The notes beneath the pieces are model-generated. The model saw only the letters and a list, made by a program, of their open reading frames with translations, ran no database searches and was not told the DNA's origin. This document shows, one piece after another, positions 1 through 56,656 of a DNA stretch of 56,656 nt. Numbering within the stretch: the stretch's first letter is position 1; each line of letters opens with the position of its first letter. The DNA comes from Chloroflexota bacterium (GTDB lineage Bacteria > Chloroflexota > Anaerolineae > UBA4142), in the NCBI GenBank assembly GCA_016219275.1, contig JACRBM010000036.1, positions 1 to 56,656 on the forward strand. The letters are read 5' to 3'. The translations under genes were made by a program, and so were the position numbers.

Positions 1-30
1 CTCGGACAAGCCGAAACCAAACAAATTATT

Positions 31-98
31 GGACGCGGATGAACGCGGATGAACGCGGATATTTTTCTTATCCGCGAAAATCCGCGTGAATCCGCGTC
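31..98. repeat. 10-bp word repeat followed by its inverted copies
   Basis: Three tandem copies of a GAACGCGGAT-type 10-mer (31-60) are followed, after a short AT-rich loop, by three copies of the reverse complement (about 70-98, ATCCGCG core). The whole stretch can fold into a long hairpin. It lies in the 515-bp gap before the first gene and I see no credible gene in it. The same layout, with a different word each time, recurs at other gaps in this window. Confidence 0.8.
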
Positions 99-158
99 CC
101 AAAATTCTTTGCTTTTTGTACAACGATTTCATTGGATAGGTACTATCGCGTTTACGGC

Positions 159-197
159 AGACCGGTCAGGTTCGCTTCGCGGAAACCTGACCGGTCT
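159..197. repeat. Perfect 14-bp hairpin upstream of efflux operon
   Basis: The arms AGACCGGTCAGGTT (159-172) and AACCTGACCGGTCT (184-197) are perfect reverse complements around an 11-nt loop. A further outer pairing TTTACGG (151-157) with CCGTAAA (212-218) extends it. There is no T-run, so it is better read as a repetitive extragenic palindrome than as an intrinsic terminator. The remaining DNA to position 515 shows only the direct repeat at 268-289. Confidence 0.7.
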
Positions 198-267
198 TGG
201 ATGCAACGCATACCGTAAATCGAATCGGAATTCGCTCTAGATGAAAATTTGTTAAGAATATTCCGGG

Positions 268-289
268 ATTCTCTCAGCATTCTCTCAGC
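268..289 (+). promoter_or_regulatory. 11-bp tandem repeat, probable response-regulator site for efflux operon
   Basis: ATTCTCTCAGC occurs twice in perfect tandem with an 11-bp period. OmpR/PhoB-family regulators bind such one-turn direct repeats. A TAGAAT hexamer at 321-326 could be the -10 element, which would leave a leader of about 180 nt before the efflux operon at 516. No regulator gene for it lies next to the operon in this window. Confidence 0.5.
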
Positions 290-515
290 ATTGGCTTGGC
301 TTGCTTTAAGGCGCTGCGACTAGAATGATGGTAGAATGCCATTGAGTTTTGATTTTCAATTCCGGTGATCGGTCGGCGTCGGGAACGGACGCCGTTCCGT
401 TCCCGTATTCTAGCGCACCGATGGGAACGCTCCGGCGAGCGCGCCCTACCAGTATACCAATTTTGATCGTCACAATCCATTTGATTCGCAAGCCGAACTT
501 TTCAGGAGGCAGAAT

Positions 516-1916
516 ATGAAACGACGAACTCTGATTATCGTCAGCGTAGTGGTCGTCGGACTGATCGTCGTTGGCGCGCTCGTTTGGCAGAATTTCAATT
601 CGCGCCCGACCGCAAGCGCCGCCAGCGTTCAAACCAGCCAGGTTCGACGCGGCACGCTCGTAGCCACGATCAGCGCGGCGGGCAACGTTTCGGCGATCAA
701 TGAAGTCGCGCTGCCGTTTCAAACGAGTGGACGCGTGGCGAGTGTGCCGGTGCAGGTGGGCGATGCGGTCAAAGCCGGTCAGGTATTGATGCAATTGGAC
801 ACGACCGATCTGGAGCTTGCGCTCAAGACCACGCAAACGAGTCTCGCCAGCACGCAAGCCAGTTACGATCAAACCAAAGCCGATTTGGATTATGCGCTCC
901 GCAACACGCAATCCGCGCTGACCACGGCGAAAGCAAACCTGGACGCCGCGAAAGCCAAGAACGATCAGAATCCCAATTCGCTCATCATCGCGAAAGCGAG
1001 TTTAGATAAAGCGACAGTCACGCTGCAACAGGCCCAAGCCAACTACAATCGCATCGCGTGGCGCGGCGATGTGAGCGCTACCTCCGAAGCCGCGACGTTG
1101 CAAACCGCGACGATTGATTATCAAACCGCGCTCGCAAACTACAAAGTCACCGAAGCGACGATCAACGATTCCGCGTACAAGTCGGCGCAAGAGCAATACT
1201 CCAACGCGCAGATTTCCCTCGAACAAGCGCAAAAAAATCTCGATACGAAAATGCGTAGCGCGCAAGCGCAACTCGATAACGCCAAAGTGTCGGTCGAGCA
1301 AGCGAAACGCAATTTGGATAAAGCATTTGTCTACGCGCCGTTCGACGGCGTGGTCTCGGTCGTGAATTTCAAAAAAGGCGATACCGCCGGTACGACCACG
1401 GCGGTTACGGTCGTGGACACGTCGCGTTTGCAGATCAAGGTCTCCGTCGCCGAAGTGGATTTGCCCAAAGTCAAAGTGGGCGCAAGTTCGCAGGTGAATC
1501 TCGACGCGCTGCCCGGTAAAAATTACCAAGCCAAAGTCACAACGGTCGGTCCGGTCGGCACCGTGACCCAGGGTGTCGTCAACTATCCGGTCACGCTCGA
1601 AGTCACGAACGTAGACAAGTCGGTGAGTCCTGGGATGACCGCGAACCTGACCATCGTCGTGGAAAGTCGCGAGAATGTTTTGTACGTGCCTCTGCGCGCG
1701 GTACGAACGCAAGGCACACAGAAATCGGTGACGGTCCAGTACAAAGGACAATCTATTGCGGTGTCGGTCACGACCGGTTTGACGAACGACCAAGCCGTCG
1801 AACTTCTGAGCGGCGAATTGCAGGAGGGCGATGTCGTCGTCATCAATCAGACGACGACGCGACAAACCACCAACATTCCGGGTGGCGGACCCGGCATTCC
1901 ATTTATCGGACGGTAA
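516..1916 (+). CDS. HlyD/MacA-type efflux adaptor subunit
   Basis: A 466-residue membrane-fusion protein that would link an ABC permease to export of its substrate (macrolide-like drugs, peptides or lipids; the substrate cannot be told). Residues about 5-27 form an N-terminal membrane anchor. They are followed by the first half of a barrel-sandwich (lipoyl-like) domain, a long alanine/glutamine-rich coiled-coil hairpin (about 105-265), the second lipoyl half with the typical YAPFDGVV motif near 273, and a beta-barrel with a C-terminal membrane-proximal domain. The start is supported by AGGAGG about 6 nt upstream of the ATG. It is the first gene of an operon; the next gene starts 1 nt after its stop. 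The family assignment is firm, the substrate unknown. Confidence 0.92.
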
Positions 1917-1917
1917 T

Positions 1918-2586
1918 ATGAGCGCTGTCATTCAAATTCAAGACATCAAGAAAATTTATCGGATGGGTGACATCGAAGTGCCCGCGCTGAACGGCGTGTC
2001 GCTGGAAATCCAAACGGGCGAGATGGTCGCGATTACCGGACCGTCCGGCTCCGGCAAGTCCACGCTAATGAACATTATCGGGTGTCTCGATACGCCGTCG
2101 AGCGGCACGTACATTCTCGACGGCACCGACGTATCCCAAATGACGGACGACGAGCAGGCGCTCGTCCGCAATCGGAAAATCGGTTTCGTATTTCAGCAAT
2201 TCAACTTGTTGCCGCGCACGCCCGCACTCGATCAAGTTGAACTACCGATGGTGTACGCCGGCGCGCCCGATCGCAAACAACGCGCACTCGCCGCGCTCGA
2301 ATCGGTCGGACTGGGCGACCGCGTACATCACCGCCCGAACGAATTGTCCGGCGGTCAGCAACAACGCGTCGCGATTGCGCGCGCGCTCGTCAACAATCCC
2401 AGCATCATTCTCGCGGACGAACCGACCGGCAATCTCGATTCGCGGTCGGGCGTCGAGATTATGAACATCTTCAAGGCGCTCAATCGCGACCAGGGCTTGA
2501 CCGTGATTCTCGTCACGCACGATCCGAATATCGCCGGGCACGCGCAACGCGCGATTCGGGTGCGCGACGGAGTGCTAGTGCAATAG
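1918..2586 (+). CDS. MacB-type ABC transporter ATP-binding protein
   Basis: A 222-residue ABC ATPase of the LolD/MacB class. It has Walker A GPSGSGKS (near residue 40), a Q-loop [10 protein letters not shown], the signature LSGGQQQR, Walker [12 protein letters not shown] and the switch His in VILVTHD. I chose the ATG directly after the adaptor stop, because an upstream in-frame extension would overlap the adaptor gene and adds only an Arg-rich tail. It is coupled to the adaptor gene (1-nt gap), and the cognate permease lies 148 bp downstream. In this subfamily the ATPase powers conformational coupling in the permease and not classical substrate translocation. Confidence 0.95.
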
Positions 2587-2721
2587 TTCAATAGTGCGAT
2601 AGTGCGGTAGTGCGATAGTGCGATAGTTTGATAGTTCGATAGTTGAGGATGCACCTTTCAAGCATCGCACTACCGCACTAACACACTATCGCACTATCGC
2701 ACTACCGCACTATCGCACTAG
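2584..2721. repeat. Inverted array of ATAGTGCG-type words
   Basis: About six near-tandem copies of a 9-mer (ATAGTGCG/GTAGTGCG variants, 2590-2645) are followed after a short unique spacer by about six reverse-complement copies (CGCACTAT/CGCACTACC, 2664-2720). It sits inside the efflux operon between ATPase and permease genes and can form a large hairpin, so it could reduce read-through or stabilise the upstream mRNA. A smaller array with the same word lies at 34388-34439. Confidence 0.85.
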
Positions 2722-2734
2722 TATCGGAGATACG

Positions 2735-3970
2735 ATGAACGTTTTCGAAAGTATGCGGATCGCGCTGCGGAGTATCAGTGCGAATAAATTGCGCGCCGGA
2801 CTGACGATGCTGGGTATCATCATCGGCGTGATGTCGGTGATCGCGATGTTGTCCATCGGACGCGGCACGCAAGCCGCCATCACGAATCAAATCACGAGCA
2901 TTGGCACGAACTTGCTCTACATTCGTCCTGGCTCAACGCAGAGCGGCGGCGTGCGCGCCGCCGAAGGTTCGGCGGCAACCTTGACGAAAGAAGACGCGAC
3001 GGCGTTGGAAGAATTACCGTACATCGTCGGCGTCGCGCCGCAAGTGGAAAGTTTCGGACAGATGGCGTACCTCGGCAACAACACGAACGCGCGCGTGCTT
3101 GGCGTGACGCCGGAATATCTCGACGCGATGAACACCAAACTCGCGAACGGCGAATTCATCTCGCCGGGCAATGTCACCGCGAATTCAGCCATCGTCGTGT
3201 TGGGCGCGCAGATCGCGACGACGTTGTTCGATACGGCGGATCCCGTGGGACAATTCGTTCGCATCAACGGACAAAACTTTCGCGTGGTCGGCGTGATGGA
3301 AGCCAAGGGCGGCACCGGCTTTATGAACGTGGACACCCAGGCGTATGTGCCGATCACCACGGCGATGAGTCGTCTCAATCGCGGCGGACAATTTCGCGGG
3401 GGCAACACGGTGTCCGTCATCAATGTCAAGATCACCGATATCGCGATGCAAGATACGGTCGTGCAAGAAATCAGCGACGTGTTGCGCGAACGCCATCGCA
3501 TTCAGTTCCAGGATGATTTCAGCATTCAAAGCCAGCAAGACATTTTGAACACCGCGAATCAAATAACCGGCACGTTGACGATTTTCCTGGGCGGCGTCGC
3601 GGCGATCTCGTTGATCGTCGGCGGCATCGGGATCATGAACATTATGCTCGTCTCGGTGACGGAACGGACGCGCGAGATCGGCATTCGCAAAGCCATCGGC
3701 GCGCGCAAGATTGACATTATGACCCAGTTCTTGACCGAGGCGATCATCCTAAGTCTTTCAGGCGGATTGATCGGCGTGCTACTCGGCGCGCTGGTCGCGC
3801 GCTTGATTTCGGGTGTGAACATGGGCACGACAACGTTGAACACCGTCGTTGACCCCGATTCCGTTTTGCTCGCGGTCCTGTTCTCCGCCGGGGTCGGGTT
3901 GTTCTTCGGCAGTTATCCGGCGAATCGCGCGGCAAGTTTGCATCCGATTGACGCGTTACGCTACGAATAA
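2735..3970 (+). CDS. MacB-type ABC permease (FtsX fold)
   Basis: A 411-residue permease with an N-terminal membrane helix (residues about 20-45, ending in the family-typical SIGRGTQAAI), a large extracytoplasmic MacB periplasmic-core domain (about 50-265), and three C-terminal helices of the FtsX domain (about 280-400, with the conserved TREIGIRKAIGA loop). It lacks a fused ATPase, as is usual in monoderm MacB systems where the ATPase is separate (the gene at 1918). A GGAG sequence lies 6 nt before the ATG. With the adaptor and the ATPase it makes a complete tripartite-like exporter. Confidence 0.94.
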   Translation: MNVFESMRIALRSISANKLRAGLTMLGIIIGVMSVIAMLSIGRGTQAAITNQITSIGTNLLYIRPGSTQSGGVRAAEGSAATLTKEDATALEELPYIVGVAPQVESFGQMAYLGNNTNARVLGVTPEYLDAMNTKLANGEFISPGNVTANSAIVVLGAQIATTLFDTADPVGQFVRINGQNFRVVGVMEAKGGTGFMNVDTQAYVPITTAMSRLNRGGQFRGGNTVSVINVKITDIAMQDTVVQEISDVLRERHRIQFQDDFSIQSQQDILNTANQITGTLTIFLGGVAAISLIVGGIGIMNIMLVSVTERTREIGIRKAIGARKIDIMTQFLTEAIILSLSGGLIGVLLGALVARLISGVNMGTTTLNTVVDPDSVLLAVLFSAGVGLFFGSYPANRAASLHPIDALRYE

Positions 3971-4088
3971 AACTGAACGCTCCGCATAGAACGAAAGGGG
4001 TGATCCATATCGCGGAAATCTCTTCGCATTTCGTTCGATGCACGCGGTAGAAATTGTAGATGCTCCGCAGAAACAGGAGAATGGTTCG

Positions 4089-4787
4089 ATGAAAGGCAAG
4101 ACTAGATGGATTGTGGCGGGAGTGCTCGCGTTATCGCTCCTTGCCATCGGCGTAGGCGGAACGATTGCGTTCGCGCAAGGTCCGACGCCCACGCCGCAAA
4201 CCGGCAAAACGACCTGGTTTGATTTGTACCGCCAGGCGCTCGCGCAAAAGCTAGGCACCACAGTCGAGAAACTGCAACAAGCCGAAACCGACGCGCGCAA
4301 GGATTCGCTCGCGCAAGCGGTCCAGCAAGGTTTGTTGACGCAGGCGCAAGCGGACGCGCTACTGCAGCGATTGCAGAACGCGGGGACGTTCCCAGGTCTC
4401 GGTGCGGTCAACGTGTACACGACCATCGCGAACGCCGGGCTTGAGGCGGCGGCAAAGACGCTGGGCATGACCTCCGCGGATTTGACAACCGCGCTCCAGA
4501 CCAAGACTCTGCTCGATCTCGCGAACGAGAAAAAAGTAGACGTCGCCAAACTGCGGACGGCAATCGCGGATGCGGAAAAAGCCGCGATTGACCAAGCCGT
4601 GAAGGATGGCAAACTGGCTCAAGCGCAAGCGGATGCGCTGAAAGCGAATCTCAAGCCGGAGAACATAGACTTGAATCGGCGCGGATTCGGTTTCGCCCCA
4701 CGCGGCAATTTCGTTCCAGGCATCAACCCAAGTAACCCGCCGGGCGGATTCAGGCAACCACCTGCCGGGCGTTTCGGCAGGCGCTAA
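4089..4787 (+). CDS. Secreted helical protein of unknown function
   Basis: A 232-residue exported protein. Residues 1-31 are a signal peptide (basic start, hydrophobic core, FAQG cleavage region). The mature part carries two similar helical segments with the pattern LGTTVEKLQQA and GLLTQAQADALLQRL (about 55-95), echoed by KLRTAIADAEKAAIDQAVKDGKLAQAQADAL (about 155-190), then a Gly/Pro/Arg-rich tail. Such helical repeats are common in small surface proteins of Chloroflexota and Firmicutes, but no enzymatic motif is visible. The ATG at 4089 was preferred because AGGAGA lies 8 nt upstream and it starts the signal peptide directly. It may be part of the efflux operon (118 bp after the permease). 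Confidence 0.8.
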   Translation: MKGKTRWIVAGVLALSLLAIGVGGTIAFAQGPTPTPQTGKTTWFDLYRQALAQKLGTTVEKLQQAETDARKDSLAQAVQQGLLTQAQADALLQRLQNAGTFPGLGAVNVYTTIANAGLEAAAKTLGMTSADLTTALQTKTLLDLANEKKVDVAKLRTAIADAEKAAIDQAVKDGKLAQAQADALKANLKPENIDLNRRGFGFAPRGNFVPGINPSNPPGGFRQPPAGRFGRR

Positions 4788-4804
4788 GCGCGCGCAACTC
4801 CGGA

Positions 4805-4843
4805 GATAGAATCCAGGTTTCTTCGAGAAACCTGGATTCTATC
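4805..4843. repeat. Perfect 18-bp hairpin with TCG loop (family shared with 26020)
   Basis: The arms GATAGAATCCAGGTTTCT (4805-4822) and its exact complement (4826-4843) surround a 3-nt TCG loop. A T-run is lacking, so it is not a typical terminator. The same AGAATCCAGGTTTC arm forms another hairpin at 26020-26058, so it is a dispersed palindrome. It separates two small secreted-protein genes. Confidence 0.85.
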
Positions 4844-4870
4844 CACGGCATATATTTTAGGAGCAATGAT

Positions 4871-5347
4871 ATGAAACAGATCGTGTTGACCGTCATCCTC
4901 GTGATCGTTGCGGCGGCGATTGCCGGCGGCGTCGGATACACGCTCGGCACGCAAAACGGTTTGACCCAGGCGCAAAGTATTCAGGCGGAATTTTTTCGCA
5001 ATCGCGGTACGGGACAACCCGGACAGGGCAGCAACAGTACCGCGCCCACCGGTCAACAAGCCCAAACCGGAACACAAGGACAACCGGGACAAGCCGGACC
5101 GCAGGGCGCGTTCGGTCAGCGCGGCGGGATTGCCGGAACGGTCAAGAGTGTCGAAGGCAACGTGATTCAATTGACCGGGCAAGACGGCAACACGGTCAAA
5201 GTGCAAGTGGATGATCGCACCGTGTATCAAAAATTCGCGCCGTCCGCGTTGTCCGATATTCGCGCGAGTACACGCATCACGGTTACCGGCGAAACGAGTG
5301 CTGGCGTCGTGAACGCGCGTATCATTCAAGTCGGCGCGAGTCAATAG
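4871..5347 (+). CDS. Membrane-anchored protein with DUF5666-like OB domain
   Basis: A 158-residue protein with an N-terminal hydrophobic anchor (residues 4-26), a low-complexity Gln/Gly/Thr-rich linker (about 50-82) and a C-terminal beta domain (about 88-158). The C-terminal pattern GTVKSVEGNVIQLTGQDGNTVKV followed by a DIRASTRITVTGE segment is typical of DUF5666-type small beta-barrels. A TAGGAG ribosome site lies 5-6 nt before the ATG. No catalytic residues can be assigned. It follows another secreted protein and precedes a receiver-like gene, which fits a cell-envelope role. Confidence 0.75.
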   Translation: MKQIVLTVILVIVAAAIAGGVGYTLGTQNGLTQAQSIQAEFFRNRGTGQPGQGSNSTAPTGQQAQTGTQGQPGQAGPQGAFGQRGGIAGTVKSVEGNVIQLTGQDGNTVKVQVDDRTVYQKFAPSALSDIRASTRITVTGETSAGVVNARIIQVGASQ

Positions 5348-5420
5348 TGCCGTCGGAACGCTAGTCATCGCGCCAAGCGGATTGGGCGCGTGGTGAGTGC
5401 GCCAAGTTGTAGAGATGACG

Positions 5421-5798
5421 ATGACTCTGCAAATCCTAATTGCCGAACCTGACAAAAGCACGCGATCGGTGTTACAATCCAGTTTGCAAACCGCGGGGTT
5501 TCAGGTGATTCAGGCATCGGATGGCGATGCGGCTTGGGAATTGTTGCAAACGCAAATGCCGATGCTGATGCTGATGAGCGCGTCTTTGCCGGGACTGACC
5601 AGTCGCGATATGTTGATGCGGATCCGAACGCGACACGGAATTACGCCCCTGCCCATCATCGTGCTCGGCAACGAAATCTCCACCGAAGAAATGGTGCAAT
5701 GGTTTCAACTCGGCGCTGACAACTATATCAGCAAACCTTTTTCGATGCCTGTGCTCGTCGCGCAGGTTCGTTCGCTTTTGCGACGCGTGAAAGCGTAA
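5421..5798 (+). CDS. Degenerate response-regulator receiver (no phospho-acceptor Asp)
   Basis: A 125-residue stand-alone CheY-like domain. The fold signature is clear: ILIAEPD at the N-terminus, an SLPGL turn, GADNYISKPF with the conserved Lys105, and a final helix. At the phospho-acceptor position of the usual LLDxxLPG motif it has Ser53 (LMSASLPG), and the usual Thr/Ser after strand 4 is Gly83. It therefore should not be phosphorylated by the normal route and is probably a constitutive protein-interaction module. The start is uncertain between ATG at 5415 or 5421 and a GTG at 5397. The next gene starts 10 nt downstream, so it is probably co-transcribed with the two secreted proteins that follow. 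Confidence 0.85.
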   Translation: MTLQILIAEPDKSTRSVLQSSLQTAGFQVIQASDGDAAWELLQTQMPMLMLMSASLPGLTSRDMLMRIRTRHGITPLPIIVLGNEISTEEMVQWFQLGADNYISKPFSMPVLVAQVRSLLRRVKA

Positions 5799-5808
5799 AG
5801 GGGGCAGA

Positions 5809-6783
5809 ATGAAAATGATTCGGATGATTGCTTGGAGCGTACTCGTACTCATCCTGTCCGGTTTGGGTGCGCGCCTGGTCGCGGCGCAAGGACCCGATGG
5901 AATGAATCCATCCACCGTACCGTACATTGACAATCAACCGCACCCGCTCGCGGCGAACGCCAGTCAGTGGTATCGCTTCGATTATGGCAAGAGTACGGAC
6001 ACCGGCGAACGCGCGGTCGCGACGGTTCGCTTGGTGAATGGCAATAACAGCGGCGTCGTTTTTGAAGTGTGGCCCCCCGAAACCGTCGGCAATACCACGG
6101 ACAACAAACCGGTCGGCAAAGGCACGGCGATGATGATTGATTGCGCCACCGGCAAACCGTCCGAGCAAGGTGAATGCCAAACGACCGACCTCAGTTGGAG
6201 CGGTGGGTTTGGCGCGAGTGGTTCGTACTTTGTGCGCGTCATCAACAAGAACAACAACCCAGTGAGTTTTACCTTGACGGTTGAAGGCGTGACGGTGAGC
6301 ACGCCGCCCAATCCGCCGGCGGTGACGAATCCGCCGGTCGTGACGACACCACCCCCGGCAACTAATCCGCCCATCATCATCATTCCCCCGGCAGTCGTCG
6401 CGCCGCCACCGGGTCCGGTCGTGATCTCGAACGCCGATGACCCAGGTCGCGCGGCGTACATTGACAACCAACCGCACGCACTCGCTGCGAACTCGGCAGT
6501 GTGGTATCGTTTCGATTACTCGACCAACAACGATATCGGTGATCGCCTCACAACCGGGATTCGGCTCATCGAAGGCAAAGATAGCGGCGTGCGATTTGAA
6601 ATCTGGACGCCGGATATGTTGACTGAGTGGTGGACGAAAGAACCGGTCGGACGCGGCACGGTGTCACCGGCTGATTCCAAAGACCTGAGTTGGCGCGGCG
6701 CGTTCCCTGCCGCCGGCACGTACTATGTGCGCGTCGTCAATGACAACAACTTTACTACCATGTTCGAATTGGTGTGGCAATAA
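5809..6783 (+). CDS. Secreted protein with two PPC-like beta-sandwich repeats
   Basis: A 324-residue exported protein. Residues 1-27 form a signal peptide. Two copies of a beta domain of about 110 residues (about 40-160 and 217-324) share the landmarks YIDNQPH.LAAN, WYRFDY, VGKGT/VGRGT, LSW.G.F and YVRV.N. A Pro/Thr-rich linker of about 50 residues separates them. The layout resembles bacterial pre-peptidase C-terminal (PPC) domains. No protease or lipase domain is attached, so it may be a structural or ligand-binding surface protein. A GGGGG ribosome site precedes the ATG. Its domain is shared by the N-terminus of the next gene. Confidence 0.8.
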   Translation: MKMIRMIAWSVLVLILSGLGARLVAAQGPDGMNPSTVPYIDNQPHPLAANASQWYRFDYGKSTDTGERAVATVRLVNGNNSGVVFEVWPPETVGNTTDNKPVGKGTAMMIDCATGKPSEQGECQTTDLSWSGGFGASGSYFVRVINKNNNPVSFTLTVEGVTVSTPPNPPAVTNPPVVTTPPPATNPPIIIIPPAVVAPPPGPVVISNADDPGRAAYIDNQPHALAANSAVWYRFDYSTNNDIGDRLTTGIRLIEGKDSGVRFEIWTPDMLTEWWTKEPVGRGTVSPADSKDLSWRGAFPAAGTYYVRVVNDNNFTTMFELVWQ

Positions 6784-6806
6784 CCCACGGTGCGCGGAGC
6801 GATTTT

Positions 6807-8297
6807 ATGAAGCGGTTGCGTTTTAGCCGAACGACGTTCGTAGTTTTCATCGCGATGTTTCTTGTTTCGCTCATCGCGTCGTCCGTATTCGCCGGCGGAC
6901 CAACCGGTGGTAGTCCGAACGATCCCTTGATGGTGCCGACCGATTGGCAAAACATTCCCCCAAACACGACGCTCTGGTTCTATTTCGATTACGCGAGCGA
7001 TGTCACGGGCGGGCGCTTTCGTCCGGGCAGTCGCACGACCGTCAACATCACGGTAGACACGCAGGGCATCGAGGGTTTGCAACTCGCGATTTACACGCCG
7101 GTGCAAGGAAAGGAATGGTTGCGCGATCAAACGATTGCGCCAGTTGGTCGCGGCACGCCGTATCGCAGCACCGCGACGGGCGACATCACGCGCGATTTGT
7201 ACTGGTCAGGCGCGTTCAACACGTCGGGCAGATATTTCGCGGCGTTGACGAACAACTATCCGGTCGCGATTCCATTTCGCTTGACGGTGACCGGCGATAC
7301 CGTGACGCTGTATCCAACTCCGCTGCCATCGCCCACGCCGACGTTGTTGATCACGCCGACGCCGGTTGCGGTCGGCGCGACGCAAGGCAGAATTGTTTTT
7401 CAAGACGCGAACGGCGGCGTGATCTACACGGTGAACGGCGATGGTACGAATCTCACGATTGTGACACGTGGCATGGAACCGGCGTGGTCGCCGGACGGCA
7501 AACAAATCGCGTTCGCGCGCTGGGATGCGCCGTACCCCGGTATTTACATCGCGAACGCGGACGGCTCGAACGAACGCCTGGTGTATGGCGTTCTGCGCGC
7601 GCGTTCGCCGCGTTGGAGTCCCGACGGCAAATTCATCGCGTTCACGCAGGACAAGACGACGAGCGATCGCAATGTGCGATGGAAACTAGGCGTCATCGAA
7701 CTCGAACATACTCCGCCCGGTACCGATCAGGTAGTATCGGCGCGACTTTCCGAGCCGCAGTGTTCGGCGTTGTGCTTTGTGCCGAGTTGGAGCAACAACG
7801 GCGCGACGTTGGTGTACGATGATCCGCAGTATGGCATCATGGCGACCAACGTCATCAGCGGTCCCGCCTCCATCGTGCTCGGTCCGAGCGGCACGTACTT
7901 TGACACCGGCGCGATGATGCCGCGCCCGATTCTGCATCTCCCGCCGATCCAATCCGCGATGACGAGTCCCAACGGCACGCGCATTCTCTACACGCTCAAA
8001 GCGCACGACCGCTGGGAATTGAACATGGTCAACGCGGATGGCACGAACCAGGTCGCGCTGACCAATCCCGACCCGATCATGTACGCGATGATCGGCTACC
8101 GATTCAACAACGTCGCGCCAATCTGGTCGCCCGATGGCAAACAAATCTTGTTCCTGTCGGATCGAAACGGCAAGTGGGAATTTTTCTTGACCGATCCAAG
8201 CGGGTCAACGATTCGCCAGGTCTTGAAGAATGTATCCGATCTCGTACCGATCCGATTTGATTTTGAGAACGAGCGAATGATGGACTGGACGAAATAA
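6807..8297 (+). CDS. Secreted TolB-like beta-propeller with PPC-like N-terminal domain
   Basis: A 496-residue exported protein: signal peptide (1-29), a beta domain like those of the upstream gene (about 35-165, WFYFDYAS, VGRGT, LYWSGAF), a short Pro/Thr linker, then a beta-propeller built from PD40/TolB blades. Diagnostic blade motifs are EPAWSPDGKQIAFARW, SPRWSPDGKFIAFTQD and APIWSPDGKQILFLSDRNG (last blade near the C-terminus). The ATG at 6807 lies 23 nt after the previous stop; an upstream GTG would overlap that gene. The two secreted proteins and the receiver-like gene form one transcription unit that ends at the terminator at 8303. Confidence 0.85.
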   Translation: MKRLRFSRTTFVVFIAMFLVSLIASSVFAGGPTGGSPNDPLMVPTDWQNIPPNTTLWFYFDYASDVTGGRFRPGSRTTVNITVDTQGIEGLQLAIYTPVQGKEWLRDQTIAPVGRGTPYRSTATGDITRDLYWSGAFNTSGRYFAALTNNYPVAIPFRLTVTGDTVTLYPTPLPSPTPTLLITPTPVAVGATQGRIVFQDANGGVIYTVNGDGTNLTIVTRGMEPAWSPDGKQIAFARWDAPYPGIYIANADGSNERLVYGVLRARSPRWSPDGKFIAFTQDKTTSDRNVRWKLGVIELEHTPPGTDQVVSARLSEPQCSALCFVPSWSNNGATLVYDDPQYGIMATNVISGPASIVLGPSGTYFDTGAMMPRPILHLPPIQSAMTSPNGTRILYTLKAHDRWELNMVNADGTNQVALTNPDPIMYAMIGYRFNNVAPIWSPDGKQILFLSDRNGKWEFFLTDPSGSTIRQVLKNVSDLVPIRFDFENERMMDWTK

Positions 8298-8302
8298 CGC
8301 CG

Positions 8303-8335
8303 ACTGCCCAAGTGATTCACACTTGGGCAGTTTTT
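8303..8335 (+). terminator. Intrinsic terminator after the secreted-protein operon
   Basis: A 12-bp perfect stem (ACTGCCCAAGTG, 8303-8314, paired with 8320-8331) with a 5-nt loop is followed by TTTTT. It lies 6 nt after the stop of the propeller gene and separates it from the convergent kdpE. Confidence 0.9.
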
Positions 8336-8360
8336 GTAGGGCAATTTTCCGAAATTGCCC

Positions 8361-9050
8361 TCAATCCACTTTGAGACGATACCCCACTCCCAGCTCGGTG
8401 ACGAGATAACGCGGACGCGCGGGATCGTTTTCGATTTTGTGGCGCAGTTGTCCCATGTGCACGCGGAGAATTTGTGTTTCGCTCGCGTATGCCGCGCCCC
8501 ATACTTGGATGAGCAATTGACGATGCGTGACGACCTTGCCCGCGTAACGCGCGAGCGTCGTCAGCAATTTGTACTCCGTCGGCGTGAGATGCACTTGCTC
8601 CGCGCCGACGAAGACTTGGCGTTGCGCCAGGTCCACGCGCAGATCGCCCACGACGAACACGGGTTCGTCCATCGGATGCGCGTTCGCAAAATGACGCAGA
8701 CCCACGCGAATGCGCGCGATCAATTCGCCAACGCCGAACGGCTTGGTGAGATAATCGTCCGCGCCGGCATCGAGCGCGGCGATCTTGTCGTTCTCTTGCC
8801 CGCGCGCGGAGAGAATGATGATCGGCGTGCGCGACCATTCGCGCAGTTGCTGGATGACGACCAAGCCGTCCACGTCCGGCAGACCGAGATCGAGAATGAT
8901 GACGTCGGGCGCTTGCGTGCTCGCGAGCGCGATGCCGTCTTTGCCGGTCGCCGCATCGCTGACACGATAGCCGTGATTCGTCAACGTCGCGCGCAAAAAT
9001 CGGCGAATCGGTTGTTCGTCTTCGACGATCAACACGTGCGGCTCATTCAT
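8361..9050 (-). CDS. kdpE: KdpE response regulator
   Basis: A 229-residue OmpR-family regulator. The receiver (1-115) has the acidic pair in IVEDE, the phospho-acceptor Asp in VIILDLGLPDVDG (near 54) and the Lys in YLTKPF. The C-terminal winged helix (about 130-227) ends in LVTELGVGYRLK, typical of KdpE. The gene overlaps kdpD by 8 nt, which indicates translational coupling. KdpDE normally controls the KdpFABC potassium pump, but no kdpFABC genes are in this window. The likely local target is the KimA-like transporter at 11910, whose upstream region has a KdpE-like tandem repeat. Confidence 0.95.
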   Translation of the reverse strand: MNEPHVLIVEDEQPIRRFLRATLTNHGYRVSDAATGKDGIALASTQAPDVIILDLGLPDVDGLVVIQQLREWSRTPIIILSARGQENDKIAALDAGADDYLTKPFGVGELIARIRVGLRHFANAHPMDEPVFVVGDLRVDLAQRQVFVGAEQVHLTPTEYKLLTTLARYAGKVVTHRQLLIQVWGAAYASETQILRVHMGQLRHKIENDPARPRYLVTELGVGYRLKVD

Positions 9051-11715
9051 TCGGCTTGATCTCCCGGGGCAGTTGAACGTGAAACACCGCGCCGCCCTCC
9101 GCGCGATTCGCGACCCAGATTTTTCCGTCGTGCGCTTGCACGATGCCGCGACACACCGTCAAACCCAAACCCACGCCGCCGCTATTCGTCACGCCGGGCG
9201 CGCGATAGAACTTGTCGAAGATGCGTTCTTCATCGCCGGGCGCGATGCCCGGTCCGTGATCGGCAACCTGGACGACGACGTGCTCGCCGACGACCGACGC
9301 GTTGATTTCGATGGGCGACGCGGGCGGCGTGTACTTGATCGCGTTTTCCAGCAAGTTGATGAGCACTTGCTCGATGAGCACGCTGTCGAAGGGCACGAGC
9401 GGCAACGTGTCCGGCAAACAGGTGGTGACCGTGCGCCCGCGCAAACGACTATCCAGACGCGCGAGCGCCGCGCCGATCACTTCTTCGAGCGAATTCCATT
9501 CGGGCTTGACCCGAATCGCGCCCGACTCGATGCGCGTCATATCGAGCAGGTTGCGAATCAAACGATTCAACCGTTCCGCTTCGTCGTAGATCGTCTGCGC
9601 CAATTCGCGCCGCGCGTCCGCGTCCACATCCATCTCGCCTTCGAGCAACGTGCTCGACGCGCCGGTAATCGCGGCGAGCGGTGTTCGCAAATCGTGCGAG
9701 ACGGAACTGAGCAACGAATTCCTCAGGCGTTCGGTTTCGATTTGCACTTGAGCTTGGCGCGCTTGTTCCGCCAGCCGATTGCGTTCGAGCGCGAGCGCGG
9801 TTTGGTTGGCGAAGGTTTCGAGCAAATGAAATTGTTCCGGCGCGAGAAAACGTTTCGCGTCGGCGGGCTGGACGCCGATGACGCCAATCGTTTTGCGCGA
9901 GGCGGCGAGCGGCATGTACAACGCGCGCGCGCCGGGCAAGGTTTCCGTTCCCAGCCCGGCGGACTGGCTGTGTGTGAACACCCACTCGGCGACGCCTTGT
10001 TCGTTCGTATCCAGTTCGAACGCCGGCGCGCTCGTTTGCGTAGGCGTCAGCGCGCCCAGATGATCGGGCAACAGAATCGTGACCTGGCTATTAAAGACGC
10101 GGTGAACATGTTGCGTCGCGATGTGCGCCAACCGTTCCCGGCTCGACGTGCCGGCGAGATCGCGACTGAGTTCGTACAGCGCGGCGGTGCGGCGTTCGCG
10201 TTCGTGCGCGACCTCGGCGAATTGTTGATACCGCGCGGTCAGCGTGCTGATCGTCGTCGCGACGACGAGCATCACGCCAAACGTCAGCAGGTACTGCACA
10301 TCGGCAACGGCGAACGATAAACGCGGATTGATAAAAAAGAAATCGAACGCGAGGACGCTGAGCACCGACGCGGTGATCGAGGGTCCTAGTCCAAAACGCG
10401 CGGCGACCAGGACGACGCCGAGTAAAAATAGCAACACGATGTTCGCTTCGCCGAAAACGTGTGAAAGCAATGCGCCCAGCGCGGTGCACACGCTCACGAC
10501 CACGATTGCCCCGGCGTACGGCAGCCACGCGAGGTGCGGCGCGGCGCGCGGTCGCGCGTGCGTCTTGACCGGTTCGCCCGCGTCGGTGATGATGTACACG
10601 TCAATGTCGCCGCTCTTGCGAACCAGGTCTTGTACGACGTTGCTAAATAAAATCGAATGCCAACGCGCGCGGCGCGGTTTGCCGACCACGATTTTCGTCG
10701 CGTTGTGTTCGCGCGCAAAGCGCAGCAACTCGTCGCTCGTGTCGCGACCGGCGAGCGTGAAGGTGAGCGCGCCCAGGTCTTCGGCGAGACGCAGGTTCTG
10801 CGTGATCAGGTCGCGCGCCGCCTGAGACAGGCGCGTATGTTCCGGCGTTTCGACATACACCGCGATCCATTCCGCGCGCAACGCTTGCGCCATGCGGCTT
10901 GCCGCGCGCAACAGTTGGATCGCGAACGGGCTAGGTCCGATGCTGACGAGCAAGCGTTCGTTGATGGGCCAGGCGTGATCAATCGCGTGCGCGCGCATGT
11001 AATCTTGCACCAACTCGTCTACGTGGTCGGCGGTGCGGCGCAGCGCGAGTTCGCGCAACGCCATCAAATTGCCCTTGCGGAAAAAATGGTGTCCAGCGCG
11101 CTCGGCGGGTTGCGGCACGTACACCTTGCCTTCGCGCAAGCGTTGCAGCACGTCGTCCGGCGCGAGGTCAATCAGTTCGACTTCATCGGCGCGTTCGAGG
11201 ACGGAATCGGGAATCGTTTCGCGGACGACGAAGCCGGTGATTTGCTCGACGACGTCGTTGAGACTTTCGAGGTGTTGGACGTTGACGGTGGTGTACACGT
11301 GAATGCCGGCGTCGAGCAGTTCCTCGACGTCTTGCCAGCGTTTCGCGTGGCGCGCGCCGGGCACGTTCGTGTGCGCGAGTTCGTCCACGAGGATAAGCGC
11401 CGGTTTACGCGCGAGCGCGGCGTCCAAATCCAACCCGCGTACGCGCGCGCCGTGATACTCGACGACGCGCGGCGGCAATTGCTCCAAGCCGGCGACCAGG
11501 GTTTCGGTTTCGGCGCGTCCGTGTGTTTCGACGTACCCGATCAACACGTCCGCGCCCTGCGCTTTTTGCGCGAGCGCGGCTTCGAGCATCGCGTACGTCT
11601 TGCCGACGCCGGCGACGGGACCCAAAAAAATCTTCAATTTGCCGCGCGGTTTGAGCGAATCGTCGCTATGAACTCGCGCCGGCGTTTCATCTGGGTTAGA
11701 AGGGTGGTCTTGCAT
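9043..11715 (-). CDS. kdpD: KdpD sensor histidine kinase
   Basis: An 890-residue membrane kinase of normal KdpD length. In order: the KdpD domain with Walker A-like GPVAGVGKT (32-40) and LVDELAHTNVPGARH, a universal-stress-protein-like domain (about 245-370), four membrane helices (about 390-490, including VVLVAARFGLGPSI), a GAF-like segment, the HisKA box SVSHDLRTPL and the ATPase lid with NLLENAIKYTPP, DHGPGIAP and GLGLTVCRGI. The ATG at 11715 was chosen over longer forms because the sequence before it is repeat-rich DNA with no homology to kinases. In characterised systems KdpD senses potassium limitation and, in some Firmicutes, its USP-like part binds c-di-AMP. Confidence 0.96.
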   Translation of the reverse strand: MQDHPSNPDETPARVHSDDSLKPRGKLKIFLGPVAGVGKTYAMLEAALAQKAQGADVLIGYVETHGRAETETLVAGLEQLPPRVVEYHGARVRGLDLDAALARKPALILVDELAHTNVPGARHAKRWQDVEELLDAGIHVYTTVNVQHLESLNDVVEQITGFVVRETIPDSVLERADEVELIDLAPDDVLQRLREGKVYVPQPAERAGHHFFRKGNLMALRELALRRTADHVDELVQDYMRAHAIDHAWPINERLLVSIGPSPFAIQLLRAASRMAQALRAEWIAVYVETPEHTRLSQAARDLITQNLRLAEDLGALTFTLAGRDTSDELLRFAREHNATKIVVGKPRRARWHSILFSNVVQDLVRKSGDIDVYIITDAGEPVKTHARPRAAPHLAWLPYAGAIVVVSVCTALGALLSHVFGEANIVLLFLLGVVLVAARFGLGPSITASVLSVLAFDFFFINPRLSFAVADVQYLLTFGVMLVVATTISTLTARYQQFAEVAHERERRTAALYELSRDLAGTSSRERLAHIATQHVHRVFNSQVTILLPDHLGALTPTQTSAPAFELDTNEQGVAEWVFTHSQSAGLGTETLPGARALYMPLAASRKTIGVIGVQPADAKRFLAPEQFHLLETFANQTALALERNRLAEQARQAQVQIETERLRNSLLSSVSHDLRTPLAAITGASSTLLEGEMDVDADARRELAQTIYDEAERLNRLIRNLLDMTRIESGAIRVKPEWNSLEEVIGAALARLDSRLRGRTVTTCLPDTLPLVPFDSVLIEQVLINLLENAIKYTPPASPIEINASVVGEHVVVQVADHGPGIAPGDEERIFDKFYRAPGVTNSGGVGLGLTVCRGIVQAHDGKIWVANRAEGGAVFHVQLPREIKPNE

Positions 11716-11730
11716 AGGTTGAGTCCAATA

Positions 11731-11806
11731 GCCAGATGGCAGATGGCAGAAAGCAGAAAATCTGAATACTGAATACTGACGACTGGCGACTGGCGATTGA
11801 CAACTG
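11731..11806. repeat. Short doublet repeats upstream of kdpD
   Basis: Several short words occur as adjacent pairs: AGATGGC twice, GAATACT twice and GACTGGC twice. No inverted half is present, unlike the arrays at other gaps. It separates kdpD from the terminator of the transporter gene and may be a decayed member of the word-repeat class. Confidence 0.45.
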
Positions 11807-11846
11807 AATTCTAGCACAATCACGCACGATGCGCCAATGCCCCGAA

Positions 11847-11885
11847 CAAAAAACGCGGGATTGACCATTGGGTCAATCCCGCGTT
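11847..11885 (-). terminator. Intrinsic terminator downstream of the KimA-like gene
   Basis: A perfect 15-bp stem (11852-11866 with 11871-11885, core AACGCGGGATTGACC) with a 4-nt loop is followed, reading the minus strand, by a T-run (the A-run at 11848-11853). It lies 24 nt after the transporter stop and should separate that gene from kdpD. Confidence 0.9.
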
Positions 11886-11909
11886 GAGTGTGAGGCGTGT
11901 GGGCGCGGA

Positions 11910-14018
11910 TTATTTTTCGAGCAGGTGTGGTACGAGAACCACCGCGACGTTCGGATGCTTTTCGAATGTGCCGCGTAAACGCGCGGCAGTACGATTGTGC
12001 AAGAACCTCTCCCACCAATGCGCCGTAATAAATTCCGGCAAGACAATCGTCACGAACGCATTGGGGCGTTGACTATGGATCGCATTGACGTACGCGAGGA
12101 GCGGGCGCACGAACGCGCGATACGGCGAGTCAATCATCACGAACTTGAGATCGGGCGCATACTGCTCGGCTTTTTGGCGAATCTTGTCGGCGCGCTCGGC
12201 ATTCGTCGAAATGTGGAGCAGGACCGCGTTGCGTCCAATCGTGCGCGCGAACGCGATCGCGCGCAGCGAGGCGTAGTTGATGTCGTCAATCGGTACCAAC
12301 ACGAGTTGGTCTACGGTGGTGGATGGCACATGCCCGGGAATGACTCGCAATTGATTTGCTACGTGCGTATAGTGCCGGTGAATGAAGAGAAAAAATCCGG
12401 TGATGGCGGGAATCAAGAGAACGACGATCCATGCGCCCAGCGCGAATTTCGTGACGGCGACGATGACCAAGATGCTGGAAGTCAAAACGGCATCCGCGCC
12501 GTTGATGATAATGCTCCGCTTCCAACCGGGTCCCCGTGTTTTCCACCAATGCACGACCATACCTGAATCCGACATGCTAAACGCGAGGAACACGCCGACC
12601 GCGTACAGGTGAATCAGATTATTCACGTCGCCGGCAAAGAGGACGACCAGCAACGCGGCGATAGTGCCCAGAGAAATAATGCCAATCGAAAAAGCCAGGC
12701 GGTCGCCGCGGAAAGAAAATTGATGCGGCATGTAATTATCGCGCGCGAGGACGGAGGACAAGCGCGGGAAATCGGCGAAGGCGGTGTTGCCCGCAATAAT
12801 CAAAATGCCCATCGTCGCGATTTGGAAAATGTAGTAGACAAAACCAGTGCCCCAAACCGCGCGCGCGACCTGGGAAATGATCGTTTCCTCGCCGGGCACG
12901 AGTTCCATGTGGGTTGCCAAGTACGAGACCCCCAGAAAGAAAACGCCGAGCAAGGTTGCCATGATCGTCAGCGTCGTCGCCGCATTTTTGGATTCAGGTT
13001 TTTCAAACGCCGGCACGCCGTTCGAGATGGCTTCGGTCCCACTCATCGCGACCGACCCGGCGGAAAAGGCGCGCAAGATCAACCACAGCGTCAGCGGCTC
13101 GGTGGCAGGGATTATTTCCGGCGGTGTGGCAGGCGCGAGTGTGCCAGTGAACGCTTTGTACAAGCCAACCGCCAAAGTGACGATGAGACTGCCAATGAAC
13201 AAATAAGTGGGCAACGAAAAAATCGCGCCGGATTCGCGAATGCCGCGCAAGTTGCCTAACGTCATCACGGTGATAAAGAACACACTCAACAGCACGTTGA
13301 CATTCAAGTTATGCGGCAGGGTTGCGTTGATGGCGTTGATCTGATCGCCATAACCCGAAGCGATGATTGCCGAACCAATGGCGGCTGACCCGGCAACGAT
13401 CGAGACGGAAACGGTCAAGACGTAATCAATCAATAGCGCCGATGCCGCGACCAAGCCCGGAATTTGTCCCAGGTTTTCGCGGCTGACGTTGTACGATCCG
13501 CCGCCGTGCGGATACGCGTAGACGGTCTGGCGATAAGAGAACGCCACCATCGAGAGCAACAGAGAAACCGCCAAGGCGAGGAAGAAGGAAATACTGAGCG
13601 CGCCGCTGCCTGCCGCGATCAAAACCAACATCGCCTCTTCGGTGGCATAGGCGCAGGATGAAATCGGGTCGGAGCCGAATACGGCGAGCGCCTTGAATTT
13701 GTTGAGCCGCTCGTGAATCTCTTCCGCGTTTTCGAGCGGATGCCCGATCAACACTTTTTTGACGGCGCGATAACTTTTTTCGAGTGCGCTCGACGGGCGG
13801 TCCGATTCGGGCGTCGCGACAAAATGACCGGGACCGACCCAGCGGAGAAATCGTTCGTGCAGATGCGCTTTGCGAACATAGACATCGCCCGGACGTGTGC
13901 CGCGCCGAAATTCGGTGACGGTCAAATCGGGATTGAGTTTCTCGGATCGCGGATCGGATGTTGCGTCTGAAAAATGATTGTCGCTATCCGGGAAAGGTGA
14001 AGCATCGCGTTTGTTCAT
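11910..14018 (-). CDS. kimA: KimA-like potassium importer (APC superfamily) with USP-like tail
   Basis: A 702-residue integral membrane protein. After a cytosolic N-terminus (about 1-105) comes the family hallmark LAVFGSDPISSCAYATEEAMLVL (about 113-135), then about 12 hydrophobic helices of the LeuT/APC fold to about residue 545. The segment AYPHGGGSYNVSRENLG marks the second and third helices. The soluble C-terminus (about 560-702) starts VLVPIDDINYASLRAIAFAR, a USP-like alpha/beta domain as in KimA (YdaO) homologues. KimA is a proton-coupled, high-affinity potassium importer. The ATG at 14018 avoids an upstream extension lacking family features. I did not recognise a c-di-AMP riboswitch upstream; the KdpE-like repeat there points to KdpDE control. 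Confidence 0.82.
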   Translation of the reverse strand: MNKRDASPFPDSDNHFSDATSDPRSEKLNPDLTVTEFRRGTRPGDVYVRKAHLHERFLRWVGPGHFVATPESDRPSSALEKSYRAVKKVLIGHPLENAEEIHERLNKFKALAVFGSDPISSCAYATEEAMLVLIAAGSGALSISFFLALAVSLLLSMVAFSYRQTVYAYPHGGGSYNVSRENLGQIPGLVAASALLIDYVLTVSVSIVAGSAAIGSAIIASGYGDQINAINATLPHNLNVNVLLSVFFITVMTLGNLRGIRESGAIFSLPTYLFIGSLIVTLAVGLYKAFTGTLAPATPPEIIPATEPLTLWLILRAFSAGSVAMSGTEAISNGVPAFEKPESKNAATTLTIMATLLGVFFLGVSYLATHMELVPGEETIISQVARAVWGTGFVYYIFQIATMGILIIAGNTAFADFPRLSSVLARDNYMPHQFSFRGDRLAFSIGIISLGTIAALLVVLFAGDVNNLIHLYAVGVFLAFSMSDSGMVVHWWKTRGPGWKRSIIINGADAVLTSSILVIVAVTKFALGAWIVVLLIPAITGFFLFIHRHYTHVANQLRVIPGHVPSTTVDQLVLVPIDDINYASLRAIAFARTIGRNAVLLHISTNAERADKIRQKAEQYAPDLKFVMIDSPYRAFVRPLLAYVNAIHSQRPNAFVTIVLPEFITAHWWERFLHNRTAARLRGTFEKHPNVAVVLVPHLLEK

Positions 14019-14157
14019 TTGAGTGCCTTTGAAATCGGATCTCTGCGCGTTCGCGAAAAACAGAGTGGGAACTACTCGAAATAAAACGAACGCGCGCGCC
14101 TTAACGGAAAAAGCATAATGCGAGAAGCCATCAAATTGCGATAAGGAATTTGCAAGC

Positions 14158-14179
14158 CGCATAAAGATCGTATAAAGAT
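14158..14179 (-). promoter_or_regulatory. KdpE-like tandem box upstream of kimA
   Basis: On the minus strand ATCTTTATACG is followed immediately by ATCTTTATGCG, two 11-bp units differing at one base. The half-site core TTTATAC and the 4-bp spacing before the second TTTATGC match, from memory, the E. coli kdpFABC operator arrangement (TTTATAC-N4-TTTACAC). It lies about 140 bp upstream of the transporter start. The matching sensor pair is encoded just beyond that gene. Confidence 0.6.
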
Positions 14180-14213
14180 TCGACTGTCAGGTGAATGCCA
14201 ACCGCCAAGACGC

Positions 14214-14251
14214 AAAGAGCGCCAAGAAAAAATAATTTCTTGGCGCTCTTT
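14214..14251 (-). terminator. Hairpin terminator after the aldolase gene
   Basis: A perfect 16-bp inverted repeat (AAAGAGCGCCAAGAAA at 14214-14229 with 14236-14251) around an AT-only loop lies 20 nt beyond the aldolase stop on the minus strand. The arm ends in a TTT stretch. It probably insulates the aldolase gene from kimA. Confidence 0.75.
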
Positions 14252-14271
14252 ACAGTTTGGCGATCCGTTTA

Positions 14272-15159
14272 TTACATCGCGGCTAGATCGAAAAAGCCGT
14301 CGGCTTGCAATGCCGCGCGTAGCTCGGCGCGTTGCACCGCGGTGAGCGCGAGGTTGGGCGTGCGCGGTTCGCCGCAATCGAAACCCAGGAATTGGAACGT
14401 CGCTTTGAACGCGCCGGGAAAACCGAAACTGATCCAGGTTGCGATCGGGCGGTTCAACTTTTTCTGTAGATCGAGTGCGCGCGCCCATTCGTTCGCATAA
14501 AAACACCGATGCAGTTCCACGAACACGCCCGGCATCAAATTAACAGTCGAGCCGATGTTGGCGCGCGCGCCGAACATCAGACCGAACAACAACTGCTCGT
14601 CCATTCCGGCAAAAATCGTCCAGTCCTGGTCCTTGAGCGCGGCGAGATGACTGAGTTCGTACATGTTTGGTCCGGTGTACTTGGTGCCGGCGAGATTCGG
14701 AATGTGAATCAGGTCGCGCAACAACGCCACCGCGTCGCGCGCGCCACCGAACAAGTACGGAAAGAATGCCAAGTCGGGAACCGCGCACGCGATAGTTTCA
14801 TAGTACGGCACGATGCCGCGTGGATCGTACAACACCGGCGGCAAGATGCTACTGACGCCCGCCGCGCCATGCGCGCGCGCGTGCTGCGCGAGCCGCGCCG
14901 CATCGCCGACCGCCGCCGCGCCGACGTGCACCAGAATCGGCACGCGACCATTCACGCGCGCCGCGACGGTTTCGACGACGAGTTGCCGTTCTTCCATTGA
15001 CATGAACGCGCCTTCGCCCGTGCTCCCACACAGATAAAATCCGTTGACCTGTTTCGCTAACAAATGATCTACCAACTCGCGCAGAACCGTCACATTCACT
15101 TGATTGTCGCGCGTGAACGGCGTGACGAGCGCGGGTAGCGTGCCTTGAAATGTGGTCAT
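14272..15159 (-). CDS. Dihydrodipicolinate synthase / N-acetylneuraminate lyase family aldolase
   Basis: A 295-residue class I aldolase (TIM barrel). Visible landmarks are the pyruvate-site motif GSTGEG (45-50), and Lys160 in LAGTKYTGPN, the expected Schiff-base lysine. The YNVP-type segment is replaced by FFPYLFGG (132-139), so the usual tyrosine-proline spacing is altered. The GTKYT context is closer to sialic-acid-lyase-like members than to DapA (GIKD), so the substrate may be a sugar acid and not aspartate semialdehyde. The ATG at 15159 begins directly at the conserved first strand (FQGTLPALVTPF). It stands alone between two hairpins, with no lysine or sialic acid genes nearby. Confidence 0.85.
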   Translation of the reverse strand: MTTFQGTLPALVTPFTRDNQVNVTVLRELVDHLLAKQVNGFYLCGSTGEGAFMSMEERQLVVETVAARVNGRVPILVHVGAAAVGDAARLAQHARAHGAAGVSSILPPVLYDPRGIVPYYETIACAVPDLAFFPYLFGGARDAVALLRDLIHIPNLAGTKYTGPNMYELSHLAALKDQDWTIFAGMDEQLLFGLMFGARANIGSTVNLMPGVFVELHRCFYANEWARALDLQKKLNRPIATWISFGFPGAFKATFQFLGFDCGEPRTPNLALTAVQRAELRAALQADGFFDLAAM

Positions 15160-15249
15160 TCTACTTTCCTCTGTTTCAATCCCTTCGTCTATTTTTTTAT
15201 CCGCGAGAATCATCCCAGAAAGCACACAGAGCACAGAGATTATTTCGCC

Positions 15250-15347
15250 CATCCTTGCGAAGGTTATCAATCACTTATCCGAGGAATCGCGCGACGACAA
15301 CAAATCCGATTCCTGGAGAATGACGCCTTCAAACCTTCGCAAGGATG
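15250..15347. repeat. CCTTGCGAAGG inverted pair with nested palindrome
   Basis: CATCCTTGCGAAGG (15250-15263) and its complement CCTTCGCAAGGATG (15334-15347) enclose about 70 bp that itself contains the pair GAGGAATCG/CGATTCCT. This is one of several places where the CCTTGCGAAGG palindrome occurs as a facing pair. The rest of the 260-bp gap (15160-15419) holds only short ACACAGAG-type repeats and no gene. Confidence 0.75.
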
Positions 15348-15419
15348 AGCAGTCACGACTATTTTTATAAACTCTCTGCGCTCTCCGCGCGCTCTACGGT
15401 GAAATTCCAACTTGTGTAA

Positions 15420-16268
15420 TCAGTCGTCACGGTTTGAATCAGCCACCGACCAATACAGCAGCGCGGTGCGAACGGCGGGGGGCCAAACATATTTACCCTC
15501 CACAACAGTCAGTCGGCGCTGCGCGAGGTCTAGCAGAAAAGCGTCATGCTGGTCAATCTGATCTAGCCCCATCCGATGCTTGATCTGTTGGACGGCGTCT
15601 GCCAAACTATCGTTTGACCACGGTTCCCACAAGCCGGAATCTTCCATCAACACGTTCGGAAAAATTCCCATTTGAAGCAAGGCATTGAACGCGACCTGAA
15701 AATTCGGACTATCGTGCGGATGTCCCCAGATGTGCTGGGCGGCTTCCGCCATCACGCCATCTATCGTCGGCGCGCGCAAAAGTAGAAAACACATTTGCCG
15801 CGTGACCGCCTGCATCCGCTCGATGAACAATCGAAAATCCGGCGCGCCGTACATCGCATGCGCGCACAATGTAAAATCGTGCGTAGCGACTTGCGCGTGG
15901 GGCCATGCATCTTGCGCCATGTCCACGTTCGTGATGTTTGCGTCGGCGAGGTTCTGTCGCATTCGTTCGATCATGCCGGGCGAGGGTTCGAGCGCGGTGA
16001 TGCGACGCGCGTGCGGCGCGAGCAGAACCGCCCATTTGCCAGTGCCCGCGCCGATGTCGAGCACGGTCGCGTTGGGAAATCGGTCTAACGTCGCCACGAT
16101 GAATGCGCGGCTCGAATCGTTTTTCGTCCAGCGCCGCCGCACTTGCGCGTCAAAGTCGTGCGCGCGGTTGCGCCAACGATCCTGGCTCTCCGCGGGTTGG
16201 TTCGCTTGGTGCGTCCACGCGTGGACTTGCGCCAATTCACTCCAGAGTTCTAGCCAATCCATCAGCAT
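15420..16268 (-). CDS. SAM-dependent class I methyltransferase
   Basis: A 282-residue methyltransferase. The SAM-binding motif I is VLDIGAGTGKWAVLL (about 69-83), followed by an acidic strand end (ITALEPSPGMIERM, about 92-105) and a motif-II-like segment HDFTLCAHAMYGA. The substrate cannot be told. A second ATG two codons downstream is an alternative start; GAGGAT lies just upstream. It follows modC by 32 nt on the same strand and is probably the last gene of the padR-modABC operon, so a link to molybdenum use is possible but unproven. Confidence 0.82.
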   Translation of the reverse strand: MLMDWLELWSELAQVHAWTHQANQPAESQDRWRNRAHDFDAQVRRRWTKNDSSRAFIVATLDRFPNATVLDIGAGTGKWAVLLAPHARRITALEPSPGMIERMRQNLADANITNVDMAQDAWPHAQVATHDFTLCAHAMYGAPDFRLFIERMQAVTRQMCFLLLRAPTIDGVMAEAAQHIWGHPHDSPNFQVAFNALLQMGIFPNVLMEDSGLWEPWSNDSLADAVQQIKHRMGLDQIDQHDAFLLDLAQRRLTVVEGKYVWPPAVRTALLYWSVADSNRDD

Positions 16269-16300
16269 CTATCCTCGGTAAAAAATGCGCGAGCAACCGG

Positions 16301-17389
16301 CTATCCAAGCAAGTGCATCGCGTTCTTTCGCAACGATACCGTCCACACGCGTTGTTGCGCGAGATTCAAGCGCTCGAAAATGTACACCGGCAATTCGATC
16401 TGTAAATCATAATCCTGGTCTGGCACGAGACGCGACTCGGTCGCGCGAAAGAACAAGGTTGCCATCATCCCGTCGTTCATCTCGCGGACGATCTCGCCGC
16501 GCAACGCATTCTCGTCCGACGATTGGTCGGCTTGTTCGGGACGCACCAGCATGATGCGTTCTGGACGCAAGCAGATTTGCACGCGTGTGCCCGGCGCAAA
16601 CGCGCATCGCGGCGCGCCGAGTACGGTCTCGCCGACGCGCACGCGCGAACCACCCGCGTGACTTGCCTCGATGACGCCGGGCAGAATGTTCTTGACGCCG
16701 ATCGCGCGCGCAACCGGCAAACAACACGGGTGACTCAGGATTTCGCCGGGCGTATCTACCTGAAAAATTTTCCCGGCATCAATCACGGCGAGCCGGTCGG
16801 CGAGAAAATACGCTTCGCCCAAATCGTGCGTGACGAAGAGAATCGGAATTTTGAATTTGCGTTGCAGCTGGAGCAGTTCGTTGCGGAGTTGCATCCGCGT
16901 CGGCGCGTCGAGCGCGCTGAACGGTTCGTCGAGCAAGAGCAAACTGGGTTGCGGCGCGAGCGCGCGCGCAAGCGCGACGCGTTGTTGTTGTCCGCCGGAA
17001 AGTTGTGCGGGGTAGTAGCGCCCAAAATCGCCAAGGTGCGTGAGCGCGAGCATCTCGTCTACACGAGTTCGCGCGGTGCTTCTATCACGCAGACCGAACG
17101 CGATATTCTCGCGCACGGTCAGGTGTGGGAAAAGCGCGTAATTCTGAAACACATACCCAATCTGCCGCTGGCGCGCCGGCACATTGATCAACGCAGAACT
17201 GTCGAACACGAGATGATCGTTCAGACGAATTTTCCCCCGCTTGGGAGTATGCAAGCCGGCGATACAATTCAGCAACAAACTTTTTCCCGCGCCGGACGGA
17301 CCGAACAACACCAGCACTTGGGCGTCCATTGCGAATTGCGCATTCAACGAGAAATCGCCAATGTGCTTTGTGATGTCAACGTCAAGCAT
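16301..17389 (-). CDS. modC: ModC, molybdate ABC transporter ATP-binding protein
   Basis: A 362-residue ABC ATPase with Walker A GPSGAGKS (31-38), Q-loop YVFQNYALFPHL, signature LSGGQQQR, Walker B LLLLDEPFSALD and the switch His in FVTHDLGEA. The C-terminal part (about 230-362) has the TOBE-like regulatory fold that binds oxyanion in ModC proteins. It overlaps modB by 8 nt. With ModA and ModB it makes a complete molybdate importer. A separate tungstate importer lies at 43877-48036. Confidence 0.95.
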   Translation of the reverse strand: MLDVDITKHIGDFSLNAQFAMDAQVLVLFGPSGAGKSLLLNCIAGLHTPKRGKIRLNDHLVFDSSALINVPARQRQIGYVFQNYALFPHLTVRENIAFGLRDRSTARTRVDEMLALTHLGDFGRYYPAQLSGGQQQRVALARALAPQPSLLLLDEPFSALDAPTRMQLRNELLQLQRKFKIPILFVTHDLGEAYFLADRLAVIDAGKIFQVDTPGEILSHPCCLPVARAIGVKNILPGVIEASHAGGSRVRVGETVLGAPRCAFAPGTRVQICLRPERIMLVRPEQADQSSDENALRGEIVREMNDGMMATLFFRATESRLVPDQDYDLQIELPVYIFERLNLAQQRVWTVSLRKNAMHLLG

Positions 17390-18041
17390 TCGGTCGCGTC
17401 TCCGCGCGGCGATTCATGTGATTGACCGCGAGCAAGCTTGCAAACGAAAGCAGACTGAGGATCGCGACCAGTATGTTGGCATCCATCCAACGTCCCGCTT
17501 GCACCGCGTCGTAAATGGCGAGCGGCGCAGTTTGGGTGCGCCCTGGGATGTTGCCGGCAACCATCAGTGTCGCGCCGAACTCGCCAAGCGCACGCGCGGA
17601 TGCCAGGACGAGTCCTGCGAGAATGCCGCGCCGGGCGAGCGGCAGGGTGACTCGCCACACGACTTCGAATTCGTTCAAGCCCAGCGTCCGCGCGGCGTTT
17701 TCCAAAACAGGGTCCACGCTTTCAATTGCCGCTTTGGCGGCTTGCGCCATCAACGGCATCGCGACAACCATCGCCGCGATGACGGCGGCTTGCCACGTAA
17801 AAAGTAAATTCACATCGAACAATCGCACGAGGGGACCATCGCGTCCAAGCACGATCAGCAACAAATAACCGACCACCGTCGGCGGCAAGACGAGCGGCAG
17901 GTTGATTAGCGTCTCGAGAACGATTTTTCCGCGCAGGCGTATCCGCGCGAGAAACAGCGCGAGCGCCAGTCCGATGACGAGAACGCCAATCGTCGCCATG
18001 AGCGTCACCTGAATCGAGAGAAGAATCGCAGTCCAGTTCAT
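17382..18041 (-). CDS. modB: ModB, molybdate ABC transporter permease
   Basis: A 219-residue permease with about five membrane helices. The cytoplasmic coupling loop carries the ModB/CysT EAA motif (ENAARTLGLNEFEVVWRVTLPLARRGILAG, about 136-165), and PLVLPPTVVGYLLL is typical of ModB. Its start overlaps the modA stop as ATGA and its end overlaps modC by 8 nt, so the three proteins are translationally coupled. Confidence 0.95.
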   Translation of the reverse strand: MNWTAILLSIQVTLMATIGVLVIGLALALFLARIRLRGKIVLETLINLPLVLPPTVVGYLLLIVLGRDGPLVRLFDVNLLFTWQAAVIAAMVVAMPLMAQAAKAAIESVDPVLENAARTLGLNEFEVVWRVTLPLARRGILAGLVLASARALGEFGATLMVAGNIPGRTQTAPLAIYDAVQAGRWMDANILVAILSLLSFASLLAVNHMNRRAETRPNA

Positions 18042-18850
18042 TTCGGCATTCGCTTTTCTTCGTCGGGCAGAATGAATCCGTGCTTTGCCATCACCGTACG
18101 CCCGGCTGGACTGTTGACAAATTCGATAAACGCGCGTGCCCCGCGTTCGTTCTTAGCGCGTGTGACGACGCCCAGGGCTTGGTCGAGCGGGCTGTGCAAT
18201 TCCTGTGGAATGAGTGTCCAGCGTCCTTTCACGCCAACGCTGAGGGATAACGCGATGATAGCGGCATCCACATTGCCGGTGTCCGCCAACTGCTTGGTCT
18301 GAGCCACGTTTTCGCCAAAGACCAGTTTGGGTTGAACCGTGTCCCACACCCCAGCATTCTGTAATGCTTCGCGCGCCGCCAAGCCATACGGCGCGTGCTC
18401 CGGGTTGGCAATCGCGACGCGTTTGACCTCGGGACGCGTGAGATCGGTGAGTGATTGCAACTGCCAAGCGCTGTCTTCACGCGTCCACAACGTAATGCGT
18501 CCCCGCGCGTAGAGTTGCACCGTATCGGAAAGGATGATGCGGCGTTTGGCTAGATCGTTGATGTATGAACGATCCGCCGCCGCGAACAGATCCACCGGCG
18601 CGCCTTGCGCGATTTGTTGCGCCAATTGCCCGGTCGAACCAAAGTTGAACATAGCGCGCGTGCCGGTTTCTTTTTCAAACGCAACGCCGATTTCGGTGAA
18701 TGCGGCATGCAAATCAGCGGCGGCGGAGATGATAATTTCTCCACCTTGTTTTGCCGCTGTCGGTCCAGAGGCGGATTGAGGATTGAGCGGAAAGGATACC
18801 GACTGACAGGCAACGAGTAAACCGATGAAAAGAATTCTGGATTGTCTCAT
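18038..18850 (-). CDS. modA: ModA, molybdate-binding lipoprotein
   Basis: A 270-residue solute-binding protein. The N-terminus has a lipoprotein signal with lipobox LLVAC, so the protein would be lipid-anchored to the outer face of the membrane. The mature part shows ModA landmarks: ISAAADLHAAFTEIG, FNFGSTGQLAQQIAQGAPVDLFAAADRSY and VAIANPEHAPYGLAAREAL. These supply the Ser/Thr and Tyr side chains that coordinate the oxyanion in characterised ModA proteins. The ATG at 18850 is preferred over an in-frame GTG two codons earlier. It lies 25 nt after padR. Confidence 0.94.
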   Translation of the reverse strand: MRQSRILFIGLLVACQSVSFPLNPQSASGPTAAKQGGEIIISAAADLHAAFTEIGVAFEKETGTRAMFNFGSTGQLAQQIAQGAPVDLFAAADRSYINDLAKRRIILSDTVQLYARGRITLWTREDSAWQLQSLTDLTRPEVKRVAIANPEHAPYGLAAREALQNAGVWDTVQPKLVFGENVAQTKQLADTGNVDAAIIALSLSVGVKGRWTLIPQELHSPLDQALGVVTRAKNERGARAFIEFVNSPAGRTVMAKHGFILPDEEKRMPK

Positions 18851-18875
18851 TTCCACTGACTCGGCAATTGGAATT

Positions 18876-19409
18876 TCAACGACGTGGCGTTGAGTTGCGG
18901 AGAGATTTGAGCCATGTTAGCGCCGCTTGAGTTTGGTTAAGGCGAAACGCGCGCACGAGTTGACCGAAATCATCCAGCGCCTCGGTTGACCGTTCGACTT
19001 GCCAGCGCGCCAATTCCGCGCGCAACGCTTGGTCTTGGCGTTCGATCAATGCGGTGACGGCACGCCGACCTTCGCGGCGAGCGAAAAACAAACGCACGAT
19101 AAACTCGACGCGCATCTCGCGCAGACCGCGCGAGGGCGTTGCCATCCATTCCCGAAATGCCGCACGTCCCGCGGGCGTGAGTGCGAACACCTTCTTCGCG
19201 GGGCGGGAGTCCTGTTGCTCCACCGTCGCTTTGACAAAGTCGCTGGCTTCGAGCGTCTTGAGGTCGGCGTACATCTGGCTCATTCCCAGATGCCAGACCT
19301 GCCCCAGACCGGCGGGATCGGTGAAATGTTGATAGAGGTCGTAGCCGTGGTGTGCTTCATCCACGAGGAGTCCGAGCAGGGCAAAACGCGCCGTCTTGTC
19401 TTGGCGCAT
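18876..19409 (-). CDS. PadR-family transcriptional regulator heading the mod operon
   Basis: A 177-residue regulator: N-terminal winged helix (about 5-90, FALLGLLVDEAHHGYDLYQHF, then the wing KKVFALTPAGRAAFREWM) and a C-terminal helical dimerisation domain of the Vir/AphA type (about 100-177). PadR proteins usually repress their own operon and respond to small ligands. The usual molybdate regulator ModE is not seen here, so this protein may take that role. The ATG at 19409 has GAGGTG 7 nt upstream. Just before it a TATAT-N7-ATATA dyad overlaps a possible -35 element. Confidence 0.88.
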   Translation of the reverse strand: MRQDKTARFALLGLLVDEAHHGYDLYQHFTDPAGLGQVWHLGMSQMYADLKTLEASDFVKATVEQQDSRPAKKVFALTPAGRAAFREWMATPSRGLREMRVEFIVRLFFARREGRRAVTALIERQDQALRAELARWQVERSTEALDDFGQLVRAFRLNQTQAALTWLKSLRNSTPRR

Positions 19410-19445
19410 CGGGTACACCTCACTAGTTGTGTACTCAATGATTGA

Positions 19446-19464
19446 ATATATGTAAAGAATATAT
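19446..19464 (-). promoter_or_regulatory. Dyad operator overlapping the padR-mod promoter
   Basis: The plus-strand sequence is ATATAT-GTAAAGA-ATATAT, a perfect dyad with 7-bp spacer, about 40 bp upstream of the padR ATG. On the minus strand it covers TTTACA (19451-19456), a good -35 element placed 17 bp before TACACA. The tungstate/MoaD intergenic region has the same architecture at 48169-48187 (TATATG.AA...ATATA in both). Confidence 0.55.
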
Positions 19465-19501
19465 CGCAAAAGCCATGCGGCGTCAAATACCCAGCCGCCC
19501 A

Positions 19502-19620
19502 GGGTGTGCATCAAGTTTGTGGGGCGTGAAAAAACCTTGCGAAGGTTTTGACGACAAATCAAATATGATTGCCGTTCAACCTTCGCAAGGTCGAGTGTTC
19601 CAAAATTTTGACGGACACTC
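19502..19620. mobile_element. MITE-like element, copy 1
   Basis: A 119-bp non-coding element. It starts GGGTGTG and ends GACACTC with imperfect terminal inverted repeats, contains an internal facing pair of CCTTGCGAAGG (19535-19545) and CCTTCGCAAGG (19580-19590), and a 34-bp core (19546-19579). It is flanked by GCCGCCCA on both sides (19494-19501 and 19621-19628), an 8-bp target duplication. Copy 2 is at 37519-37636. No transposase is nearby, so it would depend on a transposase supplied elsewhere. It occupies most of the 364-bp gap between padR and the gene at 19774. Confidence 0.88.
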
Positions 19621-19674
19621 GCCGCCCAAGTTTCAGAAACTAAAGTCTACACCCCGATTGGCGAAGGTACTGTT

Positions 19675-19702
19675 TTGACTTTCGCTTTGCATTGGTTATA
19701 AT
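19675..19702 (+). promoter_or_regulatory. Sigma-70-type promoter for the gene at 19774
   Basis: TTGACT (19675-19680), a 16-bp spacer and TATAAT (19697-19702). Predicted start of transcription is near 19709, giving a leader of about 65 nt before the GTG at 19774. Confidence 0.75.
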
Positions 19703-19773
19703 ACCGCCGATTTCGCGTCGAGGAGTCGAAGGATCATTGCATCGAACAAATCTAAAGGCGAACAGCGTGCGCC

Positions 19774-20268
19774 GTGACTGACTACGACGACTATGAAGAC
19801 AGCGTGGACGCTGACCCGCCTCCAACCATTCGCGAGTGGCTCGCGCACTTGTCGCCAGCGCGCCAGTTGGGTTATGGTTGCGCGTTCATTCTTATTCTCG
19901 GCGCGCTCACGTTGTATTGCGGCGGTACAGTTAGTTTGCTCGCGCGCCCGATGTTGTTGCAACGTCCTCCTACCGCGACATTTGTGCCCACGCCGACGCG
20001 CGCGCCCACCGCGACCCAGCCTCCGCCAACATTCCTGATTCTACCCACCGGCAGACCGCCTGCCACACCCACCCAAGCGCCGATTCCCACACGCGAACCC
20101 ACGGCGACGCCGACGCTCATCGGCGATCCGACGACTGCGCCAATCACCGGGACTGTGACGATTACCGCGACGGGAACGGCGCGCCCCAGTCCATCACTAA
20201 CCGGCAGAACCACGAACACCGTCACGCCCACGCGACGATTGACCGGGACAGTCGCGCCCAAGCCATAA
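19774..20268 (+). CDS. Small single-pass membrane protein with Pro/Thr-rich outer tail
   Basis: A 164-residue protein of unknown function. An acidic N-terminal part (1-30, presumably cytosolic) precedes one hydrophobic segment (about 34-57, GCAFILILGALTLYCGG). The rest (about 65-164) is low complexity, dominated by PTPT, ATPT and PPT repeats, a common spacer type in Chloroflexota surface proteins. The start is a GTG; no ATG is available in frame. It is supported by a good promoter and by a terminator directly downstream. No domain beyond the membrane helix can be assigned. Confidence 0.65.
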   Translation: MTDYDDYEDSVDADPPPTIREWLAHLSPARQLGYGCAFILILGALTLYCGGTVSLLARPMLLQRPPTATFVPTPTRAPTATQPPPTFLILPTGRPPATPTQAPIPTREPTATPTLIGDPTTAPITGTVTITATGTARPSPSLTGRTTNTVTPTRRLTGTVAPKP

Positions 20269-20275
20269 AAGGAAC

Positions 20276-20324
20276 GGCTCAACCTTGCGAAGGCGCTTGC
20301 GCGAAACCGTCGCAAGGTTGAGCC
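20276..20324. repeat. CCTTGCGAAGG hairpin with conserved loop
   Basis: GGCTCAACCTTGCGA pairs with TCGCAAGGTTGAGCC around a loop with CGCTTGCGCGAAACC. The same arm-loop-arm unit occurs in reverse orientation at 54276-54318, with the loop sequence kept. This makes it a dispersed repeat and not just a local hairpin. Confidence 0.8.
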
Positions 20325-20329
20325 GGCGC

Positions 20330-20373
20330 AAAAAACTCTTGCGAAGACGTCTGCTCTTCGCAAGAGTTTTTTT
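20330..20373. terminator. Bidirectional intrinsic terminator
   Basis: An 18-bp perfect stem (20330-20347 with 20355-20372, arm core CTCTTGCGAAGA) has A-run and T-run on its two sides, so it can terminate transcription from both strands. It separates the convergent gene at 19774 (+) from the ATPase gene at 20372 (-), whose stop codon lies in its T-run. Confidence 0.9.
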
Positions 20374-22036
20374 ACTGCGGAATCATCTTGAAGATTTTTT
20401 GAATTCCCCCGAGCGCGCCTTTGACTTTTTGGAGATTGCCCACCCAGGTCGTCACCAAACCAATCAAGCCGATCAAACTTACGTACACCGATTTGATGAA
20501 CGCCGAATAATAATCCACTTTGAACTCGGCGCTCTGCGTCTGCGGCGGACGCCCGGGCGACTCGCTCTGAAAAATCAGATCCACGCGCCGCGTCTCGGTC
20601 GCCGGCGCAAACGGATTGTAGGGCAGTTCGCGCTGATTAAGAAAAAACGAAAAGGTTTCCGTGCGCCGCTCGGTCGCAAACCGTTTCTGATGCTCGCCGA
20701 GCACTACCATGTCCGGGGCATTTTCGCGCAACACGACCACGACCGGCGTCAGCGCGCGCGTGTGTTCCAGGTCTACCGTGATGGTCACCGGCGCATTCGG
20801 ACGAAGCACGTCATCATAGCGAATCAACGTGTAGATATTCCACCCCTCCGGCGCAAATACCTGGTTGACCGGGTGCGCGCCAAGCATAACATCGCGTAGA
20901 TAAAAAAACATCAACGGCACATTGATTGCAATGATCAGCGCCATCAAAACCAGCACCACGGGTTTGGCGCGCATGAACAACGTGCGCGCCGTGCGCGCGC
21001 CGCCGCCGATTTGATACAACCGCTTGAACGCTTCATCGTAGATTTGGTTCCGCACAACGCACTGACCCGCATCGCGAATCGCGCCGGTCAATTCCAGGCG
21101 CGCAAGCTGCGGATTGAGCCGGCTGAACGGCACGGCATCGCCCGCCACGATTCTGCCAAGCATATTTTTCGAGTTCGGCTCGCTCTCGATGTCCACGATC
21201 ATTTTTTCGAGATGATCGTCGCCGCGCAACAAATCTTGCGCGCACCGCTCCACCATCTCTTGGCTCAACGTCTTGGGCTGACGTTCGGCAATCATCGCGC
21301 ACAGTTTTTGCGTGAGGTACGGATGCCCGCCGGTGCGCGCGTGAATCCACGTGGCGGTTTCCGGCGGAATTACCAAACCGAGCCGTTGAAAATTCTCGGT
21401 GAGTTTTTCCACGCCGGCGCGCGTAAAATCCTGGAGATAGACTCGCTCGGCGATATTGAGCGGCGAGTTACTGCCGCTCGTCAAGCGGCTCAACTCCTTC
21501 GCGCCCGACAAGACGACGAGATATTTTTCGAACGCCGGTTCCTTGTGCCGCGTGGAGAACACGCTACGAAACGTGCCAAAAAATCCGTCGGATAATTTGG
21601 CAGGCACGGCTTCCACTTCGTCGAGCAACAGCAAGATGCGCATGGCGGTCACGCGGCGCGCCGTTTCGAGCATAAAGTTTTGGAACTCGACCGCGGTCGT
21701 CGGCAAGGTCGCCTTGGGATCCGCCTTGGGTAGTAATTCCTGGCGCATCGCGCGCGCCACAAAGTTGTAGAGTTGCGCTTCGGGTTGATCCTGTACACTG
21801 CCCAGATCAATCAACACGACCGCAAACCCGGGCGAGCGCAGGCACGCGGACACTTGGTACAACAGCGTCGTCTTGCCGGTTTGACGCGAACTGAGCAACG
21901 CGACGTACGCATCTACTTGCGACGCACGCGCGAAACGTAATACCTGGGTCAGTTCCGGGCGCGCGACCAAAATCGCGCCGTCTTCATCCGGGTCGAGTGG
22001 ACCGCGTGTTTTGAAAATTGCCGGATCAGTTGACAT
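20372..22036 (-). CDS. Membrane-bound AAA-like (STAND-type) ATPase, partner of the propeller ATPase
   Basis: A 554-residue protein. The N-terminal cytosolic part is a P-loop ATPase of the AAA-like/ORC-CDC6 type: Walker A RQTGKTT (51-57), Walker B LLLLDE (135-140), a sensor-like VVLSGAKEL (175-182) and the TGGHPYLTQKLC helix (about 235-246) typical of this family. A winged-helix-like segment follows (about 300-345). One membrane helix lies at about 358-380, then an extracytoplasmic beta-rich domain (about 381-512), then a second membrane helix (about 516-533). Its ATG sits 11 nt inside the end of the upstream gene with a GAGG site in that gene, so the two are translationally coupled. The family is recognisable, the biological role is not known to me. 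Confidence 0.82.
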   Translation of the reverse strand: MSTDPAIFKTRGPLDPDEDGAILVARPELTQVLRFARASQVDAYVALLSSRQTGKTTLLYQVSACLRSPGFAVVLIDLGSVQDQPEAQLYNFVARAMRQELLPKADPKATLPTTAVEFQNFMLETARRVTAMRILLLLDEVEAVPAKLSDGFFGTFRSVFSTRHKEPAFEKYLVVLSGAKELSRLTSGSNSPLNIAERVYLQDFTRAGVEKLTENFQRLGLVIPPETATWIHARTGGHPYLTQKLCAMIAERQPKTLSQEMVERCAQDLLRGDDHLEKMIVDIESEPNSKNMLGRIVAGDAVPFSRLNPQLARLELTGAIRDAGQCVVRNQIYDEAFKRLYQIGGGARTARTLFMRAKPVVLVLMALIIAINVPLMFFYLRDVMLGAHPVNQVFAPEGWNIYTLIRYDDVLRPNAPVTITVDLEHTRALTPVVVVLRENAPDMVVLGEHQKRFATERRTETFSFFLNQRELPYNPFAPATETRRVDLIFQSESPGRPPQTQSAEFKVDYYSAFIKSVYVSLIGLIGLVTTWVGNLQKVKGALGGIQKIFKMIPQ

Positions 22037-25000
22037 GGATTGCCTCGGTGCCTTTTTGAATTTCTTCGGTGTAGCTCATCACCAAACCGTAAATGTCCTG
22101 ACTGCGCCGGAGAACTTCGGGGAATGCTCTGGCAGCGAACGCGTACTTGGGTCCGTCGCGGCGTAAGATCGAAAAGAGACACAGATCGTCGAATGCCATT
22201 TCCAATTGAGCGGGCGGCACGCGCAAGTCACGCGCGCGCAACATTTCCGCCATTTCGCCCGGCGTCACTTCGGGATGTTCGAGCATCACCAACGTGATAA
22301 GCCGTTCGAGCGAACTTGCCGCGCCCCACGACACTTCGGCAAAGTACTCGGCGAATTGCGCCGACTGCGCGAGGGCGGACACATCGACGCGCGTAATGAC
22401 GCGTTCGCGCCGCGCATTGATGCGCTCGACCAACTTTTGGCAGATGTACTGCACGATGTTCGGATGTCCCGCCGCCAACTCGACGATACGATCCGGCAGC
22501 GTATGTTCGTCATCCAACGCCACGCCCATATCTTGCATCGGGTCAGTGATGACGCGCCGCGCTTCATCGCGCGCGAGGTACGACAACGGCATCAAGTTGC
22601 AAAAGTTGAAAAAGACGAGGTTCGGATTGTGCAGAGCCAAGTTGAGTGTTTTCTCGCCGCAGAACACAAAACGCGTTTTCGCTTCCTGCGACAAGGCGCG
22701 CAAGATCTGGAACAACCGCTCGCCATTCGCAATGTCGTGCGCGAGCAAGTCGTCAATTTCGTCGAAGAGCATCACGATGACGCGCTGGGGGTACTGCGCG
22801 GCGACATCGCGCGCCATCGCGCGAAATCCTTCGAGATCGCGGGATGGCAGCGGCAATTGCCACATCGTGTCTACCGCGCTAAAAAACTCGGTGTGATTAT
22901 GCACCGCTTGGCAATCGAGATAGAGCGGACGGTACTCGGGCGAATTCTTGAGCATGTGATGGACGCGCGCCAACACCGAGGTCTTGCCGATCTTGCGCCC
23001 GCCGACGATTGCAAAGTTCGTGTCGCGCACGGTGCGGACAATCGTCTTGAGTTCGTGTTCGCGACCGAAGAACATGTTCTCCGGCACCGGACCACTCGTG
23101 ACGTACGGCGATACGACCGTCAAATCTACCTGATCGAGAATCAACTCGACGAGGCGTCGCGATGGATCGCGCGCGCCAAGCAAACGGCGAATGTCCATCC
23201 CATCGAGCACGATGAAATCGTGCGCGCCTTCGCGGACGATGCGTTTCAACGAACGGCGACTGTCGTCTGCCGGAACATCGCGTAGGTCAATCACCAACGC
23301 AAAGTAACTGACCATATTCAGGATGTTCATCATATCGCGCAATTCGTTCAAGTCGCTGGGACTGGTGTCTTGACGCGGCACAAAAATGATTGGAAAGCGC
23401 GGCGGAATTTTCAAACGCAACGCCGGCGCTTTGACCACATACCCAGCCAGTCCGTGATACGTGCGATCTTCGACGCGCGCGAAACCCAGCAGCTCGCACA
23501 GTTGGTCTACAATCTGACTCGTGACCGACAGGAACGCGTCTTCGCTTTCAACGACTTCCCAGGCGGCTTTCCAGTGACGCAGAAATTTTTGCGCGGCGGC
23601 GAAGGTTTCTAATTTGAGCGACGCCGGCGCGAGTTGCAAATCCAATGCGTCCCGGGGATGCTCTTCGGCATACCGCCGCAGCGAACGCGAAAGATAGCGG
23701 CGCGGCAATTTGCTCAGATTCGCCGCGTTCGCTTCGCCATTTTTCCATAACGCTTGCGTGATCGCGCTTTCCCATTGCGAATACTCGCGTCGCCACGATT
23801 GATCTTGCGCGACCGGCGATAGACGCGTACGCCACGCGAACGCGCCAGCGAACAACACGACGATTGCCGATACGAGCGCGCCGATCAACGCGCCGATCGC
23901 GAACACATCCGGTCCCACCACCTTGAGACGATCCACGCCGGCGACGACGCCGCTGCCATTCGTGCCGACGAACAAGCTCGTCGCGGTCTGCGGGTCTACC
24001 GCAATCGAAAGCACGTCGGCAACGACGAGACCTTCGTTCGCCGCCGCCCAGGTCGCGCCGGCATCTTCACTGCGATACAAGCCGCGGTCCGTGCCGACGT
24101 AGACCACGCCGGGCGACCCAGGATTGAGCGCGATCACTTGAAAACGCGCGCGCGCCGGGAACGCGCCGCGTCCCAGGGCTTGCCATTGCGCGCCGGCATT
24201 GTCGCCACGGTAAACGCCGGCAGAAGCAAAACCGATATAGAGCGATTGCGCGTCCGCCGCGAGCGTGCGCACTTCATCTTGCGGCAGATCCGTTCCGGTG
24301 AGCGCCTGCCACGCCGCGCCCGGTTTCGCCATGTCGAGCCGGAACAAGCCGCGTTCGGTGCCGGCGTAGAGCGTCGCCGGCGATACGAACACCAACGCGG
24401 TCACGCGCGACACGTCGCCGATCCCGTTCGTTTGCCGCGCCCAGGTTTGTCCCTTATCCGTACTCTTGAACAACCCGCGTCCTTGCGTGCCGGCGTACAA
24501 CTCGGTCGTTGTCCCTGAACTGGCAAAGGCGAGACTACTGATCGGCGTATTCGGTGCGATGCTTTCGATCACGCGCGCAAACGTCGCGCCGCCATCGCGT
24601 GAAACGAACACCGCGCTGCCCCAAGTGCCGGCGTAAATCGTTTGATCGTCCGCCGGATCGCGCGCGAGCGAAATCACGTACGGATCGCTCAAACCCTGCG
24701 CGTCGCGCCAACTTGCGCCGCGATCGCGGCTGATGTGCAAACCGAAACGCGTCGCCGCGAACAGCGTCGGCGGATTCCCCGGCGCGAGCATCAACGCGTG
24801 AATACTCGTGTTGACGAGTCCAGTGTTGAGCGCCTGCCAACTCGCATTGTCGTCCGCGGTCTTCCACACGCCGCGCACCGTGCCGGCGTACACCGCGTTC
24901 TTATCGCCAAATGCAAGCGTCAACACCGGCGCATCGCCGGGGATGCTCTTGACCTGAGACCAATTCGCGCCGGCATCGGTCGAACGCCACACGGTTTGCG

Positions 25001-25790
25001 CGATGACCGCAAACACGCGGTCCGGCTGCCGTGGGTCACTCGCGAGCGGCTTGACCAAACCGTTCGCCAACGTGCCGGTCACCGCGCTCCACGACTTGCC
25101 GTCGCGACTGCGAAACAAACCCTGGGTCGTACCAACGAGTAATCCACTTTTTGTCGCAGCGATAGATTGGGGACGCGCACCCACCGGCAAACCGTCGGCA
25201 CTGGCAAGCCAGTGCGCTCCGCGATCACGCGAGACATAGATGCCCGCGTCGGTCGCGGCAAATACGCCCTCTGCTAAAATCGCGATGCCGGAAACGCGCG
25301 CGGCGGGCAAATCGCGATTGACTTCGCTCCACGCGTCGCCATTGTTGTCGCTGCGTAACACCGTCGTCGCGGTACCCGCATAGAGCATCCCGGTCACGGG
25401 ATCGCTTGCCAGCGTAAAAATAATTTGCTCCGCGATGCGCGGGTCGGTGAGCGTCCAGGTCGCACCGCCATCGTTTGTGCGATACACGCCCGTCTGTGTG
25501 CCGGCAAGAACCTGGGTCGGCTCGCGCAGAACCACGAGCGAATTCACCGTCAAATCTTCCGCCAACCCTTTAGACGCCGGGTCCCAGCGCGCGCCATCGT
25601 CGCGCGTGACAAACGCGCCGCCGTTCGTGCCGGCATACGCGACCCCCGTGGCAATTGCGAGCGCGTTGATTTGTCCACCGGCCGGTCCACCAGTCGACGA
25701 CCATACGACCCCACCATTTGCGAACGCGGTGGGGGTTAAAGAAAAGAGCAAACACAGTCCAAGCAAAAATAAAACACGCCGTTGGGTCAC
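22026..25790 (-). CDS. Surface double beta-propeller fused through one helix to a cytosolic ATPase
   Basis: A 1254-residue transmembrane protein. A signal peptide (1-26) is followed by about 14 repeats of a BNR/Ycf48-like blade with the pattern LYAGT..GLF.S.D.G..W (about 30-615), enough for two seven-bladed propellers outside the cell. One membrane helix (about 622-645) leads to a cytosolic half: a linker (about 650-850), a REase-like or regulatory segment ending VVSPYVTSGPVPENMFFGRE, and a P-loop ATPase with Walker A GGRKIGKTS (about 929-937) and Walker B VMLFDEIDD (near 1007), then a winged-helix-like end. The GTG at 25790 was chosen because GGAGG lies 7 nt upstream and it starts the signal peptide; a TTG nine codons earlier is the alternative. 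A strong promoter lies at 25860-25888. Confidence 0.85.
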   Translation of the reverse strand: MTQRRVLFLLGLCLLFSLTPTAFANGGVVWSSTGGPAGGQINALAIATGVAYAGTNGGAFVTRDDGARWDPASKGLAEDLTVNSLVVLREPTQVLAGTQTGVYRTNDGGATWTLTDPRIAEQIIFTLASDPVTGMLYAGTATTVLRSDNNGDAWSEVNRDLPAARVSGIAILAEGVFAATDAGIYVSRDRGAHWLASADGLPVGARPQSIAATKSGLLVGTTQGLFRSRDGKSWSAVTGTLANGLVKPLASDPRQPDRVFAVIAQTVWRSTDAGANWSQVKSIPGDAPVLTLAFGDKNAVYAGTVRGVWKTADDNASWQALNTGLVNTSIHALMLAPGNPPTLFAATRFGLHISRDRGASWRDAQGLSDPYVISLARDPADDQTIYAGTWGSAVFVSRDGGATFARVIESIAPNTPISSLAFASSGTTTELYAGTQGRGLFKSTDKGQTWARQTNGIGDVSRVTALVFVSPATLYAGTERGLFRLDMAKPGAAWQALTGTDLPQDEVRTLAADAQSLYIGFASAGVYRGDNAGAQWQALGRGAFPARARFQVIALNPGSPGVVYVGTDRGLYRSEDAGATWAAANEGLVVADVLSIAVDPQTATSLFVGTNGSGVVAGVDRLKVVGPDVFAIGALIGALVSAIVVLFAGAFAWRTRLSPVAQDQSWRREYSQWESAITQALWKNGEANAANLSKLPRRYLSRSLRRYAEEHPRDALDLQLAPASLKLETFAAAQKFLRHWKAAWEVVESEDAFLSVTSQIVDQLCELLGFARVEDRTYHGLAGYVVKAPALRLKIPPRFPIIFVPRQDTSPSDLNELRDMMNILNMVSYFALVIDLRDVPADDSRRSLKRIVREGAHDFIVLDGMDIRRLLGARDPSRRLVELILDQVDLTVVSPYVTSGPVPENMFFGREHELKTIVRTVRDTNFAIVGGRKIGKTSVLARVHHMLKNSPEYRPLYLDCQAVHNHTEFFSAVDTMWQLPLPSRDLEGFRAMARDVAAQYPQRVIVMLFDEIDDLLAHDIANGERLFQILRALSQEAKTRFVFCGEKTLNLALHNPNLVFFNFCNLMPLSYLARDEARRVITDPMQDMGVALDDEHTLPDRIVELAAGHPNIVQYICQKLVERINARRERVITRVDVSALAQSAQFAEYFAEVSWGAASSLERLITLVMLEHPEVTPGEMAEMLRARDLRVPPAQLEMAFDDLCLFSILRRDGPKYAFAARAFPEVLRRSQDIYGLVMSYTEEIQKGTEAIHVN

Positions 25791-25819
25791 GGCAATCCTC
25801 CAGCGTACATTACTCAATC

Positions 25820-25836
25820 CATCCTTGCGAAGGATG
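25820..25836. repeat. 17-bp CCTTGCGAAGG palindrome in the leader
   Basis: CATCCTTGCGAAGGATG is a near-perfect palindrome (central GCG) in the untranslated leader of the propeller gene. It is a single-unit member of the dispersed CCTTGCGAAGG family. The rest of the 290-bp gap holds the promoter and the terminator of the mevalonate operon. Confidence 0.8.
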
Positions 25837-25859
25837 AATTACTGACCATTGTCGGGTCA

Positions 25860-25888
25860 ATTATAAATGAAAGAGAAGGCAAAGTAAA
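25860..25888 (-). promoter_or_regulatory. Sigma-70-type promoter of the propeller/ATPase operon
   Basis: Reading the minus strand: TTTACT (25888-25883), a 17-bp spacer, then a perfect TATAAT (25865-25860). Predicted leader to the GTG is about 60 nt. Confidence 0.75.
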
Positions 25889-26010
25889 CCGGTCAATCGT
25901 ACTACCTTAAGAAATTCGCGCGTCGGAAATTTCCATTCCCAGGACGATTGGTTTATTTTGCGACAAGATTCGTCAGTTGGTCTCAAAACAAATCTTTACC
26001 GCAACCATCG

Positions 26011-26058
26011 TGAAAATAAAGAATCCAGGTTTCTTCCCTTCGGGGAAACCTGGATTCT
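26011..26058 (-). terminator. Terminator of the mevalonate operon (dispersed hairpin family)
   Basis: AGAATCCAGGTTTC (26020-26033) pairs perfectly with 26045-26058, with an inner CCC-TTC-GGG mini-stem. On the minus strand the stem is followed by TTTATTTTC. It lies 22 nt beyond the stop of the Zn-ribbon gene. The same arm forms the hairpin at 4805-4843. Confidence 0.75.
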
Positions 26059-26080
26059 GGCGAAGGCATTGGGAGTCGTT

Positions 26081-26482
26081 TTAATTCGCGTTGGGGAGCG
26101 GTCGAAACTTGTACGCATAAACGATCAATCCGTTTTCGCCGTATTCACGCAACTTGCGCGTGACCATTTCAACGCGCTGACCGATTTTCAAATCGCTGGG
26201 ATTGACATCCGTGATTTGCGCTTCGACCATCGGTCCTTCATCGAGCTTGATCATGCCGACGATGTACGGCAAATTACCCTCGTGTCCCAGCGGCGCTTGA
26301 TACACCGTCGAAAACGAGTACACCTCGCCGTGTCCATCGAATTCGTGCGGCGTGAGGTTTTGCGATTTACATTCGGTGCACACCTGACGCGGCGGAAAAA
26401 ATTTCGCGCCGCAATTCGCGCACACCGTACCTTCAAGCCGATATCGTTGATCCTTCAATCGCCAACTACGCGCTAAATCCAT
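26081..26482 (-). CDS. Zn-ribbon/OB-fold (DUF35) protein of the thiolase-HMG-CoA synthase complex
   Basis: A 133-residue protein: an N-terminal helix, a rubredoxin-like zinc ribbon with Cys21, Cys24, Cys35 and Cys38 (CANC and CTEC), and an OB fold (about 48-130). In archaea this family bridges acetoacetyl-CoA thiolase and HMG-CoA synthase into one complex that channels acetoacetyl-CoA. The same three genes are adjacent here, so that role is very likely. It is the last gene of the mevalonate operon. Confidence 0.88.
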   Translation of the reverse strand: MDLARSWRLKDQRYRLEGTVCANCGAKFFPPRQVCTECKSQNLTPHEFDGHGEVYSFSTVYQAPLGHEGNLPYIVGMIKLDEGPMVEAQITDVNPSDLKIGQRVEMVTRKLREYGENGLIVYAYKFRPLPNAN

Positions 26483-26502
26483 AAAAACCCCAACTGCCCG
26501 AG

Positions 26503-26544
26503 TTCCCTTATTTCCTTTCAGGGGAAATGAAGGAAATGAGGGAA
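26503..26544. repeat. Inverted TTTCCCTT-type word repeat
   Basis: TTCCCTTATTTCCTTT (from 26503) faces its near-complement ending at 26544 (GAAGGAAATGAGGGAA). It fills the gap between the thiolase and Zn-ribbon genes and can form a hairpin in the operon mRNA. Confidence 0.7.
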
Positions 26545-26554
26545 ATCGGAAAAG

Positions 26555-27706
26555 TCAATTCGTAAAGATATGCGTCACCGCGTTCGCCGCGACGCCACCG
26601 AGCGATTGCGTCATCGCGATGCGCGCGTTCGGAACCTGGTTCTTGCCGGCTTCGCCGCGCAGTTGCGTCACCGCTTCGACCGCTTGATACACGCCGGTCG
26701 CGCCGACCGGATGCCCGCGCGCTTTCAACCCGCCCATCGTACTCACGGGCAGTTTGCCCTTGGGCGTCAGTTCACCTTCGCGCGCGAAATTGATTCCGCG
26801 TCCGCGTTCGGCAAACCCGGACGCTTCAAGCGACATGACGCTCATGATCGAGAACGCGTCGTGTACCTCGAACAAATCAATGTCGTTCGGCGTCACGCCG
26901 GCTTGCGCGTACGCTTTCTTCGACGAAAGTTCCGCCGCGCCGAGCCACAATGGATCGCGCCGGTCATGCAACGCGAGCGAATCGGTTGCGGACGCGCTCG
27001 CCGCGATTTTTACCGCGCGCGCGCGTGTGCCGTTGAGATTGTCCGTCGCCATCAAGACGACCGCCGCAGCGCCATCGCCAATCGGCGCAGAATCCATCAC
27101 GCTGATCGGGTCGGCGACGTTGCGCGAATTTTTGTACTGGTCGAGTGTGATCGGCGAACGGAACATGGCGTACGGATTGTGCGCCGCGTTCGCGTGCGCG
27201 TTCACCGAGAACATGGCGAAATCTTCCGGCACCAAGTCGTACTCGTGCATGTACCGTTTCATCAACAGCGCGTTGAGCGCGACGAATGAAATGCCGTGAA
27301 TCGTTTCGTACTCCGAGTCCGCCGCCATCGCGAGCGCCGCCGTCGTGCCGCAGTTCGACAATTCGGTCAACTTTTCTGCGCCGACGACGATGACCGCGTC
27401 GAATTGTCCGGATGCGACTGCGAGGTAGCCGACGCGCAACGCGCCGCCACCGCCGCCGCACGCGGCTTCGACCTTGAGCGCCTCGATGCCGCGCAAGCCC
27501 ACCTCGTCCGCAATGAGCGCGCCGAGATTTTCCTGCCCGGTCAATTCGCCGCTCAACATATTCCCGACGTAGAGCGCGTCCGCGTAATCCACGTGCGCGT
27601 CCTTCATCGCGTCGAGTACGGCTTCGGTCGCCAGATTACGCAACGACTTGTCCCAGTGTTCTTTTACTTTCGTTTGTCCGATGCCTGCAATTGAAACGCT
27701 ACGCAT
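26555..27706 (-). CDS. Acetyl-CoA acetyltransferase (archaeal-type thiolase)
   Basis: A 383-residue thiolase that would condense two acetyl-CoA to acetoacetyl-CoA, the first mevalonate step. The nucleophilic cysteine is Cys83 in KVEAACGGGGGAL. The C-terminal catalytic parts are present: NDIDLFEVHDAFSI (the NxxxxHDAF-type loop) and GGLKARGHPVGATGV (GHPxGATG). It is of the SCP2/archaeal type, which usually lacks the classic second Cys motif. The ATG at 27706 has GGAGG 6 nt upstream. Neighbours HMG-CoA synthase and the Zn-ribbon protein support a role in the mevalonate pathway and not in beta-oxidation. Confidence 0.92.
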   Translation of the reverse strand: MRSVSIAGIGQTKVKEHWDKSLRNLATEAVLDAMKDAHVDYADALYVGNMLSGELTGQENLGALIADEVGLRGIEALKVEAACGGGGGALRVGYLAVASGQFDAVIVVGAEKLTELSNCGTTAALAMAADSEYETIHGISFVALNALLMKRYMHEYDLVPEDFAMFSVNAHANAAHNPYAMFRSPITLDQYKNSRNVADPISVMDSAPIGDGAAAVVLMATDNLNGTRARAVKIAASASATDSLALHDRRDPLWLGAAELSSKKAYAQAGVTPNDIDLFEVHDAFSIMSVMSLEASGFAERGRGINFAREGELTPKGKLPVSTMGGLKARGHPVGATGVYQAVEAVTQLRGEAGKNQVPNARIAMTQSLGGVAANAVTHIFTN

Positions 27707-27723
27707 GAGTGCCTCCGAAAAAT

Positions 27724-27766
27724 CCGGTAATTGGTAAATGGTAATTACCACTTACCATTTTCTAAT
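27724..27766. repeat. Inverted GGTAAT/ATTACC word repeat
   Basis: CGGTAATTGGTAAATGGTAA is followed directly by TTACCACTTACCATT. This is a short word-and-complement array in the gap between HMG-CoA synthase and thiolase genes. Confidence 0.7.
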
Positions 27767-28820
27767 TCATAACCAACTTGCCGCGATACCGCGCGTACAT
27801 CGCGTAATCAATCACCTCACGGCGTTGCACGTACCACATCGTCTTGGGCGCGTGCGCGCGCCGTTCCGCGATCTGTTCGGTCACGACCCAGATAAACGAG
27901 TCGCTGCCCGCGCCGCTACCGAACGAGCACATGAAAATCCGGTCGCCCGGTTTCGCCACGTCGAGCACGGCGGTCATGCCGATCATCGCCGCGCCGCTGT
28001 AGGTGTTTCCGATTTTACCACTCAACAGACCAACGGCGATTTGCTCTTTGGCAAATCCGAGTTGCTTTGCCACCGTGCTGGGAAATTTCACATTCGGTTG
28101 ATGGAAAATCGCGTACGCGAAATCGCTCGGCTTGTAGCCGGTCGCATCGAGCAAACCGCGCGCGCTCGCGAGCGTGTGCGCGAAGTATGCTGGCTCGCCA
28201 GTAAAACGATTGCCGTGTTCAGGATAGTGCATGTGTTGTCGCCGGAAAAAGTCCGGCGTGTCGGTGACGTACGAGTGCGACGCTTCGAGGTACGCAACCG
28301 AGCGCTCTTTCGGTCCGAGGATGTACGCCGCGCCGCCCGCGCCGGCGGTATATTCGAGCGCGTCGCCGGGACGACCTTGTGCCGTGTCCATGCCAATTGC
28401 CATCGCGTACTCTGCCATCTCCGAGCCGACGAGCGCAATCGCGGCTTGCATCGCTTCGGTGCCGGCTTTGCATGCAAATTCCCAGTCGCCGGCAAGCACT
28501 GAACCCGCCGCGCCAATCGCTTCCGCGACCATTGTCGAGGACGGCTTGACCGCGTACGGATGCGACTCGCTGCCGACCCAGACCGCGCGCAATTCATTCG
28601 CCGTGATGTTTGCGCGCGCGAGCGCGTTCCGCGCCGCTTCGATACTCATCGTCACCGTATCTTCGTCCAGACCTGGGACGGCTTTTTCCTCAATCGGCAA
28701 ACCTTCGTCCGCGCCGCTCCACACGCGCGCGATTTCTTCCGCGCGAATGCGAAAGCGCGGCACGTATGCGCCGTAGCCGACAATCCCCACTTCGCGTTTC
28801 GGTTTCATTACTTTTGACAT
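27762..28820 (-). CDS. Hydroxymethylglutaryl-CoA synthase (archaeal type)
   Basis: A 352-residue condensing enzyme that joins acetyl-CoA and acetoacetyl-CoA to HMG-CoA. The catalytic Cys117 lies in [12 protein letters not shown], the catalytic His in YAIFHQPN (near 243), and the Asn/Gly-rich loop [10 protein letters not shown] (near 273) is typical of the family. The first strand [15 protein letters not shown] matches archaeal-type enzymes and not the eukaryotic or Gram-positive MvaS. The start codon ATG at 28820 has only a weak ribosome site; a second ATG four codons on is possible. Confidence 0.94.
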
Positions 28821-28839
28821 TTTTTATCCACACAATATT

Positions 28840-28925
28840 TTTGGAGGTTGGAAATTGGAGGTTGGAGGTTAGAACCTACAAGTATGCGTTCCAACTTCTA
28901 ACTTCCAACATCTAATCTCTAATCT
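28840..28925. repeat. Inverted GGAGGTT/AACTTCC word array
   Basis: Four spaced copies of GGAGGTTG-like words (28840-28872) face a series of complementary words (AACTTCTAACTTCCAAC and AATCTCTAATCTCC, about 28890-28925). The array lies between HMG-CoA reductase and HMG-CoA synthase and covers the stop of the reductase gene. Confidence 0.7.
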
Positions 28926-30165
28926 CCAATAATTCCTTCGCCCTTGTAATCCGCACATCCTTTTCGCGCGTCATCTGTTCCGCGATGCGCTCGATCTGTT
29001 CGCCAGTCGCGCCTGCGGCAATCGCGATTTGGCGCGCGTGCAACTCCATGTGTCCGCGCTGAATGCCTTCGCCGGCGAGCGCGCGCAACGCACCCAGGTT
29101 TTGCGCGAGTCCGACCGACGCGAGCACACCCGCAAATTCCGGCGCGGTTTTCACGCCGAGAATTTTCAACGCGATTTTCGCGGACGGATGCGCGTTGACC
29201 GTGCCACCGATGATGCCACTCGGAATCGGCAATTCAATCGAGCCGATCAAATCGCCGTTCGCCGCACAGTCCCATTGCGAGAGCGCGCGGTACTGTCCAT
29301 CGCGCGCGGCGTACGCGTGCGCGCCGGCTTCGACGCCGCGCCAATCGTTCGCGGTCGCCACGACGACCGCGTCAATGCCATTCATAATTCCCTTGTTGTG
29401 CGTCGCCGCGCGATACGGATCAATCTCCGCGAGCGTTTGCGCCTCAACGATGCGCGTCACAAGTTCATCGCCCAAATCGTTTTTCGAAACGCGGCACGAC
29501 GCGCGCGCGAGGCGCCGGTCGGCGAGATTCGAGAGAATACGCAAGACGACATGTCCACCGGTCAGTTGTTCGAGCAGGGGAGCAATCGCTTCGCACGAGG
29601 TGTTGACCGAGTTCGCGCCCATCGCGTCGCGCACATCTACGAAAAGATGGACGACGACCATCGCGCCGACACGCGATTCGTGAAACACACGCACTTCAAA
29701 ATCGCGCACGCCGCCGCCAAACTCGACGAGCGTGGATTTCGCGTTCGCGAGCGCGAGGATTTCGTCGTGTGCAGCGAGAATTTTTTCGCGCGCGGATTCA
29801 ACATCGCGAACGAGCACTTGGACTTGACCGATCATCATCGGCGCGTCGGTGCTCGCAGTGAATCCGCCGGTATCGCGCACGAGTTTCGCGATGTGGCTCG
29901 CCGCGGCGACGACGGACGGCTCTTCAATCGCCATCGGAATCAAATAATCGCGTCCATTGACCATAAAATTGGCGGCAATGCCGATGGGCAAACCGTGAAT
30001 ACCGATTACATTCTCGACCAGCCGATTTGCCAATTCTGGCGTCAAACCGCCAGTTGCAAGCGCGCCGAGTTCGTTTTCTGTCAAATTTGCGAGCTCACCA
30101 ACGAGGTTTCGTCGTTCAGCGACGCTCAAGCGAAAAAATCCAGAAAGGCGTGAATTTTGAGCCAA
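28912..30165 (-). CDS. HMG-CoA reductase, class II
   Basis: A 417-residue enzyme that reduces HMG-CoA to mevalonate. Class II signatures are complete: ENVIGIHGLPIGIA (51-64, substrate loop), MAIEEPSVVAAAS, the nucleotide site DAMGANSVNT, the catalytic Lys in ATHNKGIMNGID, GTVNAHPSAKIALKIL, and the catalytic His in RGHMELHAR. The start is not certain. A TTG at 30165 was chosen because it lies just before the conserved SRLSGFFRLSVAERR and downstream of a TATAAT at 30208-30213; an upstream TTG at 30231 would overlap that promoter. It is the first gene of the mevalonate operon. Confidence 0.9.
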   Translation of the reverse strand: MAQNSRLSGFFRLSVAERRNLVGELANLTENELGALATGGLTPELANRLVENVIGIHGLPIGIAANFMVNGRDYLIPMAIEEPSVVAAASHIAKLVRDTGGFTASTDAPMMIGQVQVLVRDVESAREKILAAHDEILALANAKSTLVEFGGGVRDFEVRVFHESRVGAMVVVHLFVDVRDAMGANSVNTSCEAIAPLLEQLTGGHVVLRILSNLADRRLARASCRVSKNDLGDELVTRIVEAQTLAEIDPYRAATHNKGIMNGIDAVVVATANDWRGVEAGAHAYAARDGQYRALSQWDCAANGDLIGSIELPIPSGIIGGTVNAHPSAKIALKILGVKTAPEFAGVLASVGLAQNLGALRALAGEGIQRGHMELHARQIAIAAGATGEQIERIAEQMTREKDVRITRAKELLEIRD

Positions 30166-30207
30166 TTTTGAACAATTCTCCGACAGGATAGCAAACGACC
30201 AGGGCGA

Positions 30208-30213
30208 ATTATA
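30208..30213 (-). promoter_or_regulatory. -10 element of the mevalonate operon
   Basis: A perfect TATAAT on the minus strand, 43 nt upstream of the chosen TTG start. A good -35 match at the right distance is not seen, so an activator or an extended element may be involved. The gap 30232-30341 also has the hairpin GCACCCGAT/ATCGGATGC near 30293-30315. Confidence 0.5.
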
Positions 30214-30341
30214 CTCTAGTGAAACTTCCAAAAACTACCAGAGTGCTTGGTTTTGCTTTCAAACTGTAGTTAGGTTGACAGAAAACGAAAACGCACCCGA
30301 TTGAGATCGGATGCGCTGGTCGTTATCGGAGGAATTGGCGA

Positions 30342-30710
30342 TTACGCCAAAGCGTGAGAGGTGTGGCGCGCAAACGAACGTTTGAGAACTTGGACGGTCT
30401 TGAGTGGAAGATCAATCAGGAGGAAGAAATCGGCGGGGTACAGATAATCCTCACCGCTTTCATCAACAACCCGCAAATCTCCGTCTGCCTCGGCTTCAAT
30501 ATCTGCCAAGACTGGATAGATTTTGTGCAATTCGAGTGAGGCAGGATATTCGGTGTTGTTTACACAGACGGAAAAATGTGTCGCATGTGAGTGGGGACGT
30601 TTTAGTTTTCTATTAAATTCCTTTCTGCCAATTCCGTGCGCCTCGTACCAATGAACCTCGGCACGCCGAATCAATCCATTTGAAAGCCGAACCCAAGCAA
30701 TCCCTTTCAT
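30342..30710 (-). CDS. Hypothetical protein, apparent fusion of two small families
   Basis: A 122-residue protein. Residues 1-40 (GIAWVRLSNGLIRRAEVHWYEAHGIGRKEFNRK) look like the second half of a small widespread family in Chloroflexota and cyanobacteria. Residues about 47-110 (VNNTEYPASLELHKIYPVL, then VVDESGEDYLYPADFF) look like a complete member of a second small family that is often encoded next to the first. The first half of the first family appears in another frame in the preceding 38 codons (30707-30823). No function can be assigned. Family resemblance is from memory. Confidence 0.6.
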   Translation of the reverse strand: MKGIAWVRLSNGLIRRAEVHWYEAHGIGRKEFNRKLKRPHSHATHFSVCVNNTEYPASLELHKIYPVLADIEAEADGDLRVVDESGEDYLYPADFFLLIDLPLKTVQVLKRSFARHTSHALA

Positions 30711-30823
30711 CTTACGCCATGCCCGGTTCCGTATTGCTTCCTCGGACGATTGATATCTCGAATTCCCTTACCGAGTGCAATCGTCTGAATGTCGCGGATT
30801 TCGCTGATGATCTCGAATGACAT
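30707..30823 (-). pseudogene. N-terminal piece of a small gene, split by a frameshift
   Basis: A 38-codon reading frame (starting MSFEIISEIRDIQTIA) with a good AGGAG site. Its stop TGA overlaps the ATG of the next gene in another frame. The text GIRDINRPRKQYGTGHG joined to MKGIAWVRL would give a continuous protein, so either a single-base frameshift broke one gene or the two pieces are coupled by ATGA overlap. Confidence 0.45.
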
Positions 30824-30876
30824 CCGAGGCATCTCCTGTCACATCGGCTGATGAAGCTATCATACAGAACTACGCG

Positions 30877-32778
30877 CTACTTGTCAACGTTTTCGCCCTG
30901 ACTTTGCACTTCCATTGTCGCGAGCGTTTTCGCCACTTCTTGAATCGCGATTTTTTGCTTGCGGTACAAATCGGTCTCACTGATTGCGAGTTGGTACGCA
31001 ATCTCGCGAATCTTTTTGCCCTGAACGAATTTAAGTTCGAGAATGTTGTACAGCACCCACTCGGGCGCGGTGAGTGAACGTTGTCCGTCCGGCTTGAGCG
31101 TCTCGATTGCGTGCGCGATTTGCGCGCGCAACGCGCGGACGCGATTCCCTTCGTGATCCGCGAGCGCGTCTTGCACGATACGCAAACGCAACAACGGACT
31201 CTCCGTCAATTTCGGTCCACCCCACAAATGATCGAGCGCGTCTTTGACCGCGCGATGGAACGCCGGCGTTTCGGGCAACAATTCTTCTTCGACGCGTTCC
31301 GCTTGGAGCGCGCCGACGTAACGCGGCTTGCTGCGCGCGCGTTGCAAGAGCGCGATTTCGCTGCTGATTTCTTCGAGGACGCTGAACACGCCTTGTTGCA
31401 ACTGCCGGTCTTCGAGCGCGAGTTCGGCTTGGTCGGCGAGCGCGGCGACGAGTTTTTGTTCGTGCTCACTCAAGTCTGGCTGTGGCGCGCGCCCGGCGAC
31501 CGCCATTATCCCGCGCACACCCTCGGATGATTTGGCATGTAGTCGCCAGAGCCAAAAGCCATCGCACGCGATAAACCCTTCGCCGTCTTGCTGAGTAATC
31601 ACGGTCTCGAAATCGGTCGCGTCGAGGAACTGGCGCACGCGTTCGCGCGTGCCGACGACGGTTTCGATGCGCCACGCGTCGCCTTCCGGCGAAATGATGA
31701 AACCTTGTTGCACGCGCAATAGATCGCACGTCGCGCTCAAAATGTTTTCGAGCAGTTGCCGCAAATCGCTCGTCGTGAGCAGGCGGCTGTCAATTTCCTG
31801 AATGCGTTCGAGTTCAAAGCGGTCGCCCCAGAAAATCAACTTGTCGAGAAACGGCTTGGCGAGGTTGATCGCGAGTTCGAGCGCGACAATCGCGACGATG
31901 ACGGTCGAAAACAAAACCGTTTCGCGCGAGAGCCCGAGCCAGCGTTCGACCGTCGGCACAGCGAGCATCAACCCGACGACCGCGGTCGCGACGAACGGAC
32001 CACGCAGCAAAAAGTGGACGAGGTTGTGCTTGACCACGCGATCGGGCGCGAGCGCGCCTTGATACGCGACCGTGTACGCCATCACGGTAATCATCATCCC
32101 GACCCCGGCTTTGGCGATCAGCGTGAGCACGAGCAACAACCACAGCGAGAACTCGGCGGGAAAACTCGCAATGATGAGGTACGGAAACACGCCGAGCGCG
32201 GGCGCAATAAACGCGGTGGACAAGTAATCCATTCGTCGTCGCGTCGTCGAGGTGAGACAACGTCGCCGCGCTTTACGCAGATTGTACCAACCCCACAGCG
32301 TCAGGGTGAAGAAAAAAATCGCGAATAGAATGAACATCGGACCGGCGGCGAATTGCGCGGCTTGCGGATAGAAAAAACCCTCGCGCACGACCAGATCGGT
32401 GAGGACGACGAGAAACAGGAACGTGCCGCTCGCGATGTACGCGAGCCAGGTCGCGAGGCGGCGGCGCGGCGAGTACGCGTTCGTCGAGCGCAGAACCGCG
32501 TCGGAGAAATGCAAATACTCGGCAGGGATGAACGCGATGCCGATCCATTTGAACTTGAGCCAGAGTGTCGCGTCCATCGGTGTTTCGACGCGCGACAGAA
32601 ACACATCGCCGACATAGACGATCGCGATGAACGCGAGGAGTGCGGAGAAAGAGCGCGCGACCGAATTGCGAAAATTGTTCGCGGAGAGATAGAGGAATAA
32701 CGAGAAGGCGACGATGATGATCGCGGCAGAGGAAATGACGTTAGTCAGCGTCAGGGCAGAAACGATAAGGTTAAGCAT
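30877..32778 (-). CDS. Seven-helix membrane sensor with GAF domain and C-terminal HTH
   Basis: A 633-residue protein of a type I do not know by name. Residues about 1-255 contain seven hydrophobic helices in a layout like the 7TM N-termini of some histidine kinases, followed by two more helices (about 265-310). A GAF domain follows (about 340-475). The C-terminus has no kinase domain: no H-box or ATP lid is visible. It ends in a helical region with the HTH-like motif IREIAYQLAISETDLYRKQKIAIQEVA (about 597-623). It could be a membrane-held one-component regulator, or act through a partner. It stands alone downstream of cdsA on the same strand. Confidence 0.75.
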   Translation of the reverse strand: MLNLIVSALTLTNVISSAAIIIVAFSLFLYLSANNFRNSVARSFSALLAFIAIVYVGDVFLSRVETPMDATLWLKFKWIGIAFIPAEYLHFSDAVLRSTNAYSPRRRLATWLAYIASGTFLFLVVLTDLVVREGFFYPQAAQFAAGPMFILFAIFFFTLTLWGWYNLRKARRRCLTSTTRRRMDYLSTAFIAPALGVFPYLIIASFPAEFSLWLLLVLTLIAKAGVGMMITVMAYTVAYQGALAPDRVVKHNLVHFLLRGPFVATAVVGLMLAVPTVERWLGLSRETVLFSTVIVAIVALELAINLAKPFLDKLIFWGDRFELERIQEIDSRLLTTSDLRQLLENILSATCDLLRVQQGFIISPEGDAWRIETVVGTRERVRQFLDATDFETVITQQDGEGFIACDGFWLWRLHAKSSEGVRGIMAVAGRAPQPDLSEHEQKLVAALADQAELALEDRQLQQGVFSVLEEISSEIALLQRARSKPRYVGALQAERVEEELLPETPAFHRAVKDALDHLWGGPKLTESPLLRLRIVQDALADHEGNRVRALRAQIAHAIETLKPDGQRSLTAPEWVLYNILELKFVQGKKIREIAYQLAISETDLYRKQKIAIQEVAKTLATMEVQSQGENVDK

Positions 32779-32851
32779 ACGAACTGGAAAAATTATTCAG
32801 AGGCGCAACGCGCGAATGGTAACACGTACTACAGATTGCGTATTGCGTCAA

Positions 32852-33640
32852 TTAGACACGGACAAACCAAACGAGATACAAGTACATGAACACCGCGGCA
32901 AAAAGAAAACTATCAATCCGATCCAACATCCCACCGTGACCGGGAATGAGATTACCGGAATCTTTCGCGCCGAATTGGCGTTTGACGAGCGATTCGGCAA
33001 GATCGCCGAACGCGCCGGCAACGCCGATACCCAGACCCGCGACGATGCCGTGCAATATTGGCAAACCGAACACAAGCGCGCACAGTCCGCCGACGATGGT
33101 GGACGCGATCCAACTACCGATCGCGCCCTCGCGCGTTTTCTTGGGACTAACGTCCGGGAAAAAACGGTGCTTGCCCAGGCGCGTGCCGGCAAAGTACGCC
33201 GCCGCGTCCGACGCCCAATTCGTCAGGAACAATGTCGCGGTCCACCAAAAGCCATTGTTCGGCGACGCGCGCAGCAGAACCGCGTACGCGCCCGTGCCAC
33301 CCAGGTAGAGCGCGCCCACGAGCGTCAATGCCCAACCGACAATCCAGCCCTCCGCGCGCCGAAACAGCGCGAGCGTCATCGTCACAACGCCGCCGCCAAT
33401 GACAATTTCGCGCAGCAGGTTCCAGCGAAAATGCGCGTCGAGGAGCATGAGCGTGATGAGAGCGAGACCCACGATGGGTTGAGGATGGTGTCCCGCGTGG
33501 CGCGCCATCGCAAAGTACTCCCAGCCCGAAAGCAGGAGACCGGCGAGCGCAAACACGAGGAAGGGGAGATCGCCCAGAATCGTCGCCACGATGACGATGG
33601 GGATCATGATGAACGCGCTGACAAAGCGGATTTTGAGCAC
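32852..33640 (-). CDS. cdsA: Phosphatidate cytidylyltransferase
   Basis: A 262-residue membrane enzyme making CDP-diacylglycerol from phosphatidate and CTP. About seven hydrophobic helices are visible, and the C-terminal family signature is present as SLVKRQFGAKDSGNLIPGHGGMLDRIDSF (about 218-246), including the metal-binding Asp residues. The start is a GTG at 33640; the ribosome site is weak. It follows uppS as in many bacteria and closes the rpsB-to-cdsA block. Confidence 0.94.
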   Translation of the reverse strand: MLKIRFVSAFIMIPIVIVATILGDLPFLVFALAGLLLSGWEYFAMARHAGHHPQPIVGLALITLMLLDAHFRWNLLREIVIGGGVVTMTLALFRRAEGWIVGWALTLVGALYLGGTGAYAVLLRASPNNGFWWTATLFLTNWASDAAAYFAGTRLGKHRFFPDVSPKKTREGAIGSWIASTIVGGLCALVFGLPILHGIVAGLGIGVAGAFGDLAESLVKRQFGAKDSGNLIPGHGGMLDRIDSFLFAAVFMYLYLVWFVRV

Positions 33641-33658
33641 AGCGAGGACTCGGGTTCG

Positions 33659-34378
33659 CTAAACGTTTTCCAATTTGCCAAAACGCCGTTGGCGATGACT
33701 GAACGCAAGTAGTGCGTTGTACAGTTCTTGTTTGTCGAAATCGGGCCAATACGTCGGTGTGCTATAGTACTCGGCGTACGCCGCTTGCCAAATCAAAAAG
33801 TTCGACAAGCGCATTTCGCCGGCGGTACGCACGATCAGATCGGGGTCGGGCAACTCGGCGGAGTAGAGATAACTGGCGAACAACGCTTCGTCCACTTGTT
33901 CCGGCGCAATGCCCTCGCGCAGCATCCGACGAATCGCGTTGAGAATCTCGGCGCGACCGCCGTAATTGAACGCGACGTTGAGCGTGATGCGCGCATTGTG
34001 CTGGGTCAGATCAATCGCTTGCCTGACCGCGTGTTTCATTTGATCGCTGATACCATCCAGCGTGCCCAAGTGACGCAACCGGACGCCGTTCTTGTGCAGT
34101 TCGACGACCTCGCGCGAGATGACCTCTTCAAAAATACCGAGCAACCCACGCACTTCGTCATTCGGACGTCCCCAGTTTTCGGTCGAGAACGCGTAGATGG
34201 TGAGCACCTGAACGCCAAACTCGACCGCGCCTTCGAGGACGCGGCGCATGTTCTCGACGCCCGCGCGATGTCCTTCATTGCGCGGCAAACCGCGTTGCTG
34301 TGCCCAGCGTCCGTTCCCATCCATAATGATCGCAACGTGCGCCGGAATCTTAGTGAGTTGGCTTTTATCTAGTTCCAT
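33659..34378 (-). CDS. uppS: Isoprenyl transferase (undecaprenyl diphosphate synthase family)
   Basis: A 239-residue cis-prenyltransferase supplying the lipid carrier for cell-wall and glycan synthesis. The catalytic Asp and phosphate loop are in [24 protein letters not shown] (17-40), with [10 protein letters not shown] (about 65-74) and the C-terminal [28 protein letters not shown] typical of the family. Its precursor supply would come from the mevalonate operon at 26081-30165. Confidence 0.95.
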
Positions 34379-34387
34379 AATCTTAGT

Positions 34388-34439
34388 TGGATAGTGCGAT
34401 AGTGCGATAGTTGCAAGCCGCCTATCGTGCTATCGAACG
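34388..34439. repeat. Short ATAGTGCG word array with inverted half
   Basis: GGATAGTGCGATAGTGCGATAG is followed by CTATCGTGCTATCG. It uses the same word as the larger array at 2584-2721, and lies between frr and uppS. Confidence 0.75.
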
Positions 34440-34440
34440 A

Positions 34441-34998
34441 TCAAACTTCCATGATTTCCGCTTCTTTTTTCTTACCGATCTCATCGGTTAGCCCGATGTA
34501 CTTGTCGGTCAATTCCTGCAACAGTTCCTTGCCTTTGAAATGCTGATCCTCGGAAATCATTTTTTCTTCTTCGAGGTCTTCCAAATCTTTCAGCCCATCG
34601 CGGCGAACGTTGCGCAGCGCGATGTGCGTCTCCTCGATATGTTTGCGAACGACCTTGGTCAACTCGCGGCGGCGTTCTTCGGTCAGCGCGGGAATCGCGA
34701 GCCGGATGATTTTGCCGTCGTTGTTCGGCGTCAAACCGAGATCGGATTTCAGGATCGCTTTTTCGATGACGGACAGCGTCGCGGGATCGAACGGCTTGAT
34801 CGTCAACAGACGCGGTTCGGGTGCGGCGATGGACGCGAGTTGTTGCAACGGCGTCGGCGTGTTGTAATAGTCCACCTTGAGCGGCTCAACGAGCGCGGGC
34901 GACGCGCGACCGGTGCGAATGCCCACCAGTTCGCGCTTGAGCGCCTCGAGCGTTTTTTTCATTTTACTTTCGGCATCGGCTTTAACATCGTCAATCAT
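34441..34998 (-). CDS. frr: Ribosome recycling factor
   Basis: A 185-residue protein of normal length that releases ribosomes from mRNA after termination. Typical parts are LKRELVGIRTGRASPALVEPLKVDYYNTPTPL near the N-terminus, the beta domain (about 30-105) and the C-terminal helix with RRELTKVVRKHIEETHIALRNVRRD. It stands in the usual pyrH-frr-uppS order. Confidence 0.97.
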   Translation of the reverse strand: MIDDVKADAESKMKKTLEALKRELVGIRTGRASPALVEPLKVDYYNTPTPLQQLASIAAPEPRLLTIKPFDPATLSVIEKAILKSDLGLTPNNDGKIIRLAIPALTEERRRELTKVVRKHIEETHIALRNVRRDGLKDLEDLEEEKMISEDQHFKGKELLQELTDKYIGLTDEIGKKKEAEIMEV

Positions 34999-35009
34999 CA
35001 GTACCTCGC

Positions 35010-35087
35010 GATAGGTAAATCGGTAAACAATTAAACCGGTAGACAGGTAGACACGACTTGTTTACCTGTTTACGTGTCTACTTTTTT
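35010..35087. repeat. GGTAAAC/GGTAGAC word array with inverted half
   Basis: Words GGTAAATCGGTAAAC and GGTAGACAGGTAGACACG face GTTTACCTGTTTACGTGTCTAC. It lies between pyrH and frr. A related GTAGACAGGT hairpin occurs at 40442-40503. Confidence 0.75.
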
Positions 35088-35088
35088 C

Positions 35089-35808
35089 CTACTTGGTAAT
35101 CAACGTCCCAATCGGTTCGCCCATCACCGCGCGTTCGACGGAACGCGGTTGGAAGAAATCGAACACGATGATCGGCAAATCGTTATCCATACACAGCGAC
35201 AGCGCCGTGTTGTCTATGACCTGGATTTGTTCCATCATGATCGCCTGGTTGTACGAAATGCTGGCGAACTTTATCGCGTCGGGGTACTTGAGCGGGTCTT
35301 TGTCGTACACGCCGTCCACCTTGGTCACTTTCATCAAGACATCGGCGTCAATCTCTTTCGCGCGCAATGCGCCGGCGGTGTCGGTTGTGAAAAACGGATT
35401 GCCGGTGCCCGCGCCGAAGATGACGACGCGACCCTTTTCGAGGTGGCGGATCGCGCGGCGACGGATGTACGGTTCGGCAATCGCGCGCATTTCAATCGCG
35501 GACTGGACGCGGGTGTAGATGCCGCGCTTTTCGAGCGCGTCTTGCAACGCGAGCGCGTTCAACATCGTCCCCAGCATTCCCATGTAATCCGCCGTCGCGC
35601 GATCAATGCTACGCGCGTAGGGATCATTGCCGCGCCAGAAATTGCCGCCGCCGATCACAATCGCGATTTCGACGCCGTGCGCTTTGACCGCTTGCACTTC
35701 TTCCGCGAGATACGCGACACTTTGCGGATCAATGCCGGTTTGTCCTTTGCCCGACAGCGATTCTCCGCCCAGTTTGAGCAAGATGCGTTTGTATTTTGGT
35801 TCTGGCAT
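35089..35808 (-). CDS. pyrH: UMP kinase
   Basis: A 239-residue hexameric-type bacterial UMP kinase. Landmarks are [14 protein letters not shown] (N-terminal phosphate site), [10 protein letters not shown] (about 52-61), [20 protein letters not shown] (about 130-149) and the C-terminal [15 protein letters not shown]. It catalyses UMP to UDP and lies in the conserved tsf-pyrH-frr order. Confidence 0.97.
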
Positions 35809-35810
35809 TT

Positions 35811-35893
35811 CCCCTCAACACAAAGGGGAAATCAGTGGAAAGAAGGGGAAATTCGCGGAGCGTCCCTCGTTTCCACTAATTTCCCCTTCTCTA
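35811..35893. repeat. AGGGGAAAT word array with inverted half
   Basis: Two copies of AGGGGAAAT (near 35824 and 35843) with GTGGAAA between face TTTCCACTAATTTCCCCTT. The array lies between tsf and pyrH and supplies the GAGGGG ribosome site of pyrH. Confidence 0.7.
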
Positions 35894-35897
35894 TAAA

Positions 35898-36494
35898 TTA
35901 TTGTCCTAGTTCAAAGCGAGCAAAGCGCCGGATGACGATGTTTTCGCCGACCTTGGCGATGTTCGTTTGAACGAGATCGTGAATCGTCACGCTGTCGTCG
36001 CGCAGGAAGGTCTGACGTAAGAGACAATTCTCTTTGTAGAACGCTTCCATTTTGCCGGGTACGATTTTTTCGGTAACGATGTGCGCCGGCTTGCCTTCGG
36101 CAACCGCCGCGTCCGCGAAAATTTTCTTTTGCTCTTCGATCACATTCGCCGGAATATCTTCGACCGCGACGTACTTGGGATTGAACGCCGCGACTTGCAA
36201 CGCGATGTTGTGCGCCAATTCGCGGAACCCCGGCGTCGCCGCAACAAAGTCGGTTTCGCACGCCACCTCGACGATGACGCCGATCTTGCCCGCGCCATGC
36301 ACGTACGCTTCGATGACGCCTTGCTTGGCGACGCGTTCCGCTTTTTTCTGCGCGGCTTGCAGCCCTTTTTCTTTCAACACGGCAAGCGCCTTGTCGTAAT
36401 CGCCGTTGTGTTGTTCCAGTGTCTTTTTAGCGTCAAGCACGCCGGCGCCGGTCAGTTCACGCAATTGCTTGATTTGTTCTGCTTGAGTTGCCAT
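35898..36494 (-). CDS. tsf: Translation elongation factor Ts
   Basis: A 198-residue short-form EF-Ts. The N-terminal UBA-like part is IKQLRELTGAGVLDAKKTLEQHNGDYDKALAVLKEKG (8-44), and the core has VEVACETDFVAATPGFRELAHNIALQVAAFNPKYV (about 75-109). It recharges EF-Tu with GTP. It starts 2 nt after the rpsB stop. Confidence 0.97.
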   Translation of the reverse strand: MATQAEQIKQLRELTGAGVLDAKKTLEQHNGDYDKALAVLKEKGLQAAQKKAERVAKQGVIEAYVHGAGKIGVIVEVACETDFVAATPGFRELAHNIALQVAAFNPKYVAVEDIPANVIEEQKKIFADAAVAEGKPAHIVTEKIVPGKMEAFYKENCLLRQTFLRDDSVTIHDLVQTNIAKVGENIVIRRFARFELGQ

Positions 36495-36496
36495 AG

Positions 36497-37327
36497 TTAT
36501 GCCGTTTCGTCCGGACTAGTTTCTTCGCCGACTTCTTCTGCGTCATCTTCCATCGCGGCGACATCGAGCGGCGGCAAGTCAGCGTCCGTCATTTCAATCG
36601 CCGCGGGCGCGCCTTCTTCCGCGGCTTCGGAAGCGAGGACACCGCGAATATTCTTGCCTTCGATCACCGCATCCGCGATTTTGCCGGTCAAGAGTTTGAT
36701 CGCGCGGATCGCGTCGTCGTTCGACGGAATCGGATGCGCGATCGGATTCGGGTCCGAGTTCGTGTCGCACATCGCGACGATGGGAATGGCGAGCGTGGTC
36801 GCTTCGTGAATCGCGTTTTCCTCGTGCTTGGTGTCCACGATGAAAATCGCGCGCGGCAAACGGCGCATTTCTTTCAAACCGCCCAAGCGCGTTTGCAGTT
36901 TTTGCATTTCGCGCGTCAGCAACAACGCTTCTTTTTTCGTGAGCTTGTCGAGGTCGCCGGTCGCTTGGCGCTCTTCGAGTTTGAGCAAATAGTCAATGCG
37001 ACTGCGAATCGTGCGAAAGTTGGTGAGCGTGCCGCCGAGCCAACGTTCGTTGACGTACGGCATCCCGCACCGCTGCGCTTCTGCCACGACGGTCTCTTGC
37101 GCTTGACGCTTGGTGCCGACGAAGAGGATCGTCCCGCCATCCGCGACCAGATCGCGCACGGCGTTGTACGCCTCTTCGAGTTTCACCATCGTTTGTTGGA
37201 GGTCAATGATGTGGATGCCGTTGCGTTCGGTGAAGATGAACGGGCGCATCCGCGGATTCCACCGGCGCGTGCGATGCCCAAAGTGGACGCCTGCTTCGAG
37301 CAGGGACTTCATAGGTAAAACAGCCAC
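36497..37327 (-). CDS. rpsB: 30S ribosomal protein S2
   Basis: A 276-residue S2 protein with the N-terminal [24 protein letters not shown] and [19 protein letters not shown] signatures. The C-terminus (about 230-276) is extended and acidic, which is common outside Proteobacteria. The start is a GTG at 37327 with GGGAG 6 nt upstream; an ATG five codons later is less likely. A good promoter lies at 37474-37502, leaving a structured leader of about 140 nt. Confidence 0.96.
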
Positions 37328-37473
37328 AGTACTCCCTTGTGTTTTTGTTCCATCGTGTTGATTTTAGTTTCGCGTCGCGAAACTAGACGATGGCTTCCGC
37401 CCCCGTCGTTTTCGACGACGACCGCGTGTGCGGCACGCGTCATCGAATCGAGGGGCGTGACAAGTCGGGGCGC

Positions 37474-37502
37474 ATTATATATCAGACTAGAGCAAAGAGC
37501 AA
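37474..37502 (-). promoter_or_regulatory. Promoter and structured leader of the rpsB operon
   Basis: On the minus strand TTGCTC (37502-37497), a 17-bp spacer and TATAAT (37479-37474). The leader to the GTG holds hairpins such as AGTTTCGCG/CGCGAAACT (near 37366-37385) and GTCGTCG/CGACGAC (near 37405-37421), which could serve S2 autoregulation. Confidence 0.7.
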
Positions 37503-37518
37503 ATCGAATTGCGCTAAT

Positions 37519-37636
37519 GGGTGTGCGTCAAGTTTTTGGGTGGTGAAAAAACCTTGCGAAGGTTGAACGGCAATCATATTTGATTTGTCGTCAAAACCTT
37601 TGCAAGGTTGAGTGTCCAAAAATTTGACGCACACCC
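37519..37636. mobile_element. MITE-like element, copy 2
   Basis: A 118-bp non-coding element with 21-bp terminal inverted repeats (37519-37539 with 37616-37636, one mismatch), internal facing CCTTGCGAAGG and CCTTTGCAAGG, and a 34-bp core (37563-37596). TGCGCTAAT flanks it on both sides (37510-37518 and 37637-37645), a perfect 9-bp target duplication that reaches into the stop codon of the glycosyltransferase gene. The core is the exact reverse complement of the core of copy 1 (19546-19579), while the outer arms of both copies have the same orientation. Confidence 0.93.
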
Positions 37637-37640
37637 TGCG

Positions 37641-38720
37641 CTAATCTCGCACCAATCGCATCAATTTATCGCTGAACACTTGAACGCTGAATTTTTCCGC
37701 ATGCCGGCGGATCGTTGGCGGATCGTACCGGCGGTCGTCGAACGCACGCAAAACCTGGACGAGCGATTGCGCGGTCGGCTCGCGAAACAGTTCGCCAGTG
37801 ACGCCGGGAACAATCGTCTCCAACGCGCCGCCGCCGCCAAACGCGATCACCGGCTTGCCGCACGCGTTCGCTTCGAGCGGCGTGATGCCAAAATCCTCTT
37901 CGCCCGGAAACAGAAACGCGCGGCAACGCGCGAGCAAATCGCGCGCGTCCGCATCCGACACACGCCCGAGAAAACGCACATTCGATTTGGCTGTCGCTTC
38001 GAGCCGCGCGCGGTCGCGCCCATCGCCGGCGATGACGAGCGGCAAATCCAGTTCCGCGCACGCTTGCACGGCGAGGTCAATCCGCTTGTACGGCACGAGG
38101 CGCGAGAGAATCAAAAAGTAATCGCTGCGCTCGCGCGAAACTGTGAACCGTTCCACGTCCACAGGCGGATGAATGATGACCGAATCGCGTTGATAATAGG
38201 TGCGAATGCGTTCGCGCACGATTTCGGAAATCGCGACAAAGTGTGTCACGCGTTCCGCCGCGCGGCGATCCCACTCGCGCAATCGCGAAATCATCAACGG
38301 CAACACCAGTCGCGGCAAACGACCGATGCGTTCGCGCTCGACATAGTCGGCATAGTTCCACAGAAAACGCGCGGGCGTGAGGCAATAGCAAATGTGTCGC
38401 GCGCCCGGCGGCATTTTGATGCCGTGTGCGAACGCGCTCGTGATGCTGACGAGCGTGTCGAAGCCGGATAAATCAAGCGCTTCAAACGCGGCGGGGTAAA
38501 GCGGCAAGAGCAACCGTTGATTCGTCAACGGGAGGCGGTCGAGAAACGTCGTGCGAATGTCCCAGGTTTTGTACGATGCCGGCATCGCGGGTTGCCAGTA
38601 CGTCGAGGTGAACACGGGCGCGTTGGGAAACAAATCGTGCGTCACTTCGAGGACGCGTTCCGCGCCGCCGTACTGGTTGAGCCAACTCGCGGCAAGCGCG
38701 ATGTGGTGAGGGTCAGTCAT
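37641..38720 (-). CDS. Glycosyltransferase family 4 protein
   Basis: A 359-residue GT-B enzyme. The N-terminal acceptor half starts IALAASWLNQYGGAERVLEVTHDLFPNAPV, and the C-terminal half has the family donor-site motif FPGEEDFGITPLEANACGKPVIAFGGGGALETI (about 263-295, the E-x7-E pattern). It would transfer a sugar from a nucleotide sugar to a cell-surface glycan or lipid; neither substrate can be told. The ATG at 38720 starts directly at the first strand. A MITE has inserted at its very 3' end without changing the protein. Confidence 0.9.
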   Translation of the reverse strand: MTDPHHIALAASWLNQYGGAERVLEVTHDLFPNAPVFTSTYWQPAMPASYKTWDIRTTFLDRLPLTNQRLLLPLYPAAFEALDLSGFDTLVSITSAFAHGIKMPPGARHICYCLTPARFLWNYADYVERERIGRLPRLVLPLMISRLREWDRRAAERVTHFVAISEIVRERIRTYYQRDSVIIHPPVDVERFTVSRERSDYFLILSRLVPYKRIDLAVQACAELDLPLVIAGDGRDRARLEATAKSNVRFLGRVSDADARDLLARCRAFLFPGEEDFGITPLEANACGKPVIAFGGGGALETIVPGVTGELFREPTAQSLVQVLRAFDDRRYDPPTIRRHAEKFSVQVFSDKLMRLVRD

Positions 38721-38756
38721 CGCCACTAGTATAGCCGATTGCGCTGCGAGCGCAAA

Positions 38757-38860
38757 ATCACCCCCCACCCCAACCCTCCCCCGCTTTCGCAGGGGAGGGA
38801 ACTCGCCCCCACCCCAACCCTCCCCCGTTCGCCAAAATCGGGCGAACGGGGGAGGGAGAA
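38757..38860. repeat. Duplicated CCCCACCCCAACCCTCCCC repeat
   Basis: Two copies of CCCCACCCCAACCCTCCCC (about 38762 and 38807) are each followed by a short inverted GGGGAGGG arm, so each can fold into a hairpin (the second with GTTCGCC/GGCGAAC in the stem). Repeats of this type are found in many unrelated genomes. The gap 38721-38962 also contains a TAGAAT (38894-38899), a possible -10 element for the next gene. Confidence 0.75.
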
Positions 38861-38962
38861 AGAGTGGCTCTACTCAAACGCATGGCAATGTGGTAGAATA
38901 CCTGCTACACAGCCATACAGCAAATTTGGAAATTTGCCCCACATTTCCAAAGGAGGATCGCG

Positions 38963-40429
38963 ATGGTCGCTCCAATGACTAGAGCCGACGAGCACGGTCT
39001 GCGCGGTGTCAGTCTTGACAGCCGGTTGCGCCAGATCTTTTTCAGCATGTCCCCGGAAAAACTGAGCGCGCTCGCGCGCGAGGTGCGCGAAGAGTCCACG
39101 CGCCGCGAGTTGATCTACGTGCGCGACGGACAACAAGAGACCATCAACGTGATGCTTCGCCCCGCCGGAATTTTCTCCGAGCAGATGAACTATTTCCACT
39201 ATGTCGCGCTCGCGCTCGTCGGCGCGCTCAAGCGGATGCCGGAACTCTATCTCAAGGATTTCAACATTCGCGAAGTCGTGCCGCTCGAAGAACTCGAAGC
39301 GAAGTGGTTGTGGGACACCTGGGGCGCGAGCCACAATCAATTTCACACTGTGTTCGGTCGGCTCGATGCGATTGTGGACTTGACGAGTCCGTTCTGGAAG
39401 GACACGCTCGCGTTCATCGAGCCGAACCTCGTCGGCGTCGGCGGCATCCACCTGATTCCAACCGCCGAAGGCGTCGTGCGCGATGTCGTCGTGCCCGCGC
39501 TCCAAGAAATCGCGCCCGACCTCGACCTGGAAACGAGCCAGGATTTGCGCGACTTGTTCATCCTCGAATTGATGGATCACGTCGAAGCCAGCGCGCGCAA
39601 GGGACGCACGATCTGTTTGATTGACCCCAAATATTCCAGCGATGGACCGAACGAGCTTGAAACACTGACCAATTACTATCGCGCACGCGGGTACGAAATT
39701 TATCACGCCGATCCCGCCGAACTTGTTCTCCGCAACCACGAAGTGTACTACGAAGGTCACGTCATTGACGTTGCGTATCGCGATTACGATACGCGCGATC
39801 TCGCGCAACAGGAAAAAGAGGGCGAGAACGTACGCGCGGTCAAACACCTCTTCAAGCAAAATCAAATCGTCTCTTCGATGGCGGGCGATTTCGACCACAA
39901 GAGTTGTTTCGAGGTGTTAACCGACTCGCGCTTTGCGCAGTACTTTTCGGGGGACGAGCGCAACATTTTTCGACATCACGTTTTGTGGACGCGCTTGTTG
40001 ATCGAGCGACGCACGACGGACCCGCACAACGAGATCATTGACCTGTTCGAGTACACGCGCAAGAACCGCGAGATTCTCGTCATCAAACCGAATCGCGCGT
40101 ACGGCGGCGAAGACATCTTGATCGGACCGTCGGTCACGGACGGCGAATGGGAAGATGCCATCGAACGCGCGACGAAAGAACCGGGCGGCTGGGTTGTGCA
40201 ACGGCTCGCCAAGATCAGCGTGTACGAATTTCCCGTGCTCGCGGACGACGGCACCGTCCAAGCCGCGCCGTTCTACGTCGTCGTCGGTCTCGCGCCGACC
40301 AAGTACGGCGTAGCGGTGTTGGGTCGCGCGTCGCAAAAGCAAGTCGTCAACGTCGCGCAACGCGGCGGCTTGCTCGCGGTACTCGTCGGACGACACACGC
40401 CGCGCGTTCTGCCGCCGCGATATGGATGA
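38963..40429 (+). CDS. Circularly permuted ATP-grasp-like protein of unknown substrate
   Basis: A 488-residue soluble protein. The text ICLIDPKYSSDGPNELETL (about 214-232), FDHKSCFEVLTDSRF (about 312-326), VIKPNRAYGGEDILIGPSV (about 373-391) and EPGGWVVQRLAKISVYEFPV (about 402-421) follows the strand-Lys and Glu/Gln pattern of circularly permuted ATP-grasp enzymes, which join a carboxylate to an amine or thiol. The exact reaction is unknown. An AAAGGAGG ribosome site lies 6 nt upstream of the ATG. It is followed by a glycosyltransferase with its own promoter. Confidence 0.72.
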   Translation: MVAPMTRADEHGLRGVSLDSRLRQIFFSMSPEKLSALAREVREESTRRELIYVRDGQQETINVMLRPAGIFSEQMNYFHYVALALVGALKRMPELYLKDFNIREVVPLEELEAKWLWDTWGASHNQFHTVFGRLDAIVDLTSPFWKDTLAFIEPNLVGVGGIHLIPTAEGVVRDVVVPALQEIAPDLDLETSQDLRDLFILELMDHVEASARKGRTICLIDPKYSSDGPNELETLTNYYRARGYEIYHADPAELVLRNHEVYYEGHVIDVAYRDYDTRDLAQQEKEGENVRAVKHLFKQNQIVSSMAGDFDHKSCFEVLTDSRFAQYFSGDERNIFRHHVLWTRLLIERRTTDPHNEIIDLFEYTRKNREILVIKPNRAYGGEDILIGPSVTDGEWEDAIERATKEPGGWVVQRLAKISVYEFPVLADDGTVQAAPFYVVVGLAPTKYGVAVLGRASQKQVVNVAQRGGLLAVLVGRHTPRVLPPRYG

Positions 40430-40441
40430 GCGAGAAAAAAG

Positions 40442-40503
40442 TAGACACGTAGACCGGGACACAGGTAGACAGGTAACTTGTCTACCTGTGTCCTTGTGTA
40501 CTC
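40442..40503. repeat. GGTAGACAGGT hairpin
   Basis: GGACACAGGTAGACA (40457-40471) pairs perfectly with TGTCTACCTGTGTCC (40479-40493), with flanking half-words GTAGACACGTAGACC and TTGTGTAC. The word is close to that at 35010-35087. It lies 13 nt after the stop of the ATP-grasp-like gene and lacks a T-run. Confidence 0.8.
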
Positions 40504-40522
40504 CGATACCACTTTTCCAACT

Positions 40523-40551
40523 TTGATGAACTTGCCGCGTTGTGATACAAT
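40523..40551 (+). promoter_or_regulatory. Promoter of the MshA-like glycosyltransferase
   Basis: TTGATG (40523-40528), a 17-bp spacer and TACAAT (40546-40551). Predicted leader to the TTG start at 40593 is about 35 nt. Confidence 0.7.
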
Positions 40552-40592
40552 AGTTCTGTTGGAAATCTTTCGCCTACCCAGAGGTCACTCAC

Positions 40593-41852
40593 TTGAATAT
40601 CGCTATGTTAAGTGTGCATACCTGCCCGCTCGCGATGCTCGGCGGCAAAGAGACGGGTGGCATGAATGTGTACGTGCGCGAACTCTCGCGCGAACTTGCC
40701 GCGCGCGGCCATTGCGTTGATATTTTCACGCGTTCGCAGGACCCGGCGGTGGCGCACGAAGTGCCCGGACTGGAAATCGGCGCGCGCGTTTTTCATGTGC
40801 CCGCCGGTCCCGAAGCGCCGTACAACAAACATCGCCTCTTCGACTATCTGCCCCAGTTCACGCAAGGCGTTCGGCACATCGCCGAAACCGAAGGCATTCG
40901 CTACGACGTGTATCACTCGCACTATTGGCTTTCGGGCTGGGTCGCGCGCGAATTGCAGAGGACCCAACCGGCGCCCATCGTGCAAATGTTTCACACGCTC
41001 GGCGTGATGAAAAACCACGTCGCGCGGCGCGCGTACGACCGCGAGACCGAACGCCGCATCGAGATCGAGCGCGAGATCATGCAAGCTACGACCTGTCTCA
41101 TCGCCGCGACGCCGCGCGACCGCGAGCACATGATCGAGTTGTACGACGCGCCCGGTCAAAAAATCTGCGTGATTCCGCCCGGCGTAGACACGAACCTCTT
41201 TCGACCGATCCCGCGCGCCGAAGCCAAAGCGCACGTCGGCTCACCGCCAGATCATCACACGGTGTTGTTTGTCGGGCGGATTGATCCGATCAAAGGATTG
41301 GACATTTGGTTTCACGCGATGGCGCTCGTGATTCAAGAGCAACCCGAATTGCGCGGCAAAATTTGCGTGTGCCTCGTCGGCGGCGACGCGGACGAAGAGA
41401 CCGAACCGGAAGTCGAGACGGCGCGGCTCCGCGCGCTCAAAGATGAACTGGGGATTGACGACATTGTGACGTTTCACGGTCGTCGCTCGCAAGAAGAGTT
41501 GCCGTACTATTACTCGTCGGCGGACATTGTGGTGATGCCGTCGTTTTACGAATCGTTCGGCATGGCGGCGCTCGAAGCGATGGCGTGCGGCACGCCGGTC
41601 GTCGCGTCCGATGTCGGCGGCTTGTCGTTCGTCGTGCGCGATGGCGAGACCGGCTTTCTCGTCCCCGAAGGAAATCCACGCGCGCTCGCGGACACGCTCA
41701 CGCATTTATTGTGCGAACCCAGGTTGCGCGCGCGCCTCGGCAAGCGCGGCGTCGAAATCGCGCAAGAGTACGCGTGGGCGCGCGTCGCCGACCGAATCGA
41801 AGACGTATACGCGCGCATCACAAACTGGCAGACGATAAAATCGCCCGCCTAA
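40593..41852 (+). CDS. Glycosyltransferase family 4, MshA/sucrose-phosphate-synthase-like
   Basis: A 419-residue GT-B enzyme. The start MNIAMLSVHTCPLAMLGGKETGGMNVYVREL is typical of the MshA/SPS branch. The donor half has VLFVGRIDPIKGLD (about 226-239) and MPSFYESFGMAALEAMACGTPVVASDVGG (about 315-343, the E-x7-E motif). It probably makes a glycoside from a nucleotide sugar and a sugar-phosphate or inositol-phosphate acceptor; mycothiol synthesis cannot be concluded because no other msh genes are here. The TTG at 40593 is favoured over an ATG four codons later because it keeps the conserved first strand; GAGG lies 8-9 nt upstream. Confidence 0.9.
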   Translation: MNIAMLSVHTCPLAMLGGKETGGMNVYVRELSRELAARGHCVDIFTRSQDPAVAHEVPGLEIGARVFHVPAGPEAPYNKHRLFDYLPQFTQGVRHIAETEGIRYDVYHSHYWLSGWVARELQRTQPAPIVQMFHTLGVMKNHVARRAYDRETERRIEIEREIMQATTCLIAATPRDREHMIELYDAPGQKICVIPPGVDTNLFRPIPRAEAKAHVGSPPDHHTVLFVGRIDPIKGLDIWFHAMALVIQEQPELRGKICVCLVGGDADEETEPEVETARLRALKDELGIDDIVTFHGRRSQEELPYYYSSADIVVMPSFYESFGMAALEAMACGTPVVASDVGGLSFVVRDGETGFLVPEGNPRALADTLTHLLCEPRLRARLGKRGVEIAQEYAWARVADRIEDVYARITNWQTIKSPA

Positions 41853-41883
41853 ATCAGGCGCGAACCCGATACGGAGCTAGCAA

Positions 41884-42279
41884 ATGAACAAAAATGACCA
41901 TACTGCTTTTCAGGTTTCGAATTTGGACGCCGCGATCCGGTTCTATACCGAATCGCTCGGCTTACATTTGCTTTTCCGTAACGTCAACCAAGCAGAACAC
42001 GAAGCGTATGCCTTTTTGGAATTGAACGGGGGAAATTTGGAGTTGATCCAAATGCTAGACGCGCCGTTTGTCAAACCTCGGATCACGCCGCCCTACTGCC
42101 CGCATTTTGCGCTCGAAGCGAAAGACATGGCGCAGATACTTGAGATGATCAACACAAAAGGGATTACGGTTGTAAAAGGTCCGCTGGAGATTCCTGGCGA
42201 AGAAAAATGGATTTATATCAGCGACCCGGATAACAACGTGATTGAATTTATCGAATGGTCGTCGAAGAAGCAGAGGTGA
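41884..42279 (+). CDS. VOC (glyoxalase/dioxygenase) superfamily protein
   Basis: A 131-residue protein with paired beta-alpha-beta-beta-beta modules. Expected metal ligands are His6 (NDHTAFQV), a Glu in NLELIQM (near 56), His78 (CPHFALEA) and Glu in VIEFIEW (near 124), so the site seems complete. Substrates in this superfamily range from methylglyoxal adducts to antibiotics, so none is proposed. AGCTAGC precedes the ATG with no strong ribosome site. Confidence 0.85.
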   Translation: MNKNDHTAFQVSNLDAAIRFYTESLGLHLLFRNVNQAEHEAYAFLELNGGNLELIQMLDAPFVKPRITPPYCPHFALEAKDMAQILEMINTKGITVVKGPLEIPGEEKWIYISDPDNNVIEFIEWSSKKQR

Positions 42280-42371
42280 CTACCGAGGAAACGCGTTCCC
42301 AGTCATTATTCGAATTTATGGGCGAACCAGGGACGGAAGGGGACGCTGCGAAGGGAGCGCAAAACGTATGA
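42255..42371 (+). CDS. Possible 38-residue acidic peptide coupled to the next gene
   Basis: A short open frame (starting MVVEEAEVTTEETRSQSLFE) overlaps the end of the VOC gene and ends with TGA overlapping the ATG of the next gene as ATGA. It is acidic, while the next protein is basic. Whether it is translated is unknown; it may only serve re-initiation, or be a chance frame. Confidence 0.3.
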   Translation: MVVEEAEVTTEETRSQSLFEFMGEPGTEGDAAKGAQNV

Positions 42372-42640
42372 AGAAAAGTACGCTTAACATTCCGAACGAA
42401 CTGAATGACGAATTGCGTCCGCATTACGATGTGGACTATAGCAAGTCGCGTCCCAATCCTTACGCGGGACGCGTGAAACTTACACATGGCGGCAAACGCC
42501 CAGGGTCAGGACGCAAGTCTGCACCCGAACCGATTGAACGCCACACGATCACGCTCTACAAGACGCACGCAAAATTCTTGCGCGGACTGGATACAAACCT
42601 CTCGCGGGCGATTCGGAAACTGATTGCAATGGCGCGGTGA
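42368..42640 (+). CDS. Small basic antitoxin-like DNA-binding protein
   Basis: A 90-residue protein. The N-terminal text IPNELNDELRPHYDVDYSKSRPNPYAG resembles small proteins encoded next to toxin genes. It is followed by an AT-hook-like GGKRPGSGRK (about 41-50) and a C-terminal helical segment. No toxin partner with a known fold is adjacent; the HEPN-type gene 300 bp downstream is a possible but distant candidate. Its start codon overlaps the stop of a 38-codon frame. Family memory supports 'antitoxin-like' only weakly. Confidence 0.6.
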   Translation: MKKSTLNIPNELNDELRPHYDVDYSKSRPNPYAGRVKLTHGGKRPGSGRKSAPEPIERHTITLYKTHAKFLRGLDTNLSRAIRKLIAMAR

Positions 42641-42940
42641 AACGCGCGAAAAGTTCAAAGTGAAACAGAGAGATGCCGATCATGCCCATCGCTTCCGCGC
42701 GGAATATTACCACGCGCCCATGACAACCTGTGCTGAACAGACTTTGGGGGCGAAAGAAAAACGTGAGCGCGGGGCAGGTCGGAGTATCCTTGTCAGCGAA
42801 GGTTCGAGTTGATGCTACGAAGGAACATCTTTGCCCGCGAAGGTGGTTCGATAGTGCGTCCGAACGCGTAAGCTCCATGCGAAATGGTGCAATTTTGCAA
42901 CAAACTTCGTACTGTTAGAATCCTTGGAGGAAAAGCAATA
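42641..42940. other. Gap without recognisable gene, HEPN gene promoter at its end
   Basis: These 300 bases hold short open frames of the kind expected by chance and nothing that looks like a protein family. A TTGCAA (42895-42900) and TAGAAT (42916-42921), 15 bp apart, may be the promoter of the gene at 42941. Base composition shifts from GC-rich to AT-richer across this gap. Confidence 0.5.
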
Positions 42941-43588
42941 ATGTCATCTTACACAAACTTTATTAAGGATTTTCCGACTCGCTGCCTTGAACTATTTGAC
43001 AAGACCTTTGATCAGACAAGAATTAACGGCAGAGAAGTCACGCTTTTGCTTTCAATTGCTACAGTAGCATTCAATATTCCATTTGAAAGACTAAGAGCAA
43101 AACCAGAAAAGCATCCAGCCGATGACGTAACGAGATATCCAGAAGCAAAGAAGAAGTTCGACAAAGAAATAAATAAATCCTTCCGCTGTCATTGGGGTCA
43201 AGGTGACACCTGGAAGTTTATCGAAGGAGTCGACGGGAAAGACATTCGCGGATGCCAAGTGGATCAATGGGCACGCCCAGAAGCAAGGGAATCCCTCTCA
43301 AACAAGAAAGAGGCAAATTCCGTGTTTAGCCATCTGCGGAATGCCCTTGCACACGGAAGCATTTTCACATACCCCAATTATTCCGGCACAAGTGCCCCTC
43401 CACAGATAGAAACGATTGTGTTTCTCCGACAATGCAGGGAGAGAAAAGAGATTGAAAAGTGCTGCCAAGAAAGAGACGTTGATCTCGATAAGTATGATGT
43501 ATTACTGGTCTCGCCTCAGGACTTTCTAGCCTTTCTAAAGAAATGGGTAGAGTTCTTGAACTCTCTGGACTTGAGTACCAGCCCTTGA
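42941..43588 (+). CDS. HEPN-type RNase-like protein
   Basis: A 215-residue protein, predominantly helical. Residues 133-138 read RNALAH within FSHLRNALAHGS, the R-N-x3-H (RX4H) motif that forms the active site of HEPN ribonucleases in toxin and defence systems. The gene is visibly AT-richer than its neighbours and uses Lys codons far more than nearby genes, a sign of transfer. The ATG at 42941 follows GGAGG by 10 nt. No nucleotidyltransferase (MNT) partner is adjacent. A terminator lies 190 bp downstream. Confidence 0.7.
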   Translation: MSSYTNFIKDFPTRCLELFDKTFDQTRINGREVTLLLSIATVAFNIPFERLRAKPEKHPADDVTRYPEAKKKFDKEINKSFRCHWGQGDTWKFIEGVDGKDIRGCQVDQWARPEARESLSNKKEANSVFSHLRNALAHGSIFTYPNYSGTSAPPQIETIVFLRQCRERKEIEKCCQERDVDLDKYDVLLVSPQDFLAFLKKWVEFLNSLDLSTSP

Positions 43589-43774
43589 CCACCAGGTTAG
43601 CCCAATGCCCGTTTTTGAGTACAATTACCTTGGATTAACAAGGGGCAAATTGCACTGGGTCAAGTCCATTCACCCTAATCGAACTGACTCAATATCTCAC
43701 AAGCCCTTGCTCAGTTCGACTGTCATTTGCTCTTAATCAACAAGGTCAAGTCCCTGGCGGAACATCAATTTGCA

Positions 43775-43808
43775 CGCCAGGTTATCTACACGATAACCTG
43801 GCGTTTTT
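43775..43808 (+). terminator. Intrinsic terminator beyond the HEPN gene
   Basis: CGCCAGGTTATC (43775-43786) pairs with GATAACCTGGCG (43792-43803), followed by TTTTT. The 186 bp between the HEPN stop and this hairpin contain no recognisable gene. Confidence 0.88.
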
Positions 43809-43876
43809 GTTTGTACCAGACCTGTAACCGAATTGATTCATCCTGGTTCCAATTTCCAACTTCCACCCTCCACCCT

Positions 43877-44599
43877 CTAATACACCATCTCCCCGCGCAC
43901 AAACGCCGCCGTTCTTGAATCGCGCGGCGTATCAAAAAATGCCGGATTGTCCTGCACTTCGACGAGACGACCACCCAGCATCAAGCCAACGCGCTGAGCG
44001 AGCCGTTTGGCTTGGAACACGTTGTGCGTGACGACGACGACGGTCGTGCCGCGCGCGCGATTGTGTTCGCGCACGATCTCTTCGATCAAGCCGACGTTGT
44101 ACGGATCGAGATTCGCGGTCGGCTCGTCGAGCAACAAGACGCGCGGTTCGATGACGAGCGCGCGCGCGAGCGCGACGCGTTGCATCTCGCCGCCGGAAAG
44201 TTTCGTCGCCGGCGCGTGCGCGAGCGCGGACAAGCCGATCGCGTCGAGCAGTTCGCTCACGCGTCCGTTCGCGTGTTCGCCGCGCAAACGCAAGCCGTAC
44301 GCGATATTCTCGCGCACACTGCCGTGGAGCAACGCCGGGCGCTGAAACACGGTCGTGATTTCGCGGCGCACAGCGAGTGGCACATCACCGTTTCGCGCTT
44401 GCCCGCGATAAATCAACTGCCCGCTCGTCGGCGTTTCCAGAAAATTGAGCAAACGCAACAACGTGGATTTCCCCGCGCCGCTCGGTCCGACGAGCGCGAA
44501 AATTTCTCCCGCATGAATTTCCAGTTGCTCAAGGTCAATGACCGCGCGTCCGCCGTATTCTTTTCTAAGCTGCTCGATCTGGTAAATCGCTTCGGTCAT
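43877..44599 (-). CDS. tupC: TupC, tungstate ABC transporter ATP-binding protein
   Basis: A 240-residue ABC ATPase: Walker A GPSGAGKS (about 38-45), Q-loop TTVFQRPALLHGSV, signature LSGGEMQRVALARAL, Walker B LLLDEPTANLD and the switch His in VVVTHN. The FQRPALL.GSV.ENIAYGLRLRG segment and the adjacent TupB and TupA identify it as the tungstate-type transporter. It starts 3 nt after tupB. Confidence 0.92.
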   Translation of the reverse strand: MTEAIYQIEQLRKEYGGRAVIDLEQLEIHAGEIFALVGPSGAGKSTLLRLLNFLETPTSGQLIYRGQARNGDVPLAVRREITTVFQRPALLHGSVRENIAYGLRLRGEHANGRVSELLDAIGLSALAHAPATKLSGGEMQRVALARALVIEPRVLLLDEPTANLDPYNVGLIEEIVREHNRARGTTVVVVTHNVFQAKRLAQRVGLMLGGRLVEVQDNPAFFDTPRDSRTAAFVRGEMVY

Positions 44600-44602
44600 T
44601 CG

Positions 44603-45301
44603 TCATCCGTCTTTCGTCGCGCCTTGCAATTGCAGCATCGCGACATTCGCAATGAACGCGAGCGCGAGCAGAACGATCCCCAGCGCGAGCGCGAGCGAGA
44701 ACTCGCCGGTGCGCGTGTTCAACACAATCGCGGTCGTCAGCACGCGCGTTTTGCCTTCGATGTTGCCGCCGACGAGCATCACCGCGCCGACCTCGCTGAT
44801 GATTCCGCCAAACGCGGCGACGACCGCGGCAATCACGCCGATGCGCGCCTCGCGCAAAACTGCCCAGGTCTCTTGCCAGCGCGTCGCGCCGAGCGAACGC
44901 ACCTGGACGCGCAACGCCGGGTCAACGCCTTGCACCGCCGCCATCGTCAACCCGGCGACGAGTGGAAAGGCGATCACGACTTGCGCGGTAATCATCGCGC
45001 TCGGCGTGAACAACCAACTCAGCGCGCCGAACGGACCACTGCGCGAGAGCATCAAGTACACGAACAAGCCAACGACGACCGGCGGCAAGCCCATCCCGGT
45101 GTACAGCAACGCGGTGATGAACCCACGCGCGCGCAGGCGCGATAAACCGAACGCTGCGCCCGCCGGCACGCCGATCGCAACGCTGATGCCCAACGCGATG
45201 CCGCTGACGCGCAGGGACAGCCAAATAATTTCCATCAACGCGGGATCCGCGCTGATGAGTAGTTGAATCGCCTGAATGAATCCGTAAAGAATTTCTTCCA
45301 T
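44603..45301 (-). CDS. tupB: TupB, tungstate ABC transporter permease
   Basis: A 232-residue permease with about five membrane helices. The coupling loop is RSLGATRWQETWAVLREARIGVIAAVVAAFGGIISEVGAVMLVGGNI (about 144-190), and GGIISEVGAVMLVGGNI is typical of TupB. The ATG at 45301 was chosen because ten further upstream codons fall in an intergenic hairpin. It lies between a YibE/F gene and tupC. Confidence 0.93.
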   Translation of the reverse strand: MEEILYGFIQAIQLLISADPALMEIIWLSLRVSGIALGISVAIGVPAGAAFGLSRLRARGFITALLYTGMGLPPVVVGLFVYLMLSRSGPFGALSWLFTPSAMITAQVVIAFPLVAGLTMAAVQGVDPALRVQVRSLGATRWQETWAVLREARIGVIAAVVAAFGGIISEVGAVMLVGGNIEGKTRVLTTAIVLNTRTGEFSLALALGIVLLALAFIANVAMLQLQGATKDG

Positions 45302-45311
45302 CGTGTAACCC

Positions 45312-45344
45312 AAACCCAAAGGGTTTATCAAACCCTTTGGGTTT
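45312..45344. repeat. AAACCCAAAGGGTTT hairpin covering a stop codon
   Basis: A perfect 15-bp stem (45312-45326 with 45330-45344) and 3-nt loop; each arm is itself near-palindromic. The last codons and stop of the YibE/F gene lie in it. Confidence 0.8.
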
Positions 45345-46464
45345 TAGCGCGTAGGACACTTGCGATGAGCGTGGTGATCGGCACGGCGGAGATCAATCCG
45401 AGCGAGCCGACGAGCGTGCGCACGATTTCTTCCGCGATCAATTCGCGGTTGAGCGTGAACGACCACGGTTCGGGATAGACCTGGAACAACATCCACATCG
45501 GCATCGCCGCGCCGATGTACGCGAGCACGAGCGTGTTGATCGTCGCCGCGATGTGATCGTGCCCGATGTTCATCGCGCGGCGGTACAGTTCGCGCCAGCC
45601 GAGCGCGGGATTCGCGTCCGCGAGTTCCATCACCGCGGATGCCTGGCTCACGATCACATCATCCAACACGCCGAGCGTACCGACGATGATGCCCGCGAGG
45701 AGTAAGCCGCGCACATTGATCGCGACATTCGCGCTTTGCAAGAACACGGCTTCTTCAGCGCCGAAACCGCTCAGGCGCGCAAAGTTGATGGCGAACGCGG
45801 CGAGCATGCCAGTCAGGAGCAAACTCACGAACACGCCCGCAAGCGACGCGTGCGTTTTGAGCGACCAACCCTGGGTCAGGTACAGCGTGACCGCGAGCAA
45901 GAGGAACGAACCGGCAACGCTGATCAAAACCGGGTCGCTCCCGGCAAAAATCTGCGGCAACACAAAACCCAGGAGCACGACGAAACTGAACGCGAGACCG
46001 ATCAGCGCACGCACGCCTTTCCAACCGCTGACGAGAATTGCGAACAGCACGAATCCCGCCGCGAGGAACGCAAGCGCACCGGTGCGTACCAAATCGGTGA
46101 TGGTCAGTGCCATTTCTCCGTTGGCTTGTTGTATCGCCATGACTAACACGTTATCGCCGGCGCGGAGCAAGAGATCATCGCTCGACGCGCCGTACTCGGC
46201 TTCGAGCCGCGTGCTGCTCTGCGCGCCGCTTGCCAATTCGATTTCGACGCGCTGGACTGGTTGGGTTTGGTTCGGCGCGACCTCCACTGACCGCGTGTCA
46301 ATCACGCGCACCACGCGCGCTTGAAGCGTTTCGGCATCCTCCTCCATCGCGCGCGGCGATGCCTGCAACTGCGTCCACACGACCAGCAACAGCGCGATCA
46401 CCATGATCAGCGCGACGAACAAGGTCGCCGCGAGCATGCGTAATTTACGCGCGTCATTGAACAT
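45328..46464 (-). CDS. YibE/F-family membrane protein inside the tungstate operon
   Basis: A 378-residue protein. An N-terminal helix (about 10-32) and a small beta domain (about 45-125, with LRAGDNVLVMAIQ) precede about seven to eight helices (about 128-370). Family landmarks are VRALIGLAFSFVVLLGFVLP, GTLGVLDDVIVSQASAVMELADANP and GHDHIAATINTLVLAYIGAAMP. YibE/F proteins are widespread but uncharacterised membrane proteins. It lies between tupA and tupB in the same direction, so it may assist tungstate uptake or simply share the promoter. Confidence 0.9.
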   Translation of the reverse strand: MFNDARKLRMLAATLFVALIMVIALLLVVWTQLQASPRAMEEDAETLQARVVRVIDTRSVEVAPNQTQPVQRVEIELASGAQSSTRLEAEYGASSDDLLLRAGDNVLVMAIQQANGEMALTITDLVRTGALAFLAAGFVLFAILVSGWKGVRALIGLAFSFVVLLGFVLPQIFAGSDPVLISVAGSFLLLAVTLYLTQGWSLKTHASLAGVFVSLLLTGMLAAFAINFARLSGFGAEEAVFLQSANVAINVRGLLLAGIIVGTLGVLDDVIVSQASAVMELADANPALGWRELYRRAMNIGHDHIAATINTLVLAYIGAAMPMWMLFQVYPEPWSFTLNRELIAEEIVRTLVGSLGLISAVPITTLIASVLRAKTQRV

Positions 46465-46620
46465 CTTTTCCTCTTGCGGTGAATTTGGTTCGCATTGTCG
46501 TCAACAACCGACATTTTGTCAAAGCAATCGAGGAAAAGATGTACGGCTGGCGCAAAGTCGTATTTTGTCATTGCAAGAAGGTCACGCCGCGTGCGGTGTG
46601 TGTAAGAACAGAAATACTTC

Positions 46621-46704
46621 TGTCATTGCGAGCGATTTTTGCCTGAAGCAATCCCCAACCAGCGAATTGGGGATTGCTTCGTCTGCACAAATCGCCTCCT
46701 CGCC
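46621..46704. repeat. REP-type GTCATTGCGAGC...GATTGCTTCGTC element
   Basis: It starts TGTCATTGCGAGCGA and contains the hairpin GAAGCAATCCCC (46645-46656) with GGGGATTGCTTC (46669-46680), then CGTC and a TCCTCGC end. Elements of this sequence type occur between genes in many phyla. A partial second GTCATTGC copy lies at 46567. It fills the gap (46465-46731) between the tupA and YibE/F genes. Confidence 0.85.
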
Positions 46705-46731
46705 ATATCCCACACGCGATTTTGCCGTGTC

Positions 46732-48036
46732 TTACTTGATCTCGATCTTGACGACGTCGCGACTCCAAAGATTACTTGCCATCCCTGGCATCGCCGCGTT
46801 GAGTTTACCGCCGTCCGCGAACGCGATCAAACAGTCGGCGCATTTGCGCGCGTCCGCGAGCGCGAGTTCGACAGTAAAACCATCGCTCGAAATTAGCATG
46901 AGTTTCGCCGCGGCGGATGCGGGCTTGGCGGCATCGAGCAACGCGTTCAAGCGCACGCCCTGGTAATCTTGTTTGCCGCTCTTGGGATGTTCGAGATTCA
47001 ACATGACGACGGGCATCGCCTTGAGCGCGTCCAAGCCCAACTTTTGTTCTTTCTCGACCGCGCCGATGAGCGCCAATGCAACCGCGCCCGACGGTGCGGC
47101 GCTACTCGATTGATTCTTCCATTCTTTCGAATCCGCGTAGAACAAGGGCGAGCCGTATTTGTCAACGCCAAAGTTGCCGATGAGTTTTTGCGTTTCGACG
47201 GACGTGATCCATTTGGCGAAATTCGTCGCCATCTCGGAATTGACGCCGGGATGTTTCACCGGATCCACCACCATCACGCCGTAGGGATTGTACAAATCCT
47301 TATCCGCGTTTTCCTTGATGTTGCCGCCGCCCACAAGCACGGTGAGGTTGGGCAATTTCGTTTGTTGCGCGAGCCAGGTCGCGCGGTCGGAAATCGTGTA
47401 TGCCGGTTTTTCGTTCGAGAATAAGAGCGTTTCGCCCATACCTTGCCCGAGCGCGTTGTACCATGCCATCTCTTTCGTCGGCGTCACAGCGAGCGTCGCC
47501 CAGATGCCCAACTCTTTCGCGTTCGTGCCGCTCTTGTCGCCGCGACTTGCGAACGTGGATTTGGAATCCATGATCGCTTTCAACGCGTCTTTCGAACTTT
47601 TCATTCCGTTGATTTTCGCCGGGTCGCTTTTGGGACCGACGACGATGAAATCGTTGTACATCACGTCGAAGCGTTCTTTCGCGTGACCGTCCTTGACGAA
47701 TTGATCTTCCGCTTTACGGTCGTGCACGAGCAACGCGTCCGCATCGCCCTTTTGACCGTTCGCAATCGCCTGCCCGGTGCCGACCGCGATCACATCCACT
47801 TGGCAATTGAATTTCTTTTCAAAGTCCGGCAAGATCGCGGTGAGCAAACCGGAATCCGCGGTGCTCGTCGTCGTCGAAAGTTTGAGCGCACACGCGCCGG
47901 TCGCGGCTTTCGTCGGCGCGACGATGGGCGCGGGCGCTTTGGTTGGTGAAACCGGAGTCGCCGTCGGCGCGACAGTGCACGATGCCGCAATCAGCACGGC
48001 GAAAAATGCAACGAACACAAATGGCAAGTGTTTCAT
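46732..48036 (-). CDS. tupA: TupA tungstate-binding lipoprotein fused to a sulfite-oxidase-like domain
   Basis: A 434-residue lipoprotein: lipobox ending in Cys20, a Pro/Thr spacer, then the tungstate-binding domain (about 50-310) with the TupA signature STTTSTADSGLL (54-65) and SRGDKSGTNAKELGIW. Residues about 315-434 are not part of normal TupA: the text GAVEKEQKLGLDALKAMP, YQGVRLNALLDAAKP, LISSDGFTVELALADARKCADC and MPGMASNLWSRDVVKIEIK is that of the small molybdopterin-oxidoreductase (sulfite-oxidase-like) domain found in many Chloroflexota proteins. Whether it binds a cofactor is unclear. GAGGAG precedes the ATG at 48036. It is the first gene of the tup operon. Confidence 0.9.
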   Translation of the reverse strand: MKHLPFVFVAFFAVLIAASCTVAPTATPVSPTKAPAPIVAPTKAATGACALKLSTTTSTADSGLLTAILPDFEKKFNCQVDVIAVGTGQAIANGQKGDADALLVHDRKAEDQFVKDGHAKERFDVMYNDFIVVGPKSDPAKINGMKSSKDALKAIMDSKSTFASRGDKSGTNAKELGIWATLAVTPTKEMAWYNALGQGMGETLLFSNEKPAYTISDRATWLAQQTKLPNLTVLVGGGNIKENADKDLYNPYGVMVVDPVKHPGVNSEMATNFAKWITSVETQKLIGNFGVDKYGSPLFYADSKEWKNQSSSAAPSGAVALALIGAVEKEQKLGLDALKAMPVVMLNLEHPKSGKQDYQGVRLNALLDAAKPASAAAKLMLISSDGFTVELALADARKCADCLIAFADGGKLNAAMPGMASNLWSRDVVKIEIK

Positions 48037-48168
48037 ACCGTTCTCCTCGATGAGTCTACACACCTTCCGAGTTCCACCGCGTTCTGATCGGGGGAGAGAG
48101 AAACGCGGTGGAACCGGCAGCGCGTGATCGCCGCGCGCGACGAGTGGACTGGCGCGCGCACGGCGAAT

Positions 48169-48187
48169 CTATATGCAATACATATAG
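48169..48187. promoter_or_regulatory. Dyad operator between tupA and the MoaD-like gene
   Basis: CTATAT-GCAATAC-ATATAG, a perfect 6-bp dyad with 7-bp spacer, sits in the divergent gap (48037-48285). It has the same arms, spacer length and GNAA start of spacer as the dyad before padR-mod (19446-19464). It could serve both tupA (-) and the MoaD-like gene (+). Confidence 0.55.
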
Positions 48188-48257
48188 TAACGCGATTCGG
48201 ACGGATTGTCAAAAAACGCGTTCGTGAGCTTGCAGAAGAAACGCGACGCGCGAGATG

Positions 48258-48266
48258 TGTTATAAT
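48258..48266 (+). promoter_or_regulatory. Extended -10 promoter of the MoaD-like gene
   Basis: TGT-TATAAT gives an extended -10 element (TATAAT at 48261-48266). No -35 match is seen, which fits this promoter class. Transcription would start near 48273, giving a very short leader of about 13 nt. Confidence 0.6.
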
Positions 48267-48285
48267 GCGCGGCGGAGGCAAACGA

Positions 48286-48570
48286 ATGCGAGTCAACTTT
48301 TACGCGACCCTGCGCCCGCTCGCGGGCGGCAAAACGATTTCGGTCGCCTTGCCAACGGCATTACCCACGCTCGCGGTGCTCCGCACCGCTAGCGAAAACC
48401 ACCCGGCGCTCGCCGCCGAAATGTGGGACGCCAACGGAATTCTGCGCGAGCATATCAAGGTCTTTATCAACGGTCGTCACTCGGCGCATCTGCCGAACGG
48501 ACTCGACACGCTAATCGGCGAACAAGACGAACTCGATGTGTTCCCGCCGGTTGGCGGTGGCGCGTGTTGA
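48286..48570 (+). CDS. MoaD/ThiS-type ubiquitin-like protein with two residues after Gly-Gly
   Basis: A 94-residue beta-grasp protein: MRVNFYATLRPLAGGKTISVALP at the start and VFINGRH, IGEQDELDVFPPVGGG at the end, as in MoaD sulfur carriers of molybdopterin synthase. Normal MoaD ends exactly in Gly-Gly, the residue that becomes thiocarboxylated; here two more residues (Ala-Cys) follow. The protein would need trimming or has another role. GGAGG lies 7 nt before the ATG. It is divergent from the tungstate operon, which fits a link to Mo/W cofactor supply. Confidence 0.85.
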   Translation: MRVNFYATLRPLAGGKTISVALPTALPTLAVLRTASENHPALAAEMWDANGILREHIKVFINGRHSAHLPNGLDTLIGEQDELDVFPPVGGGAC

Positions 48571-48609
48571 AATAACGGATCCGCGCGCATACATCGCTTG
48601 CCCACATCC

Positions 48610-48631
48610 TCTTCACATTTTCTTCACAAAT
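48610..48631 (+). promoter_or_regulatory. 11-bp tandem repeat and -10 element before the FixH-like gene
   Basis: TCTTCACATTT is followed by TCTTCACAAAT (11-bp period), and TATCAT (48638-48643) follows as a -10 element. The layout is that of an OmpR/PhoB-family activator site replacing the -35 region. Similar 11-bp repeats occur before the MacAB-type operon (268-289) and kimA. Confidence 0.5.
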
Positions 48632-48674
48632 TTCCTGTATCATCCTAGCAAATTCTCTCTGAAAAGGTGATCGG

Positions 48675-49400
48675 ATGAATGCCAAAACAGTTCTGCTTGC
48701 AGTACTTATCGCGTTGGTGATCGTCGCGGCAGTGTTCGGCGTCGCGTTTGCGACGATGCCCGGTTTTTCGTACATGCTGTTGGGACAACCGGCGTCTCAA
48801 CAACAATACGGTCCCGGTTATAGTCGTGGCATGATGGGCGGCGGCTACAATCAACCCGTCGCGCCGAATAATCCGCCAGCGGGCAACGCGCCCAGCCCTG
48901 CGAATACCCCGAGCGCGCCGAGCAATAACGCGCCGAGTGCGGCGAGCACGCCGGTCGCGCCGAGCAATAGCGCGCCAAGTCGCGGGCGCGGGATGATGGG
49001 CAGCGGTGGTCAACCCGCCGGTAGTCTCGTCGCGGTCACGTCGGATGGCAAGACAATTCCGGCGACGACCAAGTTGCCGGAAAACACGGCAGCGCAAACG
49101 GTCGGTAAAATGAATGTCGCGATTGCGCTCACGCCGTACCCGCCGGTCTCGTTCCAAACCGGCAATTTTGACCTGACTCTCACCGATGAAAAAGGTCAAG
49201 CGATCACGGACGCCAAAATCCGTCTGGATCTGACCATGCCGGGAATGTGGATGCCGCCGAGCAAACCGAACGCGCAAAATCTGGGCGAGGGCAAATACAA
49301 AGCATCTGCGACCTGGACGATGCGCGGCTTGTGGCGCATCGAGGTCATTATCGAACGCGGCAGTGAAAAATCCTCGGCGTTCTTCGACGTGTGGCTGTAA
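48675..49400 (+). CDS. Membrane-anchored FixH/YtkA-like protein
   Basis: A 241-residue protein. One N-terminal helix (5-28) is followed by a Gly/Met/Pro/Asn/Ser-rich low-complexity region (about 40-115) with MMGGG and MMGSGG motifs, then a C-terminal immunoglobulin-like FixH/YtkA domain (about 140-241: NFDLTLTDEKGQAITDAKIRLDLTMPGMWMPPSKPNAQNLGEGKYKASATWTMRGLWRIEVII). Related domains deliver copper or act in cytochrome oxidase assembly. The Met-rich linker could also bind Cu(I). It overlaps no gene but is followed 2 nt later by the SafE-like gene. Confidence 0.82.
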   Translation: MNAKTVLLAVLIALVIVAAVFGVAFATMPGFSYMLLGQPASQQQYGPGYSRGMMGGGYNQPVAPNNPPAGNAPSPANTPSAPSNNAPSAASTPVAPSNSAPSRGRGMMGSGGQPAGSLVAVTSDGKTIPATTKLPENTAAQTVGKMNVAIALTPYPPVSFQTGNFDLTLTDEKGQAITDAKIRLDLTMPGMWMPPSKPNAQNLGEGKYKASATWTMRGLWRIEVIIERGSEKSSAFFDVWL

Positions 49401-49402
49401 CG

Positions 49403-50143
49403 ATGTTGACGAGCAATTTGCTACTCGCGTTTGTCACGGGACTGATCAGTAGTTTCGGTCACTGTCTCGGAATGTGCGGCGGCTTGGTCGCGATCTACTC
49501 GGCGCGGCAAGCGACCGTCGTAACCGTGAACGGCGAGCGACCCAGCATCGTGAATCGCGCGGGCAATCTCTTGCCCTTGCACCTGGGTCGCATCCTGACC
49601 TACACCGTACTCGGCGCGATTGTCGGACTGGCTGGCTCGCTGCTCGATCAAGCAACGGGCGTGGTTGGCTGGCAAGGATTCTTTTCGATCGGCGTCGGTA
49701 TCGCGATGGTCGTCGTGGCGCTCAGTTTGATGGGCGTGCTGCCGCCGATTGAAGTCGCGCTCGCGTCGCTCTCGGGCGGCGCGTCGCCGATGAAACGAAT
49801 GCGCGGGCTGTTCGGTCAACGCAACATCTGGGCGACGATGTCCCTGGGAATGTTGTGGGGCATGTTGCCGTGCGGTCTGGTGTTTGCGATGCTCGTGATG
49901 GCGGCAGGCGCGCAAAGCGCGGTGGACGGCGCGCTGACAATGTTCGTGTTCGGGCTGGGCACGATCCCGACCTTGCTCGGCTTCGGTCTGGCAACCGATT
50001 TGATCAGCCCGAAATTGCGCGGACGTTTGCAGTTCTTTGCCGCGCTGCTCATCCTGCTGTTCGCGCTCCAAACGATCTTGCGCGGACTGGCGGCGGCGAA
50101 TATCGTGCCGTCGCTGATCCTGGGACCGGTGATGCTATGGTAA
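49403..50143 (+). CDS. SafE/DsbD-type membrane protein (sulfite exporter TauE/SafE family)
   Basis: A 246-residue protein with six membrane helices. The first helix carries SSFGHCLGMCGGL (about 15-27), the CxxxC motif of the UreH/DsbD-2 family; a second conserved Cys-containing segment is GMLWGMLPCGLVFAML (about 150-165). Members are found next to cytochrome oxidase assembly and copper genes. The ATG at 49403 begins 2 nt after the FixH-like stop and was preferred over a GTG inside that gene. Its last codons overlap the next small gene by 7 nt. Confidence 0.85.
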   Translation: MLTSNLLLAFVTGLISSFGHCLGMCGGLVAIYSARQATVVTVNGERPSIVNRAGNLLPLHLGRILTYTVLGAIVGLAGSLLDQATGVVGWQGFFSIGVGIAMVVVALSLMGVLPPIEVALASLSGGASPMKRMRGLFGQRNIWATMSLGMLWGMLPCGLVFAMLVMAAGAQSAVDGALTMFVFGLGTIPTLLGFGLATDLISPKLRGRLQFFAALLILLFALQTILRGLAAANIVPSLILGPVMLW

Positions 50144-50307
50144 ACTGTGAACATTGCGGCGCGGAAACGAAACATCCGGTCAGCAAAGTGATGGACGGCA
50201 AGATGCTGCATTTTTGTTGCGGCGGTTGTTTGCAGGTGTACGAATTCTTGCGCGAGGAAGGACTGCTCGAACAGGTGAAGGCAGAAGAGGCGAACGATAA
50301 AAAGTGA
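50137..50307 (+). CDS. Stand-alone metal-binding domain of the copper ATPase N-terminal type
   Basis: A 56-residue protein with Cys4, Cys7, Cys27, Cys28 and Cys31 (CEHCG, FCCGGC). The pattern CEHCG, a short hairpin with DGKMLHFCCGGCLQVYEFL, equals the metal-binding domain at the start of FixI/CcoI-type P-type ATPases, here without the ATPase. It overlaps the SafE-like gene by 7 nt and so belongs to the same operon. It probably holds Cu(I) or Zn(II). Confidence 0.85.
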   Translation: MVNCEHCGAETKHPVSKVMDGKMLHFCCGGCLQVYEFLREEGLLEQVKAEEANDKK

Positions 50308-50370
50308 TTTGCGTTTCGCGGCGGGAAAGTCTAACCGCGCAGAACACAAAGAGCGCGAAGAAAAAAATAG

Positions 50371-50410
50371 ACGCGGTAGCATCGCGAGGTGCTACCGCGT
50401 TTTGATTTTA
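50371..50410. terminator. Bidirectional terminator
   Basis: ACGCGGTAGCA (50371-50381) pairs with TGCTACCGCGT (50390-50400) around an 8-nt loop, with an A-run before and a T-rich stretch after. It separates the convergent copper-type operon (+) and the toxin-antitoxin pair (-). Confidence 0.85.
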
Positions 50411-50839
50411 TTTATTAGCAGTCTGTTCCAAAAGTGATTGAATCTCTTTGAGCAGACCCGGCAAATTTGGTCGAGCAAAACTCAAGTCGGGCGCGGGGAT
50501 GCGATGGTGTTTGATGTCAGGCGGAATGTGTTTATGATGGGGAAACGTCCTTGCCAACGTTTGATCGTTGGGGTGCGGGAAATCATCGTACCAGTACAGC
50601 CGTTCATCATGTTGATAGACTTCATAGCCGTACGATGTAATCAATCCTGCATCGAGGTCTAATTCTTCGCGCAGACGCAAACGGATTCCTTGCGCGAAAA
50701 AAATCTCGCCTTCGGCAATCGCCGAGTACGGGCTGGACGACCAAACCACAACCGTAGAACGCTCGACCCCAGGGCGATCAATCTGTTCGGCAATCAAATG
50801 ACTGTACGCGGCAAGTGATTTCAGCGGATTGTCGCTCAT
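50408..50839 (-). CDS. TumE-family (DUF6516) toxin-like protein
   Basis: A 143-residue protein. The text [64 protein letters not shown] (about 53-116) is the hallmark of the TumE/DUF6516 toxin family, with its His-rich PHHKH segment. Biochemical activity is not assigned with confidence. It starts 2 nt after the upstream gene, which is the expected antitoxin. Confidence 0.85.
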
Positions 50840-50841
50840 GG

Positions 50842-51111
50842 TCAGTATGCTGGTTGAAAGCGAATGGTCTCAACCAAATCACGTTGGCTGATTTGCGCGT
50901 CGTATGCCTGCTTGCGGCGCAACCACGTTTCGTAAATACCTTTCCACCGACTGAAATCCGTACGCGTCTCATCGTGCGCATCGTAATCTGCCAATTTGCC
51001 GGCAGAGAGAGCCTGGTAAAAATCTTGACTGAGCACTCCGTACTTTTCCTCATATAACATCAGGCGACGTTCCAGTAGCTTGAGTTCGATCACTAATTCG
51101 TGGATATTCAT
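50842..51111 (-). CDS. Antitoxin-like partner of the TumE-family protein
   Basis: An 89-residue, highly charged helical protein ([33 protein letters not shown], then [16 protein letters not shown]). Small helical proteins of this type commonly precede DUF6516 genes. The ATG at 51111 has AGGAGCG 5-6 nt upstream. The antitoxin-first order and the 2-nt gap fit a type II toxin-antitoxin operon. Confidence 0.8.
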
Positions 51112-51170
51112 TCGCGCTCCTTCCAATGTCTTTGAATCTTCTCCCTTGACGTTCCCTATTCTACAACCGT

Positions 51171-52151
51171 TTAGGGCAAAGTGGCAACCCCGTTAGTTCT
51201 TGCATCCTCCAATATCTTCAAGCACTTGAAGTACCCCGGCTCTGCTTTGTATCCCAACCTTTGATTGATCGCGAGAATCGGCGCGTTCTGCGAATCGTTG
51301 TTCGTGCGAATGTATATCGCGCCCCACTCGCGCGCGCGGCGGATCACCAGCAGTTTCAGCGCGAGTGCAATCTGGCGTCCGCGATACTCGCGCGCGACGC
51401 CGGTGTGCATGTTGTATGCCGAGTTTGTTTTTTCAAAATAACCGACCGCGCCCAAGCCGACCCAGGTATCACTTTCCACCGCGAGAATTTGCCCCTCCGC
51501 GCGAAACCACGATGCTTGGAACACGTACCGGCTGAAATCTTCAAAACTTGGGAATTCGCCTTCCCAGCCCGGGATATCCACCGCGTTGCACTGGTTCAAC
51601 TCGTACAGCTTACGCTGATTTGCTTCGGTGTTGCCCGCATCCGCCAGCGTGATGAATCGAACACCTCGCGCTTGCACGGATTCGATCACACCAGCAAAAC
51701 GCATCTCGTCAAACGTCGCCAGGTCGAGCGTAGATTCGAAAATGTGCCGATTAATTTGGAAGCCGCGCGTCTGCGCGAACCGCAACCAATCTGGACAATG
51801 CTCGCGCACCTCGCAGATGAAGCGCGTCGCGCCGTGTGCGCGCGCAAATGCGATAGCATCGTCGTACAGTTGCGCGCCAATCCCGCGCCGACCATAGTCC
51901 GGCGCGACGATCACCTCGATAAAAAAAGTGCCCGGCGCCATGTTCGGGCGACGCGACGCCTCGTTGCAACCGACGATGATGCCATTCTCATCGCGCGCGA
52001 CGTGTTGCTGGCGAATGCCCTCGCGCGGAAAGTTGCGCGCCCATTCGCGCACACGTTCGATGGTGACCGGGTCGGGCAGAATCGTGTTGACCAACTCGAC
52101 ATAGCGCGGCGCGTCGGTGTCGAGATCGAGCGGGTAAAGTTGAATCGGCAT
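51171..52151 (-). CDS. GNAT acetyltransferase with two tandem domains
   Basis: A 326-residue protein. The first GNAT domain (about 1-150) has the acetyl-CoA loop VAPDYGRRGIGAQLYDDAIAFARAHG (about 81-106). The second (about 160-320) has TGVAREYRGRQIALALKLLVIRRARE (about 244-269) and IRTNNDSQNAPILAINQRLGY (about 275-295), the pattern of GNATs such as mycothiol acetyltransferase-like double proteins. The acceptor is unknown. The 184-bp gap to the sigma factor holds nothing I recognise. Confidence 0.88.
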   Translation of the reverse strand: MPIQLYPLDLDTDAPRYVELVNTILPDPVTIERVREWARNFPREGIRQQHVARDENGIIVGCNEASRRPNMAPGTFFIEVIVAPDYGRRGIGAQLYDDAIAFARAHGATRFICEVREHCPDWLRFAQTRGFQINRHIFESTLDLATFDEMRFAGVIESVQARGVRFITLADAGNTEANQRKLYELNQCNAVDIPGWEGEFPSFEDFSRYVFQASWFRAEGQILAVESDTWVGLGAVGYFEKTNSAYNMHTGVAREYRGRQIALALKLLVIRRAREWGAIYIRTNNDSQNAPILAINQRLGYKAEPGYFKCLKILEDARTNGVATLP

Positions 52152-52335
52152 CGGCTCCTTTTATTTCACCAAACGCGCAATAAATAATGCCGCGAATCGG
52201 ACTCTCGAATTCGCGGCGCACAAAAATAAAAAAAGCACCGAGGCGGCGAACACGAGCCACCCCATGTCTGCCTCCCGCTGGCTGGGACGACACGTGATTG
52301 CGGAACGATTAAAACAGGTACCTGGTCTGCTTCTA

Positions 52336-53331
52336 CTACAGCGACGCGCGCGTTTCGATATAACCAGCCAAGCGCGTCACGCGCGGCTTGGCGCGCAGTT
52401 TGACGAGTGCGTCCTTTTCGATTTGGCGCACGCGTTCGCGCGTCAAACCAAATTTCTCGCCGACCTCTTCGAGCGTTTGTTCCTGACCATCGCGCAACCC
52501 AAAACGCAAAACCAACACGCGCGCCTCGCGCGGCGTCAACGAATCAAGCGCGGCGGTCACGTCGTCGCGCATCGCGGAATCCACCGCGCAGGTCCACGGC
52601 GACGGGCTGGTTTGGTCTTCGACAAAATCCGCGAGCGTGGTTTCCGGGTCGCCGCCGACTTCCATCTCGAACGAGAGCGGCGCGGCGCCGGCTTGTTTCA
52701 ACCGGCGAATCTTGGGCGTGGGCAATTTCATGCACGCGGCGAGTTCTTGGTCGGTCGGTTCGTGTCCCAGCTCCTGGGTCAAGATGCGCGTCGTGTAATC
52801 GAGGCGGCGCAACGCCTGACTGGTGTGCGCCGGCAAACGCGGCATGTGTCCGTGATTGCCGATCGCGCGCGTGATCGCCTGGCGAATCCACCACGTCGCG
52901 TGCGTCGAAAATTTGTGACCGCGCCGATGATCGAATTTTTCGACCGCGCGGATCAAACCCAGGTTGCCTTCCTGGATCAAATCGAGCAGTGACAAACCGT
53001 GACCGAGATAATGTTTGGCGAGATTGACGACGAGGCGGAGATTGGACTGAACGAGTGTGCGACGTGCGTGGTGACCGGCGTAGATGGCTTTTTGGAGGCG
53101 CAGTTCGAGTTTGGCGTCGTGACCGTTGCGGAGGAGCCGTTGCTCGGCGCTCCGTCCGCGCCACATGGTCTTGGTCAGTTGGACTTCTTGCTTGGCGTTC
53201 AGCAAGGGCGTGCGCGTGATCTCGCGCAAGTAGAGATAGACGAGATCGTTCGCGTTACTATTCGACACGTCGGGACGCGTCGTCGGATGTTGTAAAGACG
53301 CGCGGGATACGCGCGCAGGAGAACCTTTCAT
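52336..53331 (-). CDS. RNA polymerase sigma-70 factor, RpoD-like (group 2)
   Basis: A 331-residue sigma factor. Region 1.2 is [26 protein letters not shown], region 2 is [60 protein letters not shown], and region 4 is [15 protein letters not shown]...[28 protein letters not shown]. It lacks the long region 1.1, so it is probably a secondary, non-essential factor with promoter taste like the housekeeping one. Start choice: ATG at 53331 has CGAGG about 8-10 nt upstream; an ATG at 53370 is the alternative with poor ribosome site. Confidence 0.92.
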
Positions 53332-53418
53332 TCCAAATCCTCGACTCTGAGAATGATCTGACGCGGGCATCTTAACTTGTACAAGTTCAAATGCGGTCAA
53401 AACGGAGTCACGAACGCG

Positions 53419-53799
53419 TCAGAACCCGGCGGGCAAGTACTGGTGCGGACATTTGATCATCAGCGTCGTCGCGAGGAACGAACCATCGCCCGCCCGCGCG
53501 CCTTCGAGAATCGCCGTGACGTTATCACGAAACGCGTCCGGTACCCTGCCGCGATAAACGATCGCGAGGTTCGTCCGGTCACCGACGAGCTGAAAACGCA
53601 TCGTTTGCGTCGCATTGTCCCATTTGATCGTGCCGGGCGCGATGACGCCGCCGATGCGCGTGTTGGTTGAAGCCGACCGCGCGGCGTATTCGTCCACCGT
53701 CAAATAATAGTTCGCCGCCGGCGACACGGCTATCGCGTAGACGAAATGCGCGATCACCGGAATCAATACGAGCGCGGCGACGATGAGTTTGAGTTTCAC
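53419..53799 (-). CDS. ccmE: CcmE-type heme chaperone, CxxxY variant
   Basis: A 126-residue protein: N-terminal anchor (1-24) and an OB-fold beta-barrel with YYLTVDEYAAR, RIGGVIAPGTIKWDN and VVYRGRVPDAFRDN-type segments. The heme-attaching His of the classic HxxxY motif is replaced: residues 117-121 read CPHQY, the CxxxY form known from some Deltaproteobacteria and archaea. It would carry heme for cytochrome c maturation outside the membrane. No other ccm gene is in the window. Confidence 0.85.
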   Translation of the reverse strand: MKLKLIVAALVLIPVIAHFVYAIAVSPAANYYLTVDEYAARSASTNTRIGGVIAPGTIKWDNATQTMRFQLVGDRTNLAIVYRGRVPDAFRDNVTAILEGARAGDGSFLATTLMIKCPHQYLPAGF

Positions 53800-53836
53800 G
53801 AAATCTATTCCTCTTTCTCAAAACGTAAGCGTTCAG

Positions 53837-53869
53837 AACCTGGCGAAGGTTGTAAACCTTCGCCAGGTT
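53837..53869. repeat. AACCTGGCGAAGGTT hairpin
   Basis: A perfect 15-bp stem (53837-53851 with 53855-53869) around GTA. It is a variant of the CCTTGCGAAGG family (TGGCGAAGG core). It lies upstream of ccmE without a T-run. Confidence 0.8.
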
Positions 53870-53942
53870 GGCTATCTCGAAACAAGAACGCGGCAGGGTC
53901 GCCGCGTCGTGTTGCATCAAAAGTATGACAGCACGGTTCGAT

Positions 53943-54254
53943 TCAATCGCGTCGCGTCATCGTGCGAATGTAATCCGCGTGCGGCGGCGCGATGTCGAAC
54001 GCTTCCGGCGGCAGCGTCACGAACTTGCGCCAGCCCTCGCTCTGGATCGCCTCGCGATTGTCCGGCGTGATGACCAGCATACCGACGTAATGCCCCGAGC
54101 GAATCACCGCGGTCACGTTCGGCGAACCGTCTTCCCACATCCCGGTAATGCACGACCGATCGGGTGGAAAATCGCGCGCGACAAAAGTAGCGAAACATTC
54201 TTCGCACGCCGGTCCCCACGCGCCACACAAGTTACGGTCAATCGTTACTCGCAT
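53943..54254 (-). CDS. Small four-cysteine protein of unknown function
   Basis: A 103-residue protein starting MRVTIDRNLCGAWGPACEEC, which recalls the start of bacterial ferredoxins, but the Cys spacing (Cys10, Cys17, Cys20, Cys35) does not match a 4Fe-4S motif. The C-terminal part ITPDNREAIQSEGWRKFVTLPPEAFD is well formed and soluble. GGAGGG lies 6 nt before the ATG, so the gene is real. It may bind a metal or be redox active. It precedes ccmE on the same strand (143 bp apart). Confidence 0.7.
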   Translation of the reverse strand: MRVTIDRNLCGAWGPACEECFATFVARDFPPDRSCITGMWEDGSPNVTAVIRSGHYVGMLVITPDNREAIQSEGWRKFVTLPPEAFDIAPPHADYIRTMTRRD

Positions 54255-54275
54255 CGTTCCCTCCGTGGTACTACC

Positions 54276-54318
54276 GAACCTTCCGAAGGTTTCGCGCAAG
54301 CGCCTTCGCAAGGTTGAA
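54276..54318. repeat. Reverse-oriented copy of the 20276 hairpin
   Basis: Read on the minus strand it is CAACCTTGCGAAGG, loop CGCTTGCGCGAAACC, then a facing arm CTTCGGAAGGTTC. It shares loop and arms with 20276-20324, the opposite orientation showing that the element moves or is copied as a unit. Confidence 0.75.
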
Positions 54319-54405
54319 TACATTCAGATTAGTCCGAACGAGTCCAAATCGTGTCACACGCGAGTCAAAAGTCAGTCAAAAACGGGTTGCCAATCGCTGG
54401 CGCGT

Positions 54406-54434
54406 TTGTCACGTGTTTCGTTTGCGTTTATAAT
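54406..54434 (+). promoter_or_regulatory. Promoter of a probably leaderless gene
   Basis: TTGTCA (54406-54411), a 17-bp spacer and a perfect TATAAT (54429-54434). The ATG at 54443 begins 8 nt after the -10 element, where transcription itself should start. Confidence 0.75.
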
Positions 54435-54442
54435 CGCGCGTG

Positions 54443-55180
54443 ATGAATACCGAACCATCTTCGACCTATGCCGTGCCTGCCGTGCCGTGGGGCATTCGCG
54501 AATTGATCTACGCCGCACTGTTCGCGCTGGTCGGCATTATCGCGCTGAACGTCGGCGTACTGATTTTCAGTTTTATCACCGGCGCACCCCTGCGTTTAGC
54601 CGGGGAGACACTCATCGTGTTCTTGCTCGCGCAGAGCGCGATCTTTATCGGCGCGGCGTGGTGGTTCGGTCTCGCGCGCTATCGCGTTGGGTGGAGCGCG
54701 CTCGGTTGGCGACGTTTTGACGCGCCGATCGGTTGCGCGACGAGCGCGGGCGCGTTGATCGTTTCGTACGCGATCAACTTTTGTTACGCGATCTTCGTGG
54801 TCTCGCTCGGCATTCGATTTTCGACGCAAGACATCATGTCGCGTCTTGATTTGGCCGGACCGGGCGTGGTGGCGGCGTTCCTCATCGTTGCGGCGCTAGT
54901 GCCGGTCGTCGAAGAAACTTTTTTTCGCGGCTTTGTTTACAGTGGATTACGTGGACGTTTCGGCGCGCGTAGCGCGCTGATTCTCAGTACGCTCATTTTC
55001 GCGCTGCTGCATTTCAGTCTCGACCGCTTGATTCCAATTCTCGTTCTCGGCGGCGTGCTCGCGTGGCTGTACGAACGAACGGGGTCGCTCGTGCCCGGCG
55101 TGATTCTGCACGGAACGAACAACGCGTTCGCACTCGCCGCGTATTTGCTCGCCAAAGCGATGGGACTACCGCTACCGTAA
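54443..55180 (+). CDS. CPBP-family intramembrane metalloprotease
   Basis: A 245-residue protein with about seven helices. The family motifs are complete: EETFFRGFVYSGLRGRFG (Glu-Glu and Arg, about 156-173), the first His in LLHFSLDRL (about 193) and the second in VILHGTNNAFAL (about 221). CPBP (Abi) proteases cleave membrane substrates such as prenylated proteins or signal peptides. The ATG at 54443 is directly downstream of the -10 element, so it is likely leaderless. Confidence 0.92.
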   Translation: MNTEPSSTYAVPAVPWGIRELIYAALFALVGIIALNVGVLIFSFITGAPLRLAGETLIVFLLAQSAIFIGAAWWFGLARYRVGWSALGWRRFDAPIGCATSAGALIVSYAINFCYAIFVVSLGIRFSTQDIMSRLDLAGPGVVAAFLIVAALVPVVEETFFRGFVYSGLRGRFGARSALILSTLIFALLHFSLDRLIPILVLGGVLAWLYERTGSLVPGVILHGTNNAFALAAYLLAKAMGLPLP

Positions 55181-55256
55181 TGCGACCGCCGGCAGACCGC
55201 GGCAAATTCGCGGTCGGTGGGGACGCGGTCAGTGATTATTCTCAAGGAGGTGTGCG

Positions 55257-56177
55257 ATGCAAATTATTCTCGGCATCATCGCGATCATCGTGCTCGTCCC
55301 ACTTGTCACGTGGCTCGTCGGCGAACGCGGGCGCGTGATGTTGCCTTCAACCTGGAAGTTTTTGCGCGCGAGCGGCTGGCGCCGTTTCCACGACGGCACA
55401 TTCCGGCATTCGTACATTTATGCTCGCTTCCCCGTTCAGTACATCGGCTACGGGACAAAAAAGGCAGTGCCAAAAATGAACACGGCGAGCCGGCAATCCG
55501 CCGCCGATCATTATCACGGCAAGGTGTTGCCCACCGCGCTCGCCGAGGCGCTCGTTACGCACGACCACGACATTGCGTTGCGCGATCTGGAGCAAGTGAT
55601 TCCATATCCGGTCGCGCGCGACCTCGTCTTGCAAGGTCCGCCGGAAATCGCCGTGTTCGATTGTCCGTGCCGCGCGACGCGCGACCATCCGTGCCAGCCG
55701 ACCCAGGTTTGCATGATCGTCGGTCAACCATTCGTAGATTTTATCTTGGAACATCATCCGGAAAAAAGTCGCCGCGTCACGCCGATACAAGCCGCGGAGA
55801 TTTTGCGCGCCGAGCACGCGCGCGGTCACATCCACGCGGCGTACTTTAAGGACGCGATGCTCGATCGCTTTTACGCGATTTGCAACTGTTGCAAGTGTTG
55901 TTGCGGCGGCATCGAATCTATGGTCAAGCACGGCGTGCCGATGCTCACCTCGTCCGGCTATGTCGCGCAAGTGGACGAATCGCACTGCGCGGCGTGCGGT
56001 GATTGCGTCAAGGCGTGCCCGTTCGGCGCGATTTCGCTCGACGGTTTCGCGCACGTCGAATGGGCGAAATGTATGGGCTGCGGTGTGTGCGAGGGACAAT
56101 GCCAGGTTGGCGGCATCGCGCTCGTGCGCGATGAACGCAAAGGCGTGCCGCTCGACGTGCGCGCGCTGACCGCGTAG
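55257..56177 (+). CDS. Membrane-anchored ferredoxin with extra cysteine clusters
   Basis: A 306-residue protein. One N-terminal helix (2-22) anchors it. The C-terminus has two classic 4Fe-4S motifs, CAACGDCVKACP (about 243-254) and CMGCGVCEGQC (about 271-281). Before them are two further Cys-rich stretches: CPCRATRDHPCQPTQVCM (about 136-153) and ICNCCKCCCGGIE (about 206-218), which could bind another cofactor. A perfect AAGGAGGTG lies 6 nt before the ATG. Partner oxidoreductases are not encoded nearby. Related proteins occur in Chloroflexota as ferredoxin-like electron carriers. Confidence 0.85.
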   Translation: MQIILGIIAIIVLVPLVTWLVGERGRVMLPSTWKFLRASGWRRFHDGTFRHSYIYARFPVQYIGYGTKKAVPKMNTASRQSAADHYHGKVLPTALAEALVTHDHDIALRDLEQVIPYPVARDLVLQGPPEIAVFDCPCRATRDHPCQPTQVCMIVGQPFVDFILEHHPEKSRRVTPIQAAEILRAEHARGHIHAAYFKDAMLDRFYAICNCCKCCCGGIESMVKHGVPMLTSSGYVAQVDESHCAACGDCVKACPFGAISLDGFAHVEWAKCMGCGVCEGQCQVGGIALVRDERKGVPLDVRALTA

Positions 56178-56209
56178 CGCAAATTTCCAATTTGCGATCA
56201 GGGAACAAG

Positions 56210-56557
56210 ATGAAATTCTTTGACCGTCTCTTCAAACGTTCAACTGCATCGCGCGACGATGAGATTGCGAATGCGGCGATGCAACTGTCGCTCGAATGGG
56301 GCACGCATTTCGGCAAGCCGATTCAAGACCGGCTGCTGCAACAGTATCCCGATCTCACACGTGAGCGCGCGGACGAACTCGACGAGTTTTGTCGCCAAGT
56401 GAAACGCTTTGCCTTCGATTTGTACTATGACGAGGTGACAAGCGGCAAGAGCACCGACATGGCAGTGCAAAAAAAGATTCATGCGCGCTATCCATTTCTC
56501 CATCGTGACACGCTCAACCGTTTGTCCACCCAGGGTATGTACTACGCGCACAAGTAG
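56210..56557 (+). CDS. Small soluble protein of unknown function
   Basis: A 115-residue, mostly helical protein with a basic amphipathic N-terminus (KFFDRLFKRS). The sequence GTHFGKPIQDRLLQQYPDLTRERADELDEFCRQVKRFAFDLYYDEV is rich in charged helix-formers. No family is recognised. It follows the ferredoxin gene after 32 bp, which contain the palindrome CGCAAATTTCCAATTTGCG (56176-56194). Confidence 0.65.
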   Translation: MKFFDRLFKRSTASRDDEIANAAMQLSLEWGTHFGKPIQDRLLQQYPDLTRERADELDEFCRQVKRFAFDLYYDEVTSGKSTDMAVQKKIHARYPFLHRDTLNRLSTQGMYYAHK

Positions 56558-56560
56558 ACC

Positions 56561-56656
56561 CGTAGGGCAAGTTTCCAACTTGCCAATCGCAAATTGGAAC
56601 TTTGCGCCACGCGGAATCGTAGGGCAAGTTTCCAACTTGCCAATCGCAAATTGGAA
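56561..56656. repeat. Tandem 39-bp repeat with palindromic core, cut by the window end
   Basis: A 39-bp unit starting CGTAGGGCAAGTTTCC and holding the palindrome GGCAAGTTTCCAACTTGCC occurs at 56561-56599 and again, identically, at 56618-56656 (57-bp period). Further copies may lie beyond the window. Similar half-words occur at 8338-8364 and 56176-56194. Confidence 0.85.

Follow-up and report, generated by a model that had tools for sequence, protein, structure and literature searches.

The window analyzed here, a stretch of 56,656 nucleotides, is contig 36 of a 6.16-Mb draft genome (G000). It contains two minus-strand genes, which we designated A and B (Table 1), and their ORF coordinates agree with the 11-nt overlap described in an earlier, sequence-only reading of this DNA. 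The longest ORF of gene A (22026-25817) opens at TTG 25817, from which residues of A are numbered here; GTG 25790, the start chosen in that reading, is preferred because GGAGGA is located 5 nt upstream. The two genes form an operon closed by a terminator, as had also been claimed. Folding of the strand gave a near-perfect hairpin (-25.6 kcal/mol, z -5.9), which was missed by an automated terminator scan with a loop limit of 8 and which, being symmetrical, could also serve a convergent gene. The strong promoter claimed for the operon did not rise above chance: one promoter-like site matching at 10/12 positions was found upstream of A, compared with 0.5 expected. A gene convergent with B (19774-20268, plus strand) encodes a small protein that has a single helix and a tail rich in Pro and Thr; this protein recurs in the same place at four further loci of the family and had no Pfam match. 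Elsewhere in the window, a gene for a KdpD sensor kinase with an N-terminal extension (9043-12018, minus strand) is overlapped by a permease-like gene (11910-14162).

Table 1. Features of the A-B locus (positions in the window)
Feature	Position	Strand	Remarks
Gene A, surface propeller STAND ATPase	22026..25790	-	1254 aa from GTG 25790
Gene B, AAA_35 STAND ATPase and membrane module	20372..22036	-	554 aa
A, Asp-box beta-propeller ectodomain	23922..25706	-	13-14 blades, behind signal peptide
A, single transmembrane helix	23832..23909	-	Residues ~637-662; hydropathy and helix in model
A, cytosolic alpha/beta domain	23103..23612	-	Residues ~736-905; characteristic of A family
A, STAND-type ATPase with lid and winged helix	22029..23102	-	Walker A GGRKIGKTS, Walker B FDE, HPN motif
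B, cytosolic STAND ATPase	21002..22036	-	Walker A RQTGKTT, Walker B LDE, GHPYL motif
B, transmembrane helix 1	20897..20965	-	
B, outer beta domain	20507..20884	-	~125 residues, predicted model
B, transmembrane helix 2	20432..20503	-	C-terminus basic
Ribosome-binding sequence GGAGGA	25796..25801	-	5 nt before GTG 25790
Intrinsic terminator hairpin	20330..20372	-	Directly after B stop codon
Promoter-like site TTTACT-17-TATAAT	25860..25888	-	Single 10/12 match

Protein A consists, in order, of a signal peptide, Asp-box propeller blades, one transmembrane helix with basic residues on its inner side, an alpha/beta domain and a P-loop ATPase. Thirteen Asp-box-like anchors, 40-46 residues apart between residues ~70 and 590, together with a last repeat give 13-14 blades, close to the 14 proposed earlier, and the proposed arrangement of one membrane helix and a P-loop ATPase holds as well, with both Walker motifs kept. 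In the profile searches that had been suggested for each domain, the repeats of A matched BNR, sortilin-Vps10, Ycf48 and GH74/xyloglucanase-type propellers, and B was assigned to AAA_35. The NCBIfam family glycosyl_F510_1955 also reached its cut-off on A, a score which probably arises from the summed repeats. Between the transmembrane helix and the ATPase, a helical segment is followed by the conserved alpha/beta domain of ~170 residues, for which no Pfam or PDB sequence match was found (residues 736-905). Its alpha-beta-beta-beta-alpha-beta order had suggested an Mrr/restriction-endonuclease-like fold, but neither Pfam nor PDB sequences supported this and a conserved D...(D/E)xK set was not visible, so the domain is left unassigned. 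Within the family, identity is 48-59% in the propeller versus 65-76% in ATPase residues 906-1095.

Protein B matched Pfam AAA_35 (PF14516) with 74.1 bits over residues 36-338 (cut-off 27), whereas A scored 19.5 bits against the same profile, below the cut-off. The C-terminal part of B was modeled as nine strands between two helices (block pLDDT 60-89). Together with the AAA_35 match, this model bears out the P-loop ATPase with two membrane helices and an outer beta domain described earlier. The outer beta domain had no Pfam or PDB sequence match, and no recognizable catalytic domain is present in the B of the window. A search of the B structure against viral structures returned mostly clamp-loader-type AAA proteins.

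AlphaFold models were built for residues 640-1263 of A (29 sequences, mean pLDDT 89) and for B (12 sequences, mean pLDDT 81). The best structural matches of both were the archaeal ATPases 2qen/2fna, followed by ORC2, RPP1, G10, CED-4 and Apaf-1. Against 2qen, ORC2, RPP1, CED-4 and Apaf-1, Z was 15-23 for the A ATPase and 14-22 for the B ATPase; the A model reached Z 18.6-18.9 to RPP1 and G10 over ~305 residues and 16.6 to CED-4, and the B model 17.1 to CED-4 and G10. The longer alignments covered ~300 residues and included the winged helix. A PDB match is evidence of fold, not of function. In 12 orthologs each of A and B, the Walker A and B motifs are invariant save for one Thr-to-Pro replacement in Walker A of B, and the GxP lid motif is an invariant GHP in B and xHPN in A, the first residue being variable. 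The two ATPases are also detectably homologous to each other. By their predicted structures, both are STAND-class switches with AAA, lid and winged-helix parts. The surface propeller and the layout expected for passing an outside signal to an ATP switch, both suggested earlier, are supported.

Conserved pairing in relatives, one of the points on which the proposal of a new system had been made to depend, was found in the family of the window (Anaerolineae, Chloroflexota), where A and B are adjacent in 11 of 14 genomes, and it recurs in other phyla. Of the other three family genomes, two without the pair have a completeness of 70-78%, and both genes are also absent from G010, which is 96% complete. 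In the genome of the window both are single-copy, other matches being weak. In a sample of 60 genomes, B was present in all 14 A carriers and A in 14 of 15 B carriers (Fisher 8.6e-13, uncorrected for kinship); outside the window's family, the same sample had B in 3/3 A carriers and A in 3/4 B carriers. Sixteen further genomes carried A, most of them without an adjacent B, and in 14 a B homolog was located somewhere in the genome. A was detected at E 1e-60 in 33 of 396 genomes of the class, all labeled Anaerolineae/Chloroflexi, and an even sample of 400 genomes of the phylum at E 1e-50 added one carrier (G708). Searches of genome contigs with B alone gave no relatives; those with the A alignment did. 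Adjacent pairs were also present in two genomes of a second family (f9) and, beyond Chloroflexota, in genomes labeled Bryobacterales, Atribacteria, Aminicenantes, UBP9 and the cyanobacterium Stenomitos, labels which may be wrong for draft bins. As the genomes are labeled, the A-then-B order occurs in six phylum-level groups with differing modules. Where starts are clear, the spacing ranges from -26 to +157 nt, the genes usually overlapping by 4-26 nt or being less than 160 nt apart. In the tree of the A family, f1, f9, f43 and f4+f8 formed supported groups.

Neighbors of the pair in the window are molybdate transport genes and mevalonate-type enzymes (identified by Pfam, partly by sequence reading). 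In three families (f9, f38 and f43), A is located directly behind dnaE (Pfam-checked in L086 and L050, by similarity in others); the gene order dnaE-A-B in f9 bridges the dnaE-A and A-B arrangements. Divergently oriented FemAB-like, S1 and ClpC genes adjoin A in most f1 genomes, and one pair (L100) is situated between topA and mutS. With dnaE, clpC, mutS, topA or metabolic genes as neighbors, the pair is inherited as a core locus and is not part of a defense island, an association which the sequence-only reading had put forward for checking. PADLOC (2023 library) gave only weak matches to the ATPase regions of the pair itself, PDC-S27 (3.5e-4) and PDC-S60, and only partial matches beside it, to a methyltransferase (15420-16268) and the ModC ATPase, which were judged incidental. 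No MoxR or vWA gene was found among the Pfam-scanned neighbors.

Relatives keep the A-family ATPase followed by the B-family ATPase but differ in the modules attached to them. Front ends of A included the double propeller with its helix, Tubulin_2 (L150, L156, L157, L161), TIR (L206) and HEAT (L170). The tail of B was the module of two transmembrane helices flanking a beta domain (TM-beta-TM) at 13 loci of f1 and f9; in other B proteins it was CHAT (L053, with CHAT fusions in L052 and L113), TIR-like (L051, recognized by eye, and L085, a CAP12-PCTIR), Pkinase (L160, L161, L167, L171), guanylate cyclase (L150, L157), SpoIIE phosphatase (L158) or caspase (L206). This swapping would place the variable sensor side on A and the variable output side on B, and is the strongest clue to how the pair acts; the split is not absolute, since L206 carries TIR on A. 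A rule that a propeller on A goes with a membrane module on B was rejected. It is contradicted by f38 and by L102, in which a propeller A is next to a soluble B carrying an inserted EAD7. Both f38 and f43 keep the propeller in A, with a B that is unlinked and has no membrane module; the f38 ortholog is a CHAT-AAA_35 fusion (Pfam-checked in L113, read from sequence in others). Upstream of the propeller-less A of G025 and G021, no separate propeller gene was found, the genes there being a kinase and a histidine kinase.

Several other architectures were detected in the course of this survey. In L150-L152 and L157, a tubulin-like (FtsZl1-type) domain is fused to the A-family STAND, an unexpected front end of cytoskeletal type, and the partner is a guanylate-cyclase B; passages of a study of the FtsZl1 tubulin-like family link it to vWA operons and do not mention STAND (PMC2875224). 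In another example, L101 (3977-9924, G119 contig 94), the B of the A-B pair bears a short helical hairpin; an FHA-kinase precedes the pair, and behind it comes a SIR2-nSTAND1 protein that ends in four helices. In the same family as the window, L058 and L059 (G013 contig 815, G011 contig 198) share a conserved operon of two STAND ATPases, a GAF-HATPase sensor, a response regulator with TCAD9, an M29-like peptidase and a Band-7 protein, which looks like a second multi-component STAND system. Tandem AAA_35 proteins in L054 (G004 contig 38, 228-4521), trypsin-TIR-AAA_35 and AAA_35-FGE-sulfatase, resemble described conflict systems in architecture.

With moderate confidence, we propose that A and B act together as a two-STAND relay spanning the cell membrane, A sensing outside and B giving the output, a design suggested by the module swapping in relatives. 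What was observed is the coupling and conservation of the genes, signals of membrane topology, intact ATP motifs, STAND folds by prediction, and the swapping of modules. The outer propellers of A would bind a surface ligand or envelope signal, and the single helix would pass a conformational or clustering signal to the cytosolic part, where, following the STAND paradigm, the ATPase would be released for nucleotide exchange. A would then nucleate B, whose homologous ATPase would assemble with it; gene coupling, co-occurrence and the shared ATPase class argue for such an assembly. The C-terminal tail of B would deliver the output; in relatives, profile searches identified protease, kinase, cyclase, phosphatase or TIR-like domains in this tail. 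Since the tail here is a pair of membrane helices with the outer beta domain between them, the output is most likely exerted on the membrane or on outer partners, and may be gating, permeabilization of the membrane or an outward signal.

Two views of what the pair is for are compatible with such a relay or bear on its purpose. A conflict-type immune or programmed-death system, in which A recognizes a phage or competitor and B kills by permeabilizing the membrane, is a real possibility that we hold tentatively. Relatives of A and B carry CHAT, caspase and TIR, all classical effectors of cell death, one B carries EAD7, the predicted folds match resistosomes and apoptosomes, and bacterial STAND systems act in this manner according to passages of published work (PMC7159879, PMC8195603, PMC10907252). 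However, the pair is single-copy, syntenic and located beside dnaE, clpC or metabolic genes outside defense islands; the kinase, cyclase and phosphatase outputs are ordinary signaling enzymes; and the propeller, at the identities given above, is not hypervariable. The vertical, syntenic core locus, its adjacency to dnaE in three families and the FemAB-like, S1 and ClpC neighbors in f1 fit a housekeeping sensor of the envelope, by which A and B would monitor cell wall, S-layer or surface polysaccharide and adjust growth or division. The GH74/xyloglucanase-type matches make carbohydrate binding by A plausible, which is in line with this role. Yet the occurrence of A in only 33 of the 396 class genomes and the near-complete G010 without the pair indicate that it is dispensable, and relatives carry death-type effectors, so we regard this purpose as conceivable but somewhat doubtful.

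Against the relay stand the f38 and f43 arrangements, which show that a propeller sensor does not need the membrane module, and L102 with its soluble B. The beta domain of B could also serve as another sensor and not deliver an output. In the fuller form of this idea, it is a co-receptor that meets A outside, both ATPases belong to one receptor, and the output is a third, unlinked protein. The TM-beta-TM module is found on B in 13 of 14 operonic pairs with a propeller A and in none with a propeller-less A, and the window's B has no recognizable catalytic domain. Those 13 cases, however, fall in only two families and so represent few independent events; the module occupies the position of the outputs in relatives; and the f38 propeller proteins have no TM-beta-TM partner. 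We consider a co-receptor rather unlikely. That A and B work separately and owe their order to operon layout agrees with their being unlinked in f38 but is highly improbable given the A-B order kept across six phylum-level groups despite differing modules, usually with overlaps of 4-26 nt or gaps under 160 nt, and the co-occurrence and joint loss of the two genes.

The claim that no described system has this pairing is supported by the papers searched. The pair was not found in the open-access journal literature searched, nor in passages of papers on conflict systems and STAND proteins (PMC7159879, PMC8195603, PMC10907252), and the literature searched contained no description of the family with a defined function. 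The ATPases, on the other hand, are of a known kind, because both are recognizable as STAND-type and B belongs to AAA_35; it is the pair that may be new. STAND, NLR and apoptosome ATPases (CED-4, Apaf-1 and RPP1, and bacterial Avs and bNACHT) share the AAA-lid-winged-helix fold, a GxP-type motif and sensor and effector ends. In characterized bacterial STANDs, according to passages of PMC10907252, a single polypeptide holds both effector and sensor, whereas the pair divides sensor and output between two STANDs and has an extracellular sensor behind a membrane helix. B differs from AAA_35 proteins by its transmembrane tail, which bears an outer beta domain absent from Pfam, and by its regular partner A. 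As passages of PMC7159879 and PMC8195603 indicate, the NTP-dependent conflict systems of Kaur and Aravind (VMAP, iSTAND, FtsH, beta-propeller ternary) have in common with the pair an NTPase core, variable effectors, propellers and presence in Chloroflexi; unlike them, the pair consists of two STANDs with intact motifs and a propeller outside the cell, and has no MoxR or vWA gene in the neighborhoods scanned. Asp-box repeats are common to A and to sortilin/Vps10, Ycf48 and GH74 xyloglucanase, but in A a membrane helix connects them to a STAND in the cytosol. Two-component signaling is an analogy only: it also combines a membrane sensor with a separate output protein whose output domains are swapped, whereas the pair has no phosphotransfer domains and both partners are STAND ATPases.

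Kept in relatives from several phyla with sensor and output swapped, the A-B pair points to an undescribed two-protein relay resembling the immune switches of animals and plants. A broader formulation, which we offer with some reserve, is a general, so far undescribed design of bacterial signaling in which A as the sensor STAND and B as the output STAND are encoded back to back and sensors and outputs are freely swapped; the Anaerolineae version would be an outward transmembrane receptor triggering a membrane-embedded STAND effector, a cell-surface counterpart of the apoptosome. The pair is a compact two-gene unit suited to expression and testing. If the relay is real, caspase/CHAT, TIR, kinase and cyclase outputs would be linked to one shared relay, and the NLR/apoptosome design would extend to cell-surface signaling, with sensing and output on two STANDs.
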